Source: Caldisphaera lagunensis DSM 15908 | Lineage (GTDB): Archaea > Thermoproteota > Thermoprotei_A > Sulfolobales > Acidilobaceae | Assembly (NCBI RefSeq): GCF_000317795.1 | Contig: NC_019791.1 | Span: forward strand, 1,054,001-1,118,000 | DNA: 64,000 nt | Reading direction: 5' to 3' | Part shown: piece after piece, positions 1 through 64,000 of the stretch | How the letters are laid out: every line of letters starts with the position of its first letter | Position numbering within the stretch: the stretch's first letter is position 1 | Position numbers and translations under genes: made by a program | The notes under the pieces: model-generated | Databases searched by the model: none | Told to the model about the DNA's origin: nothing | Seen by the model: the letters and a program-made list of their open reading frames with translations, nothing else

Positions 1-1007
1 TTATTTGCAGTTATATCCCATACAGGACAAAATATTTGGCAATTTCCACATCTAACGCATCTTAATTGATCTTTTAGGAACTCATTTTTTATTGCATCTT
101 TTCTTCCATTATCCAATAGTATCAAATGTAATTCTAGTGGACCATGAGCTCCATAAACCCTTCTATGCCCAATATCCCCTGTTGAGCTTGGACCAGATAT
201 CATACTTACATATGTTGGAGGATATAACCCAGCATAAGATGATTGAACTAATACAACTTTAAATGCATCAATAAGAGTAGGTACAATTTTTTCAATGCCG
301 GCAATTGCTATATGTACAGGAGGTAGAGTAGTAACAAGTCTAATATTACCTTCGTTTTCTATCAAAAATATCGAGCCTGAATCTGCTGCAATAGCATTTG
401 CCCCGCTAATTCCAATTTGAGCATTAACAAATTTCTCCCTTAGAAATGGCCTTATTTTGGCAACAATTTGTTGAGGAGTTTCATCTCCTCTTAATTCTAT
501 ATTTAATCTATCCTTTACTAATTTAATTACATCTTTTACTGTCATATGTATTGCTGGGGCTATAGCATGCATTGGCTTTCCATTTTCAAGTTGAATTAAT
601 AGCTGACCCAAATCAGTTTCCCAAACATCTTTTCCTAATGCTGATAAATGTTCTCTAACGCCTACTTCCTCAGCTACCATGCTTTTAGATAAAATAATTC
701 TTTTCTTTTCTCCAACTATTTTATCAATAATATTTAAGACGTCATCCTTTGTGTTTGCATAATATGGATTACCATTTATTGACTTTAATGATTTGAATAC
801 CATATCAATATAATAGTCTATATTTGATAAAACTTCATTTTTTATGTTTTCTACTTCTTTAGCTAATTTTACGATATCATCATGATTATTCAAAAAATCT
901 AATACTCTTTTTTCAGACATGGGTACACTAGATTCTAAAGCCTCTCTAAAATCAGAATCTTTTAAAATCTCTGATATATTTAATATAGTTTTTTCAAGAT
1001 AATCCAT
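1..1007 (-). CDS. LutB-like LUD-domain ferredoxin protein, C-terminus beyond window
   Basis: About 335 residues are visible; the C-terminus lies beyond the window edge. The body is a LUD (LutB/LutC) domain, with family-like stretches such as SKSMVAEE, LGQLLIQL, GISGANAIAADSG and SGPSSTGDIGHRRVYGAHGP. It is followed by a 4Fe-4S motif, CVRCGNCQIFCPVWDI, just before the edge. LutB proteins act with LutA and LutC in oxidising lactate or related hydroxy-acids and pass electrons to a quinone or other carrier. The next gene upstream is a CCG-domain protein of the LutA type, 2-5 nt away, so the two are co-transcribed. Two ATGs abut; the second (1007) sits 6 nt after the GGTG SD, the spacing common in this window, so I prefer it to 1010. 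The family is clear; the substrate is unknown. Confidence 0.85.
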   Translation of the reverse strand, partial: MDYLEKTILNISEILKDSDFREALESSVPMSEKRVLDFLNNHDDIVKLAKEVENIKNEVLSNIDYYIDMVFKSLKSINGNPYYANTKDDVLNIIDKIVGEKKRIILSKSMVAEEVGVREHLSALGKDVWETDLGQLLIQLENGKPMHAIAPAIHMTVKDVIKLVKDRLNIELRGDETPQQIVAKIRPFLREKFVNAQIGISGANAIAADSGSIFLIENEGNIRLVTTLPPVHIAIAGIEKIVPTLIDAFKVVLVQSSYAGLYPPTYVSMISGPSSTGDIGHRRVYGAHGPLELHLILLDNGRKDAIKNEFLKDQLRCVRCGNCQIFCPVWDITAN

Positions 1008-1012
1008 CATTA

Positions 1013-1951
1013 TCACCTAAGCAATAATTCTGAAATATCATAAATGGTTGAATTATAATCCTTTGAAACTTTTTTGAGATTTATATAACAAATAGGGCAC
1101 ATAGTAACAATTTCATTAGATACACTACTTAACTCCTTAACTCTGTTTCTTGCTATTGCATTGCTTAATGAAGGAAAAATTGCTTCCACAGGACCTCCGC
1201 AGCAAGACGTTAATTTTTTATTTCTATTAGCTTCTTTTATTATAAACCCTTTATTTGATAATAATGATCTTGGTCGTTCAATTATTGACAACCCTCTTGC
1301 ATATATACATGAATCATGTATAGTTATTGTTTCTCCATCTTTTTTAATTTCACCTTCATTATTTATTAATTCTAAATAGCTCTTTACATCAAAGTTAAAC
1401 TCCTTTATATATTTAGGATAAATGTTTTTCAAAATAAATGTTGTATGAGGATCAACTGTTATAATTTCTTCTGCCCCAGACTCCTTTAATATATTAAACA
1501 CATTTTTTGCGTGTATTTCAAATTTCTCTTCAGCACCCATATCATAAAGAAGAACTCCACTGTAAACATCTTTATCATAAAGATATGAAAACTCTATTTT
1601 ACTTTTTAATAATAAATTTGCTATGTTTAACAAAACTCTATTTGACCATTCTATTAAGCTAGGCTCAGGCTTAATAATAGAATTTATTAATGATCCAGGA
1701 ATATTTCTGGTAAATCTTAATGCTAAATATGCACCTTCATCGCTAGATTCCATAGCCTTTAAATATATTGATAATGCTTCAATATAAGGAATTAATTGAT
1801 ATAAAGCTCCAGTATAAAGAATCTTTTTCCCTTTTCTGCTAAAATTTAAATTTGTAGCCCATTTATATGCAAAGTCTTTTGGTACAGGTACAGGATATCC
1901 TGTTTTTAATGTTAAATCTGACATAAAATCAATTAATTCCCTAATTCTCAA
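1013..1951 (-). CDS. CCG-domain iron-sulfur protein, LutA/HdrB-like
   Basis: 312 residues. The C-terminal half has a cysteine-rich CCG module (HDSCIYARG, then SCCGGPVEA, then CPICYINLKK) typical of LutA, GlpC and HdrB, where it binds an unusual Fe-S cluster at a redox site. The N-terminal half normally carries a second copy beginning with a GC motif; here the corresponding stretch reads LYTGALYQL with no cysteine, so only one cluster is expected. The stop lies next to the start of the LUD-domain gene, giving a two-gene operon for oxidation of a hydroxy-acid such as lactate or glycolate. No FAD-linked oxidase gene is visible in the window. The ATG at 1951 has no strong SD and may be read from a short or leaderless transcript. 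The family is secure, the substrate is not. Confidence 0.8.
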   Translation of the reverse strand: MRIRELIDFMSDLTLKTGYPVPVPKDFAYKWATNLNFSRKGKKILYTGALYQLIPYIEALSIYLKAMESSDEGAYLALRFTRNIPGSLINSIIKPEPSLIEWSNRVLLNIANLLLKSKIEFSYLYDKDVYSGVLLYDMGAEEKFEIHAKNVFNILKESGAEEIITVDPHTTFILKNIYPKYIKEFNFDVKSYLELINNEGEIKKDGETITIHDSCIYARGLSIIERPRSLLSNKGFIIKEANRNKKLTSCCGGPVEAIFPSLSNAIARNRVKELSSVSNEIVTMCPICYINLKKVSKDYNSTIYDISELLLR

Positions 1952-2203
1952 TCATATTACCCATTTATTGATTCTTTTAAAAATTTTTAAATCTATATTA
2001 TAGAAAGTTGTTGAGAATGTATTAGAAATGCATTTAATTTATAGTTATTAAATTGATTATATCAAATAAACAAGTTATTCAATCATGAGAAAGATCTTAT
2101 AGCCTTAAAAACTATCTTAAAACAAATAACAACACTCTTTAGCAATATATTGAAATTTTAATATCATACAAAATTATTATAATAATTAATAAAGCCATTA
2201 TAC

Positions 2204-2899
2204 CTATTTATTAGTAGTCCAAGCATTTAAACTCTCATCATAGTAAACCAAACCTTTCTTAATTAAAATATTAAATAATTTTCCCCCGTTCTCTCCGAAT
2301 TCAGATATTATTAATTCCTCAACTTCTTTAGCATCTCTTATCGCAATTGATTCAAGCTTTGCTTTAAATCTATTCCAATATTCCTTATCTAAAGCTATTC
2401 TTTCATTATCAAAATATAATACTAAAGCACCGCTGCTTTCAAGCTTTTTAAAATATGCATCAGGATTTCTTAACCATCGAACATCATCAGAAAATATCAC
2501 ACCTTGTTCTCTTAGTATTTCAACAGCAGTTTTCTTTTTACCTTTCTCTTCTTCTTTAGACTCTTTAAGTAATGGCTTTTCCTCTTTTACTTCTTTTTCC
2601 TCTTTTACTTCTTCTAAGCTTTCTATTAAATCTGCAATTCTTGAAGACAATTCATCTATTTTTTGAGTAAATGGATTTAACAAATCTTGAACTGTTTTTT
2701 CAATTTTCCTAGATAATTGATCTAGGGATTCTTTATTTATTTGCATGTTTTCTTTTCTCTCTGCCGCATCAATAATTATTTCTCTTATGTAGTCATTTGT
2801 TAATGTATATCCCTTAGATTTGGCAATTTTTGATAATATTTTATAGTCTTCCTCAGGTAATTCTATTTTAATAATAACGTTCTTTTTAATTTTTTCCAA
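2204..2899 (-). CDS. Coiled-coil protein with RHH-like N-terminus, unknown function
   Basis: About 231 residues from TTG 2899. I do not recognise a named family. The N-terminus (KNVIIKIELPEEDYKIL, then a predicted helix-turn-helix pair) resembles a ribbon-helix-helix DNA-binding fold. Residues about 55-130 are a strongly charged coiled coil rich in Glu and Lys (LEEVKEEKEVKEEKPLLKES). The C-terminal 100 residues are compact and globular, with conserved-looking WLRNPDAYF and ALVLYFDNERIAL stretches. An ATG at 2911 is the longest start, but it overlaps the GGTGAT SD. That SD lies 4 nt before TTG 2899, matching other genes here. The gene stands alone between AT-rich gaps. A role as a DNA- or chromosome-associated protein is only a guess from fold. 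Confidence 0.6.
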   Translation of the reverse strand: MEKIKKNVIIKIELPEEDYKILSKIAKSKGYTLTNDYIREIIIDAAERKENMQINKESLDQLSRKIEKTVQDLLNPFTQKIDELSSRIADLIESLEEVKEEKEVKEEKPLLKESKEEEKGKKKTAVEILREQGVIFSDDVRWLRNPDAYFKKLESSGALVLYFDNERIALDKEYWNRFKAKLESIAIRDAKEVEELIISEFGENGGKLFNILIKKGLVYYDESLNAWTTNK

Positions 2900-3212
2900 A
2901 TGTATCACCATTTAATTATTTATAATACAAAGTTAATAAAATGATAACCTATTCCCTTTTTTAATCAAATATCATAGAATAGTAATAAGGGTAACCATAA
3001 AATTAATTAGGATACATAACTGTTTTAAAACTTTCTAAACAAATAAAAAAGAGATATTTATTTTTCCTCCCACTGATTTCTTCCAAGCCCTAAATGGTAA
3101 GAATTTCATTCGTTACAAGATAGATTAACCAAGCGCTAAGGCTGATTTATAATGAATTGTGGAGATCTTTTATCTTATATATCCCAACATAATATAATAA
3201 TTATTAAATAAA
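2900..3212. other. Intergenic gap without a supported gene
   Basis: About 310 bases with no ORF of note on either strand. The outer parts are AT-rich. The stretch at about 3065-3170 is richer in G+C than its surroundings and contains CTGA twice (near 3071 and 3149), but no good C box, so I do not call a C/D-box RNA. It may be a gene remnant or an uncharacterised small RNA. Confidence 0.4.
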
Positions 3213-3794
3213 TTATTCAAATAAAATGTATATTGCTGTAATAATTAATATAATAATTATTAAATAATCTGCATAATATGGTTTAAGCTTTGAAAGAGCT
3301 TTTATAATTCCTCTATTAACTAAAACTGATATAAAGGCTAGAGCTAATGAGCTAATTGATATAAACAATATTATTGAGAATATAAGGAAGTTCATTCCTA
3401 AAATAGAAGAGTTAATTATAAAAGGTATTATTGCCGGGTCAGGCAAAATGCTAACCATAAGCGAAGAATTTTCTAAAGTATTGCTTTCTTTTCTTTCTTT
3501 AAATAATCCAACTAAAAAATAAATACAGACAATGAATATTAATGCTAAAGAAAAATATTTTAAATCAGTAAAATTTAATAAACTTAAGCCTAGATATAAA
3601 ATTAAGAGGCTAATAATAATTGAAATAAATGAATGCAGAAATCCTATTAGGGCTGAAATAAAGACTATATTGCCTAAACTATAGCTCCTTTTAATAGATA
3701 ACACAGTTAATGGCATCCAATGGTCCGGGGCTATCATGTGAATCGATGCTATAAGTATAATTGATATAATTAAGATCAAATCCATTATGTTCAC
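3213..3794 (-). CDS. NicO/RcnA-like metal transporter, small membrane protein
   Basis: 193 residues, almost entirely hydrophobic, with about six membrane segments. The first helix region contains HMIAPDH, an exact H-x4-D-H motif, which is the metal-binding signature of NiCoT and NicO/RcnA nickel-cobalt transporters. The related UreH/SatD-type permeases share this helix. The second half has the paired-helix architecture of the superfamily. At 193 residues it is shorter than most NicO proteins, and the usual histidine-rich loop is missing. The ferritin-like/VIT1 fusion gene lies about 70 bp upstream on the same strand, so the two may form a metal-handling unit. The direction of transport and the metal cannot be read from the sequence. 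Confidence 0.6.
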   Translation of the reverse strand: MNIMDLILIISIILIASIHMIAPDHWMPLTVLSIKRSYSLGNIVFISALIGFLHSFISIIISLLILYLGLSLLNFTDLKYFSLALIFIVCIYFLVGLFKERKESNTLENSSLMVSILPDPAIIPFIINSSILGMNFLIFSIILFISISSLALAFISVLVNRGIIKALSKLKPYYADYLIIIILIITAIYILFE

Positions 3795-3869
3795 AATTAT
3801 TTAATAAGATCAAATCTTTTAAAGGTTTAGTATGAAATTAAAATTCTTAGCAAAAAATTATAATAAAAA

Positions 3870-4763
3870 TTATCCAATTAAGGCCCTTATTCCAAAAATT
3901 TTTCCTATTATATCACCAAAGAAGAAACCGGCTATTGCTGTTAAGAATAGCATCAATAAGCTTTCTATAATTTCTTTTGAAAAATGCTGTGCATGAACGA
4001 CAGAACTATAATATGTAAAAGAGCTTATCATAGCTGTAGCTAATATTAGAGATATTGAAAAGGCGTCTATTATATTTCTTATTAGTAGATAAGGTAATGC
4101 TAAAACAAAAACCGTTATCAAATATGTAAATCCTGTCACAGTGGCTCCATAAGATGCTCTAACACTCTTTTCTTGTTTTGCCTGTAAATAGGCAGCTCCA
4201 GCCATTGATAATGCCGCAGAAAAACCAACAACTAATCCAGCGATACCTGCTATCAATGTTTTATCTGTAGCCCCTAAGAAACCTGCATGAACACCTGATA
4301 CCTCTACTATTGCATCAGCTAACCCTAATGCTACATAACTCAAATACTTAACTCTTAAATCTTTAATATCATATATTATCTGTTTTTCATGCTCTTGTTC
4401 ATCATTTATTATTTTTTGTAATATTTTCCTTTGATTTTCATCATCCAATTTATTTAAGAAGTCTTCATAATCTTCTATAGTACTAGACTCATTTCCTTCT
4501 ATAATTTGAAGAGTAAAAATTGGACCAAATAACCTATATAATAGCTTAAACACGAAACCTGGTTTTATATCTGGTTTACATTCATGTCCAACAATTTCCT
4601 TCCAAAAATTATAATGTTCAAGTTCTTGTTTTGATAAGTTTAGAAGATGATTTTTGATTTGTATATCTTTACTATTTTCAGAAATAGCTTTATATAATAC
4701 ATATGTATTTATCTCATCCTTACAAAACTTCTCTGCTCTTTTCAAGTCTTCATCTTTTAGCAT
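3870..4763 (-). CDS. Ferritin-like (rubrerythrin) domain fused to VIT1/CCC1 iron transporter
   Basis: About 297 residues. Residues 1-140 form a ferritin-like four-helix bundle with carboxylate/His motifs (KQELEHYNFW, then NDEQEHEKQI) expected to bind a di-iron centre. Residues about 145-297 are a VIT1/CCC1 module: LADAIVEVSGVHAGFLGAT is the signature first helix, followed by AALSMAGAAYLQAKQE and three further membrane segments. Fusions of this kind (MbfA-type) export or sequester iron, with the bundle sensing or oxidising Fe(II). An ATG at 4775 overlaps the SD (ATGGTG). The ATG at 4763, 6 nt after GGTG, is the likely start. The NicO-like transporter follows downstream. The domain assignment is firm; transport direction and selectivity are inference. 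Confidence 0.85.
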   Translation of the reverse strand: MLKDEDLKRAEKFCKDEINTYVLYKAISENSKDIQIKNHLLNLSKQELEHYNFWKEIVGHECKPDIKPGFVFKLLYRLFGPIFTLQIIEGNESSTIEDYEDFLNKLDDENQRKILQKIINDEQEHEKQIIYDIKDLRVKYLSYVALGLADAIVEVSGVHAGFLGATDKTLIAGIAGLVVGFSAALSMAGAAYLQAKQEKSVRASYGATVTGFTYLITVFVLALPYLLIRNIIDAFSISLILATAMISSFTYYSSVVHAQHFSKEIIESLLMLFLTAIAGFFFGDIIGKIFGIRALIG

Positions 4764-4798
4764 ACAGAGCACCATTAATATATACTTCTTAAAATTAA

Positions 4799-6718
4799 TT
4801 AGCTTATATGCCTTTTAAGCCAATCTGCCATAATTTCCATATATTTTATCCTTGTTTTTGGTTTACCACTTCTTGTTAAATCATGATTTTCTCCTGGAAA
4901 TAATGCAAGCCTTGTTTCTACTCCTAAATTCTTTAATGCGGTAAATAGTTGCAATGCCTGTTCATATGGACATCTGTAATCTTCTAATGCATGCATTATT
5001 AAAAGAGGGGTTTCTATTTTGTCTGCATAAAATAATGGGCTTTTTTCTTTAAACTTATCAAAATCTGTCCATGGATATTTTAAATCAAGTTGATCTGATG
5101 CGAAATGCCATCCTATATCGCTTGCTCCATAAAAGCTAAACCAATTTGAACAACTTCTTTCTGTAATTGCAGCCTTAAATCTATTAGTTTTGGTAATAAT
5201 CCAATTTGTCATAAAACCTCCATAACTTCCTCCAGCTACTGCTCCCTTATCTGGATCTAAGTTCTTGTATTGCTTCAATGCATTATCAACAATGTTCATT
5301 AAATCTGAATAATCTATTGTACCATATTTTCCTCTTATATCAGCAAATTCTTCTGTATATGCATCACTTCCATGTGGATTACCATATATTACTGCATAAC
5401 CTAATGATGCCAAATAATGGAATATAAAGTTAAATGAATATCCATAGAATGTTTTCGGACCACCATGAATATACAATATCCATGGATTCTTTTCTTTCAT
5501 TTCTTTAGGTAATAAAACCCAATAATCTAATTCTTCTCCTGTCTCTGATTTAGCTTTAAGATGCTTTGATTTTGCAAGATTTTTAACCAATTCATCATTA
5601 AACGTTGTAATTTTCTTCGATTTCAAACCATCATATAAATAAAGTTCTTTTGGCTCATTATCAGTCATTTGAGTATACGCAATAATAGTCCCGCTTTCTG
5701 AAATGGAAAATTCATCTATTGTTGCTTCTTCAGGCGTTAACAAACCTTTAAGTCCTCCTTTTTCATTAGTGGAATAAATATGAACCCTACCTTGATCGCT
5801 GACTAAGAAATAAATATTGTTATCTAACGCCCAGTATGCAGTTTCATTACAAGAGGGACCTCTAACATCACTATTTATTGAATTTTCAATATTCCTATTT
5901 AGGCCTCCCCAAATCTGTTTAATTTCATTATTTTTCAAATTTAAGAGATAAAGCTTTGTATGGGTTGAATATCCTTTCTCCATTTTATTTCCTAAGAAAG
6001 CAAGTTTTTCCTCCTTAGGACTCCACATAACTTGAGAAATGGAATAATCTTTTAATACGCTAATATCTTCTCCATTTTTCAAATTCACAATTCTAATTTC
6101 ATTCAAATATGGTTTGAGTTCGTCATAAGAGTTAACATATGCTATTTTATCGCCATCTGGAGAAAAATCAAAAGATGAAACACCAAATTTACTGTTAGTA
6201 ATCTGATTTAATTCCCCATCTGGATATGAAACTGTAAATAGATTGTATGGCCTATCAAATATGTATCCTTCCCCATTAAAATATGGGGGAATATTATCTA
6301 TAACAAACGCCTCCCTTTTGCTATATTCAATGAAATCCTTATTTGTTGACCTAGATATGAATGCTATTCTATTATTATCTTTTGACCATTTTACATTAGA
6401 GATTCCTTGTTTATGAGTAATTAATTCATATTCCTCACTTCCAATTTTTAAGACATTTAAAGAAAACTTCTTTTTCCCAACCCTTACAAAAGATATAAGC
6501 TCATCATTATTAGACCATGCAGGACATAAATCTTTATCTCCTTTTGTTAATGGGTAATATTCATTTTTTTCATGGATCCATATATTGCTCTTTAACCTGT
6601 TTTTATTTAAATCATTTTTTGAAACAACAAACATAATTTTTGATCCATTTTTTGAAATCATAGGATTAGAAATTAATGATATGCGGGTTAAATCTTCTAC
6701 TTTTAATTCACTACCCAA
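4799..6718 (-). CDS. S9 family serine peptidase (acylaminoacyl-peptidase/prolyl oligopeptidase type)
   Basis: 639 residues. Residues 1-370 are a beta-propeller with repeated short strands (SWSNNDELISFV, VKWSKDNNRIAFIS, FDFSPDGDKIAYVN). Residues about 385-639 are the alpha/beta-hydrolase domain. The catalytic triad is visible: Ser in GGSYGG (about 498), Asp in HALEDYRCP (about 580) and His in PGENHDLTRSG (about 612). ILYIHGGPKTFYG supplies the oxyanion region. S9C enzymes release N-acyl amino acids or short peptides from oligopeptides admitted by the propeller. There is no signal peptide, so it should be cytosolic. Translation starts at TTG 6718, preceded by GGGGAT. The M1 aminopeptidase gene lies about 105 bp upstream on the same strand, so both could serve the same peptide-degradation role. 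Confidence 0.93.
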   Translation of the reverse strand: MGSELKVEDLTRISLISNPMISKNGSKIMFVVSKNDLNKNRLKSNIWIHEKNEYYPLTKGDKDLCPAWSNNDELISFVRVGKKKFSLNVLKIGSEEYELITHKQGISNVKWSKDNNRIAFISRSTNKDFIEYSKREAFVIDNIPPYFNGEGYIFDRPYNLFTVSYPDGELNQITNSKFGVSSFDFSPDGDKIAYVNSYDELKPYLNEIRIVNLKNGEDISVLKDYSISQVMWSPKEEKLAFLGNKMEKGYSTHTKLYLLNLKNNEIKQIWGGLNRNIENSINSDVRGPSCNETAYWALDNNIYFLVSDQGRVHIYSTNEKGGLKGLLTPEEATIDEFSISESGTIIAYTQMTDNEPKELYLYDGLKSKKITTFNDELVKNLAKSKHLKAKSETGEELDYWVLLPKEMKEKNPWILYIHGGPKTFYGYSFNFIFHYLASLGYAVIYGNPHGSDAYTEEFADIRGKYGTIDYSDLMNIVDNALKQYKNLDPDKGAVAGGSYGGFMTNWIITKTNRFKAAITERSCSNWFSFYGASDIGWHFASDQLDLKYPWTDFDKFKEKSPLFYADKIETPLLIMHALEDYRCPYEQALQLFTALKNLGVETRLALFPGENHDLTRSGKPKTRIKYMEIMADWLKRHIS

Positions 6719-6823
6719 AATCTATCCCCGTGTTATTAATATATTAAAACATTATAAGCCTTAATACAAAAATTGAAAATGATATCTTTATCTTATATAC
6801 AAAAATTGAAAATATAATTAATG

Positions 6824-9151
6824 TTAGAGTTTAGAAATTCTTGAATATACTCTAAGCAACTCAAGGCCTGATCTAATGCCAGCATCATTTGAAAGTGGAC
6901 TGTTGCTAAAGAATTCCTCAACTTCTTTTTCCCTATTAATTCCAATTATTGGTATCACATACGTCAAATTCCTACCCAAAATTGCTGTGCCTTCAAATGC
7001 TTTATATAATATATTGAAACCCTTAGACTTAAACCATTCCCACCATACGTCTTTTGCATTTTCATTCATTGCAGCGTTATTTAAATATAATAAATCTTGT
7101 ATCTTAACATTATTTTCTGCCCATTCTAGAGATCTTTTTACAATTGATGGGTCTGACATAAACATCATTGATCTTAAGAACTTTAGCTTTTCTGAATCAA
7201 GATTCTCTGATAAATATCTCTTGCTAAGAGTTTCAAAATCATTAGATATTATTGCATAAGAAGTATATACAGCTTCTCTTAAATCTGGTTCTACTTCTTT
7301 TCCGAACATATTTGAAAGTTCTTGGGCAAATCCTTTATCTAGTATTGAAAGCCTCCTTGCTATTAATCCTGCTAAATATTTATAATTGGGATCAACTTTC
7401 CTATTTTGCCTATTATATTGATCTTTATTATAGCTTATGGCAACATCTTTGAATAATTTTTTATTTATTAAACTAAGAGTGAAAAGTTGTGAAGAAATTT
7501 CATTAACTGGCAAATAAGATTCTTCATTGTAATTCCTTTTAATTAATTCCAAATACTCATCCTTATTTGATAAACCAGATAATAGGAAATTATAATAATC
7601 ATTTATAAGTCCCCATTTTTCTTTTGGATTCATATCTTCAATTAAATTTTTATCGATGTTATAGTATACCCTATAAAATCCTGCTCTATCCAAATTTAAC
7701 TTAAGAGATCTTAAATTGTCTATATTTATGCTAATCTTCTTTTCTGTCATTAAAATATCTTGTCTTTTCCCATTCACGTTCATCGATATAGGAATAATAT
7801 AGCTCAAATCTTCCAAATTATTTGCTAAAGTAAATCTCTTTTGCTCCAATATAATATGGTCTTTATCAAAATCTACCTTTACATAGGGGTAACCGGACTG
7901 CATAATCCAACTATCCATTATAGATCTAACAGGATATGACGTAGTTGTTTGCAATGAATCCCATAAATCAGCTGCCTTTGCATTACTATATTTAAAATGA
8001 TTTAAATAATTATTTAATCCTTTTCTAAACGACTCTCCTAAGAAATATTCTATCATCCTTAATATGCTTGCACCTTTCCCATAACTTATATCATCAAATA
8101 TTCCTTCGATCTCCTCAGGACTTTTAACATCTACATGAATTGGGTGAGTTGTTGATAGAGAATCTCTAACCATTGCTCCACTTGTCTCATTAATCAAGAA
8201 ATCATCCCACATATTCATATTTGGCATAAAAGAGTCGACAGCCTTATAGCTCATAAATGTTGCAAAGCTTTCATTTAACCATAAGTCATCCCACCACTTC
8301 ATCGTTACTAGGTCTCCGAACCATTGATGGGCTATCTCGTGAGCAACTACTTCAGCAACCCTTTTTAGTTGACCCAAATCTGAATCCTTTGGTGCTAATA
8401 ATGCTGATTCTCTAAATGTAATAGCTCCCCAATTCTCCATAGCACCAAAAGCAAATTCAGGGACTGCAATTAGATGCATTTTTGGTATCATATATGGTAT
8501 TTCAAAATATCTTTCATAAAATTCTATGGACTTCTTAGCAACCCAAATAGAAAATTCTCCATTATTGGATTTCCCTGGGACTGTAGCAACTATTATTTTT
8601 CCTTTACTTAATTGCTCCCATTTACCAATACCTAAATATAATAAATAGGTTGACATTCTTGGTGTTTCGTAAAAGCTTACTATCTTTTTATTGCCATCAA
8701 ATTCTATCTTTTCAATAGGCATATTTGATATAACATCTAAATCCTTTGAAACCCTTATTTTCAACTTGAATACTGCTTTATAATTTGGATTATCAACACA
8801 TGGAATCATTTTTCTAGCATGAACTGATTCAAATTGGGTTGATATAACATAGTTTTTATTATCGTAATTTGCCTTATATATGCCAACAAGCCTCTCCACA
8901 GCTTCTCCTTCAAATCCTATTTCTAATATACCATTGAAAGGCCCAGTATTTACTATTAAGCTATTTTCTGTTTGTTTAAATTCAACACTTTTCCCATTAG
9001 CCTTTACGTATTTTATTTTTAAGCCAACTGCATCTAATACTACTTGGCTGTCAGTTGTTAATTCTATTTTCTCAACACCTTCGTATTTGGCTTCATTAAA
9101 ATCCATGAATATATCATATCTTTCTATATCTAATCCCTGAATATAACTCAT
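6824..9151 (-). CDS. M1 family zinc aminopeptidase (tricorn-interacting-factor type)
   Basis: About 775 residues, usual for tricorn-interacting factors F2/F3 and the ERAP-like M1 group. The substrate-anchoring GAMEN motif is at about 236-240 and the zinc site HEIAHQWFGDL at about 271-281, with the third ligand Glu in WLNESFA about 19 residues on. A catalytic-type Tyr lies in the SYGKGASIL region. The C-terminal 300 residues are the helical cap domain. It removes N-terminal residues from peptides in the cytosol; no signal peptide is present. The longest ORF begins at ATG 9166 inside the SD (ATGGGGTG). ATG 9151, 7 nt after GGTG, is the likely start. It is the natural partner of the S9 peptidase downstream. 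Confidence 0.95.
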   Translation of the reverse strand: MSYIQGLDIERYDIFMDFNEAKYEGVEKIELTTDSQVVLDAVGLKIKYVKANGKSVEFKQTENSLIVNTGPFNGILEIGFEGEAVERLVGIYKANYDNKNYVISTQFESVHARKMIPCVDNPNYKAVFKLKIRVSKDLDVISNMPIEKIEFDGNKKIVSFYETPRMSTYLLYLGIGKWEQLSKGKIIVATVPGKSNNGEFSIWVAKKSIEFYERYFEIPYMIPKMHLIAVPEFAFGAMENWGAITFRESALLAPKDSDLGQLKRVAEVVAHEIAHQWFGDLVTMKWWDDLWLNESFATFMSYKAVDSFMPNMNMWDDFLINETSGAMVRDSLSTTHPIHVDVKSPEEIEGIFDDISYGKGASILRMIEYFLGESFRKGLNNYLNHFKYSNAKAADLWDSLQTTTSYPVRSIMDSWIMQSGYPYVKVDFDKDHIILEQKRFTLANNLEDLSYIIPISMNVNGKRQDILMTEKKISINIDNLRSLKLNLDRAGFYRVYYNIDKNLIEDMNPKEKWGLINDYYNFLLSGLSNKDEYLELIKRNYNEESYLPVNEISSQLFTLSLINKKLFKDVAISYNKDQYNRQNRKVDPNYKYLAGLIARRLSILDKGFAQELSNMFGKEVEPDLREAVYTSYAIISNDFETLSKRYLSENLDSEKLKFLRSMMFMSDPSIVKRSLEWAENNVKIQDLLYLNNAAMNENAKDVWWEWFKSKGFNILYKAFEGTAILGRNLTYVIPIIGINREKEVEEFFSNSPLSNDAGIRSGLELLRVYSRISKL

Positions 9152-9302
9152 ATTTTTACACCCCATTAATATTATATTTTTCCCAAATTTAAATATTGGC
9201 TCTTAATTAAATTATTAAAAATTGTTTAAAAATAAATGGTTAACGAAATCAGTTTAAAAAAATTGGAAAAAGGAAATCATAAATAAAAGGACATATAGAA
9301 AA

Positions 9303-9342
9303 GTATAAACGCACCCCGCTTAACATAAATATATAGGGTGAG
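9303..9342 (+). promoter_or_regulatory. Promoter and SD of the sequon-rich surface gene
   Basis: GTATAAACG at 9303-9309 fits an archaeal TATA box. A start about 25 nt downstream would give a leader of roughly 15 nt holding GGGTGAGG just before ATG 9346. The position is inferred from spacing only. Confidence 0.4.
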
Positions 9343-9345
9343 GAT

Positions 9346-10734
9346 ATGTTAAAAAAATATCTATTAATGATAGCAACATTTATGCTTGTTGCATCTATTA
9401 TAGCATTTCCATTAGCATCTATGGCTGATTATTTCCAAAATAATTATACCTCAAACAATTACATAATAGTTTACCCTAATTCAATATCATTGCTATTTAA
9501 TGGATCAAAATATGTTGATAGCGAAGGATATGGTAGCTTAAACGTTAATTTGTTGTTTTTGAGTGGTTCAAAAGAATTAACATTAAACCTATCAAAATAT
9601 GTTGATAATAATAAATATTCATTGAGTGAATTTAAATTATATTATAATGCAAATGGAGGAATGGGGATATCAAACTACACCTCAATTCATGAATCACAAT
9701 ATTTTAATTCTACATCTAATGGTCATCTGATAGTAACAGCAAATCCATCTACAAAAATATATTATATTAATCTTTCATTATATGCAGTTTGGGAAGGATC
9801 TATAAACTATTCCAATGATATATTTAACCAATTAAATAATTACCAGCAATTTATTTCTCAACAGTTTAATATGAACGATAACTTTGAAAATAACTTTAAT
9901 ATACAAGGGGTTTCAAACATTTTTGGATTCTCTTCTTTTAATTATTCAAATATACCTGGATTAAATATAACCTACTATAATGTAAAAATAAATAAGAACT
10001 CTATATACATTGAAATAAATGCAACATTCAATTCATCAGTAATTACACAAAACAATGCAAACAATGAAAGCGTTCTAATTAACAATTTGATTAATAGTTA
10101 TTTAAAACCAAAGTATTTATATATATCATCATATAAAATTGTTGAAAATCACACGCTCAAAGCAAACTTATATATAAACACAAATATTAATTTAACGTCA
10201 ACAAGCATTCCTTCATATTCTAATCTAAATTTAAACAATATACCACAAATTTCTCAATTCAACATTTCAATAATTAAAAATGCATTAAACGCATCTGTAG
10301 AAATTATTAAATATATAAACAACAATTATGAAATTTTAACTCCAAGCTCATTATCATTAAATATTTCATATGGTAATAAAATAATAAATTATAGTCTTGA
10401 GACCCCTAAAATCGCATTTAAGACTTCAACAAATGCTAAAGAAAACCTCTTAGGCATAGACTATTTAATTGGAAACATGTCAAATATTTTAGAGCAAAAT
10501 GGTTTTGATCAATTAGCAAGCAAAGTTAATTCTGCTTATATGGTAAAAGTTACACTTATTGGAAAAGGCGTAACAGTTAAACCAAATCAAACAACAATAG
10601 GTAATTTAAGCAATGTTAGCGTTGTTGTTAATAGTAATAATTCTAATATGATGACAAAAGAAGCCATTGGAGGGTCAGTTGCTGTAGTCTTGGTAATATT
10701 GATAGCCGTGATTTTAATTAAAAGGCATTTTTAA
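9346..10734 (+). CDS. Sequon-rich surface protein anchored at C-terminus, unknown family
   Basis: 462 residues. The N-terminus is a signal peptide (LKKYLLMIATFMLVASIIA). The body is very rich in Asn, Ser, Tyr and Ile, with over twenty Asn-X-Ser/Thr glycosylation sequons. The C-terminus has one membrane helix (VAVVLVILIAVILI) with a short basic tail, KRHF. So it is exported, held in the membrane by its C-terminus and probably heavily N-glycosylated. I recognise no enzymatic motif. The SD GGTGAGG lies just before ATG 9346. The next gene follows 15 bp later on the same strand and is also a sequon-rich membrane protein, so they form a pair. The composition resembles Sulfolobales/Acidilobales surface proteins, but this is not a homology claim. 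Confidence 0.7.
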   Translation: MLKKYLLMIATFMLVASIIAFPLASMADYFQNNYTSNNYIIVYPNSISLLFNGSKYVDSEGYGSLNVNLLFLSGSKELTLNLSKYVDNNKYSLSEFKLYYNANGGMGISNYTSIHESQYFNSTSNGHLIVTANPSTKIYYINLSLYAVWEGSINYSNDIFNQLNNYQQFISQQFNMNDNFENNFNIQGVSNIFGFSSFNYSNIPGLNITYYNVKINKNSIYIEINATFNSSVITQNNANNESVLINNLINSYLKPKYLYISSYKIVENHTLKANLYINTNINLTSTSIPSYSNLNLNNIPQISQFNISIIKNALNASVEIIKYINNNYEILTPSSLSLNISYGNKIINYSLETPKIAFKTSTNAKENLLGIDYLIGNMSNILEQNGFDQLASKVNSAYMVKVTLIGKGVTVKPNQTTIGNLSNVSVVVNSNNSNMMTKEAIGGSVAVVLVILIAVILIKRHF

Positions 10735-10749
10735 TTAACGGTGTAATTA

Positions 10750-12021
10750 ATGCTAAGCAATAGGCTATTAGCAATAGCTATTATTTTTTCTTTTTTCATA
10801 CTTTCTTCATTTATGTTCTCCATTTATGGTATCAATAATAAAACAGATCAAGCAGTTCTAGTAAAAACTAATATGAGCATGTTATATTATGAGCCATATA
10901 GAAATCCTATGATTGTTTTTAGTAATAACTCAAAAACTATTATAGTTAACAGAAAACAATTTGAAATAAATGGGTTAAATAGCATAAGTGCATGTAGTTA
11001 TAAAGAAAATTTTATTGCATTATCGGGCTATTATAATAATATTCCTTCAATAGCAATTTTTAATGGAAGCAATTACACTATTTATTTGTTGGGCTTACAC
11101 TCTTCACCAAATTATATTTATTGTTTAAATAATGGAATTGTTTTTACAGGATTAAATAATATAAATCCATATATTGCATTTCTTAATTTTAGCAATAATC
11201 AGATAAAATTGTATCAAGTAGATACATATTTGGGAACTCCTTCATCATTATATTTCTATAATAATACTTTCATTATAACATTTAATAACAATAATGTATT
11301 ATTATTTAAAAACAATAGTTATGTAATTTCATTTCCATCATCAATAAGCATAGATAGTATTTTCGCTTATAATAGCTTATACTTTGCTGGATCTATAAGC
11401 AACAATACAACGAATGGCTTCTTATTTAATAGCAATAATAGATCATATATAATAGGATTAAATAATTATCAAGGATTCATAGGTGCAGGAGTTGATAATT
11501 ATAACGGCTATTCTCTTCTTTATAGACCTTATTCAACATGGAGTTACCTAATAACTATAATAGAAAATAAATACGTTTATACGACAATGATAGGATTATC
11601 ATATCCATTTACACTTAATTATGAAGGCCATTACGATAAGGGATTATGGTTTACGGGAGAAATGACGATAGGAAATAATGATTATCAAGCAGGATTTTAT
11701 ATTAATGGAACCTTAAATGGTGATATAGGGTACAAACTTCCTATTGGATATACCTTATCTAATGATCCAATAGTGTCAAAAGGTTTTATTAAAGAAATTA
11801 ATATATCATATCAAAAAACTTACGTTAATACAACTAAAATAAATATACAATTTAATAAAACAACAGGTTCTCCAATTATAACAAATGATTTAAAAATAGA
11901 ATATTTAAATTTCTACATAAATAAATATATAATATTAGGTGAATCATTACTAGTTTCAATATTTATTAGTTTAATAATATATTGTGTCTTAGCCAAAAAT
12001 TATAATTGGAATTGTTTTTAG
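10750..12021 (+). CDS. Sequon-rich membrane protein with two terminal helices, beta-propeller-like, unknown
   Basis: 423 residues. An N-terminal hydrophobic segment (LLAIAIIFSFFILSSFMFSI) is a signal or anchor; a C-terminal helix (YIILGESLLVSIFISLIIYCVLA) anchors the other end. Between them are about 360 extracellular residues rich in Asn/Tyr and sequons. Short strand repeats such as FNGSNYTIYLLGL, LYFYNNTFIITFNN and SLYFAGSIS suggest a propeller-like fold. No catalytic motif is recognised. It is 15 bp downstream of the other sequon-rich gene with its own SD (GGTG, 7 nt before the ATG), implying an operon. The 3' end overlaps the convergent sat gene by 4 bp. Function unknown. Confidence 0.65.
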   Translation: MLSNRLLAIAIIFSFFILSSFMFSIYGINNKTDQAVLVKTNMSMLYYEPYRNPMIVFSNNSKTIIVNRKQFEINGLNSISACSYKENFIALSGYYNNIPSIAIFNGSNYTIYLLGLHSSPNYIYCLNNGIVFTGLNNINPYIAFLNFSNNQIKLYQVDTYLGTPSSLYFYNNTFIITFNNNNVLLFKNNSYVISFPSSISIDSIFAYNSLYFAGSISNNTTNGFLFNSNNRSYIIGLNNYQGFIGAGVDNYNGYSLLYRPYSTWSYLITIIENKYVYTTMIGLSYPFTLNYEGHYDKGLWFTGEMTIGNNDYQAGFYINGTLNGDIGYKLPIGYTLSNDPIVSKGFIKEINISYQKTYVNTTKINIQFNKTTGSPIITNDLKIEYLNFYINKYIILGESLLVSIFISLIIYCVLAKNYNWNCF

Positions 12022-13163
12022 AAAAAGGGATTTTTATATGATAAAATTACATCAACCACTTCCGGTCTCATTATATATTCAGACGGTCTTTCTCCCTTCA
12101 TTATCAAATTTCTTATTTGAGTCCCACTAATTTTTATTCTATCTTCATCTGAGTGAGGACAGATCTTATCATTAGTCATAGTTTTACATTTTTTACAATA
12201 AAATGCCTCCCTTATGAAAAGAGGCGTTATTCCTAAATCTGGAAATTCTTCAAAAATTCTCCATGATTCGTAAGGAGCATAATAATCGCCAACGCCAGCA
12301 TGATCTCTTCCAATAATTATATGGGTAGCACCAAAATTTTTCCTAATTATTGCATGATGAATTGCTTCTTTAGGTCCAGCATAATTCATTTCCATTCTTA
12401 AAATGCTAAACACATAACTATCTTTTGGAAAATAATTGTTTAGCAATGCTTTATAAGAATTAACTATTACATCATCTACAAAATCTCCTTTTTTCTTCCA
12501 ACCTAACAATGGATTTATAAATAAGCCATCAACAAATGTTAATGCAGCTTTCATTACATATTCATGACCCATATGAGGGGCATTCCTAGTTTGAAATGCT
12601 GCTATATTTTTCATATTTAAATGGTCAAATAAAACCCTTGTATCTTTTGGAAACAATCTTACATTCTCATAAATTTCCGGAATATCTCTTAACAAAGTTA
12701 TTGGCCCAGAAATAATTTTATCTTTTCTATTATATATTTTCTCTACCCCAGGATGTTCCACTGATTTAGTTTTGTATATATAATAGGCATATTCCTTCTT
12801 ATCCCATGAAAATATCTCTTCTACCCTCAATATTGCTATATTGATATTGTTATAACTAAGAACAACTTCATCTCCTTCTTTTATATTAGCTATATCATTA
12901 TTATCAACATCTAAAATTATTGGTATTGTCCATGGAATATCATTTTCTAATCTCATATTTTTTAAAACTGATTCATAATCATTGTATCCCATAAAGCCCT
13001 CTAAAGGTGAATATACTCCATGAGCAATATTTTCGATATCATAAGCCCTTCCCTCATTTACATTTATTTTTAACATTTTTTCTGAATCTTCTTGCAGCCT
13101 TTCTAAACTTTTTCCAGTTCTAGTTCTATCAATTAGTCTCCCACCATGAGGTTTAGAAACCAT
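12018..13163 (-). CDS. sat: Sulfate adenylyltransferase (ATP sulfurylase)
   Basis: 381 residues, the usual archaeal length. It makes adenosine 5'-phosphosulfate (APS) from sulfate and ATP. The nucleotide-binding signature QTRNAPHMGHEYV at about 193-205 has the QxRN and HxGH elements, and GRDHAGVGDYYAPY lies about 90 residues later. The N-terminal PUA-like domain (HGVYSPLEGFMGYNDYESVL) and a zinc-ribbon-like CKKCKTMTNDKICPHS near the C-terminus are also present. ATG 13163 has a GGTG SD 5 nt upstream. The RHH regulator gene ends 10 bp upstream on the same strand, and APS kinase is divergent from that pair. No APS or PAPS reductase is visible in this window, so the use of the product is open: assimilation or sulfation. 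Confidence 0.96.
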   Translation of the reverse strand: MVSKPHGGRLIDRTRTGKSLERLQEDSEKMLKINVNEGRAYDIENIAHGVYSPLEGFMGYNDYESVLKNMRLENDIPWTIPIILDVDNNDIANIKEGDEVVLSYNNINIAILRVEEIFSWDKKEYAYYIYKTKSVEHPGVEKIYNRKDKIISGPITLLRDIPEIYENVRLFPKDTRVLFDHLNMKNIAAFQTRNAPHMGHEYVMKAALTFVDGLFINPLLGWKKKGDFVDDVIVNSYKALLNNYFPKDSYVFSILRMEMNYAGPKEAIHHAIIRKNFGATHIIIGRDHAGVGDYYAPYESWRIFEEFPDLGITPLFIREAFYCKKCKTMTNDKICPHSDEDRIKISGTQIRNLIMKGERPSEYIMRPEVVDVILSYKNPFF

Positions 13164-13173
13164 AATTTCACCG

Positions 13174-13413
13174 TTATATGTATCCTAATTTTTTCAGCCT
13201 TTCTATAATTTCCTTCTTTTCTTCTTCAGAAATGTTTGATGATACTTTTTCCTGTTCCATACTTGCAACGACATCTCTCAATACATAAATAACGAATTGA
13301 GAAACACTAGTAAATCCTGTCCCATTTATTAAATTTTTTATCCTATCATACAATGTAATTGGTATTGATACAGTCGTGTATTTTGAACTTTGTTCACCAA
13401 CTCTCTGCTTCAT
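13174..13413 (-). CDS. Ribbon-helix-helix regulator in the sat operon
   Basis: 79 residues. The core KYTTVSIPITLYDRIKNLI begins with the beta-strand that RHH (CopG/Arc) dimers insert in the DNA major groove, followed by two helices with the TSVSQFVIYVL turn. An acidic tail ends in ERLKKLGYI. It sits 10 bp upstream of sat in the same transcript and faces APS kinase across a roughly 120-bp promoter region with perfect AT palindromes, so control of sulfate activation, including its own transcription, is likely. A paralogue with the same tail lies 0.9 kb away. ATG 13413 has GGTGAG 5 nt upstream. The fold is clear; the target and effector are inferred. Confidence 0.8.
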   Translation of the reverse strand: MKQRVGEQSSKYTTVSIPITLYDRIKNLINGTGFTSVSQFVIYVLRDVVASMEQEKVSSNISEEEKKEIIERLKKLGYI

Positions 13414-13425
13414 TTTCTCACCTCT

Positions 13426-13465
13426 TAATTAAATTTAATTAGAAGTTTAATAATATTTAATTAAA
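13426..13465. promoter_or_regulatory. Palindromic operator candidates between sat/RHH and APS kinase
   Basis: TAATTAAATTTAATTA at 13426-13441 is a perfect 16-bp palindrome, and TTTAATTAAA at 13456-13465 is a perfect 10-bp one. Both contain the TTTAATTA core. They lie in the divergent promoter region of the RHH/sat operon and the APS kinase gene. RHH proteins bind such tandem palindromes as dimers of dimers. The AT-rich background lowers the weight of the evidence. Confidence 0.45.
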
Positions 13466-13532
13466 AATGTATATACGATTTAATGTAAGTTAGACTTAAA
13501 TATGCAAAATTATAATATAATTTGTGATAAAA

Positions 13533-14078
13533 ATGAAATGCCTCGATAAAGGTTTGGTATTTTGGCTTACAGGATTATCTGGAAGCGGTAAAACTACTAT
13601 AGGAAATTTAGTTAAAGAAAGGTTAAGGAAAGAAGGTTATAAGGCAGAAATTATTGATGGCGATTGGTTTAGACAAAATATAGATCAAAATGCAGGATAT
13701 ACTAAAGAAGAGAGAAGAAAACATTTAATAAGAGTAGCAAATTTTGTAAAAATTTTAGCCAGGAATGGTGTAATTACAATATGCAGTTTTGTTTCTCCTT
13801 ATGAGGATGTAAGAAATGAGGTGAAAAATATCATAAAAAGTGAAGCAGATTTTTATTTAATCTATGTAAAATGCGATTTAGAAGAATGCATAAAAAGAGA
13901 TCCAAAGGGATTATATAAAAAAGCATTAAAAGGGGAAATTAAAAATTTCACTGGAATAGATGATCCATATGAAGAACCTAAAGAATACGATTTGTTGCTA
14001 GATACTGTTAATAATTCTATAGAAGAAAATGTAAATAAATTATATGAATTTATAAATAAAAAAATTAACGAAAAGTAG
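13533..14078 (+). CDS. cysC: Adenylylsulfate (APS) kinase
   Basis: About 181 residues, a full-length single-domain APS kinase. It phosphorylates APS to PAPS. The P-loop GLSGSGKTT lies near residue 12-20, and IIDGDWFRQNI, FVSPYEDVRNEVKNI and DPKGLYKKALKGEIKNFTGIDDPYEEP are hallmark stretches (APS-binding and lid regions). The product feeds sulfation or PAPS reduction. The gene is divergent from the sat/RHH pair, and the region between has palindromes. A GTG at 13524 is in frame, but GTGAT looks like the SD and ATG 13533 follows it at 4 nt, so I place the start there. About 230 bp of AT-rich, gene-free sequence follows before the next gene. Confidence 0.95.
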   Translation: MKCLDKGLVFWLTGLSGSGKTTIGNLVKERLRKEGYKAEIIDGDWFRQNIDQNAGYTKEERRKHLIRVANFVKILARNGVITICSFVSPYEDVRNEVKNIIKSEADFYLIYVKCDLEECIKRDPKGLYKKALKGEIKNFTGIDDPYEEPKEYDLLLDTVNNSIEENVNKLYEFINKKINEK

Positions 14079-14305
14079 ATTACTAACAGTTAAAAATAAT
14101 TATATATAATACTTTAAAAATTTATTATTATAAAAAGTGTTGAACGATTTATTAAATAATTTATTATAGAACAAAATTATAAACCTAATAAATAATTAAA
14201 TCAAAATTACAACTAATAAATGTCATTTAGGTTATAGTAAGTATCAAAAATGGTTTATAATCCCCCTATTATCAATCATATAAATCGTTAAATAAATTTA
14301 AAAAA

Positions 14306-14515
14306 TTACATATATCCTAGTCTTTTTAATCTATCTTTTACCTTTTCCTCATCTTCTTTAGTCATAACTTCATTTGTTGATTGATCCAATAATTCATTTA
14401 GCATAAATTCAACCAATTCATCTACAGAATTAAATGTTCCTTGTTCTTTAATGTATTTTTTGATCTTTTCATATAAATCCTTTGACACATAAACTACTTC
14501 TTTTTCTTGACTCAT
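14306..14515 (-). CDS. Second ribbon-helix-helix protein, paralogue of the sat-operon regulator
   Basis: 69 residues from ATG 14515; a longer ORF from 14542 overlaps the SD. GGTGA is 5 nt before ATG 14515. The core EVVYVSKDLYEKIKKYIKE is an RHH strand-helix, followed by FNSVDELVEFMLNELL. The acidic tail ends in RLKRLGYM. This matches the sat-operon RHH protein in length, order of elements and the terminal RLK-x-LGY box, so the two arose by duplication. It converges with APS kinase and is divergent from queC, only about 130 bp away. It may control queC, itself or the sulfate genes; the sequence alone does not decide. Confidence 0.75.
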   Translation of the reverse strand: MSQEKEVVYVSKDLYEKIKKYIKEQGTFNSVDELVEFMLNELLDQSTNEVMTKEDEEKVKDRLKRLGYM

Positions 14516-14642
14516 ATTCTTCACCAAATAATAAGCAATCATACAAAATATTAAGTTTTTTCCTTAAACCTTTTAACAATAAAACTCTTTTTAAGGATTA
14601 AAGTTAAAAATATTAAACTTAAATTAAAAAGAGGATGCAAAA

Positions 14643-15476
14643 ATGTCTAGCTTAGGGATAAAACCTACCATTAAACAGCCATGCAAAGCAGTATCTATTA
14701 TGAGTGGTGGACCTGACTCTACTTGCTATACTGCCTTATGGCTTTCAAGAGGTTGTGATGTACATGTATTAAGTTTCATCTATGGACAAAAAGGAAATAA
14801 AGAAGTCGAAATAGCAAAAGAAATGATAAAAAAACTTAATAATTTATCTAAAAAATTTAATAATTTTGGCAAAATAGTTGAGCATAAAGTCGTTGATATG
14901 TCATTTATGGGTGAACTTTGGAAGGAAACACAATTAACTGACAATAGTGTAAAAGTAGAGGAATCTTATATGCCAAGTGTTGTTGTACCTATAAGGAATG
15001 TTGTAATGTTATCAATAGCAACAGCATATGCATATAGCATTTTACAAAACTATAAAGGAAACATTTATATAATCTATGGTTCCCATTATGATGATATTAA
15101 GCCTAGAGAAGATACTTATGAACCTCTATATCCAGATTGTAGTCCAGAATGTATTGAATCTCTGCAATCTTCTTTTAAAATATGTCATTTTAGAGGAGAT
15201 AGGAACATAGAGATTTGGTCTCCTAGCAAAGAAGGATATAAAAAATCAGATCTAATAAAAACTTGTTATGGAATATTAGAAAATTCCATATATGATACGT
15301 GGAGTTGCTATTTAAGCGAAAAATATCATTGTGGAAAATGCGAATCATGTAAAAATAGACATAGTGCTTTTATAAAAGCAGGTTTAAATGATTGTACGAA
15401 ATACCTTAATCCAATCGATGATTCATTTGTTAAGGTTGATGATTATTATATTAGTAAGGATTGCATTCAAAAATGA
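14643..15476 (+). CDS. queC: 7-cyano-7-deazaguanine (preQ0) synthase QueC
   Basis: 277 residues. It makes preQ0 from 7-carboxy-7-deazaguanine, ammonia and ATP; in archaea preQ0 is the precursor of archaeosine in tRNA. The PP-loop reads [10 protein letters not shown] at about 21-30 (SGG-x-DS core). [14 protein letters not shown] and [21 protein letters not shown] are family stretches. A zinc site is formed by a Cys in [12 protein letters not shown] followed by [17 protein letters not shown] 14643 has GAGGATG upstream. Pro replaces the commoner Leu/Val in SGGLDS. The gene is slightly longer than bacterial QueC because of a C-terminal extension and extra cysteines. It is divergent from the RHH paralogue. 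Confidence 0.92.
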
Positions 15477-15520
15477 ATATTTATAAAAATCATTATCTTT
15501 TTTGATAAATATTTTTGTAA

Positions 15521-15542
15521 TTGTTAACCGGGGGGTTAACAA
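15521..15542 (+). promoter_or_regulatory. Perfect hairpin with G4 loop ahead of a mini-ORF
   Basis: A perfect 9-bp inverted repeat (TTGTTAACC and GGTTAACAA) with a GGGG loop. The right side of the loop and the stem GG form a G6 tract, the richest purine run nearby. The right arm ends at the A of an ATG. It could be an operator, an RNA hairpin masking an SD, or a terminator-like element after queC; there is no clean T-run after it. Confidence 0.5.
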
Positions 15543-15595
15543 TGTACTTTGCAAATATACCAAAAATATCAGGAAATTTAAATGAGATATTTTAA
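15542..15595 (+). CDS. Possible 17-residue leader or micropeptide
   Basis: An ATG 5 nt after a G6 tract opens a 17-codon frame, MYFANIPKISGNLNEIF, ending in TAA. The strong SD-like tract supports translation, but the length gives no statistical support and the hairpin that holds the SD would hide it. It lies 65 bp after queC and converges on the 133-residue gene. It may be a peptide gene or only spacer sequence. Confidence 0.25.
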   Translation: MYFANIPKISGNLNEIF

Positions 15596-15605
15596 TTTAT
15601 TTATG

Positions 15606-16007
15606 TTATTTAATAGATCTTCTCAATCTTTTTTTCTTAACTAATTTATAATTATATCTCAACAAAAGAATTGGAATTATAAATGGCAATATTTTTGGCA
15701 AACTTTTCAGCGAATCTAGCGCTATATGCTTTATCAAATTGTCATCTGGATTAACCCTATCTCTATGCACTATATAATATGTATCATATTCTCTAACATG
15801 TGCACAGCTTCCATCTATCAAAGTTTTCCTCCAATCATATTTTTCTCCATTATATTCCCCATAGGATCGCTTATACCCGGATTCTTTTGGATGTCCAATA
15901 TTTGTCTTTTTTATTAAAACATGGTAATGATATGGTCTATAATAAAGAAATCTCTCTACATCAGACCATTCAAGGTTTGAATTTAGTATTTCAGATACCT
16001 TTTCCAT
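15606..16007 (-). CDS. Unrecognised 133-residue protein with C-terminal hydrophobic segment
   Basis: 133 residues. I recognise no family. The N-terminal part has unusual aromatic/His content (FLYYRPYHYHVLIKK, then IGHPKESGYKRSYGEY) and a CAHVREYDTYYIVHRDRV stretch that could bind metal or nucleic acid. A hydrophobic segment near the C-terminus (LPKILPFIIPILLLRY) is followed by a very basic tail (KLVKKKRLRRSIK), which would suit a tail-anchored membrane protein. ATG 16007 is preceded by GGAGC about 9 nt upstream. The opposite strand holds overlapping open frames, but the aromatic-rich composition and SD favour this one. Confidence 0.5.
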   Translation of the reverse strand: MEKVSEILNSNLEWSDVERFLYYRPYHYHVLIKKTNIGHPKESGYKRSYGEYNGEKYDWRKTLIDGSCAHVREYDTYYIVHRDRVNPDDNLIKHIALDSLKSLPKILPFIIPILLLRYNYKLVKKKRLRRSIK

Positions 16008-16138
16008 TCTTAGATGCTCCTATTTCAATATTACATAAAATTTTATTTAACATTTGATATATAGATACATATAAGTTAACAAATATTTTTGCCTCTAAAA
16101 AATTTAAAGCCTTAATCATACCCTTTAAATGATTAAAA

Positions 16139-16549
16139 ATGAGTATAGATTGCAATGATAAAATAGTAAAAATTATAGAAAGTTTAATAAAAAAGGGACT
16201 TGGTAAAAATTGTATAGAATCCATGTTATATTTTGATTATAAAATATCACTTAACAATAAAGAATTTTTGAATTATTATGATATTGCATTTAATTGCCTA
16301 TACAAAATTAGAAATAAAGAGCAAGAAAATAAAGATGTTTGCAACAATGAAATAGTTAAAGATATAGTTTTATTAATATTTAAAGGATATAATGAAAAAA
16401 CAATTAAACTTAAAATCTATAAAAAATATTCTATGCATAAAAGCAAAAATGGAGAATATATCAGATTAACTTTAAGAGATATAGACAATTATTACGAAAT
16501 TTCTAAAAAATGCATAAATTATAAAAAATTGAGTTCTGAAGATATATAA
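16139..16549 (+). CDS. Unrecognised 136-residue helical protein
   Basis: 136 residues, Lys/Ile/Asn-rich. Two similar segments can be seen: KIVKIIESLIKKGLGKNCIESMLYFDY near the start and EIVKDIVLLIFKGYNEKTIKLKIYKKY about 75 residues later. This looks like an internally duplicated small helical domain, each copy possibly a helix-turn-helix. No SD precedes ATG 16139, while TTTAAAG sequences 25-40 bp upstream fit a TATA box for a leaderless transcript. Coding probability is moderate because the composition resembles the AT-rich background, but the internal repeat argues for a real protein. Function unknown. Confidence 0.5.
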   Translation: MSIDCNDKIVKIIESLIKKGLGKNCIESMLYFDYKISLNNKEFLNYYDIAFNCLYKIRNKEQENKDVCNNEIVKDIVLLIFKGYNEKTIKLKIYKKYSMHKSKNGEYIRLTLRDIDNYYEISKKCINYKKLSSEDI

Positions 16550-16603
16550 ATAAAATATATAAATATTTAATCTTTAGGCAACATTAATATTTTGGTGAGT
16601 TGT

Positions 16604-16960
16604 ATGTCTTTAGATATAAAATCTTTATTAAGTCTTCCTGAAAACAAAAGGGAGGAGACTTTAAAAAGTATTTTTTCATCATTATTAGGATTACAACAGG
16701 ATCAAGTTGTTAATGCCTTAACAGATTTTCTTAAAGGACTTCAAACATATGCTAATGATAATCAATATAAGGAAGTTTGCAAGACAAACTTAAAAATAAT
16801 ATCATCATTGCCAGACAATGTTGCAAAACAAGTTATAGCAATGAGGCTTCAAGCGCAAAATAATTTACCAGAAAATATGAAAAATAGGGACAAAAAAGTA
16901 TTAAATGATGCTATAAATGAATCCCCATACAAAGAAAAAATACTAAAATTGCTAAGCTAA
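16604..16960 (+). CDS. Small helical protein, unknown function
   Basis: 118 residues from ATG 16604, which follows GGTGAG at 4 nt; the longer frame from TTG 16592 runs through the SD. All-helical, no membrane segment: SLDIKSLLSLPENKREETLKSIF, then LLGLQQDQVVNALTDFLKGL, then ISSLPDNVAKQVIAMRLQAQNNL and a C-terminal LNDAINESPYKEKILKLL. Repeated L-S-L-P/S-S-L-P turns suggest a tandem helical-bundle protein. No enzymatic motif or named family is recognised. The 3' end overlaps the convergent Gfo/Idh gene by 9 bp. The strong SD makes it a real gene. Confidence 0.6.
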   Translation: MSLDIKSLLSLPENKREETLKSIFSSLLGLQQDQVVNALTDFLKGLQTYANDNQYKEVCKTNLKIISSLPDNVAKQVIAMRLQAQNNLPENMKNRDKKVLNDAINESPYKEKILKLLS

Positions 16961-17947
16961 TTGCTTAAAACAATTTGAATCATATATATCTAAAACCGCC
17001 CTTAAATCCCTTAAAGCTATTTCTGGAGGCATGGGTACTTGTGTTTCATTAATTATTGAATCTATAAACCCCTTTAATTCATCTTTTATTGAATCAGAGT
17101 CTGGTATTTCAACCCTATTATTATTATAAATTATATCACCAAACCTTCTTACATACTTAGTCTTTCCAGATATTTCTACTTTTCTTGTATAAGGATCTTC
17201 ATATATTGTTCCTTTTTCTCCATAAACTTCAAAAGCAGGAACTAAAGGTGAATTATTCATCCCCCAACTGAAAATCAATGTTCCTTTGGCCCCATTTTTG
17301 AAATTAATTATCGCAACGGTTGTATCTTCCCCTTCCATATCTACATAAGTTTTATAGCTAATTGAACATATCTTATCATAACTTCCACCTAAATTAAGCA
17401 TAGCATCAACAAAATGTATTCCTCCATCTATTAAAGCGCCTCCTCCCATCGATTGTTTATTTTTTCTCCAAGTTCTTGGTTGGTTATATGTTGAATATCT
17501 AACTATAATTGAATATATCTTCCCTAGTTCATTATTAGTTAACTCAACTGCTTTTCTTATAGATGAGTCAAAATAATAATTCTCTGCTACCATAAATTTA
17601 ACCTTGCTAATTTTAGCTTTCTCAATTATTTTTGTTGCTTCTTCTACAGTTCTAGCAATAGGTTTTTCTAAGATAACGTGTTTTTTTCTCTCCATTGCTT
17701 TAACACTCATATCTAAATGTGAATCGTGACTCACAATTAAATCAACTATATCAACATCTGATGACAATATCTCATCATATGAGGTAAATATGCCGGAAGC
17801 CATAAATTCTTTTCCCAACTTTTCTGCTTCACTTTTATCTGAACTAAATACATATAACTTTAAATCATATCCCTCATTTTTCAACTTATTTAATGCATAA
17901 AGGTGAACTCTACCAAATCCTCTACTTCCTACCACTGCAATTTTCAA
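16952..17947 (-). CDS. Gfo/Idh/MocA family NAD(P)-dependent sugar dehydrogenase
   Basis: 331 residues. It has an N-terminal Rossmann domain (IAVVGSRGFGRVHLYAL) and the family motif EKP in HVILEKPIARTVEEA at about 93-107. The C-terminal substrate-binding domain has MGGGALIDGGIHFVDAMLNLGG with the catalytic-type His. It oxidises or reduces sugars or inositols; the exact substrate cannot be read. The start is TTG 17947 with GGTG 7 nt upstream. It is the last gene of a minus-strand run after a family-5 ABC transporter and a two-helix membrane protein, which favours an imported sugar or oligosaccharide as substrate. The GSRGFG loop is a variant of GxGxxG. Confidence 0.88.
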   Translation of the reverse strand: MKIAVVGSRGFGRVHLYALNKLKNEGYDLKLYVFSSDKSEAEKLGKEFMASGIFTSYDEILSSDVDIVDLIVSHDSHLDMSVKAMERKKHVILEKPIARTVEEATKIIEKAKISKVKFMVAENYYFDSSIRKAVELTNNELGKIYSIIVRYSTYNQPRTWRKNKQSMGGGALIDGGIHFVDAMLNLGGSYDKICSISYKTYVDMEGEDTTVAIINFKNGAKGTLIFSWGMNNSPLVPAFEVYGEKGTIYEDPYTRKVEISGKTKYVRRFGDIIYNNNRVEIPDSDSIKDELKGFIDSIINETQVPMPPEIALRDLRAVLDIYDSNCFKQLA

Positions 17948-17996
17948 AACTTACACCATAACTATTACTATGGAAGAAAATTAAATAATTATCTTA

Positions 17997-18185
17997 TTAT
18001 TTTTTAAAAACCTTTGTTAAAAATTCAACCAACCCCCTTAACCCTATTAATGCACCTGCCAAACTAAACGACATAGCAAATACTAAAATCCACAAATTTT
18101 GATAAGCTTTGCCAAAATAAGTTAAAACAAAAGAAAACAATAACATAAAAAAACCAATTATTATTTCCTTAAAGTATTTCTCCAT
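17997..18185 (-). CDS. Two-helix membrane protein in the ABC operon
   Basis: 62 residues from ATG 18185 (GTGA 5 nt upstream); a longer frame to 18224 would overlap the ATPase gene. Two membrane segments: EIIIGFFMLLFSFVLTYFG and LWILVFAMSFSLAGALIGLRG, with a basic C-terminus. It lies 14 bp after the DppF-type ATPase gene and before the Gfo/Idh gene, so it is part of that transcript. It may be an accessory of the transporter; I do not recognise a family. Confidence 0.6.
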   Translation of the reverse strand: MEKYFKEIIIGFFMLLFSFVLTYFGKAYQNLWILVFAMSFSLAGALIGLRGLVEFLTKVFKK

Positions 18186-18198
18186 AGTTTCACTTCTC

Positions 18199-19188
18199 TT
18201 AATAAAGCCAGCATGCAACTTCATGATCTGAACTTATTTCTTTTAATTGTGGATTCTGTTCAAGACATTTTTGCGTTGCAAAGGGACACCTATCATAAAA
18301 TGGACAACCGTTAGAAACAATCTTTCCTTCTTCTTTAACATTTACTGTCTTATAAGTATCCTTTAAAGTCGGATCAATTCTAGGATATGCTTCCAATAAT
18401 GCCTTAGTATAGGGATGCAATGGATCTGTTAAAACTGTTTTTGCATTGCCTGCTTCTACAATTTTTCCTTTATACATAACAGCTATCCTATTTGCAATTA
18501 TCTTTGCAATTGGTAATTCGTGAGTTATAAATAAAATTGTTATACCAGTTTCCTTATTTATTTTGCTTAAAACTTCAACTATTTCCCCTTTTAATGATGC
18601 ATCAAGCATGGTAACTGGCTCATCAGCAACTAAAAACTTTGGATCTAATGATAATGCTCTAGCTATGCTAAGCCTCTGCCTTTGCCCACCAGATAATTGA
18701 AAAACATAGTTTTGTACCAAATCATATGGAAGTCCAACCATTTTTAGAGATTGCTCAATCTTCTTATTTATTTCCTCCTTTGATTTTATTCCTGCATATT
18801 TTAATGGCTGTTCCATTGCATTATATACCTTCATGTATGGATCAATAGATGAGTATGGATCTTGATAAATCATTTGCAATTCTCTTCTTACCTTTTTTAT
18901 ATGCTTAGCTTTAGGATCTATTAAAATAGGATTATTACCATCTCTATTATAAATTACTTGTCCAGAGGTTGGTTTTTGCAACCCAATTAAAGTTCTACCT
19001 AATGTGGTTTTACCGCTACCGCTTTCTCCTACTAATGCTAATACTTCTTTCCTCCTAATCTTCAAGTTTATTCCATCTAAAGCCTTTGTTATAAGAGGTT
19101 TTGATAGAAAACCTCCTTTTGTAAAGTATACTTTTAAATCTTTTATGTAAAATATATAATTAGGATCAATATAACCAACATGAGACAT
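18199..19188 (-). CDS. Peptide/oligosaccharide ABC transporter ATPase (DppF/OppF type)
   Basis: 329 residues. Walker A GESGSGKTT, Q-loop MIYQDPYSSIDPYM, ABC signature LSGGQRQRLSIARAL, Walker B FLVADEPVTMLD and the switch His in LFITHEL. The C-terminal extension PFYDRCPFATQKC is the oligopeptide-ABC-type cysteine motif that binds an Fe-S cluster or zinc in this family. It powers the family-5 transporter with the DppD subunit. The start is ATG 19188 with GGTGAT upstream; the in-frame GTG at 19197 lies in the SD. The gene overlaps the end of the DppD gene by 23 bp, so translation is coupled. Confidence 0.93.
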   Translation of the reverse strand: MSHVGYIDPNYIFYIKDLKVYFTKGGFLSKPLITKALDGINLKIRRKEVLALVGESGSGKTTLGRTLIGLQKPTSGQVIYNRDGNNPILIDPKAKHIKKVRRELQMIYQDPYSSIDPYMKVYNAMEQPLKYAGIKSKEEINKKIEQSLKMVGLPYDLVQNYVFQLSGGQRQRLSIARALSLDPKFLVADEPVTMLDASLKGEIVEVLSKINKETGITILFITHELPIAKIIANRIAVMYKGKIVEAGNAKTVLTDPLHPYTKALLEAYPRIDPTLKDTYKTVNVKEEGKIVSNGCPFYDRCPFATQKCLEQNPQLKEISSDHEVACWLY

Positions 19189-20107
19189 ATCTATCACCTT
19201 CCAATCTTTTCAGCTCAGGCTCTTTCTTTTTGCATATATCCATAACAAAAGGACATCTATTGCTAAACCTACACCCGCTTGGCAAGTTTGCCAAATCAGG
19301 CATAAATCCAGGTATACCTTTAATATAATCTTTATTTATATCAGCAATCGCCTCGATTAATAATTGTGTATATGGATGTTTTGGATTTTTATATATATCT
19401 AATGAATTACCTCTTTCCATAATTCCTCCAGCATACATTATATATAATTTATCCGATATTTCTGAAAGCAATGCTAGATCATGAGTTATAAATATTATTG
19501 ATAAATTTAATTCTTTTTTTAATTTTTTTAACAAATTTATTATTTTAGCCTGTGTTATTACATCTAATGCCGTTGTAGGCTCATCGCATATTAGTATTTC
19601 AGGATTTAATGCCAATGCCATTGCTATAAATGCCCTTTGCCTCATTCCACCAGATAATTCATGTGGATACTTGTTAGCGACGCTTTCATCTAGTTCTACC
19701 ATATTTAATAATTCCTTAATTCTTGATTCGTAATCACCGTTATATTCATGAATTTCCATTACTTCCCTTATCTGATCCCCTATCTTAAAAACTGGTGTAA
19801 AACCGTTCATAGATCCTTGGAATATCATTGCAATTTTCTTCCATCTTATTTTCTTATTAAATTCATCTTCACTCATTTTTAATATGTTTTCTCCATTAAA
19901 ATATATTTCCCCAGAAACTATTCTTCCAGGATATGTGATAAGTCTCATTATCCCTAATGCTAATGTGCTCTTGCCTGATCCACTTTCTCCAGCTATTCCT
20001 ATAACCTCTCCTTTATTTAATTCCAAATCTACCCTATCTACAGCCTTCCTAACTCCTTTTGGTGTATAAAAATGAATAGACAAATTTTTAATGCTTAATA
20101 TAGGCAT
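19166..20107 (-). CDS. Peptide/oligosaccharide ABC transporter ATPase (DppD/OppD type)
   Basis: 313 residues. Walker A GESGSGKSTLALGIM, Q-loop MIFQGSMNGFTPVFKIG, signature ELSGGMRQRAFIAMAL, Walker B ILICDEPTTALD, switch region IIFITHDLALL. The cysteine-rich C-terminal motif CRFSNRCPFVMDIC is the oligopeptide-ABC extension. It is the partner ATPase of DppF. ATG 20107 is 5 nt after GGAGGTAAGT-type SD sequence; an upstream in-frame TTG lies in the SD. The start is 1 nt from the stop of the DppC permease gene, an operon arrangement repeated through 16.9-25.3 kb. Confidence 0.93.
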   Translation of the reverse strand: MPILSIKNLSIHFYTPKGVRKAVDRVDLELNKGEVIGIAGESGSGKSTLALGIMRLITYPGRIVSGEIYFNGENILKMSEDEFNKKIRWKKIAMIFQGSMNGFTPVFKIGDQIREVMEIHEYNGDYESRIKELLNMVELDESVANKYPHELSGGMRQRAFIAMALALNPEILICDEPTTALDVITQAKIINLLKKLKKELNLSIIFITHDLALLSEISDKLYIMYAGGIMERGNSLDIYKNPKHPYTQLLIEAIADINKDYIKGIPGFMPDLANLPSGCRFSNRCPFVMDICKKKEPELKRLEGDRYVSCWLY

Positions 20108-20108
20108 T

Positions 20109-21458
20109 TTACTTACCTCCAAAAATTGCCTTTTCTATAGCAAAACCTATCATTACAAAAGGTATAGATACCAATATTATCATGATACCAGGGAAGAGAA
20201 TCCACCACCACCAACCATTTACTGCCGCAAAGTTTGATTCTGCACTATTTAATATTGTACCCCATGTTAATATACCATATGGTGCTAACCCTAAAAATGC
20301 TAGTGTTTGCACTAATATTATTGCTGCCGGGACTCCTAATGCAGTATATGCTATGGCAAATGGAGTCAATCTTGGCATGAAATGAGTTAAAAATGTTCTA
20401 TAAGATGGTATTCCCAATACTTTATCCGCTTCAACAAATACTTCATTTTTGATACTTTGAGCTGCAGATCTTGCAATTATAGCATAAAATGGCCAACTTA
20501 AAAATGCTATTAATAATGACTCTAATAAAAGATTAGGTCTCATAACAAATGATAAGACAACTAAAAATGGTAGTGCAGGTAAAACTAATATTACTAACGT
20601 TAACCAATTTAACCCTGAATCAACCTTACCACCAAGATAACCTGAAATACCCCCAACGATTACCCCTCCTATAACAGAAATAATTGACGTAAGTAGACCA
20701 ATTTCCAATGCATTAGAAAAACCTAATAATATACCTAAATCTAAAGGTCTCCCATCAATATCTGTTCCAAATAACCCATATGCATTTCCTTCTAAATAAA
20801 TTCTATTTGATAAGATTTTAACATTTTGAGAAGAGATTATAGTAACAACTGCCTTATAAGTTCCTTTCATAGCTGTTCCATTCAATAAATTAGGCCCAGG
20901 ATAACCAAACAATGCTTTGCTTAATATCGGAGCTGTTATTTGAGAAGGAACTGTTTTAACCTGAGTAGCTATATAACTTTGTATTGAACTAGAAAAAGAT
21001 ACCAAATCATTTATATTTCCAGGAGAAGAAGATATCGACATTGTAAAATTATTTCCATTAGGTTTTATCCATAAAACCTGAAGGCTTTGTAAACTTCCAT
21101 TTGTACTTAAATAAAAAACTACATCTGATGGAGGTACATCTTTATTCCATGTAAAGTTATACGTAATTTGATATATATTTAACCCATTTCCAGAATAAAT
21201 TAAACTAGGTTTTGATGTATATGATACTGTAGTAAATATTTTAGATGGATTAAAAATTGACATCCACGCTGGTTGTGCTACTTTTGGATAAGTTTCCCAA
21301 TATGGTATGTTCTTCCATTCTTGTGAAACATAACCATAATTAACTACACCATAAATAGATAAGATAACATAAATAATAATCATTATTATTCCTATAAGAC
21401 CTGATTTATTTTTAATTAATACATTTATATATGATTTAATACCTACTTCATTAGACAT
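20109..21458 (-). CDS. ABC transporter permease (DppC type) with large extracellular insert
   Basis: 449 residues, much longer than typical DppC (about 300). Helix 1 (SGLIGIIMIIIYVILSIYGV) is followed by an insert of about 180 residues outside the membrane with short strands and sequons (FTISYTS, NFTWNKDVPPSD). The usual five-helix permease core then begins (ALEIGLLTSIISVIGGVIVGGISGYLGG). The coupling EAA-type loop, EVFVEADKVLGIPSYRTFLTHFMP, contacts an ATPase. The N-terminal insert may dock the binding protein. ATG 21458 follows AGGTGA. It overlaps nothing; the gap to the DppB stop is 1 nt. Confidence 0.9.
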   Translation of the reverse strand: MSNEVGIKSYINVLIKNKSGLIGIIMIIIYVILSIYGVVNYGYVSQEWKNIPYWETYPKVAQPAWMSIFNPSKIFTTVSYTSKPSLIYSGNGLNIYQITYNFTWNKDVPPSDVVFYLSTNGSLQSLQVLWIKPNGNNFTMSISSSPGNINDLVSFSSSIQSYIATQVKTVPSQITAPILSKALFGYPGPNLLNGTAMKGTYKAVVTIISSQNVKILSNRIYLEGNAYGLFGTDIDGRPLDLGILLGFSNALEIGLLTSIISVIGGVIVGGISGYLGGKVDSGLNWLTLVILVLPALPFLVVLSFVMRPNLLLESLLIAFLSWPFYAIIARSAAQSIKNEVFVEADKVLGIPSYRTFLTHFMPRLTPFAIAYTALGVPAAIILVQTLAFLGLAPYGILTWGTILNSAESNFAAVNGWWWWILFPGIMIILVSIPFVMIGFAIEKAIFGGK

Positions 21459-21459
21459 A

Positions 21460-22518
21460 TCATTCACCTGCTTTTATTCTCGGATCTAATATTCCCTTAA
21501 CTAACTCATCAATGAAAAGAGCTATTAGTAAAATTACTGTTAAAACAAAAGTAATTCCTAATATAACAGGTACATCTTCTAGCAATATAGCAACATAAGT
21601 TAACCATCCGACTCCATGCCAATTAAAAACTATCTCTGTTGTAAGACCCCCAGCAAAAGAGCCTGCTATGGCCAAGGCAACCTGAGTTGAAATAGATGGT
21701 GATGCAGTTCTCAATATATGTCTATATAAAATCCTTGAGTCTGGTAAACCTCTTGCTTTTGCTGTTGTTACAAAATCTTCTTTTGTGACGCTTATAACAA
21801 GACTTCTAACAACATAAGCAAATCCTCCAACATTTACTATAAAAAACGCTAATAAAGGCAATGCCATATGATAGAGTAAGTTAATAGCATACATAAAGGG
21901 TTCTTTGGGAGGCGGAACTGAAACAATTCCTCCAGGAGGAAATATCTTTATACCATATGCTAATGCTGCTATTAAAAGAAATCCAAGCCACCAGGTAGGT
22001 AAACTAGAATGTATTATAGCAATAGTTGGAATAATTTTATCCCATGCTGTACCTGCATACCTAGCTGATAAAAGACCTAATATTGTACCAATTACAATAA
22101 CTATAATAGTACCAGTAGTGAACAATAATATGGTATAAGGTAAATATGCAGCAATTATATCAGCAACCTTTATACTTCCAGAAGGAGCGCTTAAAAAATA
22201 TGCATTTCCAAACCTGAATAATAACAAATTTTTCATTTGAATCGCATATTTTATAAAAATTGGTTGATTTAATCCATAAGCACTTAATAATGATTGCTTA
22301 TATTTATCTGCTAATAAATTAACTTGGGTTATATTAACAGCATGTCCCGCAGATTTTTTAAGAAATGAAGATCTAAAAGCTGCGACATCAGTATTGACTG
22401 TTGCTAATAAAGACTTTTGTATAATGGGATATGTAAATAAATATAAAATACTCATGGCAGCAATTAATACTGTTATGTAAATTATAATCTCCTTTACTAG
22501 GTATGCTTTATAACCCAT
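21460..22518 (-). CDS. ABC transporter permease (DppB type)
   Basis: 352 residues with six membrane segments. The N-terminal helix precedes an extracellular loop of about 80 residues; the permease core begins at AAYLPYTILLFTTGTIIVIVIGTILGLLSARY. The coupling loop is in DFVTTAKARGLPDSRILYRHILR. It pairs with the DppC permease to form the pore of the family-5 importer. ATG 22518 follows GGGGA. It sits 73 bp after the binding-protein gene and is translated just before DppC. Confidence 0.92.
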   Translation of the reverse strand: MGYKAYLVKEIIIYITVLIAAMSILYLFTYPIIQKSLLATVNTDVAAFRSSFLKKSAGHAVNITQVNLLADKYKQSLLSAYGLNQPIFIKYAIQMKNLLLFRFGNAYFLSAPSGSIKVADIIAAYLPYTILLFTTGTIIVIVIGTILGLLSARYAGTAWDKIIPTIAIIHSSLPTWWLGFLLIAALAYGIKIFPPGGIVSVPPPKEPFMYAINLLYHMALPLLAFFIVNVGGFAYVVRSLVISVTKEDFVTTAKARGLPDSRILYRHILRTASPSISTQVALAIAGSFAGGLTTEIVFNWHGVGWLTYVAILLEDVPVILGITFVLTVILLIALFIDELVKGILDPRIKAGE

Positions 22519-22591
22519 AATTTTTCCCCAGTAGCATTTTAATAAAAAATAAAAATAGGTTTATATTTTTATAGCAAAATGATATTTATAT

Positions 22592-25294
22592 TTATCTTCT
22601 TCTAACCAATAAAACTGCCGCAACTATTACTATAATTACAATCACAACTGCTACTGCGATTATTGTTGTTGTTGATGTGGTTGATGTTGTGGTTGATGTT
22701 GTGGTGGTTGATGGAGTTGTGGTTGATGTTGTGGTGGTTGATGGAGTTGTGGTTGATGTGGTTGATGTTGTGGTTGATGTTGTGGTGGTTGATGGAGTTG
22801 TGGTTGATGTGGTTGATGTTGTGGTTGATGTTGTGGTGGTTGATGGTACTACAAATAAGGAATATACTACAGGGAACATGAATATGTTTTGATATGTGTA
22901 GGCATATGCTCTTAAATAATACTTACCTGTAGGTAGATTACTTGGTAAGGTTATTTCAAAGTTCCCATTAGCTCCTGTTGTTGTATTATATACCTTAACA
23001 ACATTCCCATTACTATCTATTAATTGAGCATAAACTATAACATTTGGAGCTGGTTGTTGCGAAACTTTAGATCCATTATCAGGTGTTTGAGATACGGTTC
23101 CAGTTAATGTTTGCCCTGGTGTTAATATAGTTGGCACATTAATGCTAGTTGTGTATATCATAGGTGTAGCCAATACTACACTTGGCAGCGTCATGTTAAA
23201 ATATGGATTTCTCTTTAATATAGCTCCTGTATTGACATTATAACTGGTTAGCATAAAAGGTCCGTTGCTTACAAATGCATTCCCATAAGTATTAATATAG
23301 TTAATTAATGCTTGATAACCGCTTTGTGCACTAGATGGTGTAACTAATGTGACCCCACTTAAGTTTTGTACTTCAAGCAATGTAGGTGATATATAATTTG
23401 TAGATGAGAAGTTTTGCAATGCACTTAATATATTAGAGACGTCTTTTAAGTTAACAATGCTTAGCCAATCTACTCCTTTCTGTTCTGCAGTAGGTTGATC
23501 CCATGCAGCCATTCCTGATGATACCAATTTATTCATAGCTGAATATAATTGCCATGGGAATAAGGATGCTGGACTATAACCTCCCAAAGGTAAGAAATCA
23601 CCTAATAATGTTTCTGCAGCATATAATGGATCAAAGAATCTTACATTACCCCATATTTCTATTGCTGTTGAGTTTATTATCTTAAATCCACTTATTGAAT
23701 TTATAAATGAACTATAGAATCCTTGAACTGCCGAATCACTTATTGAATTATTAGGTGATACCATCTTAGCAGCTTCTAAATAAATATTTAATATATCTGC
23801 AAGTGTCACGTTTTGTCCATCAGCAAACTTAGTATTTTGTATTATTGGTGCAAAATTAGCTATTATTGCGAGCTGTGCATATGTGTTTGGTTCTACCCTT
23901 TGTAACTTATTTGCAGTTGTGTTGTAAACTAATGCATCTTGTGGAACTAATATGCTAGTTGTATTAGATTCATTAACTACCTTAAGTATAACACCAGTTG
24001 GAACTGTATATCCATTTGGTCCAGCTTCGCTTAAGGGATATATGAGCGCATAAGCTAAGTCTACAGAATATGCATCTGTAAATCCAAAGCCTGGATTCAT
24101 AGCTCCTTGGGATAAATACCTAACCCCTATTGTTGCTACTCCTGATGGAGTATACATTGTCATGTAGTTAGGAGTATTTAGTACTGATCCATAATATATT
24201 GATGGAAGAACCCCTTGTAATGTAGGGCTTCCATAAATTGGTATAAAAGATCTAGCAATAAATACTCTTATTGATTCATTCATACCTAATGAAACTAATT
24301 GATTTAGAAGACTATAATATTGCTTTGATGTATTGAAGTTTGTGTTTAATAATTGTAAAGATATATTATCAATTTCTGTTTGCATTTTTAATAAATCAGG
24401 TGTTTCTCTAGCTGAATCATTATATGAACCAAATGATAAGTATAATTGGCTTGTAGCAGGAACTGCACTGTACCAAGTTGAATAAAATTCTACTGGGTTT
24501 CCATATTCATAATATGAGTATCCTCCACTCCATGATTCTATTGCAATATTCCAAGTAGAATTTGCAGGATCACTACCATATATAAGCAAGTTTTGTTTAG
24601 CTAAGTTTCCTGATATAGTTTGTACAGTAAAACCTAATTGCTCTAATTCATTTATTAGATCAGATGCATATTCTTGTCTTATAATTGTATCAGTTCTTAC
24701 AAAGAAATAAATTGTTATTGGTTTACCATTATAATACCATTTTCCATTTATATATTGGGCACCGTGTTTGATTAATGTATTATATATTGTTTGATTTGCA
24801 TATGTTAAATTATAAGTTATTCCAACATATTTTGCAGTTGCATTAGATGTTGCTAAAGCCTCATATTCCCCAGCATATGGACCATACTCAGGCATTCCAT
24901 AACCTCCTAATATTTGTTGTACGAAGAACTGCCTATTTACTAAATAATTAACAGCATATCTAACAGGTTGGAACATAAATGGATTAAATCCCCAAGTAGT
25001 GTTCACTGGGTTTAATAATACATCATAAATTCCGACAGGCATTATATAAACAGAGACATTTGATGGTAATGAAGTTATTTTAGAAGGGGGTATAGGGAAT
25101 GTGTACATCTGTATTGATCCAGATGTAAAAGCTTCTAATCCATTTAAATCATTTCCTCCAAAAGTCAGTACTGTTATTGTATTTAACCTTGGATACTGTG
25201 TTGTCTGTGCTTTACCATTAATATATGTATACGGTAAAACAAAGCTCAGCATCATTATTCCTAATAGAATTCCCACAAGTATTTTTCTAACCAA
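22592..25294 (-). CDS. Family-5 extracellular solute-binding protein, membrane anchored by a Thr/Ser linker
   Basis: About 900 residues. Start at TTG 25294, 7 nt after GGAGGT; the longer ORF runs into non-coding sequence. The N-terminal signal (KILVGILLGIMMLSFVLPYTY) is followed by a family-5 (OppA/DppA) domain, with stretches such as PVRYAVNYLVNRQFFVQQILGG and YFNMTLPSVVLATPMIYTT. Next comes an immunoglobulin-like fold (ANGNFEITLPSNLPTGKYYLRAYAYTY), a Thr/Ser/Pro linker of about 65 residues, and one membrane helix with a RRR tail. It binds peptides or oligosaccharides at the cell surface for the DppBCDF proteins encoded downstream. In crenarchaea family-5 systems often move sugars, and the Gfo/Idh gene at the operon end agrees. 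Ligand unknown. Confidence 0.9.
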   Translation of the reverse strand: MVRKILVGILLGIMMLSFVLPYTYINGKAQTTQYPRLNTITVLTFGGNDLNGLEAFTSGSIQMYTFPIPPSKITSLPSNVSVYIMPVGIYDVLLNPVNTTWGFNPFMFQPVRYAVNYLVNRQFFVQQILGGYGMPEYGPYAGEYEALATSNATAKYVGITYNLTYANQTIYNTLIKHGAQYINGKWYYNGKPITIYFFVRTDTIIRQEYASDLINELEQLGFTVQTISGNLAKQNLLIYGSDPANSTWNIAIESWSGGYSYYEYGNPVEFYSTWYSAVPATSQLYLSFGSYNDSARETPDLLKMQTEIDNISLQLLNTNFNTSKQYYSLLNQLVSLGMNESIRVFIARSFIPIYGSPTLQGVLPSIYYGSVLNTPNYMTMYTPSGVATIGVRYLSQGAMNPGFGFTDAYSVDLAYALIYPLSEAGPNGYTVPTGVILKVVNESNTTSILVPQDALVYNTTANKLQRVEPNTYAQLAIIANFAPIIQNTKFADGQNVTLADILNIYLEAAKMVSPNNSISDSAVQGFYSSFINSISGFKIINSTAIEIWGNVRFFDPLYAAETLLGDFLPLGGYSPASLFPWQLYSAMNKLVSSGMAAWDQPTAEQKGVDWLSIVNLKDVSNILSALQNFSSTNYISPTLLEVQNLSGVTLVTPSSAQSGYQALINYINTYGNAFVSNGPFMLTSYNVNTGAILKRNPYFNMTLPSVVLATPMIYTTSINVPTILTPGQTLTGTVSQTPDNGSKVSQQPAPNVIVYAQLIDSNGNVVKVYNTTTGANGNFEITLPSNLPTGKYYLRAYAYTYQNIFMFPVVYSLFVVPSTTTTSTTTSTTSTTTPSTTTTSTTTSTTSTTTPSTTTTSTTTPSTTTTSTTTSTTSTTTIIAVAVVIVIIVIVAAVLLVRRR
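22663..22850 (-). repeat. Tandem repeats coding for the Thr/Ser/Pro linker
   Basis: Units of about 12-15 bp (GTGGTTGATG and GTTGTGGTTGATG forms on the + strand) repeat many times, grouped into higher-order units of about 57-60 bp that end in GTGGTTGATGGAGTTG. They encode TTTSTTSTTTPSTTT-type linker on the minus strand. Such arrays vary in length by slippage. Confidence 0.85.
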
Positions 25295-25425
25295 AATTCC
25301 TACCTCCATTAAGCCATTTTTGTTTATGTAATACAAGGTATATAAATTTTTCTATCCATTTAAAAAATTGAATAAAATAAAAATTATTTACTAGTATTAT
25401 TTAGACAATTAATTATTAAGTAATT

Positions 25426-26883
25426 TTAACTATAATATGCTTGAAGAGCATTTATCCATTTTTGAGTTATTGTATTCATTACCTCTTGAGGATTATTTGT
25501 TTGATTTGATAAATATGAGAAAATACCATCAACCAAATAAGTAGTTAAAGTTGGAATTTGAGATGGAACTCCAGTTCCCACTCCAGCATATGCTTTTTGG
25601 GAAGCAATCAATGTTGCATTATATCTTTCTCTTATCAAATATGGAATTGAGGTATTTGATATTATTTGTTCAAATGCGATTTTTGAAACAGGAACTGATG
25701 ATAGAACTTGAACTTGAGGACTGACCAAGAACTGTAAGAAAAGTTCTGCTGCCTTCACATGTGTTGAAAACTTGCTTATACCTAAAAATGTGGGTCCAGG
25801 TTCTGCATAACCTCCAGGTAATGGTGCAAATGCAAGATATTTACTGTAATTCTTTGGTATGGCATCTATTTGAGAATTCCACATAAATGCCCCAGGAGAA
25901 ATATTTTGAGCAATTAGATCCGGTAAATTATCATAACCAACTGGTAATTGTAAAGGATTAGGTTCATAGTTAACAAGCTCTTTGTAAGTTATTAAAGCTT
26001 GGATCCCTACACTAGTATTTAATGCTATCATTGGGAACTTGCCTGTTGAATTAATACCGTAAAAATAAATACCCCAATTTGGCAAACCAGATGGGAGACC
26101 GTTGCTAACTGTTTTGTTGTTTTCATAATACCAATAATAAACTGCAGTATATGCATAATCTATATCATTTCCAGATGCACTATCAGCAATTAAAAATCCA
26201 TATTTAGTTATATTGTGAGAAACAAAGAATTGATCTACATCTAAAACTTGAGTCCAATTCTTCCATGTCCATGGATTCAAGCTGAAGTGATATTCATTGT
26301 AAAATTCCTGTTGCAATTGTGTATTATTGAATAGTTTTGTATTATATGCCAAAATATAGAAACTTGAACCAAATAATATACCCACCATCTCATTTTTACC
26401 GTTTGTAGGATTATAATAATAACCTCCATCTGCCATAGCTCCGTTTAACAAATCACTTACATTAATGCCTGAATTATTTAATGGTAATAAATATGGCCAA
26501 AATTGGTATGCAGTTCCATGAGTGTATAAAACTATATCATATTGAGTAGAATTAGCTTGAAATGCTGTAGAAACTGCAGAGAAATATTGGCTATATGGTA
26601 CTGTTATTAACTGTACTTTTATGTTTGGATATTGCTTCTCAAACATTGGAATTACAGTTTTATTAAGGAAATTAGCTCCTCCACCGCTATACATAAATAC
26701 TGTTATTGTCTGCGGGGGTAGACTTGATGAAGACGATGTAGTTTGTATTGTAGTTGATGTAGATAACTTTTGTTTACTTCCATAATACAAAGAGAAAACA
26801 GCAACTCCAATTATAATTATTATAACAACAATAATTGAAGATAATAATTTCATAGATACACTATCCTTATATTTCTTGGACAT
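25426..26883 (-). CDS. Family-1 extracellular sugar-binding protein
   Basis: 485 residues. An N-terminal membrane helix (LLSSIIVVIIIIIGVAVFSLYYG) is followed by a Thr/Ser-rich linker and a two-lobed family-1 (MalE/UgpB type) binding domain. Seen: VFMYSGGGANFLNKTVIPMFEKQYPNIKV, FQANSTQYDIVLYTHG, PLPGGYAEPGPTFLGISKFS and AELFLQFLVSPQVQVL. Many sequons suggest glycosylation. It delivers a carbohydrate to the fused permease encoded just upstream (64 bp) and energised by the MalK-like ATPase. The three genes are one minus-strand operon. ATG 26883 has GGTG 5 nt upstream. Confidence 0.9.
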   Translation of the reverse strand: MSKKYKDSVSMKLLSSIIVVIIIIIGVAVFSLYYGSKQKLSTSTTIQTTSSSSSLPPQTITVFMYSGGGANFLNKTVIPMFEKQYPNIKVQLITVPYSQYFSAVSTAFQANSTQYDIVLYTHGTAYQFWPYLLPLNNSGINVSDLLNGAMADGGYYYNPTNGKNEMVGILFGSSFYILAYNTKLFNNTQLQQEFYNEYHFSLNPWTWKNWTQVLDVDQFFVSHNITKYGFLIADSASGNDIDYAYTAVYYWYYENNKTVSNGLPSGLPNWGIYFYGINSTGKFPMIALNTSVGIQALITYKELVNYEPNPLQLPVGYDNLPDLIAQNISPGAFMWNSQIDAIPKNYSKYLAFAPLPGGYAEPGPTFLGISKFSTHVKAAELFLQFLVSPQVQVLSSVPVSKIAFEQIISNTSIPYLIRERYNATLIASQKAYAGVGTGVPSQIPTLTTYLVDGIFSYLSNQTNNPQEVMNTITQKWINALQAYYS

Positions 26884-26947
26884 CTTTTCACCGTTATTAA
26901 TTTAGCTTATCCTTATATAAAAACTTATTTAACAAACTATTTACAAA

Positions 26948-28609
26948 TCAAATAAATTTGATTCCCCCACTATAAGATCCTTTTAATACCCTAGTTATTG
27001 ATATTATTGATAATATCATAACAGGTAATGCTGTGACAACAGCTGAAGCAGCCAATAATGACCAATTAACGCTAACATCTCCAATTGCTAGCAATGCAAA
27101 TATTGATAAAGTTTGTGCCCCTTTTGGAGGAAAAGAAAAATTATAAGGGGTCTCTGTTAAAACCAATGGGACAAATAATGCATGCCATGAACCAATTATC
27201 AATAAAAGAAGAGTTGAAAACAATGCAGGCCTACTTAAAGGCATTATTATTCTTAAGAACTTATTCTTTATACCAAATAGCTCTGCTGTTTCATCATATG
27301 ATTTGGGTAATAATGTAAAGTAATTATACATAAGCCATAATGCATACAAAGCTCCATATAATGGCATCGTAATTATTAGCGCCCACCAAGTGTTTAATAA
27401 ATTTATTTTAGAAATAAATATATATATTGGTATTATAAATACCATTACTGGTAAAGAGTATAGATACATAGATAAGGGTAAGATCCATGAATTTTTTCCC
27501 CTAGATATTTCATAAGATGCGGGAGAGGCAAGTAAAATTGAAATTATAGGGGAAATAAGAGAAACAACAACTGTAGATATCAAATAAGGTATTGATTCTT
27601 TTAATGCCTGTATAAAATAACTTGATGTTAATCCAACAGGTAACAAAACTGGTGGTGAAGTAAAATCCATTTCTGGTGTTCTAAATGCTGCCAAAAACAT
27701 GTAATAAATTGGGAAGTCTAAGAAGAAAATTAATAAAAACAAAAATATTGTTATTAATCCCATCATTAATTTGTTATTTATTTTTATGTTTAATGATGGA
27801 AATGGGACTCTTTGAGCTCTCAACGCCTTAACATAAAGAAGTGCTGGTATTGTTGCAATAACAGCTAAAATAGCTGCTGCAAACGCTCCTCCAGATAATG
27901 CCTGCCTTAAAGATGATTTAAATGAAATTGTATAAACAGCGAGGCCTAATGTTGTAGTAGAAAAAAGTGGACCACCACCTGTTAAAATATAAGGTGTATC
28001 AAAAGCGCCCAAGGAAAAAACAAAACTTAATAGAAATACTATTAATACAGCCTTACCTATTAATGGTAATGCAATCTTAAAATAATATTCGCTCTTCTTC
28101 ATCCCATCCATTAATGTATTTTCTTTTATTTCTTTTGGAACTGACTTCAAAGAAGAAAATATAATTAAAAATGACATAGGAATTGATCCCCAAACGCTTA
28201 CTAATATTACACCAAGCATTGCTGTAGAAGATAATAGCAAGGGATCATATTTTAAACCTAATAAATAAGTAAACCATCCATATGGGCCATAAAAACTAAT
28301 AGACCAAATTAATGCTGCAGAGGTAAAAGGTATTGTATAAGGCAACATTACTAAAAATGCAAGGATTAGCTGTAATGTTTTGTTGTTTATGGCATCTATA
28401 GCAATAGCTGCTAATAAACCAATTAATGTTGCTAAAACAGATGTTACTGTAGTATAAATAAATGTATTTGCTATTATTTGGTAAATAGGATATAGCTTGT
28501 AAACTAAAACAATGCTTTTAACTCCAACACCAGCTAATAAGAAAGTTGCAGCAAAAGGTGCAATTCCCAACAATATTATATAGGCAAAATAGGGCATTGA
28601 ATATTTCAT
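26948..28609 (-). CDS. Fused double ABC permease for a sugar-type importer
   Basis: 553 residues, twice a normal permease, with about twelve membrane segments. Each half has an EAA-type coupling loop: LMDGMKKSEYYFKIALPLIGKA in the first half and ELFGIKNKFLRIIMPLSRPALFS in the second. Sugar importers normally carry MalF and MalG as separate chains; fused two-domain permeases are best known in FbpB-type iron transporters. The neighbours (MalK-like ATPase, family-1 binding protein) point to a sugar, but thiamine, phosphonate or metal uptake cannot be excluded. ATG 28609 follows GGGTG, and the start overlaps the last base of the ATPase gene, so the two are coupled. Confidence 0.88.
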   Translation of the reverse strand: MKYSMPYFAYIILLGIAPFAATFLLAGVGVKSIVLVYKLYPIYQIIANTFIYTTVTSVLATLIGLLAAIAIDAINNKTLQLILAFLVMLPYTIPFTSAALIWSISFYGPYGWFTYLLGLKYDPLLLSSTAMLGVILVSVWGSIPMSFLIIFSSLKSVPKEIKENTLMDGMKKSEYYFKIALPLIGKAVLIVFLLSFVFSLGAFDTPYILTGGGPLFSTTTLGLAVYTISFKSSLRQALSGGAFAAAILAVIATIPALLYVKALRAQRVPFPSLNIKINNKLMMGLITIFLFLLIFFLDFPIYYMFLAAFRTPEMDFTSPPVLLPVGLTSSYFIQALKESIPYLISTVVVSLISPIISILLASPASYEISRGKNSWILPLSMYLYSLPVMVFIIPIYIFISKINLLNTWWALIITMPLYGALYALWLMYNYFTLLPKSYDETAELFGIKNKFLRIIMPLSRPALFSTLLLLIIGSWHALFVPLVLTETPYNFSFPPKGAQTLSIFALLAIGDVSVNWSLLAASAVVTALPVMILSIISITRVLKGSYSGGIKFI

Positions 28610-29545
28610 CTAAAACACCCTATATTTTTTTATTTCAAATTTTATTTTTTCTCCTTCATTAATTCTTTTATAATAATAACCCCTTAATTCAGATCCATTA
28701 AATTTTATATGAACAAGATATTTACCATTAATAAACTCTACATCAACAACTTCTCCTTCTAGTTCTCCATCCCCAATAACTACGTCATCAGCCCTTATAC
28801 CAATTTTTTTATCAATTTTCATAAAATTTCCATTTATAATACTCATAGGAGGATCCCCAATAAAAGAACCAACAAATTCATTTATAGGATCATTATATAT
28901 CTCTTCAGGTTTACCTATTTGTAAAATTTTTCCATCCTTCATCACTGCTATTCTATCTGCTAATGCCATTGCTTCTATTTGATCATGAGTAACATAAATT
29001 GTTGTTATGTTTTCTTTTCTCTGCAATTCTTTAATAAATCTTCTTGCAGAAATCCTTTGGGGAGCATCTAGGTTGCTTAATGGTTCGTCCATGAGTAAAA
29101 CCCTCGGATTTTTAATTAATGCCCTTGCTAAAGCTACCCTTTGCTGTTGCCCCCCTGATAATTGTGAAGGCATTCTATCTAATAATTCATGAATTCCTAA
29201 TGCCTTGCTTATTTCTTCTATTTTTTTCTTTGCATCCTTTTTATCTTCTACTGGCAAAAGAAGGTTTTCATAAACTGTTTTATGAGGATATAGAACATAA
29301 TTTTGAAATACCATCGATACTCCTCTCTTAGAAGGCTCTAAATTTGTTACATCAACACCATCAATTATTATTTTCCCAGAATCCACCTTTTCCAAACCAG
29401 CAATGCATCTTAAAAGCGTTGTCTTTCCTGATCCTGAGAATCCAAGCAAAACAAAGAATTCTCCCTTATCTATTTCTAAGTCTATTCCCTTCAAAATCTT
29501 TGTTTTTGAATAGCTTTTTTCTAAAGATTTTATTGAAACGCTCAT
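28610..29545 (-). CDS. Sugar-type ABC transporter ATPase (MalK/UgpC family)
   Basis: 311 residues. Walker A GFSGSGKTTLLRCIAGLE, Q-loop VFQNYVLYPHKTVYEN, signature LSGGQQQRVALARAL, Walker B VLLMDEPLSNLD, H-loop ITTIYVTHDQIEAMALAD. The last 60 residues form a TOBE-like domain (IRADDVVIGDGELEGEVVDVEF). It energises the fused permease downstream. ATG 29545 has GAGG upstream. It begins a minus-strand operon of three genes and faces the epimerase gene across about 88 bp, a divergent promoter region. Confidence 0.95.
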   Translation of the reverse strand: MSVSIKSLEKSYSKTKILKGIDLEIDKGEFFVLLGFSGSGKTTLLRCIAGLEKVDSGKIIIDGVDVTNLEPSKRGVSMVFQNYVLYPHKTVYENLLLPVEDKKDAKKKIEEISKALGIHELLDRMPSQLSGGQQQRVALARALIKNPRVLLMDEPLSNLDAPQRISARRFIKELQRKENITTIYVTHDQIEAMALADRIAVMKDGKILQIGKPEEIYNDPINEFVGSFIGDPPMSIINGNFMKIDKKIGIRADDVVIGDGELEGEVVDVEFINGKYLVHIKFNGSELRGYYYKRINEGEKIKFEIKKYRVF

Positions 29546-29633
29546 AATTCCTCGATTATAAATAATAGTTAAGAGTTTAAAATTTTTAAATAAACAATTA
29601 AATCCTTACAACAATTCTATACTGGGGTAAACA

Positions 29634-30545
29634 ATGTATATAATAACAGGTGGAGCAGGATTCATAGGAAGTAATATATCAGATGAATTAGATAAAAATA
29701 AAGAAGAATTTTTAATAATAGATAATTTATATTCATCAAATTCTTATGAAAGAAATAAAAAAATTGTTATTGCTGATGTATCTAATTATGATCAAATAAA
29801 ATTTATTGAAAATATTAAAGAAGAAATTAATATAATACATTTGGCATCAATAGTAAATGTAGAAGAATCCAGAATTAACCCTTTAAATACATTTAAATCA
29901 AATGTTATGGGAACTGTTAACATTATGGAATTGGCTAGAAAAACTGATGCATATGTAACAATTGCAAGCAGTGCAGCAGTTTATGGTGAAAAAAATCACA
30001 TGCCAATAAAAGAAGATGATGAGAAAAACCCAATAAATTTATATGGTTATACAAAATTGATGGAAGAAGAAATCCTTTTTTCTTATATGAAGGAATATAG
30101 TTTAAAGGGTTCGGCATTAAGATTATTTAACGTCTATGGTCCTAAAATGAAAAAGGGGCCCTATTCTGGAGTAATACAAATATTTATTTCTAAAATTTTA
30201 AATAATGAAAGACCAATCATATATGGAGATGGAAGAAATACGAGGGATTTTATTTATGTAAAAGATGTTGTAAACGCATTTTTAAATGCAATAAAATATA
30301 AAGCAAATGGAATATATAACATTGGAACTGGAAAAGAAACAAGCATTAAGCAACTCTTAAATATTATAGAAAATATTCTAAATGTCTACATTGAGCCAAT
30401 CTATGATGAGCCTAGAAAAAATGATATAAGGTTTAGCGTTGCAGATATAGAAAAAGCAAAAAATGATTTGAATTGGGAACCAAAAATAGATTTAAATGAG
30501 GGTTTAAAGAAAACAATTGATTTTATTAAATCAACTCTTCTTTAA
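29634..30545 (+). CDS. NAD-dependent nucleotide-sugar epimerase/dehydratase (GalE-like)
   Basis: 303 residues, extended SDR family. The N-terminal ITGGAGFIGSNISDEL is the NAD-binding GxxGxxG motif, the catalytic Tyr-Lys pair is in NLYGYTKLMEEE, and the Ser/Thr is in VTIASSAAVYGE. The C-terminal half has RLFNVYGP and YGDGRNTRDFIYVKDVV. It most likely converts UDP-glucose to UDP-galactose or a related sugar for glycan building. ATG 29634 follows GGGGTAA. It begins a cluster of glycan and surface genes. The sugar specificity cannot be read. Confidence 0.9.
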   Translation: MYIITGGAGFIGSNISDELDKNKEEFLIIDNLYSSNSYERNKKIVIADVSNYDQIKFIENIKEEINIIHLASIVNVEESRINPLNTFKSNVMGTVNIMELARKTDAYVTIASSAAVYGEKNHMPIKEDDEKNPINLYGYTKLMEEEILFSYMKEYSLKGSALRLFNVYGPKMKKGPYSGVIQIFISKILNNERPIIYGDGRNTRDFIYVKDVVNAFLNAIKYKANGIYNIGTGKETSIKQLLNIIENILNVYIEPIYDEPRKNDIRFSVADIEKAKNDLNWEPKIDLNEGLKKTIDFIKSTLL

Positions 30546-30797
30546 ATTTTCAATAATATTATTTATATCTTGTATTTCCTTTTCAATATTTGTCTTAGCA
30601 ATTTCTAAGTTGTTTTTTATTGTTTGCAAATATGATATTCTTTCTTCTTTTGATAATGAAATACCGTATGCAAATGGTGGAACAAACCCAACATTTTGTA
30701 TTCCATACCTCATATAATACCCAGGCCTCTCCCATGGTGGTAAATAATTAAATGGTCCATTACCTGGATACCAACCGAAGTTTCTACCACAACCCAA
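30531..30797 (-). CDS. DUF5320-like protein with Gly/Tyr/Pro-rich head and helical tail
   Basis: About 88 residues from TTG 30797 (GGGTGAG 4 nt upstream; GTG 30806 lies inside the SD). The N-terminal half has repeated aromatic and Gly/Pro elements (CGRNFGWYPGNGPFNYLPP, then PGYYMRYGIQNVG) and the C-terminal half is a long amphipathic helix (KEERISYLQTIKNNLEIAKT). This matches the DUF5320 layout as I know it; that family has no assigned function but is often near metal or redox genes. The stop overlaps the 3' end of the epimerase gene by 15 bp. A perfect inverted repeat lies directly upstream of the SD. Confidence 0.65.
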   Translation of the reverse strand: MGCGRNFGWYPGNGPFNYLPPWERPGYYMRYGIQNVGFVPPFAYGISLSKEERISYLQTIKNNLEIAKTNIEKEIQDINNIIENLKKS

Positions 30798-30806
30798 TTT
30801 TCTCAC

Positions 30807-30828
30807 CCGTATCTATTATTCGATACGG
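30807..30828. promoter_or_regulatory. Inverted repeat operator candidate upstream of the DUF5320-like gene
   Basis: CCGTATC and GATACGG form a perfect 7-bp inverted repeat with 8 bp between (centres about 15 bp apart). It lies between the SD and a TATAAATA-type box at about 30833-30840, that is over the expected transcription start of the minus-strand gene. This position suits a repressor. Confidence 0.5.
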
Positions 30829-30893
30829 AACTTATAAATATTTCTCATATAAATATTTGAACAACTTAGTATACAATAAATGAGGGGATTGAG

Positions 30894-31559
30894 TTGTTTG
30901 AACCAATTAGATTCGAGCTAGTCAAAAGAGAAGACAAAGATAAAATAAATAAGCTAACTGAAAATACGTGGGAATGGGGAGATTATACGCCTGAGCTTTT
31001 TGAAAAATGGGTAAATGAAGGATTATTTATCAAAGCAATTAGCAATGAAGAAATAGTAGGTATAATACATGCAAGAATTTTTGATGATTTTGCATGGTTT
31101 GAAGGGGTAAGGGTTAAGCAAGAAATAAGGAGAAAAGGAATTGGGAAAGCTTTAGCAAAAAAAGCGATGGAAATGAGTGGTAAAAGTGTATTTAGACTAG
31201 CGGCAAATGAGAAAAACGTTCCTTCAATACAGTTGGCAAAGGCTTTAGGTTTTAAAGAAATAGATAGATTTTATTATGTTGAAGGGAAGGACTATAATTA
31301 TGAAAAAATAGTTGAAGAATTTAATTTAAAGGAAACAAACTATGATTTAAAATATGTTAAAGGATTTGTAAACGATTGGGTTTGGTATCCTATTGAAAAA
31401 TACAATGGGAAGATATATGCAAACAATGATCTCATCTTATTGGAAACTGATCCACCTTTCTTAGTAAAAGGTTACATAGAAGGAATAAGACATATGAGTA
31501 GAAATTTTGTATCAAATTCCGAAGGATTTATAGTTTTTGAATTAAATAAACAAAAGTAA
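30894..31559 (+). CDS. GNAT family N-acetyltransferase with extra C-terminal domain
   Basis: 221 residues. Residues 1-140 are a GNAT fold; the acetyl-CoA loop is VRVKQEIRRKGIGKALAKKA (R/Q-x-x-G-x-G/A), followed by the family stretch NVPSIQLAKALGF. The last 75 residues form an additional domain (FVNDWVWYPIEKYNGKIYANNDLILLETDPP) with no function assigned. The start is TTG 30894 after GAGGGGATTG. A TATA box, CATATAAATA, lies about 40 bp upstream. It transfers an acetyl group from acetyl-CoA to an amine or protein N-terminus; the substrate is not evident. The 3' end overlaps the convergent GlcNAc-1-P transferase gene by 18 bp. Confidence 0.85.
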   Translation: MFEPIRFELVKREDKDKINKLTENTWEWGDYTPELFEKWVNEGLFIKAISNEEIVGIIHARIFDDFAWFEGVRVKQEIRRKGIGKALAKKAMEMSGKSVFRLAANEKNVPSIQLAKALGFKEIDRFYYVEGKDYNYEKIVEEFNLKETNYDLKYVKGFVNDWVWYPIEKYNGKIYANNDLILLETDPPFLVKGYIEGIRHMSRNFVSNSEGFIVFELNKQK

Positions 31560-32549
31560 CGTAATTATTCCAACAATTAATTGTAAAATTATTATAAATA
31601 TTACAACACCTCTTTCAGTTGCCTTTCCTTTAACTTTCTTTAAAACCTTTATTGCTAAATGAGTAATACTATATGATTTATCATAAGGTGGATCTAGGCT
31701 ATTATCAGAATTTACTTTACCAAAGTTCTCCTTATAAATTCCATGGAATAATCCTCTTATAAACAAAATTAATTCAATATAATATAGGAAAAACAAAGTT
31801 AAGCCAAACTTTGGAAAATCACCTATAATTATTAAACCTGCATAAAATGCCCCTATAGCATATGTAAATGTATTTCCTGGAAATACTTTTGCAGGGTACC
31901 AATTGAAAAGGAGAAAGGCAATCATTGCCCCTATTACAATCAAAATAATAAAAGCAATAAAATATAATCCTTTTATTATGCTAAAAATTAATGTAAAAAG
32001 CAATAAAAGCAATCCATTGCTTACCTCTAATCCATTATAACCTGCTATCATGTTAAAGGCATTGCTAGCCCCTAAAACTCCTATAGGAATAATAACTAGG
32101 GGATACAAAATACCCAAGTAAATCTTGTTAAAAAATGGTATTGATAAAACATATGCATTATATTTTGCAATCATTAATGGTAAAGCCATTGGAATCATTG
32201 CTATTATTCTAATCCATTGAGGAACACCTTTTTTCCATCCCAATATATCATCCATAAAACCTAAGAATGCTGATAAAACCAATAATATAACTAATGAATA
32301 TAGGTCATTTAAGCTATAATAGTTATTTTTTGTGAAAACATATATTCCCTCGAAAATTAATAAGCCAAATGTTGTAGAAATAACTACCCATAAGCCCCCA
32401 GCTTCAGCAACCTCCCTTTTATCTTTTTTATTTATATCAATCCCAACAAGCCCTTCCCTTTTTGCAACATTTATCCATGCTTTTATTAAAATGTAAGCTA
32501 CAAAGAACGAAATCAATGATGATATTATTGCAATTGCTAAAGTTATCAA
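31542..32549 (-). CDS. Polyprenyl-phosphate GlcNAc-1-phosphate transferase (AglH/Alg7, MraY family)
   Basis: About 335 residues with ten membrane segments. The signature EAGGLWVVIS near the N-terminus and the catalytic loop SAFLGFMDDILGWKKGVPQW (DD motif) are typical. NAFNMIAGYNGLEVSNGL corresponds to the third conserved block, and the later AKVFPGNTFTYAIGAFYAG contains the usual PGNTG/S-like box. It transfers GlcNAc-1-phosphate or a similar sugar phosphate to dolichyl phosphate, the first step of N-glycan assembly. Translation probably starts at TTG 32549, 4 nt after a G6 tract. The ATG at 32591, overlapping the preceding stop, would give a first helix too long, but translational coupling cannot be excluded. 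Confidence 0.88.
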   Translation of the reverse strand: MITLAIAIISSLISFFVAYILIKAWINVAKREGLVGIDINKKDKREVAEAGGLWVVISTTFGLLIFEGIYVFTKNNYYSLNDLYSLVILLVLSAFLGFMDDILGWKKGVPQWIRIIAMIPMALPLMIAKYNAYVLSIPFFNKIYLGILYPLVIIPIGVLGASNAFNMIAGYNGLEVSNGLLLLLFTLIFSIIKGLYFIAFIILIVIGAMIAFLLFNWYPAKVFPGNTFTYAIGAFYAGLIIIGDFPKFGLTLFFLYYIELILFIRGLFHGIYKENFGKVNSDNSLDPPYDKSYSITHLAIKVLKKVKGKATERGVVIFIIILQLIVGIITLLLFI

Positions 32550-32590
32550 CATACCCCCCATAAAATAAAATATAATTGAAAATTTAAGCA

Positions 32591-33931
32591 TTAACTTAAA
32601 ACCAATTCTTCCAATACCTGCCTAATTTTATTTATTTCTATGACACCCATATTTCCTTTTTTCAACGTTCCTTCAGGATCATAAATTGAAAAAACTCCAT
32701 ACCAATCGTGCATTGAATCGTCAGGCCCTTTATCGTTTTTCTCTAAATACATGCTTTTATACCCAATAGTTCCAATAGGTCTCCAATTTAAATCATCCAA
32801 ATAAACTGTTAGATCTGGAGCATCACCTTTTGAAACTGGATAAATTTCTTGAGGTAAATATGCTTCATTTTTCCAATTTTCATTATTAGGTCCCTTAATT
32901 TTGTTTATTGAATTCTTAATATCCTTTACTAAGCCTTCAACTTCTTCTTTTTCTATTATACCATGGGGCTCCCTTCCTTTTATGTTAAAGAAAAACCTAG
33001 AGTAATAACCACCCCAAGCCCACACCTTTGTTTCGTTCCAATCTATAATATCAAATGTTAAATCTGTGCCTTCATTATTTACTTCTTTCTTCAATTTTAA
33101 AAATCCTTGTTCAATAAGCCATTGATTTATTGGGTATGAGCCTATCATACTTTTAGTTCCATGATCACTTACTATAACATAAATGGTATCCTTTGGTAAT
33201 TGTTTTATTAAATTGGAAAACCAGTTATCAATTTTCTTATAAACTGTTGGAATTGCATTGCTATACTTTTCATGATATTCATATCTTGGATGAGAATTAT
33301 CAAAATATTTCCAAAACATATGATGTGCTCTATCAACTCCTATTTCAACATATAGAAAAAGGTCCCAGCTCTTCTTTACTAAATAATTTAAAATTCTTTG
33401 ATGATTATCAATCATTTCCATTAAATCATTATATGCCTTATCCCTATCCTCTGTCCTATAAACTACATCAAATATTGGTTCTTCTTTTAAATTATTTTGC
33501 AATTCATTTTTTATCCAAGGGGGAAAGGAATAAGGCTTTTCTTTACTTGGTGTATTAAAATCTGTTATCATAAATCCATTTATAGGTTTAGGTGGATAAG
33601 TAGGAGGTACACCAAATAAACCCATTTTTAACCCTTTTTTACCCAAATCATCCCATATTGCTTTTTCTTTTACATCATTTGAATTAACAATATAGGAATC
33701 AAAAGTTCCAGGCTTTCTATGTCTAAATCCATATATCCCTAGCTCTCCTGGAGTTTTACCTGTAAACATTGAAATCCAAGCTGGCACAGTTATTGGAGGA
33801 TGACATGTTTTCATTAAATAATTTTGAGAATCCTTAATAATTTCCCTAATAAAATCTAATCCTTTACCATAATTTTCATATAATACCTTTGGAGGTAATG
33901 AATCTAATCCTAACACAAATACCTTTCTCAA
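32591..33931 (-). CDS. Alkaline phosphatase-superfamily phosphodiesterase (type I, nucleotide pyrophosphatase-like)
   Basis: About 446 residues. The N-terminal VLGLDSLPPKVLY supplies the first metal Asp, VPAWISMFTGKTPGELGIYGF holds the catalytic Ser/Thr region (SMFTGKTP), and VIVSDHGTKSMIG and HMFWKYFD carry metal-binding Asp/His. A C-terminal HDWYGVFSIYDPEGTLKKG completes the sites. It resembles archaeal proteins that hydrolyse phosphodiesters or move phosphoglycan groups. The gene overlaps the start region of the GlcNAc-1-P transferase, so the pair is co-translated and likely part of lipid-linked glycan metabolism. TTG 33931 follows GGGGTT AAGG; the in-frame GTG 33943 is part of the SD. Confidence 0.85.
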   Translation of the reverse strand: MRKVFVLGLDSLPPKVLYENYGKGLDFIREIIKDSQNYLMKTCHPPITVPAWISMFTGKTPGELGIYGFRHRKPGTFDSYIVNSNDVKEKAIWDDLGKKGLKMGLFGVPPTYPPKPINGFMITDFNTPSKEKPYSFPPWIKNELQNNLKEEPIFDVVYRTEDRDKAYNDLMEMIDNHQRILNYLVKKSWDLFLYVEIGVDRAHHMFWKYFDNSHPRYEYHEKYSNAIPTVYKKIDNWFSNLIKQLPKDTIYVIVSDHGTKSMIGSYPINQWLIEQGFLKLKKEVNNEGTDLTFDIIDWNETKVWAWGGYYSRFFFNIKGREPHGIIEKEEVEGLVKDIKNSINKIKGPNNENWKNEAYLPQEIYPVSKGDAPDLTVYLDDLNWRPIGTIGYKSMYLEKNDKGPDDSMHDWYGVFSIYDPEGTLKKGNMGVIEINKIRQVLEELVLS

Positions 33932-33991
33932 CCTTAACCCCACAAAAAGAATGAAAAAGAAAATTAAAAAAATTATTTAAATTAAGGTTAT

Positions 33992-36900
33992 TTACATTTT
34001 AGCAAAGGCCATGTATGCAGCTAATATTAATACTATTACAGCTACTATTAATGCTCCTAATGCATAGTATTCAGCACTTAAGGCTCTGCTTGATGCAGAT
34101 GATGCAGTTGAGCTTAGTGATGAGACTGTACTTGGTAATGAGCTAAGTGATGAGACTGTGGAACTTAATGATGAGACTGTTGTACTTAGGGATGAGACTG
34201 TGGAACTTAATGATGAGACTGTTGTACTTAGGGATGAGACTGTGGAACTTATACCTGAAACAGTTGATTCTAATGATGATAGTGAAGATGATATTGATGC
34301 AACTTTAGATGATAATGTGGAGTTAACGTTTGATAGTGAAGTGCTTAGGGATGATATGGAAGATGATAGGGATGATATCTGTGATTCTAATGTGGAGTTA
34401 ACGTTTGATAGTGAAGTGCTTAGGGATGATATGGAAGATGACAATGCAGAGTAATCGTTTGATAGTGAAGTTGATAGGGATGATATGGAAGATGATAGGG
34501 ATGATATCTGTGATTCTAATGTGGAGTTAACGTTTGATAGTGAAGTGCTTAGGGATGATATGGAAGATGATAGGGATGAACCTAGGGAGTTCAAGCCTTC
34601 TGTTATATTTGCTTCTATGCTTGATTGCGCATTACTTAATTGAGTCGATAACGCACTAACTGATTGATATAGACCTTCAAATGATGTATTTGAAACTATA
34701 CCAGCTTCTCCTATACCATAGGCTTGCGCTGATACTGAAGGCCATGGTAAGAATATTAATGATACATTATAGTCAAATATTAATTGACCTTGTGATACCA
34801 TAGGTGGTGTTATCAAGAATGATTGCATAGTTGGAGGTGTTGGAACAACGTTTTGTCCAGACATTACTTTACCCATTTGCATTCCATTATTGTAAACAAA
34901 GGCCTCTGTAGAGCTTGGGCCCAATGCAAAGTATTTCGTAAACTGGGATAGTTGAGAGTTGTATATTTGCATTGTTATTAATGGATTCAATACATATGCT
35001 ATATAGGGTTCACCAACTGAAACAGTTGATCCTGAGAATATAACATTAACTGGTATTATTATTTGTGTTATGTAATATAACTCTTCTGATGCTGCAGGCA
35101 CCACATTTGTTGGAGTTGCTATCTCAACATTGCTTGGATCTAATGTAAAACTATAATCGCTTCCTGATAATATAAATCCATTAGTTTGGTTAACAAACAT
35201 TGTACCTTCTGCGTATCCATTTACTATTGCTGAAACATTTGCTACTGGTACTCCATTAACCTCAAATTCTAATCCTTGAGATGTTTCAGGAACGAAACCC
35301 CATCCTACAACAGTTATAGGTACATTATTTAATACTATGAAAGTTGTGTTATCTAAACCTGTTACTGGACCCATATAAGTGGGACCCTCATCAACTGCAT
35401 ATATGGGCATTTTACCAACAATTACTTCATAAGCTGTTAACACTTTAACCTTAGAATATGATGGAGATGATTCAGAAACACTTTCCATACCACTACTCGT
35501 CTTTTCATATGATGCAACTTTTAATGATATAATTATTCCTCCGTTTGCGTTTGGAACTTCTACTGTAACAAATCCATAACCATTAACCAATTGACTTGTA
35601 ACATCAATTGATTTTATAACTGATGAATTGGTTAAGTTAAGATAGTTTGCATACGCAGTTGCATTTGCTCCTATTATTTGAGCTGTGAATTCACCATCAC
35701 TTACAGGAGCTATTCCGCTAAATGAGAAGCTCTTTCCAGCAATTGTTAAGCTAAATGGTTGAGTTGCATTATATGGAACTAAGTAGTAATATTTGTTTTG
35801 TACTACTTCAGGCCACCATACCATCAATGATGTGTTTAGCTTAACATATTCAAGTTGTGGGTTTATATATATTATAGCATCTCCTGTTTTTAACGCATAT
35901 ATTTTTGATGATGGTAATGATGAATTCAACTTATTATATGTAGGTACATTTGATACGCTTAATGTTGATACATTAAAGTAAACCGGTAAACCAGAAGAAC
36001 CTGCTTTAACTGCTAAGTTGGCAATAGATCCTGTATATGGTACTTGGGCAACGAAATAGAATATACCGTTTTCGTTTGTCATTACTAAATTACTGCCAGT
36101 CATTGGTGTTGATAATAACAATAGCTGTTTTACTACTGGAGCTGTACTTCCGTTTGTTACATATGATATGTTTGAAACATTTAAATTGGGATAAAATCCA
36201 TATCCATAAACAAATACGTACTGACCTAATAATATTGCTGTGGTATTTAATTCACTGAAAGTTCCGTTACTACCAGCTGATACTACGTAATAAATTGGAT
36301 ATACTGAAGCAAATTCTGGTAATGTTGTCTCTGGTGTTGATACCGCATAAGTTATTACACTATTATTAGTCTTTATATATAGTATTACAGGAGATCCCCA
36401 ATATGGATCATTTAAAGGCAGAGTTACAGTAAATGATGATGTAGGAGTTGGGGCATAAGTCGGCGTTGCAGTTGGTTCTGCATATTCATCGCCTTCTAAT
36501 GCATAAAATAATGGAGCTCCACTTATCGCGGCACTTGTGTTTTGAACTGTTTTATTAACAGGATTTATAAAGTAAATTCCAGTTGATGTTATATTGCTAC
36601 CTGATGGGAAGTTTGCTGCTAATAAATCATAAGAAAATGTTCCGCCAGGATATAACTCATAACTTGATGGCGATGATAACTGCGTACTTGGGAATATGTT
36701 TAAGACCGTTGATGGAGTTACACTAACGCCTAAATTACTAAGCGAATATAATGTAACATTTTCTGTTAAACTACCTGAAGTAGATGGTTTTATAGGAACA
36801 CTATTTGATGCAGCTTCAAAGTATTCTACAACATAACCTTTCTTTGCAGTTAAACTAACTTGAGATGATGCATTATAGACTATTAGTTGCAAAACATTAC

Positions 36901-37813
36901 CTTCAAAGTATGAGTATTCTAAACCAAAGTTAGCTGTTAACACGTTAGTAACCAAAGGTAAAGCAGTTGCTGGATATAATGCACCATTTAAGTATATTTT
37001 ATTACTTGAATAAATCTCGCTACTAAATCCTTTTGATAGTAAATCTGAACTACTAACCGAATGAAATCCTGAAGGTGACTTGTTGTATTCCGTTTGATTT
37101 TCATATAACATTATTGGATAATTCATATAATTGCTATTTAATAAATTCAATATTAAAGTAACGTTTGTTGTACTTTTGTTATAACCATAATTAGGCAATA
37201 CATTGCTACTTACTGGTGAAGTCAATGTAACATTTAATTTGTATACCGTTCTATTTGTTGTCACATTATATAATGTATAATAGCTTATATCTCTAGTACC
37301 ATTTATAGCAGTTTGAAGTGCAGGTGTTAACAATAAAGTAAACTGGTTTGTCCCTATAACCGGAGCTGTTGTTGTTATTGTTGGAGTATATGGTGTATTT
37401 AATGCAATGAAAACAGTTAAATTGTCATACCCGCTTATATTTTGATACTTTTCTATGTTACTAACAAATTGTTGAACCTCATTTGGAGTTAATGTTACAT
37501 TTACAGCTAAATATTGTGCATTTGAATCTAAGAAGAATGTTGGAGAAACAGGCTCAGTGACATATCCTGATGTTGTTGGATAATAAAGGTATAACTGGTA
37601 ATATCCAGATGATGGTGCTGCTATAGTAAAGTTAAATGCAATTTCAACAGTTGAACCAGGGCTTACTATGCTTGGAAATTCTGCTCCTCTACCTGATGAT
37701 ATTGTTACTGGAGTAGCAGCATGACTTATTGGTATTACTCCAAAGGCCATTACTAACACAAAAGCTACTGCCAATAAGGCAATAGCCCCATATTTTTCTC
37801 TCGAATTCATCAT
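33992..37813 (-). CDS. Giant S-layer protein with C-terminal coiled-coil stalk and membrane anchor
   Basis: 1273 residues. Signal peptide (GAIALLAVAFVLVMAFGVIPISHAA) ends near residue 32. Residues about 33-1060 are beta-rich, Thr/Ser/Asn/Tyr-rich sheets with many sequons, as in SlaA-type outer layer proteins. Residues about 1080-1240 are a heptad coiled coil built from repeats of SISSLSTSLSNVNSTLES. One membrane helix (YYALGALIVAVIVLILAAYMAF) ends the chain. In Sulfolobus the outer lattice (SlaA) and the coiled-coil membrane stalk (SlaB) are separate; here both are one chain, closer to tetrabrachion-like layouts of Desulfurococcales. It forms the cell wall lattice. ATG 37813 follows GGTG at 5 nt. 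Confidence 0.9.
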   Translation of the reverse strand: MMNSREKYGAIALLAVAFVLVMAFGVIPISHAATPVTISSGRGAEFPSIVSPGSTVEIAFNFTIAAPSSGYYQLYLYYPTTSGYVTEPVSPTFFLDSNAQYLAVNVTLTPNEVQQFVSNIEKYQNISGYDNLTVFIALNTPYTPTITTTAPVIGTNQFTLLLTPALQTAINGTRDISYYTLYNVTTNRTVYKLNVTLTSPVSSNVLPNYGYNKSTTNVTLILNLLNSNYMNYPIMLYENQTEYNKSPSGFHSVSSSDLLSKGFSSEIYSSNKIYLNGALYPATALPLVTNVLTANFGLEYSYFEGNVLQLIVYNASSQVSLTAKKGYVVEYFEAASNSVPIKPSTSGSLTENVTLYSLSNLGVSVTPSTVLNIFPSTQLSSPSSYELYPGGTFSYDLLAANFPSGSNITSTGIYFINPVNKTVQNTSAAISGAPLFYALEGDEYAEPTATPTYAPTPTSSFTVTLPLNDPYWGSPVILYIKTNNSVITYAVSTPETTLPEFASVYPIYYVVSAGSNGTFSELNTTAILLGQYVFVYGYGFYPNLNVSNISYVTNGSTAPVVKQLLLLSTPMTGSNLVMTNENGIFYFVAQVPYTGSIANLAVKAGSSGLPVYFNVSTLSVSNVPTYNKLNSSLPSSKIYALKTGDAIIYINPQLEYVKLNTSLMVWWPEVVQNKYYYLVPYNATQPFSLTIAGKSFSFSGIAPVSDGEFTAQIIGANATAYANYLNLTNSSVIKSIDVTSQLVNGYGFVTVEVPNANGGIIISLKVASYEKTSSGMESVSESSPSYSKVKVLTAYEVIVGKMPIYAVDEGPTYMGPVTGLDNTTFIVLNNVPITVVGWGFVPETSQGLEFEVNGVPVANVSAIVNGYAEGTMFVNQTNGFILSGSDYSFTLDPSNVEIATPTNVVPAASEELYYITQIIIPVNVIFSGSTVSVGEPYIAYVLNPLITMQIYNSQLSQFTKYFALGPSSTEAFVYNNGMQMGKVMSGQNVVPTPPTMQSFLITPPMVSQGQLIFDYNVSLIFLPWPSVSAQAYGIGEAGIVSNTSFEGLYQSVSALSTQLSNAQSSIEANITEGLNSLGSSLSSSISSLSTSLSNVNSTLESQISSLSSSISSLSTSLSNDYSALSSSISSLSTSLSNVNSTLESQISSLSSSISSLSTSLSNVNSTLSSKVASISSSLSSLESTVSGISSTVSSLSTTVSSLSSTVSSLSTTVSSLSSTVSSLSSLPSTVSSLSSTASSASSRALSAEYYALGALIVAVIVLILAAYMAFAKM
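34072..34600 (-). repeat. DNA repeats coding for the S-layer coiled-coil stalk
   Basis: Long near-identical direct repeats (for example at about 34304-34381, 34383-34440 and 34490-34580, sharing GTGGAGTTAACGTTTGATAG and GATGATATGGAAGATGATAG), plus shorter GATGAGACTGT repeats near the 3' end. They encode Ser/Leu heptads. Such arrays can expand or shrink by recombination. Confidence 0.85.
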
Positions 37814-37855
37814 GTTTACACCTTGTTTTTGCTGTTAATTATTTGGTATTAATCG

Positions 37856-37896
37856 AGTATTTAAGGGTTAACCCCCTTTTCTGCTAGACATAGCAG
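37856..37896 (-). promoter_or_regulatory. S-layer gene promoter with two palindromes
   Basis: On the minus strand, TTAAATAC (37856-37863 region) fits a TATA box about 45 bp before the ATG. Immediately upstream, in the BRE position, lies the perfect palindrome GGGTTAACCC (37865-37874). A further 6 bp upstream is CTGCTA-GACA-TAGCAG (37881-37896), a perfect 6-bp inverted repeat. Confidence 0.45.
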
Positions 37897-38009
37897 CCCA
37901 CAGGTAAAAATAAGTTTAATATTTTACAAAAAAAATAAATTATATCCTATTATAAACCTTATAAAATTGAAGAAAATATATAAAAATGTACAATGCGGGG
38001 AGAAAAAAA

Positions 38010-38723
38010 TTGAAATTGATAATGCTTGATTACGATGGAACCATAAGCCCTATTGATGTAAGCATTGATAAAGCGTTTCCATCAAATGAAATATTAAATG
38101 CAATTAGATATTCTAGGAAAAAAGGAAACATAATAGCTATAGTATCAACAAAGGTATGCGATTTTTTAATGAATAGGGTTGAAGCAGATGTGTATTCATG
38201 CATAGCTGGTGCAGAAATATTATATGAAAACAGGTCTTGTATAGATACAAACTTAATAAAATATCAAGATGATGCCACCACTTTAATAAATTTCATAAAA
38301 AATGATAAAGAAATCATAAGGAGTAATGCAAGGATTGAAGTAAAGAAGACTACATCAAATTTAATAGCTGGAATAACAATAGATTGGAGAAATTCTTCTT
38401 ATCCAGAAAGCATTCAAAAAATTATTGAGCAAGCAGAAAAAATGAAATTAAAAGTTATAAAGTATAAAAGTGAACCATTCATTGATATATTAGTAAGCAA
38501 CTTAAACAAAGGTGATGCAGTTATTTTTTTGAAAAGACTTTTTAATCCTGATTTAACCATCTATTTTGGAGACAGCGAAAACGATTTACCTGCATTTGAA
38601 AAAACAGATATACCAATTTTGGTCTTACACCAATATAATAAACATTTGAAAAATGTAGGCGTAAAGGAAATGGTAGAATTTAGCGAGGTTTCGGAGGCGA
38701 TAAGAAAATATGCAGATTATTGA
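38010..38723 (+). CDS. HAD-superfamily phosphatase, IIB/SPP-like
   Basis: 237 residues from TTG 38010, which lies 7 nt after a GGGGAG SD; the upstream ATG 37986 would read through the SD. HAD motif I is LDYDGTISP (catalytic Asp at about residue 6 and 8), motif II is AIVSTK, motif III Lys is in the NLNKGDAV region, and motif IV is YFGDSENDLPAFEKTDI. A cap of type IIB lies between. This class includes sucrose-6-phosphate, mannosyl-3-phosphoglycerate and phosphoglycolate phosphatases. It overlaps the next gene by 14 bp, and a glycosyltransferase follows, which favours a sugar phosphate as substrate. Confidence 0.85.
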   Translation: MKLIMLDYDGTISPIDVSIDKAFPSNEILNAIRYSRKKGNIIAIVSTKVCDFLMNRVEADVYSCIAGAEILYENRSCIDTNLIKYQDDATTLINFIKNDKEIIRSNARIEVKKTTSNLIAGITIDWRNSSYPESIQKIIEQAEKMKLKVIKYKSEPFIDILVSNLNKGDAVIFLKRLFNPDLTIYFGDSENDLPAFEKTDIPILVLHQYNKHLKNVGVKEMVEFSEVSEAIRKYADY

Positions 38724-39297
38724 TTACATAATAGATGCAGTAATTTTCATTTTAATAATAGTTGTCTTCTATTTAATTGGTAAGTTTGTAAAGTTTTTAG
38801 TTAAGAGAACCTTAGAAATAACAGGTTTCAATGATTGGTTTAAACATATAAGCATGGGGAGAATAACATTAAGAGCTGGAATGACCGCTGGAGACTTTTT
38901 TGGAAATCTAATAGCCTATTTCTTATATGCAACAGGTGTGATATTATCAATAGATTATTTATCAACATATGTTACAGAAATAAGAATTACCTCCTCATTA
39001 TTAACCAAAGGATTAGGTTATGTAGCCTTATTCGTCTTTATAATAATAATAGGTTTCATTTTAATAGATGTTTTTGATAGCTATATATCAAGCGAAGCTA
39101 AGTTAAGGGGGGGCCAAGAACTTGAAATACTAATCGTTTACATAAAAATTGTTTTATATATAACAGTTATAACCTTAGCTATGAGGGAAGTGAGTTTAGA
39201 CGTAACCCCATTAATGATTCTTCTACAGCCCCTTGCATGGGGATTAGCAATTGCATTCGTTGCCCTAATAATATCAAGATACATAAGGAGGGCCTGA
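38710..39297 (+). CDS. MscS-like/conserved TM-helix membrane protein
   Basis: 195 residues with five membrane segments (YIIDAVIFILIIVVFYLIGKF, DFFGNLIAYFLYATGVILSID, LGYVALFVFIIIIGFILIDVF, IKIVLYITVITLA, WGLAIAFVALIISRYI). The amphipathic LTRTLEITGFNDWF-like linker and the last helix are reminiscent of 'conserved TM helix' proteins related to small mechanosensitive channels. No beta domain of MscS is present. ATG 38710 follows GGAGGCGA and overlaps the HAD gene by 14 bp; the glycosyltransferase gene starts 2 bp after its stop. The three genes are one operon. Function uncertain. Confidence 0.7.
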   Translation: MQIIDYIIDAVIFILIIVVFYLIGKFVKFLVKRTLEITGFNDWFKHISMGRITLRAGMTAGDFFGNLIAYFLYATGVILSIDYLSTYVTEIRITSSLLTKGLGYVALFVFIIIIGFILIDVFDSYISSEAKLRGGQELEILIVYIKIVLYITVITLAMREVSLDVTPLMILLQPLAWGLAIAFVALIISRYIRRA

Positions 39298-39298
39298 G

Positions 39299-40549
39299 AT
39301 GGAGTTTAACTTTTTTCCTGTCATGTATCAAACATCAAATAGCAAAGGCCAAGAACTCGTTGCTCAAAGGATGCTAAAATGGGCAATTAAGTTAGGATAT
39401 AAATCTTATTTGATAACAAGCATTTATCATGATAATGAGCCAATAATAAGAGAAAGGGATTTAGAATTATCTGAAAAGCCATATAAAATATTTGATAGGG
39501 ATCCTAAAATAGATCTACCAACGATAAGGGTATTAAGTAGGAAGGTGAATTGGCCTCCTAGGAGAATAACATTTAGGGATTTTATAACAACATTAAATAA
39601 AATAGATGAGGAAATAGGGATAAACTTTATTGTTACCCACTCAACTTTATGGAATGGTCCTGAAGATACTGCTAAATGGATATTGTGGAGAAAATTGATG
39701 GGAAGCATAGGAGTGCAAGAAAAAAAGATTATTTATGCTCATATGTCCCATTACCAACCTCCAGAGCCTGGTAGATATGATCCCATAGAGAGGACTTATA
39801 GAATTGCATGGAATATGACTGAATTGCCATCAATTTTCAAGGCTGCAGACTTAATTTTAGTTGTTACCGGAATAGAAGGAGAAGATATGATTACCCAAGG
39901 CGCTAATCCTAAACAAATATACATATTTCCAGGAGGTCTAGATGATGATGAAGCCAAAAAGATAGATGATGCGAAACCAGACCTCTTTTTGGAGCAATTC
40001 GTAAAAAAGAAATTAGATAGGAAAATCATAACATATTTAGGCACAATAGAAGAGAGGAAGAATCCTTTAGCAGTTGTTGAAATTGCTAAGCATTTTAAAA
40101 ACAATAACGATTTATTATTTGTTATAGCTGGCAAACCTGGTGATCAATGGGATAAGGTTTATAAGGAATCAAAGAAACTTGAAAATGTAATTTTAACAGG
40201 TGAATTAAGTGTTGATCAGAAAGCTTCATTAATAAAAGCAAGTTATTTAAACATAATAATGTCTAAAATGGAAGCCCTAGGATTAACTCAAATAGAATTC
40301 ATGTATGGGGGTGTACCAGTTATAACAAGCGCAGTATATGGACAAAAATGGTTAATAACAAATGGAGTTGAAGGTATACATCTAAGAGGACCAGATGATA
40401 TAAAGGGGGGTGTAGAGGCAATAAACAAAATTACGGAAAATGAATCCCTATACATGGAAATGAGGGAAAAGGCTAGAGAAAAGGGGAAAAGCTTTCTTAT
40501 GTCTAAGTTAATGAAGGATTTATTAGAAAAAGCGAAGCAACTATCTTAA
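39299..40549 (+). CDS. GT4-like glycosyltransferase
   Basis: 416 residues, two Rossmann-like domains. The C-terminal donor-binding half shows IITYLGTIEERKNPLAVVEIAKHF, DLLFVIAGKPGDQWDKV and the late E-x7-E type stretch MEALGLTQIEFMYGGVPVITSA, a GT-B signature. The N-terminal half is the acceptor domain. It transfers a sugar from a nucleotide sugar to an unidentified acceptor. ATG 39299 follows GGAGGGCC. It is the last gene of the HAD-membrane protein-GT trio, which could make a glycosylated compatible solute (phosphorylated intermediate, then dephosphorylation) or a lipid-linked sugar. The 3' end overlaps the convergent GTPase gene by 4 bp. Confidence 0.85.
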   Translation: MEFNFFPVMYQTSNSKGQELVAQRMLKWAIKLGYKSYLITSIYHDNEPIIRERDLELSEKPYKIFDRDPKIDLPTIRVLSRKVNWPPRRITFRDFITTLNKIDEEIGINFIVTHSTLWNGPEDTAKWILWRKLMGSIGVQEKKIIYAHMSHYQPPEPGRYDPIERTYRIAWNMTELPSIFKAADLILVVTGIEGEDMITQGANPKQIYIFPGGLDDDEAKKIDDAKPDLFLEQFVKKKLDRKIITYLGTIEERKNPLAVVEIAKHFKNNNDLLFVIAGKPGDQWDKVYKESKKLENVILTGELSVDQKASLIKASYLNIIMSKMEALGLTQIEFMYGGVPVITSAVYGQKWLITNGVEGIHLRGPDDIKGGVEAINKITENESLYMEMREKAREKGKSFLMSKLMKDLLEKAKQLS

Positions 40550-41691
40550 AATCTTATCTCAACAATATCTTTATCTTTCGGTATGAAATCAGGCCCAACC
40601 CTTTGACCATCATATTTAGCCCCCTTTCCCCATATCTTTGCATATTTTATATTAGAATGATTAATCGTTTCCGCTATTTCCCTTATTGTTGCGTCTTCCC
40701 TTATTATTAAAGGATCCTTATCTGGTGGCGCATTTGGTTTTTTTGTATATATTCTTTTTATTTTTAAAATGTTAAATATATCTTTTCCCAAATCTTCTAG
40801 ACCTTCACCAGTTTTCGCTGAAACTACCTTATATAAAACATCTTTTGGTAGATCAGCTCCTTTAAAATTGTTTAAGTCTTTTTTGTTAAATAAAACTATT
40901 GTTGGTTTATAAGTTATTGCATTAATTAAAGATGCGTCAATATCATCTAAACTTGGTTCACCATATATTTCAACTGTTGCATTAAAAATTCTATAAGAGC
41001 TTAATGCCTTTTTTACATCTTCTTCAGTAAACTTTGGCTTACCATAAAAAACTACATTTATTCCATTACCACTTCTATGCTTTATAATCCTAATATACCC
41101 CTTTTGCATTGATATCATTATACCCCTTTTTTCTAATGTATCTATTACCCTTTTCAATGTATTCAAATAGTTTTCATCATCTAATCCTATAACAATTATT
41201 ATTGCATCAGAATTTCTAGCTATTGCCAAAACCCTTGTATTAACATAATTCCCTTCATTGCTAATAATAGGGGGTGTATCAATTAGCTGAAATTGTATAT
41301 CTTCATATTGCATCATACCAGGTATGGGATCTGTTGTTGAAAATGGATTTGGGCTTATAACGACCTTTGCATTTGTAAGTCTAGACATTAAACTGCTCTT
41401 ACCTGAATTAGGAGGACCAATTATAGCTATTTGACCTGCTCCTGCCTTCTCAATAAATATTCTTGGCCCCCCACCTTTTTTCTTCCTCCTCTCTTTTTCC
41501 TCTTCTTGTCTAAGCTCCGCAAGTCTACTCCTTGCCCAATAAAGCAGGTTTTCAGTTCCTTTATGCTTTGGAACAGCACTTATAAATTCCTCTAATGCCT
41601 TAATTTTATCCTCAACTGTTTTTGCATCACTATACTTGTTTAACTTAGCAATTGCTTCCGCTGGCAGGTTTGTTACCATTTCATATACCAT
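40546..41691 (-). CDS. OBG/DRG-type GTPase with TGS domain
   Basis: 381 residues. A helical N-terminus of about 85 residues (with KEEKERRKKKGGG) is followed by the GTPase core: G1 GPPNSGKSSLM, G2 around DPIPGMMQYE, G3 DTPP, G4 NKKD. The C-terminal 70 residues are a TGS domain (IREIAETINHSNIKYAKIWGKGAKYDGQRVG). DRG-type GTPases bind ribosomes and act in translation. No SD is visible before ATG 41691, and AT-rich sequence upstream suits a TATA box, so the mRNA may be leaderless. ATG 41679 is an alternative start. Confidence 0.9.
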   Translation of the reverse strand: MVYEMVTNLPAEAIAKLNKYSDAKTVEDKIKALEEFISAVPKHKGTENLLYWARSRLAELRQEEEKERRKKKGGGPRIFIEKAGAGQIAIIGPPNSGKSSLMSRLTNAKVVISPNPFSTTDPIPGMMQYEDIQFQLIDTPPIISNEGNYVNTRVLAIARNSDAIIIVIGLDDENYLNTLKRVIDTLEKRGIMISMQKGYIRIIKHRSGNGINVVFYGKPKFTEEDVKKALSSYRIFNATVEIYGEPSLDDIDASLINAITYKPTIVLFNKKDLNNFKGADLPKDVLYKVVSAKTGEGLEDLGKDIFNILKIKRIYTKKPNAPPDKDPLIIREDATIREIAETINHSNIKYAKIWGKGAKYDGQRVGPDFIPKDKDIVEIRF

Positions 41692-41915
41692 ATTTAATTA
41701 AAACTTGAAAATTAAAAAAGTTAAGACAAATTTTTTACAAAAATTTTTAATAAACAAAAGGATTATGGGATTATGGATTAAACTTACATATTTTTTGAAC
41801 AAGGAACTATATAGAAAGTAAAGGGGAATTAGCTGCTCTAAATGATTTTCCTTAACGGGAGAAAATAGGAATAGGTATTAAACTCCAGGCAATAACACTA
41901 AATTAGGTGTATAAA

Positions 41916-42920
41916 TTGGAAAATACGTCGCTTGAATTTCCCTCTTGGTTGCATAGAATTAAAGTTCCAATACCTATAGAATCCCTTAAATATATTAATG
42001 TATATATGATTTCGGATAGCAACTCCTTCAGCCTAATTGATTCTGGTATGTATAACATGAGGTCTTTTCATGAATTATCTAGAGAAATTAAAAAAAATGG
42101 ATATAAAATAAATGAAATGGAATCAGTTATAGTTACACATTTCCACGTTGATCATATAACCCTCTCTCCAGTTTTATATTCTTTAGGAGCATCGGATTTT
42201 TATTTAGGTTTAAAGGATGAGAAAGTTTTAAGGAGAGGTTTTGATAAATTCATAACTAAGGCATTAAAAATTTACATTAATCATGGTATGCCTCCTAGTG
42301 AAGCAAATGAAATTTCAAAGTTTCATCCTGCGATGAAATTAGTTGATGTATATACAAACGATTTACAAGAAATTCCTTGGATTACTATGAGCAATGATTC
42401 AGAAATAGATCTTTATGGAATAAAATTTAAAATAATTGAAGTTCCTGGTCATACACCTGGGCAAATAAATTTATACAACAAAGAAAACGATATAATTTTT
42501 ACTGGAGACCATATACTTGATCCAATAACACCACAAATAACATTAACAGATGAAAACACCGACCCCTTGGGGGACTATTTAAGCAGCTTAGAAAAAATCT
42601 CATCGTTAAACGCTAAAATAGCCTTCCCTGGACATAAAGAACCTATATTGAATCCTTCTAAAAGAGCAAAGGAAATAATTAAACATCATGAAGAGAGGTT
42701 AAATGAAATAATGAAGTTAATAAGTAAAAATTCATTAACTGCCTATGAAATTGCAAAGAAAGTTAAATGGAGAGCATCTTATAATTCTTGGGAAGAATAT
42801 CCATATCCTGAAAGGTTTTTTGCAATGGGAGAAACATTAGCTCATCTAAAAAGGCTTGAGAAATTAAACCTTGTTGAAAAGAAAGAAACAAAGAATGTAT
42901 ATACATGGAGTATTATTTAA
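41916..42920 (+). CDS. MBL-fold metallo-hydrolase with C-terminal winged helix (LACTB2-like)
   Basis: About 335 residues from TTG 41916 (GGTG 6 nt upstream; GTG 41907 is inside the SD). Metal site: THFHVDHIT (HxHxDH), His in GHTPGQINLY, Asp in FTGDHILDPI, and His in FPGHKEPI. The C-terminal 70 residues form a winged helix (ISKNSLTAYEIAKKVKWRAS and FAMGETLAHLKRLEKLNLVEKKE). The LACTB2 branch includes endoribonucleases and glyoxalase-II-like enzymes. It converges with the Sir2 gene with 4 bp overlap. The substrate is unknown. Confidence 0.9.
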   Translation: MENTSLEFPSWLHRIKVPIPIESLKYINVYMISDSNSFSLIDSGMYNMRSFHELSREIKKNGYKINEMESVIVTHFHVDHITLSPVLYSLGASDFYLGLKDEKVLRRGFDKFITKALKIYINHGMPPSEANEISKFHPAMKLVDVYTNDLQEIPWITMSNDSEIDLYGIKFKIIEVPGHTPGQINLYNKENDIIFTGDHILDPITPQITLTDENTDPLGDYLSSLEKISSLNAKIAFPGHKEPILNPSKRAKEIIKHHEERLNEIMKLISKNSLTAYEIAKKVKWRASYNSWEEYPYPERFFAMGETLAHLKRLEKLNLVEKKETKNVYTWSII

Positions 42921-43684
42921 CAATTGCTAAGTGATGCTATCATCTCCTCAATTTTTTTACATATTTTTGGGAAAATATCTTCAACCCTTCCTTCAACTTT
43001 TATATCAGCATAGTTATCAATTTCAGTTTCTCCCATGTTTATTATAATTAGATCTGCCCCATTGCTTTTAGCTATTATTGGCAATTGGTTAGCTGGTGAA
43101 ACCGCTAAGCTTGAGCCTAAAACAAGGAATAAATCACTTTCAGATGCCAATTCAAAGGCTTCTCTTAATTCTTTTTGAGGTAAAGGCTCTCCAAAAAATA
43201 TTACATCAGGCTTTAATAAACCGCCGCAATATGGGCATAAAGGAACCTTATTTTCTTTAACTTCTTTGAAAGCAGTTTCTATATCAAACTTCCTATTGCA
43301 TTGTGTACATATTGCAAACTTCATATTACCATGCAATTCTATAACTTTTTTGCTTCCTGCCTTTTGATGTAAATTATCTATATTTTGAGTTATAACTGCC
43401 TTTATAATGTTTAATTCTTCAAGTCTTGCCAAAGAATAGTGTGCCCTATTTGGTTTTGCATCCTTAATTTTCTCATACATATTATCTTTAAATAGCTTCC
43501 AAGTATCTAAAGGGTTTTCATAAAAATAAGAGATGTGAAATAAATTTGGATCGTATACCCTCCATATCCCTTGAGGGCCCCTAAAATCTGGTATGCCGCT
43601 TCCAGTACTGATACCAGCTCCAGTTAAAACAACTGCAAAATTTGCTTTGATTAATTTTTCTGCTATTTCCCTTATATAATCCAC
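42917..43684 (-). CDS. cobB: NAD-dependent protein deacylase of the Sir2 family
   Basis: 255 residues. NAD site GAGISTGSGIPDFRGPQGIW, catalytic His in IELHGNMKFA, TQNIDNLHQKAG, and a four-Cys zinc site (CTQCNRKF and CPYCGG). FFGEPLPQ and VLGSSLAVSPANQLP are further family motifs. It removes acetyl or longer acyl groups from lysines using NAD; archaeal homologues act on the chromatin protein Alba, and an Alba gene lies about 12 kb away. The start is GTG 43684 with CGGTGG SD. It converges on the MBL gene and follows the AbrB-PhoU gene by 44 bp. Confidence 0.95.
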   Translation of the reverse strand: MDYIREIAEKLIKANFAVVLTGAGISTGSGIPDFRGPQGIWRVYDPNLFHISYFYENPLDTWKLFKDNMYEKIKDAKPNRAHYSLARLEELNIIKAVITQNIDNLHQKAGSKKVIELHGNMKFAICTQCNRKFDIETAFKEVKENKVPLCPYCGGLLKPDVIFFGEPLPQKELREAFELASESDLFLVLGSSLAVSPANQLPIIAKSNGADLIIINMGETEIDNYADIKVEGRVEDIFPKICKKIEEMIASLSNC

Positions 43685-43727
43685 TCTTCCACCGAGAAAA
43701 AAATATTTTTTAGAAAATAAATCTTTA

Positions 43728-44606
43728 TTATTGCTCTTCTAAATCCAATTCCATGTTTTCATCTATTATAGCTGGGCAAATAAGTTTTGTCCCTATGCTT
43801 TCAATTATTGAATATATACTTGCTAATGTACTGTTTTCATTATTTTTACTTTCAGATGCAATTTTAACGGCATTTAAAATCCTCCTTCCACTGCTTGATG
43901 CAATTCCTCCTAATAGATCGCTTAAAACAATTGCTAACTGTTGTGAATCCTTTATTATTTTTTCCTTGCTTGATAAAACTAAATATGTATAGACAAGATT
44001 AGGTAATGATAATATTAAGCCATAAGCAATTGAATCTAATTGTTCTCCTTCTTTCTTTGATGTTCTTAATATTGTCATTGATATGTCTTCAGCCTCTTTT
44101 CTAATTTTTTCTAAATCACTTTTAACATCTTCTCCATTAGTTGCAATGCTTATCATATCTTGCAGTTTTGAATTTAATTCTTTAATTAATTTACTTGAAT
44201 CATCTTCTTGAGGGTTTAATAATTCAACCTCAACATTATCTATACCTTCAACAACGTTTTCTACCTTATCATTTTCATTTAATGTCTTAACTAAGTTCTC
44301 ATACGCAATGTTATCTAAACCCTTTACGTTAATATTTAATCTATTATATCCATGTATAAATGCACAATCAGCTATTATTTTTGGGCCTGCAATTTTTGCA
44401 ACCCCATTATATTTTATTGATACTGTTTCAGCTTTAATTGCTGCTTTATTATTTGCTGGGACCAATTTTAAGTGGTCTCCCTCTTCTAAAATCATTAATT
44501 CATCTCCAACCTTTAAGCCAAGTTTTTTAGCCCATTGCTTAGGCAACGTAACTATTAAACTTGAACCCCCTAACCTTTGAATCCTCCTGGTTGAATTTAG
44601 ACTCAC
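43728..44606 (-). CDS. AbrB (SpoVT) DNA-binding domain fused to PhoU domain, first paralogue
   Basis: 292 residues. Residues 1-45 are a swapped-hairpin AbrB domain (RRIQRLGGSSLIVTLPKQWAKKLGLKVGDELMIL). The rest is helical with two PhoU-like bundles (ISIATNGEDVKSDLEKIRKEAEDISMTIL). Such archaeal fusions are thought to regulate phosphate or related responses. The start is GTG 44606 with GGGATAGGGT SD. A paralogue is at 56821. It precedes Sir2 by 44 bp, so the two may be in one transcript. The DNA target is not known. Confidence 0.85.
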   Translation of the reverse strand: MSLNSTRRIQRLGGSSLIVTLPKQWAKKLGLKVGDELMILEEGDHLKLVPANNKAAIKAETVSIKYNGVAKIAGPKIIADCAFIHGYNRLNINVKGLDNIAYENLVKTLNENDKVENVVEGIDNVEVELLNPQEDDSSKLIKELNSKLQDMISIATNGEDVKSDLEKIRKEAEDISMTILRTSKKEGEQLDSIAYGLILSLPNLVYTYLVLSSKEKIIKDSQQLAIVLSDLLGGIASSSGRRILNAVKIASESKNNENSTLASIYSIIESIGTKLICPAIIDENMELDLEEQ

Positions 44607-44806
44607 ACCCTATCCCTCAAATATATACAGTATAGGTACACCCTTATATATCTTTAACAGCGTTAAATAAAATGAAAATTGTTTCTAATAGAAAAATAAA
44701 TTATTATTTAATCATATAATCAATTTGTTTTACTAATATATTTTTTATTCAAGAAATCGCTTAATATTTAATCTCTGTATTTAATATAACAAACTGGGCG
44801 GTTTAG

Positions 44807-45382
44807 TTGACTACAATAGAAATAAGATGGCATGGAAGAGGGGGCCAAGGAGCTGTTACAGCAGGAGAAGTATTAGCATCTGGCGCAATTATAGAAGGTA
44901 AATATGCTTTGGCATTTCCAGAATTTGGAGCTGAAAGAAGAGGAGCCCCTGTAAGGGCTTATACAAGAATAACAGATAATCCAAATATACCTAGAACTCC
45001 AATAGAAAATCCTGATGTAGTTGTTATATTGGATAGAAGCCTTTTAAAGAAAGAATACATGGAAGGGCTTAAAAAAGGAGGATATATTATAGCAAATACG
45101 CCATTAAAACCAGATGAATTAATTAAGAAGATTGATTTACCTAATAGCTATAACGTTTCAACAGTTGACGCAACAAGCATAGCATTAAAATGGTTAAAAG
45201 CAAACATAGTAAATACTGCAATTTTGGGTGCAGTAATAAAAACTACAAATTTAATTAAGATTGATACAATAATAGAAGTTTTAAAGAACAGATTCCATGG
45301 AAAGATTGGGGAATCAAATGCAATGGCAGTTAAGGAGGCATATGATTCAACTTTAGTTATGAAATTACAAGAGGCGATTTAA
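44807..45382 (+). CDS. porC: 2-oxoacid:ferredoxin oxidoreductase, gamma subunit (PorC)
   Basis: 191 residues from TTG 44807 with GGGCGG upstream. Starts with the family-typical IRWHGRGGQGAVTAGEVLA and contains FPEFGAERRGAPVRAYTRI. It is the catalytic-complex structural subunit of pyruvate:ferredoxin oxidoreductase, which converts pyruvate and CoA to acetyl-CoA and CO2 with reduction of ferredoxin. It is first in a tight operon (gamma, delta, alpha, beta), each stop close to or overlapping the next start. The gene order is the usual archaeal one. Confidence 0.95.
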   Translation: MTTIEIRWHGRGGQGAVTAGEVLASGAIIEGKYALAFPEFGAERRGAPVRAYTRITDNPNIPRTPIENPDVVVILDRSLLKKEYMEGLKKGGYIIANTPLKPDELIKKIDLPNSYNVSTVDATSIALKWLKANIVNTAILGAVIKTTNLIKIDTIIEVLKNRFHGKIGESNAMAVKEAYDSTLVMKLQEAI

Positions 45383-45703
45383 ATGGAAAAACTTGTTTCA
45401 TATACGGAAATGGCTCCAGGAGGAATTGTTGTAAATCCTGGAAATAGCTTAGAATATAAAACTGGAGATTGGAAGGTATTAATTCCAGTTATTAACCAAG
45501 AAACCTGCACAAGATGCAGGATTTGTTGGTATGTTTGTCCTGATAATGCAATAATTGAATTAGATAAGGAATATACAACAAAGAAAAACAGGAAGTATAA
45601 GGTAAGCTATGATGTAAATTCAGACTTTTGCAAGGGTTGTGGAATGTGCGCCCAAGAATGCCCTGTTAAAGCAATAGAAATGGTTCCAGTAGAGGTGGCT
45701 TAA
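45383..45703 (+). CDS. porD: 2-oxoacid:ferredoxin oxidoreductase, delta subunit (PorD)
   Basis: 106 residues. Two 4Fe-4S clusters: CTRCRICWYVCPDNAI and CKGCGMCAQECPVKAI, in the standard C-x2-C-x2-C-x3-C-P form. It relays electrons from the thiamine site to ferredoxin. The N-terminal 40 residues (with NPGNSLEYKTGDWKVLIP) dock onto the complex. It starts directly after the porC stop with a GAGGCGAT SD. Confidence 0.96.
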   Translation: MEKLVSYTEMAPGGIVVNPGNSLEYKTGDWKVLIPVINQETCTRCRICWYVCPDNAIIELDKEYTTKKNRKYKVSYDVNSDFCKGCGMCAQECPVKAIEMVPVEVA

Positions 45704-45704
45704 A

Positions 45705-46886
45705 ATGCAAGAATTAGTTAAAAGGGCTATACCTTTAAGCACAAACCATGCAATTGCTAATGCTGTAAAAGACTTAGATGTTGATGTTATATCAGCATAT
45801 CCAATAACACCTCAAACAACAGTTGTAGAAAAGATATCAGAATTCATAGCAAAAGGAGAACTTGATGCAGAATATATACATGTAGAAAGCGAGCACAGCG
45901 CATTAAGTGCAGCAATATCAGCATCTTTAACTGGAGCAAGAGCATTTACCGCAACGGCAAGCCAAGGATTTGCACTGATGCATGAAATGCTTCACATCGC
46001 CTCCGGATTAAGAGCGCCTGTAGTTATGAGCGTTGCGATGAGATCTTTAAGTGCGCCTATAAGCATATGGAATGATCAAAGCGATTTATTTAATGCAAGA
46101 GATTCAGGATGGATAATAATATTTGCCCATACTGCTCAAGAGGCATATGATACAGTTATACAATCATATAAAATAGCTGAAGATCATAACGTCTTATTAC
46201 CAGTAATGGTTGGATACGATGGATATGTTATGAGCCATACAATAGAACCTGTTATTACAGAAGATAAAGAAAAAGTATTGAAGTTTGCGCCAAAGAAACA
46301 ATACCCATATAAACTTGATCCCGATAAGCCTGTTAGTATAGGTTCCATTACTCCACCAGAATATTATTATGAATTCAAATATCAGCAAGTAAAGGCAATA
46401 AATGGTTCTTTACCAATTATAGAAAAAACAGATGAAGATTTTGGAAAAACATTTGGTAGAAGCTATGGCTTAATGGAATGTTATATGTGCGAAGATGCGG
46501 ATTCATTAATAATGACAAATGCAAGCTATGCATCAACATTAAAGGCATTTTTGCCTGAAATAAGAAAACAGGGCTTAAACGTTGGATTATTGAGGCTAAG
46601 AGTATATAGACCATTCCCATTGCAAAAGTTCATTGAGTATACAAGTGATAAGAAAAATTTGCTAGTTATAGATAGGGCAATAAGTTATGGAGCACCATAC
46701 CAAGGTCCATTAGCAAATGAAATTTCAGGTGCAATGGTAAGATCAGGCTTAAAGCTTAACTTAATAAGCGTTGTAACAGGTATTGGGCAAAGAACTGTTG
46801 AATTCGAAGACTTTTTAGCATTAGCTAGACTTGCGCATGAAGGAAGAAAGCATGAAGAAACAATATTCTATGGGGTGAGAGAATGA
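45705..46886 (+). CDS. porA: 2-oxoacid:ferredoxin oxidoreductase, alpha subunit (PorA)
   Basis: 393 residues. The N-terminal pyrimidine-binding domain has SAYPITPQTTVVEKISEF, and the motif VESEHSALSAAISASLTGARAFTATASQGFALM is typical. It forms the active site with the beta subunit. The start is ATG 45705, 1 nt after porD, with AGGTGG. There are no frame breaks. Pyruvate-type rather than 2-oxoglutarate-type is favoured by the separate alpha and gamma chains and the beta sequence. Confidence 0.95.
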   Translation: MQELVKRAIPLSTNHAIANAVKDLDVDVISAYPITPQTTVVEKISEFIAKGELDAEYIHVESEHSALSAAISASLTGARAFTATASQGFALMHEMLHIASGLRAPVVMSVAMRSLSAPISIWNDQSDLFNARDSGWIIIFAHTAQEAYDTVIQSYKIAEDHNVLLPVMVGYDGYVMSHTIEPVITEDKEKVLKFAPKKQYPYKLDPDKPVSIGSITPPEYYYEFKYQQVKAINGSLPIIEKTDEDFGKTFGRSYGLMECYMCEDADSLIMTNASYASTLKAFLPEIRKQGLNVGLLRLRVYRPFPLQKFIEYTSDKKNLLVIDRAISYGAPYQGPLANEISGAMVRSGLKLNLISVVTGIGQRTVEFEDFLALARLAHEGRKHEETIFYGVRE

Positions 46887-47845
46887 GCGAAAATAAAATT
46901 TTAAGGATAAAAAGCCTTTATGATTTACCTAGAGACGAGCTGTTTATAAGCGGCCATGGTTTATGCCCAGGTTGTACTGCTGGAACAATAATGAGAATGT
47001 TAACAAAAGTAACCGGAAAAGATACAATAATAGTTAATGCAACCGGTTGTGTAGAAGTATCAACAACAAGATATCCATATTCAAATTGGTTAGTTCCATG
47101 GTTCCACTCAGCATTTGAAAATTCTGGGGCATCTGCAAGCGGTATAGCTGCTGCAATAAAAGCAATGAAAAGAAAAGGGTTAATGGATAAAAATAAAGAC
47201 GTTAAAGTTGTTGTAGTAGCAGGAGATGGAGGAACAGTAGATATAGGTTTACAAAGCCTAAGCGGTATGCTAGAAAGAAAAGAACCTGTTATGTATGTTT
47301 TATATGATAACGAAGCATATATGAATACAGGTATTCAAAGGAGTGGTTCAACCCCGCATGGAGCATGGACTACAACAACTCCAGCGGGGAAAGTTTGGAG
47401 AGGTGAATGGAGGGATAAGAAAGATATAGCAGGTATAGCAGCTGCACATCATATTCCTTATGTTGCAACAGCAAACCCAGCTTATCCAATGGATATGATA
47501 AATAAGTTTGCTAGAGGACTTGAGGTATTAAATGAAGGGCCATCATTTATACAAGTTTTAATGGCATGCACAACGGGTTGGCGTTTTGATCCTGCTTTAG
47601 GCATTACTATATCTAGACTAGCAACTGAAACAGGTATATTCCCGCTTTATGAAATAGATCACGATAACTTCAGAGTAACTTTTCCAGTAATGAAGAGAAA
47701 ACCTGTTAAAGAATATTTAAAACTACAGGGAAGATTTGCTCATTTAACTGATGATGAAATAAATGAAATACAGAAATTAGTTGATCAAAAAGTAGAGGCA
47801 ATAAACAAAAGGGCTGGAAAAACAGTTATAGGACCAATTGCCTAA
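46883..47845 (+). CDS. porB: 2-oxoacid:ferredoxin oxidoreductase, beta subunit (PorB)
   Basis: 320 residues. It binds thiamine diphosphate (GDGGTVDIGLQSLSGMLER, with the NEAYMNTG follow-up) and a 4Fe-4S cluster (LCPGCTAGTIMRM and further Cys). The TGIQRSGSTPHGAWTTTTPAG stretch is characteristic of pyruvate-specific beta subunits. ATG 46883 overlaps the porA stop by 4 bp after GGGTGAG. It completes the four-subunit complex in the cytosol. Its 3' end overlaps the convergent nitrilase-like gene by 4 bp. Confidence 0.95.
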   Translation: MSENKILRIKSLYDLPRDELFISGHGLCPGCTAGTIMRMLTKVTGKDTIIVNATGCVEVSTTRYPYSNWLVPWFHSAFENSGASASGIAAAIKAMKRKGLMDKNKDVKVVVVAGDGGTVDIGLQSLSGMLERKEPVMYVLYDNEAYMNTGIQRSGSTPHGAWTTTTPAGKVWRGEWRDKKDIAGIAAAHHIPYVATANPAYPMDMINKFARGLEVLNEGPSFIQVLMACTTGWRFDPALGITISRLATETGIFPLYEIDHDNFRVTFPVMKRKPVKEYLKLQGRFAHLTDDEINEIQKLVDQKVEAINKRAGKTVIGPIA

Positions 47846-48777
47846 ATTTCGTCCGATTCCTTTTCATTTAGTTCATTTCTTCTACATAAATTTTTTAATA
47901 TCAATTTGCTTATTTCATCATACTGAACAGGTTTTGTGCTCGTATCAACCTCTACTATAATGGGTAAATCTATATCATCATACGATATTATCTTCTCTTT
48001 TACAACACCAATTTCTGGCTCAGAAGTTATGGTTGGCATAAAAGCTACATATCCGCTGTTGTTAACCCCTTCTACAGCCCCACCAACTAATATAACAGGT
48101 AAATCTGTTTCCTTACTTCTTACCGATAGGAAATTATTTATGCTTTCTAAATCTAACGTTAGCATAGATGTCCCGCTTTCACTTTTCATCTTAAAGAATC
48201 TCGATTCATAAGGAAGCATTGAACCTATGATAACGTTTGCCCCAATAAAGCTTAATGCCTTAAAAATCTCTGGATAACCCAGATCTTCATCAGTAAAAAC
48301 GCCTACATATGCGTTTTTCTTCTTTATATTGAAAACTTCAACAGTTTTCCCTGGTGTTAAACCATTTTCTTCTTCACTTCTAGTTATAGCTATCTTTCTA
48401 TATTTTCCAGCCAATTCTCCTAGAGGATTACTCATAAATGTTGTTAAGTAAAGCCTAGGTCCTGCTCTCTCAACTATAGGGCCTGCTATTATATAAATTC
48501 CGAATTCATGGGACCATTTTGATACAATCATGAATGTCTGGTTTTGTTGTATTTCAGATCCATTTAGCCTTTCTGCAAAGTTCTTTAGTATATTTTTTAC
48601 TTTTTGGTTTGGATAATAACCAACAATTGGGCCTGTTAATGGGTAGGCTGGTAAATAAATTAAATCGATATCTTCGTGTTCTATTATCAATCTATTTATT
48701 AGCTCTTCAAGTCTTTTCATGTTAGTTCTTCTTGCCCCTAGTTTTATTCTTGTGTGAATTATTGCCATCTTTAGCAT
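47842..48777 (-). CDS. Nitrilase-superfamily protein lacking the usual catalytic residues
   Basis: 311 residues in a nitrilase/carbon-nitrogen hydrolase fold. The catalytic Glu normally sits in a PE-x-x-x-x-GY stretch; here it reads LPAYPLTGPIVGYY without Glu. The Lys region, AGKYRKIAIT, is kept. The cysteine block, normally C-x-D-x-x-x-PE, is TDEDLGYPEIFKALSFIGANVIIG, with Asp where the Cys should be. So two of the three catalytic residues appear missing, and enzyme activity is unlikely. It converges on porB with 4 bp overlap. ATG 48777 follows GGTG at 5 nt. It may be a structural or regulatory relative. Confidence 0.75.
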   Translation of the reverse strand: MLKMAIIHTRIKLGARRTNMKRLEELINRLIIEHEDIDLIYLPAYPLTGPIVGYYPNQKVKNILKNFAERLNGSEIQQNQTFMIVSKWSHEFGIYIIAGPIVERAGPRLYLTTFMSNPLGELAGKYRKIAITRSEEENGLTPGKTVEVFNIKKKNAYVGVFTDEDLGYPEIFKALSFIGANVIIGSMLPYESRFFKMKSESGTSMLTLDLESINNFLSVRSKETDLPVILVGGAVEGVNNSGYVAFMPTITSEPEIGVVKEKIISYDDIDLPIIVEVDTSTKPVQYDEISKLILKNLCRRNELNEKESDEI

Positions 48778-48973
48778 TTGATCACCATGTATTCGTTGCT
48801 CTCAAAATAAATTATGCATCCTACATTAAAAATGTTGCAGGGAGGAATATTTAAATAACTCATAATTTATAAAACAATTATTACCTTTTAATTTTTTATT
48901 TAAACTTTAAAAAAGAATCAAAAAACAAAAAATAATAAACCAAATCAATTGTTTATCTTTCTATATAACCTCT

Positions 48974-49030
48974 TTATTTCTTTTCTGAGCTAGCACCTTC
49001 CTCTTTCTTGGCCTTCTTACCCTTTGCCAT
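48974..49030 (-). CDS. Lys-rich 18-residue micropeptide gene candidate
   Basis: An ATG at 49030, 6 nt after AGGTGA, begins MAKGKKAKKEEGASSEKK and stops at TAA. Its codons use G and C more than the AT-rich surroundings, and a TATA-like CTATAAAT (minus strand, 49097-49090) lies where a promoter giving a short leader would be. The leader contains a tetraloop hairpin. Protein of this size gives no homology signal. It could be a ribosome- or nucleic-acid-binding peptide or a short ORF in a regulatory RNA. Confidence 0.4.
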   Translation of the reverse strand: MAKGKKAKKEEGASSEKK

Positions 49031-49042
49031 TCCAATTCACCT

Positions 49043-49056
49043 AGGCCTTTCGGCCT
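49043..49056 (-). ncRNA. AGGCC-GAAA-GGCCT leader hairpin
   Basis: On the minus strand a perfect 5-bp stem closes a GAAA (GNRA) tetraloop, immediately followed by the AGGTGA SD of the micropeptide ORF. GNRA loops stabilise RNA stems, so it probably folds in RNA. It could control access to the SD or be part of a small RNA. Confidence 0.4.
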
Positions 49057-49182
49057 GTTTGTAAATAGATTGGTTTAGTATTCTTAAGAATTTATAGCAC
49101 TAGATAGGTAGATACCTGCGGTAATATTGTTGGGGGCCTTAAACTTCTGTATGTGAGAAAAGAGGAATTTTTAAGAAAATTT

Positions 49183-51057
49183 TTATGGTATGCGAGCATG
49201 GAAAACCCAAGGCATCTCGTTTTCAGACCTTTCTAAGTATTTTAAATAGTATTCCTTATTATAACTTCCAGTATAAAAATCAATAGGTATTGGCTTTCCA
49301 TCATAGTTTATTATATAGCTTATAGAATCGCTTAAACCATATAGATAAGAACTTGCCTTTACTTGTTGTGTTTTCTTTATACTATTTACATTTTTATTTA
49401 TTATTAATAGCTCATCCTTTATATCATTATTAATCAATTTCTCCTTTATTTTATTATAAGCTTCTCTTGCCTTGCCTAATAATTCAAAAAATTCCTTTTC
49501 GTTTTTAGCATTTTTTAAAATTTCTAATGCATTTAATTCAGCTTCTTTTATAATATCTGGCACATTTTTTCTTATAGCATTTATTCCCTTTATTTTTAAA
49601 GATCCATCATCCCTTAAACCATAATATTTGCCAGGAGAACCTAAACCTTTTTGTGTATATGGAAAAACAAGCCATATGAATTTATCTTCCAACCTTAGTT
49701 TAATCTTTATTTCATTGCTTATCATTTCGCTAAGCTCTTCAATGCTTACCTTAGGCTTTTCAGGTATTATAAATAGGCTATCAACAATAAAATTTATTAC
49801 CTTGTACCCATTTTTTATGGAAATTTCGTAAGATTTCTTCATAATTTCTCTAGCTATGGAGGTAACAGTTTCATAAGCAGATATACTACCAAATAGGCTA
49901 TTCCTATAACCCAAATAACCAAAACCAGCTACCAAAATCCATTTTATTGCATCAAACCTTTCCTTATACATTGGATTATTTTTATATGGTCTAAGAATTT
50001 CCCTCCTTTTTATTAAATTTCTTAAAACTGCTGGAATTATACCCTCTTTATCTAAGCAAACCTTATGTCCTATACCCTTTATTTCATAATTTAAACAATT
50101 AGGGTTGTTAACAGTTTCTGCAGATAAGTTATTTAAAACTATTATGTTTGGATATAGGCTAGAAAAATCAAGTTGGTAAACATTAAAATATATACCTGGT
50201 TTTGGAATAGAAATTGCACCAGCTTTATCAGCTCTTTCCAATTCATATAAGCTCCTCCAAGGTTCAAGCCTCTTAACCTTCTTAATCAAATAAAATCTTC
50301 TCATTGCCTCAAGAATTTCAGCTGAAGTTAATATCTTCCCAATAGAAGAGTTGCTTGCTTGCTTTAAGGTTAAACCAGAAATCCTAGACCATTCTATTAA
50401 GCCATAAATACCTACAAGAGGTTTTTGAATTAAAATAAAATCTTCATTTTCTTTTATCTGATTTAAAGCATTTATATCTGCCATAACAATTTTTATATTC
50501 TCTTTTTTTATTATATCATAAATTTCATTTATGTTATTAATAATAAACTCATTATCATTTGTTTTTATTTTATAATATTTAATATCATACCATGAGGCCT
50601 CTTTTCCATATTTGTTTAATGAAGTTATATATGCATACCTTATTTCTGGCAACTCATATAAAGGACCCTCATCATCTTTTTTATTAAAATGATCATAAAA
50701 ATAACCAGGATTAAGCCCTCTTTCTTTTAGAATTAGATTTAATTCGTTTATATAATTGTTAACACTTATCCCAAGACCTTTTTCCTCTATTTTCCTTATA
50801 AATTCTTTTTTGCCTAGATATCTAATTTTTAATATATTGCTTTCCTTATCATAATATGGCGGTGATAGCCATTTCTCAACATTTATCTCATATATAAAAT
50901 CCAAATTTTCTAGTATTTTTAAAAGCTCATTTAAATTAACAGGTTCAACATATGCTATCCTATAATCTTTAATAATAACTTTTTCTATATTTTTATTTAA
51001 AAAATAAAGTAAAAGCTCACCTTTTTTATATTCAGCGTTTAAAAATAAACCTCCCAT
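49183..51057 (-). CDS. Family-B DNA polymerase of the PolB2 type with degenerate active sites
   Basis: 624 residues, shorter than PolB1 (about 880). Motif A is intact, DFSSLYPNI. Motif B reads KWILVAGFGYLGY; the usual K-x3-NS-x-YG has lost NS. Motif C, normally YGDTDS, reads NFIVDSLFI and keeps only the second Asp. Exonuclease motifs are not found: no DIE in the region of ISLNKYG-type strands and no N-x-x-x-F-D. This is the pattern of the archaeal PolB2 family, reported as inactivated in part but in Sulfolobales linked to DNA damage. The C-terminus has a conserved thumb-like stretch. Its start (TTG/ATG 51057) follows the 72-residue gene directly. Confidence 0.85.
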   Translation of the reverse strand: MGGLFLNAEYKKGELLLYFLNKNIEKVIIKDYRIAYVEPVNLNELLKILENLDFIYEINVEKWLSPPYYDKESNILKIRYLGKKEFIRKIEEKGLGISVNNYINELNLILKERGLNPGYFYDHFNKKDDEGPLYELPEIRYAYITSLNKYGKEASWYDIKYYKIKTNDNEFIINNINEIYDIIKKENIKIVMADINALNQIKENEDFILIQKPLVGIYGLIEWSRISGLTLKQASNSSIGKILTSAEILEAMRRFYLIKKVKRLEPWRSLYELERADKAGAISIPKPGIYFNVYQLDFSSLYPNIIVLNNLSAETVNNPNCLNYEIKGIGHKVCLDKEGIIPAVLRNLIKRREILRPYKNNPMYKERFDAIKWILVAGFGYLGYRNSLFGSISAYETVTSIAREIMKKSYEISIKNGYKVINFIVDSLFIIPEKPKVSIEELSEMISNEIKIKLRLEDKFIWLVFPYTQKGLGSPGKYYGLRDDGSLKIKGINAIRKNVPDIIKEAELNALEILKNAKNEKEFFELLGKAREAYNKIKEKLINNDIKDELLIINKNVNSIKKTQQVKASSYLYGLSDSISYIINYDGKPIPIDFYTGSYNKEYYLKYLERSENEMPWVFHARIP

Positions 51058-51275
51058 TAACTACACCTTTTAGCTATGTACAAGATTAAACCAAGAACTA
51101 TAGGCTCTAATGGATCGCTTAACGTTTCAAATTGGTAATAACTAACTAAATCATATGCCTCCTTTATTATTTCTTTTGCTTTATCCTTATCTTCATTTGT
51201 ATATTCTAGTATTTTTAATAACCTATTTATTTCATCTTCTATAACCATTCTTGTAGAAGGTGTTGTCCTACCCAT
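51057..51275 (-). CDS. Small helical protein encoded between RecA-like gene and PolB2 gene
   Basis: 72 residues. Predicted all-helical: MVIEDEINRLLKILEYTNED, then KAKEIIKEAYDLVSYYQFE, then PIVLGLILYIAKRC. The last helix (EPIVLGLILYIA) is reminiscent of a cyclin-fold helix as in TFB, but at this length that is weak. It overlaps the end of the RecA-like gene by 37 bp, and its stop touches the PolB2 start, so all three are translated from one mRNA. ATG 51275 has GGGGAT about 8 nt upstream; ATG 51248 would cut the overlap to 10 bp. Function unknown; a partner or clamp for PolB2 is plausible. Confidence 0.65.
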   Translation of the reverse strand: MGRTTPSTRMVIEDEINRLLKILEYTNEDKDKAKEIIKEAYDLVSYYQFETLSDPLEPIVLGLILYIAKRCS

Positions 51276-51886
51276 AATCTCTCATCCCCTAATTCTTTAT
51301 AAGATATATAAGAAATCCTGGGAGTTAGCTTAGCATAATGCTTTATTAAAATCGCTTCTATCCCATTTCTATAAGGTAAAACCTTAATTATTGCATGCAA
51401 TATGTGGTGATGAAACTTACCTCCTTCAGGCAAAAACTTTCCAAGAGATGTTTCCCTATTAAATATTATAGCAGTTATACCTTTAGATGAAATTTCTTTT
51501 ATAGCCCCAGTTATAGGAGTTAATAAATTATAGTTTAATGGGCTTACTGGAGAGAAAAGATAAGGATCTATTAAAATTAAATTGTTTATCCCCTCAATAC
51601 TTTTTATCAATTCTGGTATATCATATCTTCTAAAAGCCCTTGAAATATAGATATTATCAAAATTGCCTCCAAATATTTTTATCATTTTCCTTACAAAATA
51701 TGGATCTAAATTTCCAAAATCTTGTATATAAACTACCCCTACTTTTCCATATCTAGTTAAAGAAGCCATGGTCATATGGGATATAGATAAGGCTATTCTC
51801 CAATCCCCATATATTTCTATTATATTGCCTTTATTTATAGGGTTAATTAAAGTATCTAAAGCTTGTATACCAGTTAGGCTATACAT
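51239..51886 (-). CDS. RecA/RadA-like protein without P-loop, first gene of the PolB2 operon
   Basis: About 215 residues. The fold matches the RecA core: the region GNIIEIYGDWRIALSISHM aligns with the Walker A position, but G-x4-GK[ST] is gone (no GKT). The Walker B-like ILIDPYLFS is kept, as is the GKVGVVYIQDFGNLDPYFVRKM strand-helix and a C-terminal GGKFHHHILHAIIKVLPYRNG. So it is likely a non-ATPase paralogue, like RadA paralogues that act in complexes. ATG 51886 fits a start 39 nt into the longest frame (51925). It leads the operon (RecA-like, small protein, PolB2). A role in damage tolerance or recombination is inferred from context. Confidence 0.75.
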   Translation of the reverse strand: MYSLTGIQALDTLINPINKGNIIEIYGDWRIALSISHMTMASLTRYGKVGVVYIQDFGNLDPYFVRKMIKIFGGNFDNIYISRAFRRYDIPELIKSIEGINNLILIDPYLFSPVSPLNYNLLTPITGAIKEISSKGITAIIFNRETSLGKFLPEGGKFHHHILHAIIKVLPYRNGIEAILIKHYAKLTPRISYISYKELGDERLWVGQHLLQEWL

Positions 51887-51980
51887 GTCTAAGCCCAATT
51901 TGAAGTAAATAAGAGAATTAATCAAAATTCCATTATAATTAATAATTAGGGTGAGAGATAAATGAAAGTATTTTAAAATT

Positions 51981-52988
51981 TCATATCAACTTTTCTGGCC
52001 TTCTAATATTTAGAACATCTTTATTAACTAAAGTTAACGGAATTTCTCCATTAAAAAACATCTCTAAGTTTTTATATACCAAATCTGCCATCTTAGCCCT
52101 TGTTTCATGCGTTGCACTCCCAATATGGGGTAACAAAACAACGTTGTCTAAAGTAGTTATTGGATGTCTAGGATCTAATGGTTCTGATGGATAAACGTCT
52201 AGGCCTGCTCCTGCAATCCAACCTTCCTTTAATGCTTTATATAACGCGTCTAAATCAACTACCTTTCCTCTAGCAGTGTTTATTAAAATTGAAGTCTTCT
52301 TCATAAGCCTTAGAAGGTTTTCATTTACCATATTTGCAGTTTCCTTTGTTAAAGGAACATGAAGAGATACTATATCACTTTCCTTAAATAATGTATTCAT
52401 ATCAACATATTTGGCCCCTAATTCTTCCATTTCCTTATGTCTGCTCCTGCTGCTATATAATATATTCATATCAAAACCCTTAGCCCTTTTTGCAACTGCA
52501 TAACCTATTCTACCTCCTCCAACAATACCAATAGTTTTACCATAAACATCATAACCTAGCATTAAAGTTGGATGCCATGCAGAACCAAGCGTATACCATT
52601 TACCGCTCCTGACAAATTTATCAGATTCTACAATTCTCCTAGAAACAGATAAAATTAATGCCCATGCAACATCTGCTGTTGCATCAGTTAAGACATCTGG
52701 GGTATTTGTTACATATACACCATGTTTTGTTGCGCACTCCAAATCAACATTATCAAATCCAACAGCATATTGAGCTATAATTTTAAGATTTGGAGATAAC
52801 TTCTCAATTATTTCACATGTTATTTTATCTTCCAGAGTTGTTACTAAAGCATCTACTCCTTTGGCATTATTAATTATATCTTCTTTACTAGGAGGAGTAT
52901 ATTTAGGCCATATAGTTACATCAAACATCTTTTTAATTTTTTCAGTTGCAGGAAAAGGAATTTCTCTAGTCATAAATAGCTTATACAT
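51981..52988 (-). CDS. D-2-hydroxyacid dehydrogenase (glyoxylate/hydroxypyruvate reductase type)
   Basis: 335 residues. NAD-binding loop GIVGGGRIGYAVAKRAKG, catalytic Arg in INTARGKVVDLDAL, Glu in DVYPSEPLD and His in LPHIGSATHETRAKM. It reduces glyoxylate or hydroxypyruvate, or oxidises D-glycerate, using NAD(P)H in the cytosol. ATG 52988 follows GGTGAG at 5 nt. It precedes the PolB2 operon on the same strand at about 55 bp but is unrelated in function; the operon probably has its own promoter. Divergent from the membrane regulator gene at 53058. Confidence 0.93.
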   Translation of the reverse strand: MYKLFMTREIPFPATEKIKKMFDVTIWPKYTPPSKEDIINNAKGVDALVTTLEDKITCEIIEKLSPNLKIIAQYAVGFDNVDLECATKHGVYVTNTPDVLTDATADVAWALILSVSRRIVESDKFVRSGKWYTLGSAWHPTLMLGYDVYGKTIGIVGGGRIGYAVAKRAKGFDMNILYSSRSRHKEMEELGAKYVDMNTLFKESDIVSLHVPLTKETANMVNENLLRLMKKTSILINTARGKVVDLDALYKALKEGWIAGAGLDVYPSEPLDPRHPITTLDNVVLLPHIGSATHETRAKMADLVYKNLEMFFNGEIPLTLVNKDVLNIRRPEKLI

Positions 52989-53057
52989 TTTCTCACCTAT
53001 AGCAAAAAGAAATTAAGAATTTATAAGATTTTTATATGTATTATATTTGGTGGTAAT

Positions 53058-53885
53058 TTGAAAAACAAGAAAATATTGTTGCTAGTTGCATTAATACTAA
53101 TGCTGATTTCTATAAAAATTACATATAGCTATAATTATATAGAAAATAACATATATATTGATAATGCCGGTGATTTTATATCAGTTAGTTTAATTAATGT
53201 AACTTCTCCGGAAGCAATTATTATACCAACAATACAACCCTCTAGCTATATAGCTTATTATATAAATAATTACCAAACCATGCCAATAGATTATAATGGA
53301 ACAGATCTAATAGTTTTGGCAAATCAAACAGGTATTTTAAACATAACATATATTTCATTGGGTGTAGTAAATAAACAAGGAATGATATGGAGCTTTAATA
53401 TAAGCGAAAGCTATTATACTAAGATATTTCTACCTGAAAATTCGATACCAATAAACATAAACCCCACACCAATAAATGTTTATTATCAATCAAATTCTCC
53501 AGTTATACTAATGCCTCCTGGAAAAATCTTTATACAATATACGTTATCTTCCCAGCAATTAACATTGCATAAAAATAACTACTCATTATATATAATCATT
53601 ATTGCTGCTATTGTCTTAATAATAGCATCATTAATAATATTTAGAAAAAGAAAAATAGGAAAAAAGAAAAAAGAAAAAATTAAAGAAGAAGGTATTGATG
53701 AAAGGGATAAACAAATAATAAATGCAATTAAAAAGCTTGGAGGCATCGCAACAGCTAATCAAATAATGAGTGAAACAGGAATACCAAAAACCCCATTATA
53801 TAGAAGACTTTCAAAACTTGTTGAGATGGGATATATTGAAGAAGTTGTTTATGGAAAAACAAAAAGCTATAAACTAAAAGATTAG
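53058..53885 (+). CDS. Membrane protein with extracellular domain and cytosolic winged helix
   Basis: 275 residues from TTG 53058 after GGTGGT. A signal/anchor helix (ILLLVALILMLISIKITYS) is followed by about 150 extracellular residues rich in Tyr/Asn, then a second helix (YSLYIIIIAAIVLIIASLIIF), a basic stretch (RKRKIGKKKKEKIKE), and a winged helix (KQIINAIKKLGGIATANQIMSETGIPKTPLYRRL...). So it can carry a signal across the membrane to a DNA-binding domain: a one-component membrane-bound regulator, common in archaea. The 3' end overlaps the convergent htpX gene by 4 bp. Targets unknown. Confidence 0.8.
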   Translation: MKNKKILLLVALILMLISIKITYSYNYIENNIYIDNAGDFISVSLINVTSPEAIIIPTIQPSSYIAYYINNYQTMPIDYNGTDLIVLANQTGILNITYISLGVVNKQGMIWSFNISESYYTKIFLPENSIPININPTPINVYYQSNSPVILMPPGKIFIQYTLSSQQLTLHKNNYSLYIIIIAAIVLIIASLIIFRKRKIGKKKKEKIKEEGIDERDKQIINAIKKLGGIATANQIMSETGIPKTPLYRRLSKLVEMGYIEEVVYGKTKSYKLKD

Positions 53886-55036
53886 AAGTATTCTAACCTT
53901 TTAGCTAAGTTATCCAAAAATCTTATCCTCTTTGGTGTTGGAGGATGCGTAGCAATTATTTCTTCCCTTGGATCAGTTTCTTTATGTTTCAATTCTTCAA
54001 CTACCTCATCTATATCATCTATTCTGTATCCTTTCCTCGAATAATCTATGCTGAAGAAAAATCCTCCTTGTATTTCTACAAAGGGAGCTATAATAAACAA
54101 CATTTGAGCTGTTGAGTTATTCTTTGCTTCCCTTTTAAGCCTTCTACTCGAATCATATGTGACTTCAAGCCTTGCTAAGGCCCTTTGCAACTTTCTTGGA
54201 TCCTTCGTAACAATTGCGCTATTGGCATCAGCATAATATTCTCTTAGTCTATTAAAGTGCGCAACCAAAAATCTAAACAAAACTGCAGCAGCCATTAATA
54301 TTATTCCAACAATAAGCAGCAAAAAATTACCGCTTACCTGATTCCTATCATTATTTCCTCCACCTAATAAACCATTCCATATAAGTATTTGACCTAAATA
54401 ATATACTGCTAATGGAATTAGGCTTAAAGCTAATATAAAGGAAACATCTCTATGCCTTAAATGACCTACTTCATGACCTAATACAGCTTCCATTTCATCT
54501 TCAGGCATTATATCCATAATACCTCTTGTTACAGCAACAAAATTACCTGTTAAAGGACTTCCATAAGAAAATGCATTTGGTATATTAACTTCGGCAATTC
54601 TTAATTTTGGTACTTTTATATTACTTTTCTTAGCAACGTTTTCTAAACTCTTTTGTAATCTTAACTCTTCTTGTGTTTTTGGAGGGTGAGTTTTATACAT
54701 TAGATTAATTAAAAATGGTGAAAAAAGCCATTGCAGTATTATAATGAAACCTGTAAAAATTACTGCCCCAATAACTATAGAACTTCCTACTAAAGGTAGT
54801 CCAAAAGCATAACTTAATAATTCTGCACTTCCAATAAAAACTCCTATGCCAGCTAAAATTATTGCTATTGCTGATAATGCCATAGAATATCTTAAGCTTG
54901 ATAGACTTTCTGGTTCTTTGCTAACAATTTTTGGTGCTGATAATGTTAGCAAAGCAACTATAACTCCTGCTACCAATGACCCTAAAATCATTATCCACCA
55001 ATATACCAACATAAACCCTAGTATCCCTATTATCAT
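53882..55036 (-). CDS. htpX: HtpX-type M48 membrane zinc protease
   Basis: 384 residues. Zinc site GHEVGHLRHRDV (HExxH with Glu), with the third ligand in REYYADANSAIV. Four membrane segments, two at the N-terminus (IIGILGFMLVYWWIMILGSLV and LVGVGIVL-type helices) and two in the middle. It cleaves misfolded membrane proteins on the cytosolic side. A C-terminal region (SIDYSRKGYRIDDIDEVVEEL and THPPTPKRIRFLD) is family-like. ATG 55036 is near a GGTAGAG SD. It converges on the membrane regulator gene. Confidence 0.93.
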   Translation of the reverse strand: MIIGILGFMLVYWWIMILGSLVAGVIVALLTLSAPKIVSKEPESLSSLRYSMALSAIAIILAGIGVFIGSAELLSYAFGLPLVGSSIVIGAVIFTGFIIILQWLFSPFLINLMYKTHPPKTQEELRLQKSLENVAKKSNIKVPKLRIAEVNIPNAFSYGSPLTGNFVAVTRGIMDIMPEDEMEAVLGHEVGHLRHRDVSFILALSLIPLAVYYLGQILIWNGLLGGGNNDRNQVSGNFLLLIVGIILMAAAVLFRFLVAHFNRLREYYADANSAIVTKDPRKLQRALARLEVTYDSSRRLKREAKNNSTAQMLFIIAPFVEIQGGFFFSIDYSRKGYRIDDIDEVVEELKHKETDPREEIIATHPPTPKRIRFLDNLAKRLEYF

Positions 55037-55122
55037 TTTCTCTACCTAACCAATTTATTATCAATTAGAGAAGTTAAACTTTTTTATTAAATTTTAAGTA
55101 CAAACCAAATAAGTGATAAAAA

Positions 55123-55689
55123 ATGGAAGAAGAAAAGAAAATTTGTGATAAAATAAAACCAATAATTATAGTATCTGGCCCTCCTGGATCAGGAAAATCG
55201 ACATATGCTAAAAGACTTTCTCAAGATCTTGGATTAAGATATTATACAAGCGGTCAAGCTTTTAGAGAACTTGCAAAAGAATTAAATAAAGATTTAATAG
55301 AATTAAATAAAATAGCTCAAAAGGATCCAGAGATAGATTTGAAAATTGATAAAAAAACTTTAGAAGAGGCAAAGAAAGGATGTATAGTTATAGATTCTCA
55401 TCTAGCAGCTTGGATACTAAAGGATTTACCAACGATATCGATATATGTTAAAGCAGATCTCAATAGTAGGGTAAATAGGATATTATCAAGGGATAAAGTT
55501 AGCTTAGAAAATTCTATAGAAGAGGCAACTTATAGAGAATATACGCACTGGGCAAGATTTAAGGAATATTATGGGATTGATATAAGAGATTTATCAATAT
55601 TTGATTTAGTTATCGATACAACCAAACTAAGCATTTCAGATGCATATGACATAATATTAAATTTCGTTAAGAAAATGTTAAAACTTTAA
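55123..55689 (+). CDS. cmk: Cytidylate kinase (archaeal type)
   Basis: 188 residues. P-loop GPPGSGKSTYAKRLSQDLGL, YTSGQAFRELAKEL, and IDSHLAAWILKDLP typical of the archaeal CMP kinase (a DxH-like region). RDKVSLENSIEEATYREYTHWARFKEYYGIDI is the lid and NMP region. It phosphorylates CMP or dCMP with ATP for nucleotide pools. ATG 55123 follows AGTGAT. Its 3' end is 24 bp from the convergent alba gene. Confidence 0.88.
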   Translation: MEEEKKICDKIKPIIIVSGPPGSGKSTYAKRLSQDLGLRYYTSGQAFRELAKELNKDLIELNKIAQKDPEIDLKIDKKTLEEAKKGCIVIDSHLAAWILKDLPTISIYVKADLNSRVNRILSRDKVSLENSIEEATYREYTHWARFKEYYGIDIRDLSIFDLVIDTTKLSISDAYDIILNFVKKMLKL

Positions 55690-55713
55690 AAAATTTTTAT
55701 ATCTGCATTACTT

Positions 55714-56013
55714 TTACTCTTTGCTTAAACAAATCTCTATGCTGCTAACCCTTCTTGTTCTTTGTTGATTAGTCTGTGGGTCATTGACAGTTATTTCATG
55801 GCTTCCTACATCAATGTTTTTAACTTTTACGTTTTTAGCAAATCTGCTCCTTACTATCTCTACTGTATCAACAGCCTTTGTAATGTTTCTTCCTCTAGCT
55901 TTCACTACTACTGCGCCAACGTTTTGTTCCATTAGTGTTGTCAAAACAGCTAACACATAGTTCATAACAGGTTTTTTACCAACTCTAACCTCAGGTGAAC
56001 CTTCGCATACCAT
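55714..56013 (-). CDS. albA: Alba chromatin/RNA-binding protein
   Basis: 99 residues, full length. [48 protein letters not shown] is the hallmark: the loop GKKPVMNYV contains the Lys that Sir2-type deacylases act on in Sulfolobus Alba. It dimerises and coats DNA and RNA. ATG 56013 follows GGGGAT. Sir2 is encoded in the same window, 12 kb away, which is a sensible enzyme-substrate pair though not co-transcribed. Confidence 0.97.
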
Positions 56014-56166
56014 ATTTTATCCCCTAACTTATCTTGTGCTATTTAATTTTAGCCACTATAAGTGATATAAAAGCTTTTTGTTTAACAATTAATTTTTAAA
56101 TAATAGATTGTAAATAAAAATTACCTTTATAAACCTATTTAACAATAAGAACATAGGTGAATTTAA

Positions 56167-56817
56167 ATGGAAAAAAATGCAAAATATATAATCATAGCAT
56201 TAGTCTTAGCATTAATATTAACAAATGTGCTGTGGGTTATTTCTTATACTCAAATGAATGCCTCTTTAAATAAGTATAAACATGATTTGAATCAATCATT
56301 AATTACATTAAATAATGCATCTAAAGCAATTGCATATTATCAAAAAACACTAAATGCAACAGAGAAATTATTAAATATTACAACAAGTTTATTATCAATA
56401 TATAATAAAACATTAACCTTACAAGTCATTCAAAATAAGTTAATAATTTATAATAATAGCATGATAGAGTATAAAATTGCTCAAACTTCATTTAGCGTTG
56501 CTGTAAACTTAACGCTTAATTCTATACAAAACCCATCAAAATACAATTTAACGCTTGCAAGCTATTATATAAACATAACATATCAATCCTTAAACCAAAT
56601 TAAATATAATGGAATGATTTTAGGATTACCAAATAATTTTACATCAAACATATCTAATGCATTAAGCGTAGTAAATTCTGTAAACAGAATTATAAATAAT
56701 TTATCAAATGGTGGTAAGCCTACAATAGGTGATATAACGACATTAAATAATGCGCTAACTTTATACAATTACTATTTGTTAAGCTCAGAATATATAATGA
56801 TAAAAAATATTAAATAA
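56167..56817 (+). CDS. Signal-anchored, Asn-rich coiled-coil surface protein
   Basis: 216 residues. N-terminal helix (YIIIALVLALILTNVLWVI) anchors it; the rest outside the membrane is helical, with long heptads (NKYKHDLNQSLITLNNASKAIAYYQKTLNATEKLLNI) and many sequons. No membrane segment at the C-terminus. ATG 56167 has AGGTGA 6 nt upstream. The AbrB-PhoU gene converges 3 bp away. No family recognised; glycosylated extracellular stalk or spacer is my inference. Confidence 0.65.
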   Translation: MEKNAKYIIIALVLALILTNVLWVISYTQMNASLNKYKHDLNQSLITLNNASKAIAYYQKTLNATEKLLNITTSLLSIYNKTLTLQVIQNKLIIYNNSMIEYKIAQTSFSVAVNLTLNSIQNPSKYNLTLASYYINITYQSLNQIKYNGMILGLPNNFTSNISNALSVVNSVNRIINNLSNGGKPTIGDITTLNNALTLYNYYLLSSEYIMIKNIK

Positions 56818-56820
56818 AAT

Positions 56821-57819
56821 TCAATCAGAATATTTTGAAAATATTGAATAACATAATAATGTTTCTTCTACATTATTTATAATTCTTGCAATATTAATTA
56901 ATGTTGATAATAAATAACCAAAAGTTCCTGAAGTATTTGCTATTATATCCTTCAAGTCATTTTCTAGTTCTAAAATGGCCTTTAATTTCCAATAAGCTTC
57001 CTCTTCCTTCTTTATACTTGGTGGATTTATGCTAGATGTAGAAGCAACAATCGAAACCTCTAATAATTGCAACAAAAACTTTATCCTTTCCTTCTCTTCA
57101 TTATCAAGGAAATCTGAAAGGTTTAACAAATCAATTGCAAATTTATATAATGAATCATTAGTAAGTATTAAAAGCCCAACTGCTGCAGCCAATAATCTAT
57201 TTATATGTTCCTCATTAAGGCTTTGCCCATGGCCTTTACTTGCTAATCTTAGCAATTTATAACTATAAAATTTCATTTCTTCATAATTTGATTCCAATTC
57301 ACTCTTTATTAATTTAGCCCCATCTAAATGGGCAGCTAACTTAGATAACAAAGAGCTTAAGCTTCTACCATATATTAAAAGTGTATCAACAACGTTTACT
57401 GGCTTCTCCTTAAAGTTTATTACAAACTCATATTCGCTTAATAATCCAGATTCGGTATAAGGAAGCTTTTCTACTACTTCGCTCACCTTTTCCATAACAT
57501 CATTTCTAAAAGGCCTATTAGAATATAATATAATAGAATCCAAGCCAGAGATATATGAACATAAAATAATTCTTCCAGCATGCTTACACACATTATTATG
57601 TTGAGTGGAAAATGTTGCCTTTAAAACAGAACCCTCATTATTAGGAGAAATAATTAATCTATCTCCATCCTCATAAACTGATACAAGACTACCAACACTA
57701 ATCCTATGCTTTCTTGCCCATGACCTAGGAATTGTAATTATCATAGAGGAAGTACCCAATTTCTGAACTTTTCTCATAACAACCTTTTCATTTTCCTCCA
57801 TATCTTCTAATTCGGTCAA
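56821..57819 (-). CDS. AbrB (SpoVT) DNA-binding domain fused to PhoU domain, second paralogue
   Basis: About 332 residues. Residues about 15-55 are an AbrB domain (VMRKVQKLGTSSMIITIPRSWARKHRISVGSLVSVY); helical bundles follow (DVMEKVSEVVEKLPYTESGLL and later LLRLASKGHGQSL). Same architecture as the gene at 43728, so they are paralogues. TTG 57819 lies 6 nt after GGTG; the ORF from 57828 runs into the SD. It is divergent from glutamine synthetase, with about 160 bp between, and may control it or itself. Confidence 0.85.
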   Translation of the reverse strand: MTELEDMEENEKVVMRKVQKLGTSSMIITIPRSWARKHRISVGSLVSVYEDGDRLIISPNNEGSVLKATFSTQHNNVCKHAGRIILCSYISGLDSIILYSNRPFRNDVMEKVSEVVEKLPYTESGLLSEYEFVINFKEKPVNVVDTLLIYGRSLSSLLSKLAAHLDGAKLIKSELESNYEEMKFYSYKLLRLASKGHGQSLNEEHINRLLAAAVGLLILTNDSLYKFAIDLLNLSDFLDNEEKERIKFLLQLLEVSIVASTSSINPPSIKKEEEAYWKLKAILELENDLKDIIANTSGTFGYLLSTLINIARIINNVEETLLCYSIFSKYSD

Positions 57820-57915
57820 AAAGCTCACCGTTTAATATATGAACGAGGTAGCTTAAATATGTATCACTGCTTATAAGGACATAATGTATCTCAATATATA
57901 CTAATATATGTTTAA

Positions 57916-57998
57916 ACAGTAGATTAACTGTAGAAACACTTATTAATCCGAAAAATATACTATATCTTGCCCGTGAATAGGTTTGGGAATTGCGGGCA
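57916..57998 (+). promoter_or_regulatory. glnA upstream region with two inverted repeats
   Basis: ACAGT-AGATTA-ACTGT (57916-57931) is a perfect inverted repeat with 6 bp between, next to GTTTAAAC (57910-57917). Further on, TGCCCG (57968-57973) and CGGGCA (57993-57998) form a 6-bp stem whose 19-nt loop contains the SD-like sequence and the TTG start of glnA. The latter could hide the start codon in the mRNA. Confidence 0.4.
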
Positions 57999-59338
57999 TA
58001 GATTTTGTGGACCTACAGTATATAGACTTAAATGGTTTTTTAAGATCAGTTACAGTTCCCTACAAATCATATGTTGAAAAAGTTAAAGGTTTTGTAGGGG
58101 CTTTTGATGGTAGTAGTGTAGAAGGATTTCAACCAATAAACAAGAGCGATATGTTTCTTAAAGCTGATGAAAAAACATATTCAGTTCTACCATGGAATGA
58201 AAAGAAGGCAAGAGTTTTAACAGAAATATATGATTTCTATGGTAAAAGATATCAAAAAGATCCTAGATATATAGCTAGCCTAGTTACAAATTACATAAAA
58301 GAACAAGGATTTTCACCGCTTGTTGGAACAGAAATTGAATTCTTTTTATTTAGTTCTGTTAGCATTGATATAGAAAATCCAATAAGAGGTTTGGGATATT
58401 CATTAAGCTCTATAGAACAACCTTGGGATATTGATACTCTAACGTTAAGAACAAAGAAAGCTTACCATCATGCTGAACCAAATGATAAGCTAGCTAAAAC
58501 TAGGGAAGATATAATAAACTCATTTGAAAAAATGGGATATGGTTTTGAGGCATCACATCATGAGGTAGCTGTTTCTCAAAACGAGGTGAGCGTTAAAGCC
58601 GGGGATCCATTATTTGTTGCAGATGAGGTAATAACATTTAAGTATGTTGCTAGGAATGTAGCAATCCAAAACAATTTAATACCTGTATTCATGCCAAAGC
58701 CTTTGTTTGGAGATAATGGAAGTGGTCTTCATTTCCATTTAAGCCTATGGGATTTGGATATGAAGAAAAACCTATTCTTGGATGAAACATCTAATGAACT
58801 TTCTCAATTAGCAAGATATTTCATTGGAGGCATATTACATCATGGAAGAAGTCTGGCAGCACTTGTTGCCCCAACGACAAACAGCTATCATAGACTAGTC
58901 CCAGGCTATGAAGCCCCAGTATATCTTGTATGGGGACATAGCAATAGAAGTGCCGCTATAAGGATTCCTGCTACTGCAGGTAAGAAAAACTTAACAAGAA
59001 TAGAGTTTAGAAGCCCAGATCCTACATGCAATCCATATTTAGCTATTTCAGCAACCTTGTTAGCAGGCCTTGATGGAATTAAAAAGAAAATTGATCCGGG
59101 AGATCCTTATGAACTTGATGTATATGAAATGCCTAAAGAAAAACTAAAAGGTAACATAGCTACACTTCCAAAAAGCTTAGATGAGGCTTTAGAAGAACTG
59201 GAAAGCGATAATGAATATTTACAGCCTGTATTTAGCATGGAACTTTTAAATAGCTATATAGAGATTAAAAGAAATGAAAGCGATATGATAAGAATGATGC
59301 CAAATCCATATGAAATATACATGTATTTGAATTTATAA
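57983..59338 (+). CDS. glnA: Glutamine synthetase, type I
   Basis: 451 residues. It makes glutamine from glutamate, ammonia and ATP. Beta-grasp N-domain (DFVDLQYIDLNGFLRSVTVPY), metal-binding Glu in GTEIEFFLF, the ATP/Glu region GFEASHHEVAVSQNEV, and the signature NGSGLHFHLSLW. The C-terminal PTTNSYHRLVPGYEAPVYLVWGHSNRSAAIRIPA completes the active site. The adenylylation Tyr motif of bacterial GSI-beta is not seen, so it is GSI-alpha like. TTG 57983 follows a stop codon 9 nt upstream, so no longer start exists in frame. Weak SD (GTGA). Regulated possibly by a hairpin at the start. Confidence 0.95.
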   Translation: MGIAGIDFVDLQYIDLNGFLRSVTVPYKSYVEKVKGFVGAFDGSSVEGFQPINKSDMFLKADEKTYSVLPWNEKKARVLTEIYDFYGKRYQKDPRYIASLVTNYIKEQGFSPLVGTEIEFFLFSSVSIDIENPIRGLGYSLSSIEQPWDIDTLTLRTKKAYHHAEPNDKLAKTREDIINSFEKMGYGFEASHHEVAVSQNEVSVKAGDPLFVADEVITFKYVARNVAIQNNLIPVFMPKPLFGDNGSGLHFHLSLWDLDMKKNLFLDETSNELSQLARYFIGGILHHGRSLAALVAPTTNSYHRLVPGYEAPVYLVWGHSNRSAAIRIPATAGKKNLTRIEFRSPDPTCNPYLAISATLLAGLDGIKKKIDPGDPYELDVYEMPKEKLKGNIATLPKSLDEALEELESDNEYLQPVFSMELLNSYIEIKRNESDMIRMMPNPYEIYMYLNL

Positions 59339-59343
59339 TTTTT

Positions 59344-59583
59344 TTATGCTGGCTCCATATGTATTATTTGTGTTGGGCAGCTTTGCACTGCTGCTTCGAC
59401 ACAGTCTTTCATGTCATCTGGTACAAAGCCTTCATTTATTTTATCTGGATCTTTTCTCCATTTTGCAATTATATTAGCTTTGCCATCAACATCAGACATT
59501 TCAAAAACATCACCACATAGACTTACACATACCATATCAGCTATGCAGTTATCCCTAGGTTCTTCCCATACTCTTAAAGTCAT
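59344..59583 (-). CDS. Ferredoxin with an Asp at one cluster position
   Basis: 79 residues. CIADMVCVSLC gives C-x2-D-x2-C-x3-C, with Asp where the second Cys is usual, and the last ligand is in CPTQIIHM. Asp-ligated [4Fe-4S] ferredoxins occur in Pyrococcus furiosus and can lose an iron to give 3Fe-4S. A second Cys pair is absent, so one cluster is expected. It accepts electrons from Por-like enzymes. ATG 59583 has GAGGTG upstream. It converges on glnA and is divergent from the PAC2 gene. Confidence 0.88.
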   Translation of the reverse strand: MTLRVWEEPRDNCIADMVCVSLCGDVFEMSDVDGKANIIAKWRKDPDKINEGFVPDDMKDCVEAAVQSCPTQIIHMEPA

Positions 59584-59751
59584 CCTTTAGCACCTCTCAC
59601 AAACTATTTTTTAATAATATTGGTATAAAAACTTTTGATAGCAAATGATTAATAAACTTACAAATCTGAGATTTTGATAATCATCTTATTCAATTGATAA
59701 TACTAAACAAATTTAATCTACAGTTCACAAAATTAATTAAGGTGTAGAAAT

Positions 59752-60525
59752 ATGAACTATTCGCTAGAAGAGATTTTGGGTTATCAATTTATAGAATATG
59801 GAGACTTGGGTAAACCAAAATATTTAATATTAGGTCTACCAGATGCTGGAATTGTTGGACCAATAGCAGCAAGCCATATAGTAACATCTTTAAAATTACC
59901 AGATGTATTAGGAATAGAAAGTTATGGCTATATTCCCCCTGCAGCTATAATTCAAGGCAATTCAATAAAATACCCTATGAGAATATATTCAAACAATGAA
60001 GTTTCTGTATTAATTACAGATGTCCCTCCTGTTCCATCAGGTATAGTTCCATTAGCTTCTGCAATTGTTGAATTTGCAAGAAAAAGAGGTATAGAATATA
60101 TAATTAGCATAAGCGGTGTTGGAAATCCATCAAGGGCAGAGATAGATAAACCAAACGTTTATTATTTAACAACAACTCAAGAAACACAAAAATTAATAGA
60201 ACCATTTTTAAATGATCTAAAACCATTTCCAGATGGTATCATAGTAGGACCTTATGCAATTATATTAAAGGAATCCGTTAGAAGAAAAGTTAACAATTTA
60301 TTGCTATTATCAGACACCTTTACAGATATACCTGATCCAGAGGCCGCTGCTGAAATAGTTAAGATCATTTCAAGTATTATTAATGTAAATATAGATGTTT
60401 CGCCACTTATAAGAGAAGCTGAAACTTTAAGACTAAGATTGCAAGGATTAGCTAAAGAAACAAACGATGTATTGGCAAAGGTAGGAAAGGGATATGAGTA
60501 CAGGACACCCCTAATATATAGCTGA
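59752..60525 (+). CDS. PAC2-family proteasome assembly chaperone-like protein
   Basis: 257 residues. KYLILGLPDAGIVGPIAASHIVTSLK, LLITDVPPVPSGIVPLASAIVEFARKRG and GVGNPSRAEID are family-like; the later FPDGIIVGPYAIILKESVRR and DPEAAAEIVKIISSIINV also match. Archaeal PAC2 proteins resemble assembly chaperones PbaA/PbaB for the 20S core or related rings. C-terminal helix ends in RLRLQGLAKETNDVLAK. ATG 59752 has GGTG 7 nt upstream. The Hsp20 gene starts 13 bp after its stop, so both are chaperones on one mRNA. Confidence 0.85.
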   Translation: MNYSLEEILGYQFIEYGDLGKPKYLILGLPDAGIVGPIAASHIVTSLKLPDVLGIESYGYIPPAAIIQGNSIKYPMRIYSNNEVSVLITDVPPVPSGIVPLASAIVEFARKRGIEYIISISGVGNPSRAEIDKPNVYYLTTTQETQKLIEPFLNDLKPFPDGIIVGPYAIILKESVRRKVNNLLLLSDTFTDIPDPEAAAEIVKIISSIINVNIDVSPLIREAETLRLRLQGLAKETNDVLAKVGKGYEYRTPLIYS

Positions 60526-60538
60526 AGGGGTGTACCAA

Positions 60539-61018
60539 TTGTCATACGACTACTTCGAAAACTTAAGAAAAAGAATGTTAAAAATGTATAGAGATATTAT
60601 GAGAGAAACTGATGAAATTGATGCGTGGTTTGAAAGTCTGTTTGATGATTTGGAGCTTTCATTGAATCCAAGCAAAATGTTCAATGAGAGATTATATGAG
60701 ACATCTAATGGGTATATAACTCCAATAATAAGCATGCATAATTTAGGTGATGAACTATTAATAACTATTGATTTACCAGGAAGCGATCCCAATACAATAG
60801 ATATTGAACTATTACCCAACAAAATAACAATTGAGGCCCAAATAAAAGAGGAAGTTGTGAAAAATGCATTTAGACAAGCATATTGGGCAAGAAAAATAAA
60901 CAAATATAAAGGAACTTATTCAATACCATTTTTAATTGATCCAAAAACAGCAAAGGTTAGTAAAAAGAATGGAATGATTATAATAAGGGTCAAATATCAA
61001 GGTAAAAACAACTATTAA
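60539..61018 (+). CDS. Small heat-shock protein (Hsp20/alpha-crystallin family)
   Basis: 159 residues from TTG 60539, 4-5 nt after GGGGTG; the GTG 60530 frame overlaps the SD. The alpha-crystallin domain spans about 60-155 (TPIISMHNLGDELLITIDLPG, then the AQIKEEVVKNAFRQA loop and IPFLIDPKTAKVSKKNGMIIIRV), with the C-terminal IxI motif not present beyond RVKYQGK. The N-terminal 55 residues are an unusual helix with RKRMLKMYRDIMRETDEID. It holds unfolded proteins, perhaps for the PAC2/proteasome route. Convergent to the Hdr-like gene at 2 bp. Confidence 0.9.
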   Translation: MSYDYFENLRKRMLKMYRDIMRETDEIDAWFESLFDDLELSLNPSKMFNERLYETSNGYITPIISMHNLGDELLITIDLPGSDPNTIDIELLPNKITIEAQIKEEVVKNAFRQAYWARKINKYKGTYSIPFLIDPKTAKVSKKNGMIIIRVKYQGKNNY

Positions 61019-61020
61019 TA

Positions 61021-63087
61021 TTAACTATCTTCTTTCTTTTCTAAGGATTCATCTAGCAACTCAGCTATATCTTTTACATTAAATCCAAACTTACCGGATT
61101 CCCCTCTAAACATTGTGTTACAGAATGGACAAGCAACAGCAACAACCTTATTGTTTTCATTACTTAATGTCTTTGATGCCTCTTCTGCCCTTAATGATGA
61201 TATTCTTTCCCCTCTCTTAATTTCATAAAATAATTGTCCTCCTCCACCTCCACAACAGAAGCTATTTTCTCTATTTCTAGGCATTTCCTTAATTCTAAGT
61301 CCCTTTATATTGCTTATCACATCTCTTGGCTCATCATATACATTATTCCATCTACCTAGATAACACGGATCATGATATGTTAAAGCATAACTCAACTCTT
61401 TAGAAGGTTTAATTTTACCTTCTTTAATAAGCTTAGATAAAACCATACTATGATGCTCTACTTTTAAATTATCTAACAAATCAGCATATCCTTTTAATGA
61501 TTCATTTTTAAGGAAGTAATCCTTGTATTTCTTATAATTGTTTTTGAAATTGTTAAATCCGTGAGGACAATTAAGCAAAAGCTTCTTAAATTTGTACTTA
61601 CTTAGCATTTCCAAGTTCATTTTTATATATTCAACATATAATGCCTCATCGCCAATACTTCTGGCAGGCTCTCCACAACAACCTTGCTCTAATGGGATTC
61701 CAATTTTATATCCTGCATTTTTCAAAATCTTTATTACAGATTCTGCAACGGGTCTTATTCTAGGGTCATAACTTGTTACGCATCCTATCCAATACAAATA
61801 ATCATATTCTTCTCCTTCTTTTGCTATTATATCATCTCCAAACTTTTGTGCGAGGTCGTTAAACCATTGCTCCTTTTCTACAGGATTCATCCCAGTTGGG
61901 TTTCCTGTTTGCTGTAATCTATATAAAGCATTTAATGCATCTTCAGGTATATCTTGGGAACTTGTGCTTACCATACCCCTTCTTAAATCTATTATTGTAT
62001 CTAAATGATGTATTGTAACTGGACATTCGTAAACACATGCTCCACATGTAACGCAGCTCCATATTGCCTCAGGATTTACTTGCATTACCTTAGTTCCTAT
62101 AACATTTTCATTCCACATCCCTTTGTGTTCCATATCTGCAAGATTAACGATAACATCTCTTGGGGACAATATTTTACCTGAAATATTTGCAGGACAAGCA
62201 TTTGTACACCTCATACAGCTTGTGCAAGCATCATAATCTATTCTTTGCTTCCAAGTAGTATCTGATAATTTAACAACACCAATTGGTTGACCTTTTTCTA
62301 TTCTTTCATCAATATCTATAACTGGTTTAATTCCATCTGGTATGTTACCTTCTCTTTGCAATGAAACGTTAACTGCAGCTGGGTAAATATGCCATAAATT
62401 AGTATATGGTATTAATGCCATAGCAACCATTGCCAATGTCATATGGAAAAGCCATAAGGCTCTATAAATTACTTGCAACTCTGATACCGGAACTGTTTTA
62501 GCCCATAAAAATACCAAATACCCTCCAGGGTCAAACCAATAAGATTCCCATGTATATCTATAAGCAACTGCTGCTATACCATCTACCAAGAAACCTGTAA
62601 TTAATATAACTAATAGCATTCCTAAAACTAAATAGTAATAAGGATCTTGGGGTAAATTTTTTGTTAATTTAAATTTTCTCCTTATTATCGCTATTATTAT
62701 TCCAGCTAAAGCAATAAAACCTGCTATATTTGCTAATATTTTGTAAACAAAGAATACATCCCCAGTTAAGAAAACAACTACATGATCATTTATTGCTCTA
62801 AGCGTTGTTGTAACTGCAAGCCATCCTATGCCATAGAATATTAAGGCATGCATTGTTCCTGGAAACCTTTTCCTTAAAATTTTCCATTGAAATATTACAT
62901 ATTGAATAAAATTCTTCACAATATATCCAATGGAGGGCCACTTTATTTTTTCTCCTCCAAATGTCCACCTTTTATAACCAACCCATGCTGAATATAAAAT
63001 AATCAATGCTACAATTGTTCCTAATATATATACTATAGCTTCATAACTTTGAACCCAAACAAAGTTATAAATACCTATGTATGCCAA
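61021..63087 (-). CDS. HdrDE-like membrane Fe-S protein, b-type cytochrome module fused to CCG modules
   Basis: 688 residues. N-terminal 5-6 membrane helices (about 1-260) are of the nitrate-reductase-gamma/HdrE type. Two 4Fe-4S clusters follow: CTSCMRCTNACPANI and CVTCGACVYECPVTIH. Then two CCG-type modules: WIGCVTSYDPRIRPVAESVIKIL...QGCCGEP and YHDPCYLGRW...SFCCGGGGG...ACPFCNTMF. So it can move electrons between a membrane carrier and a soluble or thiol-type partner, as in heterodisulfide reductase-like complexes. TTG 63087 has GGTG 7 nt upstream. It stands alone, divergent from PolB1. The redox partner is not seen. Confidence 0.88.
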   Translation of the reverse strand: MAYIGIYNFVWVQSYEAIVYILGTIVALIILYSAWVGYKRWTFGGEKIKWPSIGYIVKNFIQYVIFQWKILRKRFPGTMHALIFYGIGWLAVTTTLRAINDHVVVFLTGDVFFVYKILANIAGFIALAGIIIAIIRRKFKLTKNLPQDPYYYLVLGMLLVILITGFLVDGIAAVAYRYTWESYWFDPGGYLVFLWAKTVPVSELQVIYRALWLFHMTLAMVAMALIPYTNLWHIYPAAVNVSLQREGNIPDGIKPVIDIDERIEKGQPIGVVKLSDTTWKQRIDYDACTSCMRCTNACPANISGKILSPRDVIVNLADMEHKGMWNENVIGTKVMQVNPEAIWSCVTCGACVYECPVTIHHLDTIIDLRRGMVSTSSQDIPEDALNALYRLQQTGNPTGMNPVEKEQWFNDLAQKFGDDIIAKEGEEYDYLYWIGCVTSYDPRIRPVAESVIKILKNAGYKIGIPLEQGCCGEPARSIGDEALYVEYIKMNLEMLSKYKFKKLLLNCPHGFNNFKNNYKKYKDYFLKNESLKGYADLLDNLKVEHHSMVLSKLIKEGKIKPSKELSYALTYHDPCYLGRWNNVYDEPRDVISNIKGLRIKEMPRNRENSFCCGGGGGQLFYEIKRGERISSLRAEEASKTLSNENNKVVAVACPFCNTMFRGESGKFGFNVKDIAELLDESLEKKEDS

Positions 63088-63133
63088 TCTTTACACCTTT
63101 TTCACTTAAACATAAAATTTCACATACTATAAA

Positions 63134-63150
63134 AACCTATAATATAGGTT
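63134..63150. promoter_or_regulatory. Perfect inverted repeat in the Hdr-like/PolB1 divergent region
   Basis: AACCTATAATATAGGTT is a perfect inverted repeat of 8 bp arms around one A. On the minus strand it is followed by TTTTTATAGTATG, a TATA-like box for the Hdr-like gene, so it lies in the BRE/upstream position and suits a regulator of that gene. Confidence 0.45.
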
Positions 63151-63257
63151 CTTTAAGTATAAACAATAGATTAAACTTATATATTTATATAATAATTTAT
63201 TTATTAAAGTTTAATTTATTAAAATAATTTTAATTTCAAACAACTTACATATATAGG

Positions 63258-64000
63258 GTGCGGGCTCTGGGATCTAAAAAGCAGACAGATATAAATGACT
63301 TTTTAAATGATTTAAAGAAAAAAATTGATACTCAAGAAAAAAAGAAAGAGGAAAATATAACCAATAAAAATAATAAAAATGAGGTTAAAAAAAGGTTTAG
63401 AGATTTAACAGACTATATGTTTAACGATAATCCTAAAGAAGAAAAGAATGAAACGAAAACTGAAATAATAGAAGAAAAAACAAGTGGAACAGTTTTATTA
63501 CAAGAAATTAAAGTTGAAGAAATGATAGATAAAGATAAAAATAAAATTATCAATAAAGAAGATAAAAATTATGATATTATAAATAAAAATAGTGGGGAAA
63601 TAAATAGTTGGTGGTTAAATGAAGAGGATAAGTATTATAACAGTGTTTCAGGATATCTATTAGAAGTAAGATATGATGGGGAAATAGGTAAAGCAGTTGC
63701 ATTAATTTATGATACTAATGATAAAAAAATTAAGAAATGGATAGATAAAACTGGCCATAAACCTTATCTTTTAACGGATATGAGGCCTGATGAAAATAGT
63801 AGGCAAACATTAGACTTAAGCAAATTTAAATCATTTAGCAACTATGCATACGTAATTAAAAAAAATCCATTAACAAATACTGATTTAAGGCTTACTAAAA
63901 TTATAATGGAAGACCCTTTATCAGTTAAAAATGTAAGAATTGCGCTAAAAGAGAAAGGATTTAATGCTTGGGAGGCTGATATTAAATATTTCTTGAATTA
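63258..64000 (+). CDS. Family-B DNA polymerase PolB1, N-terminal part
   Basis: 247 codons lie in the window; the gene runs past the edge. Residues about 130-247 match the N-terminal domain of crenarchaeal replicative PolB1: SGYLLEVRYDGEIGKAVALI, WIDKTGHKPYLLTDMRPDE, KKNPLTNTDLRLTKIIMEDP and FNAWEADIKYFLN. The preceding 110 residues are Lys/Glu/Asn-rich and probably disordered. Near the start, KKQTDINDFL has the Q-x2-[hydrophobic]-x2-[aromatic]-hydrophobic form of a PCNA-interacting (PIP) box. GTG 63258 is the only normal start before residue 50 and sits in GGGTG; if that is the SD, CTG 63267, 6 nt on, would be the start. The start is therefore uncertain. Confidence 0.88.
   Translation, partial: MRALGSKKQTDINDFLNDLKKKIDTQEKKKEENITNKNNKNEVKKRFRDLTDYMFNDNPKEEKNETKTEIIEEKTSGTVLLQEIKVEEMIDKDKNKIINKEDKNYDIINKNSGEINSWWLNEEDKYYNSVSGYLLEVRYDGEIGKAVALIYDTNDKKIKKWIDKTGHKPYLLTDMRPDENSRQTLDLSKFKSFSNYAYVIKKNPLTNTDLRLTKIIMEDPLSVKNVRIALKEKGFNAWEADIKYFLN

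Follow-up and report, generated by a model that had tools for sequence, protein, structure and literature searches.

A probable PolB2 mutasome operon in Caldisphaera lagunensis with a two-frame iRadA/PPB2 overlap and a conserved damage-response-type promoter element

The polB2 locus and its distribution

The window, i.e. the whole 64,000-nucleotide stretch of Caldisphaera lagunensis DSM 15908 DNA analysed here, belongs to one contig of 1,546,846 bp. On its minus strand it carries three adjacent and co-directional genes, the arrangement by which a PolB2 mutasome is recognised:

51239 to 51886, minus strand: iRadA, a RadA/RAD51-fold protein of 215 aa lacking the N-terminal domain and Walker A (profile, models and alignment)
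51057 to 51275, minus strand: PPB2 (arCOG07300), 72 aa, with an N-terminal MGRT arm
49183 to 51057, minus strand: PolB2 (Dpo2), a B-family translesion polymerase of 624 aa (sequence and model matches, invariant residues)

The iRadA and PPB2 genes overlap by 37 bp (51239–51275) and those of PPB2 and PolB2 by 1 bp (51057, within TAATG), and an ORF check reproduced exactly the three genes, coordinates and overlaps given in an earlier, sequence-only reading of this DNA. The length of iRadA is counted from an ATG; an alternative TTG start at 51925 also lies in an open frame and was rejected. The ATG was preferred because a stop interrupts the extension in a congener, because homology with other genera starts at approximately the ATG, and because the promoter element at 51953–51969 (see below) would, given the spacing reported in PMC5817253, put the TTG close to where transcription is expected to begin. 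The flanks of the operon are metabolic and include no repair gene, with a glyoxylate/2-hydroxyacid reductase upstream (51981–52988) and a nitrilase-family protein downstream (47842–48777 of the window); at 45705–47845 two adjacent genes resemble, by eye, the alpha and beta subunits of a 2-oxoacid:ferredoxin oxidoreductase.

The first protein had been read as a RecA fold without a P-loop, and profile and model comparisons bear this out. The AlphaFold model of iRadA (pLDDT 91) adopts a RadA/RAD51 fold which matched RAD51-family structures in Foldseek (E 1e-10) and in VIA-align (Z 20–23 over 195–200 residues, rmsd ~2.5 Å; best match Z 22.8 over 198 residues, rmsd 2.5 Å), and a profile of 40 iRadAs matched archaeal RadA with an E-value of 2e-10. 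A PDB search with the single iRadA sequence returned chance matches only, and the RadA relationship therefore required the profile. Walker A is absent from iRadA, and only one of the 40 relatives carries GxxxxGK[TS], where the motif is displaced. PPB2 begins with MGRTTPSTR, of which M1, G2 and R3 are invariant in 40 sequences (M1 by virtue of the start codon), corresponding to the MGRT arm described in PMC11791011. Neither Pfam nor NCBIfam holds a model for PPB2, and since the PDB matches of its profile were for the most part helical proteins, designed or coiled, no claim is made as to its origin.

Conservation of the gene set was assessed across the order in 197 genomes, and PolB2 is encoded by 74 of them. 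The three genes were nearly always adjacent, iRadA being present in 72/74 and PPB2 in 68/74 of these genomes, while only one of the 123 PolB2-negative genomes (itself 63% complete) carried iRadA or PPB2. The association of the three genes is thus far beyond chance. The exceptions comprise contig edges (two), one incomplete genome and four genomes with a relocated PPB2. The last are the only complete genomes in which PolB2 and PPB2 are non-adjacent; they belong to a single Sulfolobaceae genus, and absence of PPB2 was rejected as a profile search located the gene elsewhere in each genome. Of four congeners of C. lagunensis, two retain the whole set and two (G148 and G190) lack all three genes. 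From the co-occurrence and the congener pattern it follows that the three genes are retained or lost together in related genomes; retention of PolB2 without the other two genes, which the sequence-only reading had named as counter-evidence to a common system, was not the pattern found. The set was also detected in Bathyarchaeota, Thermoplasmata, Methanomethylicota and bacteria.

Some loci displayed irregularities. In two of them (L102, 4700–5930, and L105, 4770–6080) approximately 1.2–1.3 kb separates iRadA from PPB2, suggestive of an insertion event within the operon, and the intervening segment apparently holds, by eye, an opposite-strand gene resembling an archaeal ATPase/DUF234 (longer in L105). 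PolB2 is split into two frames in G103 (L137, 5092–6889) and iRadA is split in G125 (L166, 6477–6946), through either sequencing error or real disruption.

The overlap between iRadA and PPB2

The overlap and its surroundings contain the following features:

51239 to 51275, minus strand: 37-nt two-frame overlap of the iRadA 3' end and the PPB2 5' end
51242 to 51265, minus strand: PCNA-box-like motif QHLLQEWL at the iRadA C-terminus, directly before the stop
51283 to 51289, minus strand: purine-rich Shine-Dalgarno-like stretch GGGGATG ahead of the PPB2 ATG, inside iRadA

PPB2 starts inside iRadA in 25 operons from 13 genera and five families, with overlaps of 37 nt (17 operons), 40 nt (two) or 49 nt (six) when GTG and TTG starts of PPB2 are counted; the 37-nt overlap was also seen in archaea from beyond the order set (L183–L185, L195, L196 and L208). 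A Shine-Dalgarno-like tetramer precedes the PPB2 start in all 25 overlapping operons, against a background of 24%. In the iRadA frame the overlap typically ends W-x-x-Q-x-x-L-x-E-[WY]-L, the PPB2 arm being encoded in the other frame. The pattern QxxLxx[FWY]L was observed in 21/25 operons, the remaining four being without the strict PCNA-box pattern, where 1.0/25 was expected under a null of random PPB2 codons for the same amino acids at local codon usage. With one operon per genus the pattern was present in 11/13 (P ~4e-19, a value that treats related genera as more independent than they are).

Codon choice was compared between genera in 23 operons (one motif-less genus being left out), with the rest of PPB2 serving as the control for relatedness. 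Identical codons were used at shared residues with a frequency of 0.61 in PPB2 codons 2–12 versus 0.41 in codons 13–66, the corresponding values for operons without the overlap being 0.32 and 0.40. Additionally, the codon for PPB2 Arg9 is AGA in 23/23 operons, as compared to 16/107 of the downstream Arg codons. Taken together, the excess of the tail pattern, the codon identity, the fixed Arg9 codon and the Shine-Dalgarno-like tetramers indicate that the overlap segment is constrained in both frames, with reduced synonymous variation.

As regards the role of the iRadA tail, clamp motifs have been reported in iRadA C-termini and modelled on PCNA (PMC11791011). Such a motif is a feature of only part of the family; the QHLLQEWL pattern found here is present and conserved, and its fit to QxxLxx[WF]L suggests that the tail may bind PCNA. 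The 803-aa PolB of the same genome also points to this, as its C-terminus (...QPSLFDFLGDSR) takes the form QPSLFDFL and fits the same QxxLxx[WF]L pattern. We lean, by a modest degree of confidence, towards a reading in which the same 37 nt encode both the PPB2 arm that reaches the active site and a predicted clamp-docking iRadA tail, translation of PPB2 starting from a ribosome site internal to iRadA. Given the shared 37 nt and the internal start, the two subunits would under this reading be inseparable and not independently changeable.

Instead of a PCNA box, the conserved tail may represent a helix that is structural or contacts the polymerase, which we consider doubtful although it is the strongest of the competing explanations. 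Many iRadAs from operons without the overlap lack the tail Gln and still retain the LLxW core (GLxxW in Sulfolobaceae), and the motif ends in an aromatic residue followed by Leu, not by a second aromatic. Furthermore, the tail was modelled with low confidence (blocks 65–66), so that no docking can be read from the model. The use of QxxLxx[WF]L by the genome's own PolB and the clamp motifs described in PMC11791011 argue against such a helix. A second alternative, that the overlap reflects ordinary operon compaction and that the tail is read-through passively following the PPB2 arm, is improbable: archaeal operons often contain short overlaps, and one ancestral overlap may underlie all of the overlapping operons, but passive read-through is at odds with the 21 occurrences of the tail pattern where one was expected, with the codon identity raised only in overlapping operons, with the Arg9 codon bias and with the LLxW core of iRadAs that have no overlap. 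The overlap, which is nowhere mentioned in the main text of PMC11791011, predicts functional importance for the tail of iRadA as well as for the PPB2 arm.

The promoter element

A candidate damage-response element lies ahead of iRadA:

51953 to 51969, minus strand: ACTTTC-N6-CTCTC, combining the Orc1-2 DDRE hexamer ANTTTC with CTCTC at a fixed spacing, the sole match in the window
51964 to 51969, minus strand: the ACTTTC hexamer of this element, of the form that marks the DDRE regulon
51964 to 51977: TTTAAAATACTTTC, overlapping the element

Orc1-2, a regulator of the response to DNA damage, binds the hexamer ANTTTC (PMC9738581), which UV-inducible promoters require (PMC5817253). The single ACTTTC-N6-CTCTC site in the window compares with an expectation of 0.15, and the element is conserved in both congeners that bear the operon. 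At operon heads a spacing of exactly 6 was found in 25/77 cases, each other spacing from 0 to 15 accounting for 0–3. By genus, ANTTTC-N6-CTCTC was present at the operon head in 16/33, and about half of the genera have no recognisable element; 500 dinucleotide shuffles gave 0.1 genera on average and never more than 2. The element precedes whichever operon gene is first, and it stands before both arms of divergent operons (L167, and L142 and L145 by hexamer). Moreover, all four relocated PPB2 genes (L325–L328) carry ANTTTC-N6-CTCTC, or its CCCTC version, ~50 bp before their start. ACTTTC-N6-CTCTC is also present at the polB2 head of L152.

A genome-wide regulon defined by ANTTTC-N6-CTCTC was rejected, as the genome of C. 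lagunensis contains 6 sites compared to 5 for the reversed pattern; the extended pattern thus marks the operon only through its conservation. The related pattern TTTAAA-N(0-3)-ATANTTTC yielded 15 sites versus 6 in the control, few of which precede genes, among them the operon and an ORC2-type gene (G000:C1:644147-645388; L287, L295), TTTAAA..ATACTTTC being found before both. This gene, whose best PDB match is A. pernix ORC2 (E 2e-111), is by similarity a candidate counterpart of Orc1-2. TTTAAAGAATACTTTC lies ~87 bp ahead of its start, and closer to the gene there is an inverted copy resembling ACTTTC. Among relatives, the hexamer is mildly enriched in the promoters of ORC2-type genes (13/30 versus 6.3 expected with simple shuffling).

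In S. islandicus the adjacent genes SiRe_0614, SiRe_0615 and SiRe_0616 are upregulated 21-, 26- and 22-fold, respectively, with NQO (PMC10470591), and by Sulfolobaceae gene order we infer that they correspond to PPB2, PolB2 and iRadA. Table 1 of that study labels SiRe_0614 and SiRe_0615 as Dpo2N and Dpo2C; judging from the gene order, SiRe_0614 is more likely to be PPB2 than an N-terminal part of the polymerase. The conserved element predicts Orc1-2-type damage control of PolB2 well beyond Sulfolobaceae, and predicts that PPB2 remains in the regulon after moving away from polB2.

Proposed function and known systems

PolB2 matches archaeal family-B polymerases both by sequence and by model (pLDDT 92), and two of its motifs bear on its function:

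49777 to 49788, minus strand: motif C, IVDS, with the first Asp lost and the second kept (alignment of 43)
50224 to 50229, minus strand: D277-K278, the D(K/R) motif preceding motif A (D277 invariant in 43; role from PMC11791011)

The D(K/R) motif is said to contact the PPB2 arm (PMC11791011). Asp297 (motif A), Lys372 (motif B) and Asp426 (the second Asp of motif C) are invariant in 43 PolB2 sequences, and in all 43 the first motif C Asp is replaced by Ile, Leu or Met; these two observations indicate that the loss at motif C is shared and partial rather than the decay of one copy. No profile or sequence match fell N-terminal of ~residue 200, from which the exonuclease site is judged to be absent. 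In S. islandicus the orthologous enzyme shows activity in vitro and is solely responsible for damage-targeted mutagenesis (PMC7390963, PMC8764526); the former study also names the C. lagunensis Dpo2. The sequence-only reading was thus right that PolB2 lacks exonuclease motifs and has a damaged motif C, whereas its description of a dead enzyme does not hold. A purely structural or regulatory complex, devoid of polymerase activity and made up of a small protein and two enzymes that are both catalytically dead, is most improbable, for the loss of Walker A from iRadA and of the exonuclease motifs and first motif C Asp from PolB2 is countered by the three invariant catalytic residues and by the S. 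islandicus orthologue, which shares the motif C change, extends primers (PMC8764526) and is required for targeted mutagenesis (PMC7390963).

We consider it very probable that the locus is a PolB2 mutasome operon which works as follows, the functional steps in Caldisphaera being drawn from relatives. Gene order, folds, invariant residues, the element and the two-frame constraint are observed; activity, induction and the complex model come from the literature on relatives. Upon DNA damage, a regulator of the Orc1-2 type would act on ANTTTC and switch on one mRNA, from which iRadA, a PPB2 trimer and PolB2 would be produced. iRadA would dock on PolB2, taking the place of a RadA filament neighbour, and one PPB2 N-terminal arm would extend toward the polymerase active site. 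The iRadA tail QHLLQEWL may tether the complex to the PCNA clamp, the tether in this lineage lying on iRadA. Devoid of proofreading, PolB2 would then extend mismatched or distorted primer ends past lesions (cf. PMC8764526), giving rise to mutations (cf. PMC7390963).

The suggestion that the RecA-like and small proteins belong with PolB2, probably in a complex, is supported by the order-wide synteny, by published AlphaFold modelling of the five-chain complex (PMC11791011) and by the joint induction of the genes in S. islandicus (PMC10470591). The system cannot, however, be called under-described, as had been proposed, since its operon was described in 2013–2014 (Makarova et al. 2014, PMC4104785) and the heteropentameric iRadA-PPB2(3)-PolB2 mutasome was modelled in 2025 (Timinskas et al. 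2025, PMC11791011); together with the activity of the S. islandicus orthologue and the induction of its operon by NQO, this removes both the 'dead polymerase' and the 'under-described' labels. The novelty lies in two details, the overlap read in two frames and the extended element seen across the order, for which no description was found in open-licence full texts; as only such texts were covered, an earlier description elsewhere is possible.

Compared to the published PolB2 mutasome (PMC11791011, PMC4104785), the locus presents no difference in kind. Both share the gene content, the iRadA-PPB2-PolB2 order, an inactive RadA fold without N-terminal domain, the MGRT arm, the D(K/R) motif, an IxD motif C and, by sequence pattern, a putative clamp-type iRadA motif; the heteropentamer is taken from PMC11791011, the models made for the locus itself being of single chains. 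To this the present analysis adds the overlap that combines a clamp-type tail with the arm, and the extended element outside Sulfolobaceae. The S. islandicus Dpo2 operon has orthologous genes, and a similar promoter element is found in the Sulfolobaceae loci examined; it differs in its order (PPB2-PolB2-iRadA), in having no iRadA/PPB2 overlap and in an iRadA tail without Gln. Its 21–26-fold induction by NQO (PMC10470591) is observed, whereas induction of the present locus is predicted from relatives.

The PolB2 system, already published, is of interest as a counterpart in archaea to the mutasomes of bacteria. E. coli Pol V (UmuD'2C-RecA) is alike in plan, with a polymerase, a RecA-family partner and a small subunit whose arm lies near the active site (PMC11791011), but employs a Y-family polymerase, an active RecA and an unrelated small subunit; a Pol V-type mutasome was rejected for this locus, its polymerase being B-family and PPB2 matching no UmuD model. 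The ImuA-ImuB-DnaE2 mutasome similarly comprises a RecA-like subunit, inactive in most groups, within a damage-induced mutagenic complex (PMC12926913), and differs in its C-family polymerase, its inactive Y-family protein and its other partners.
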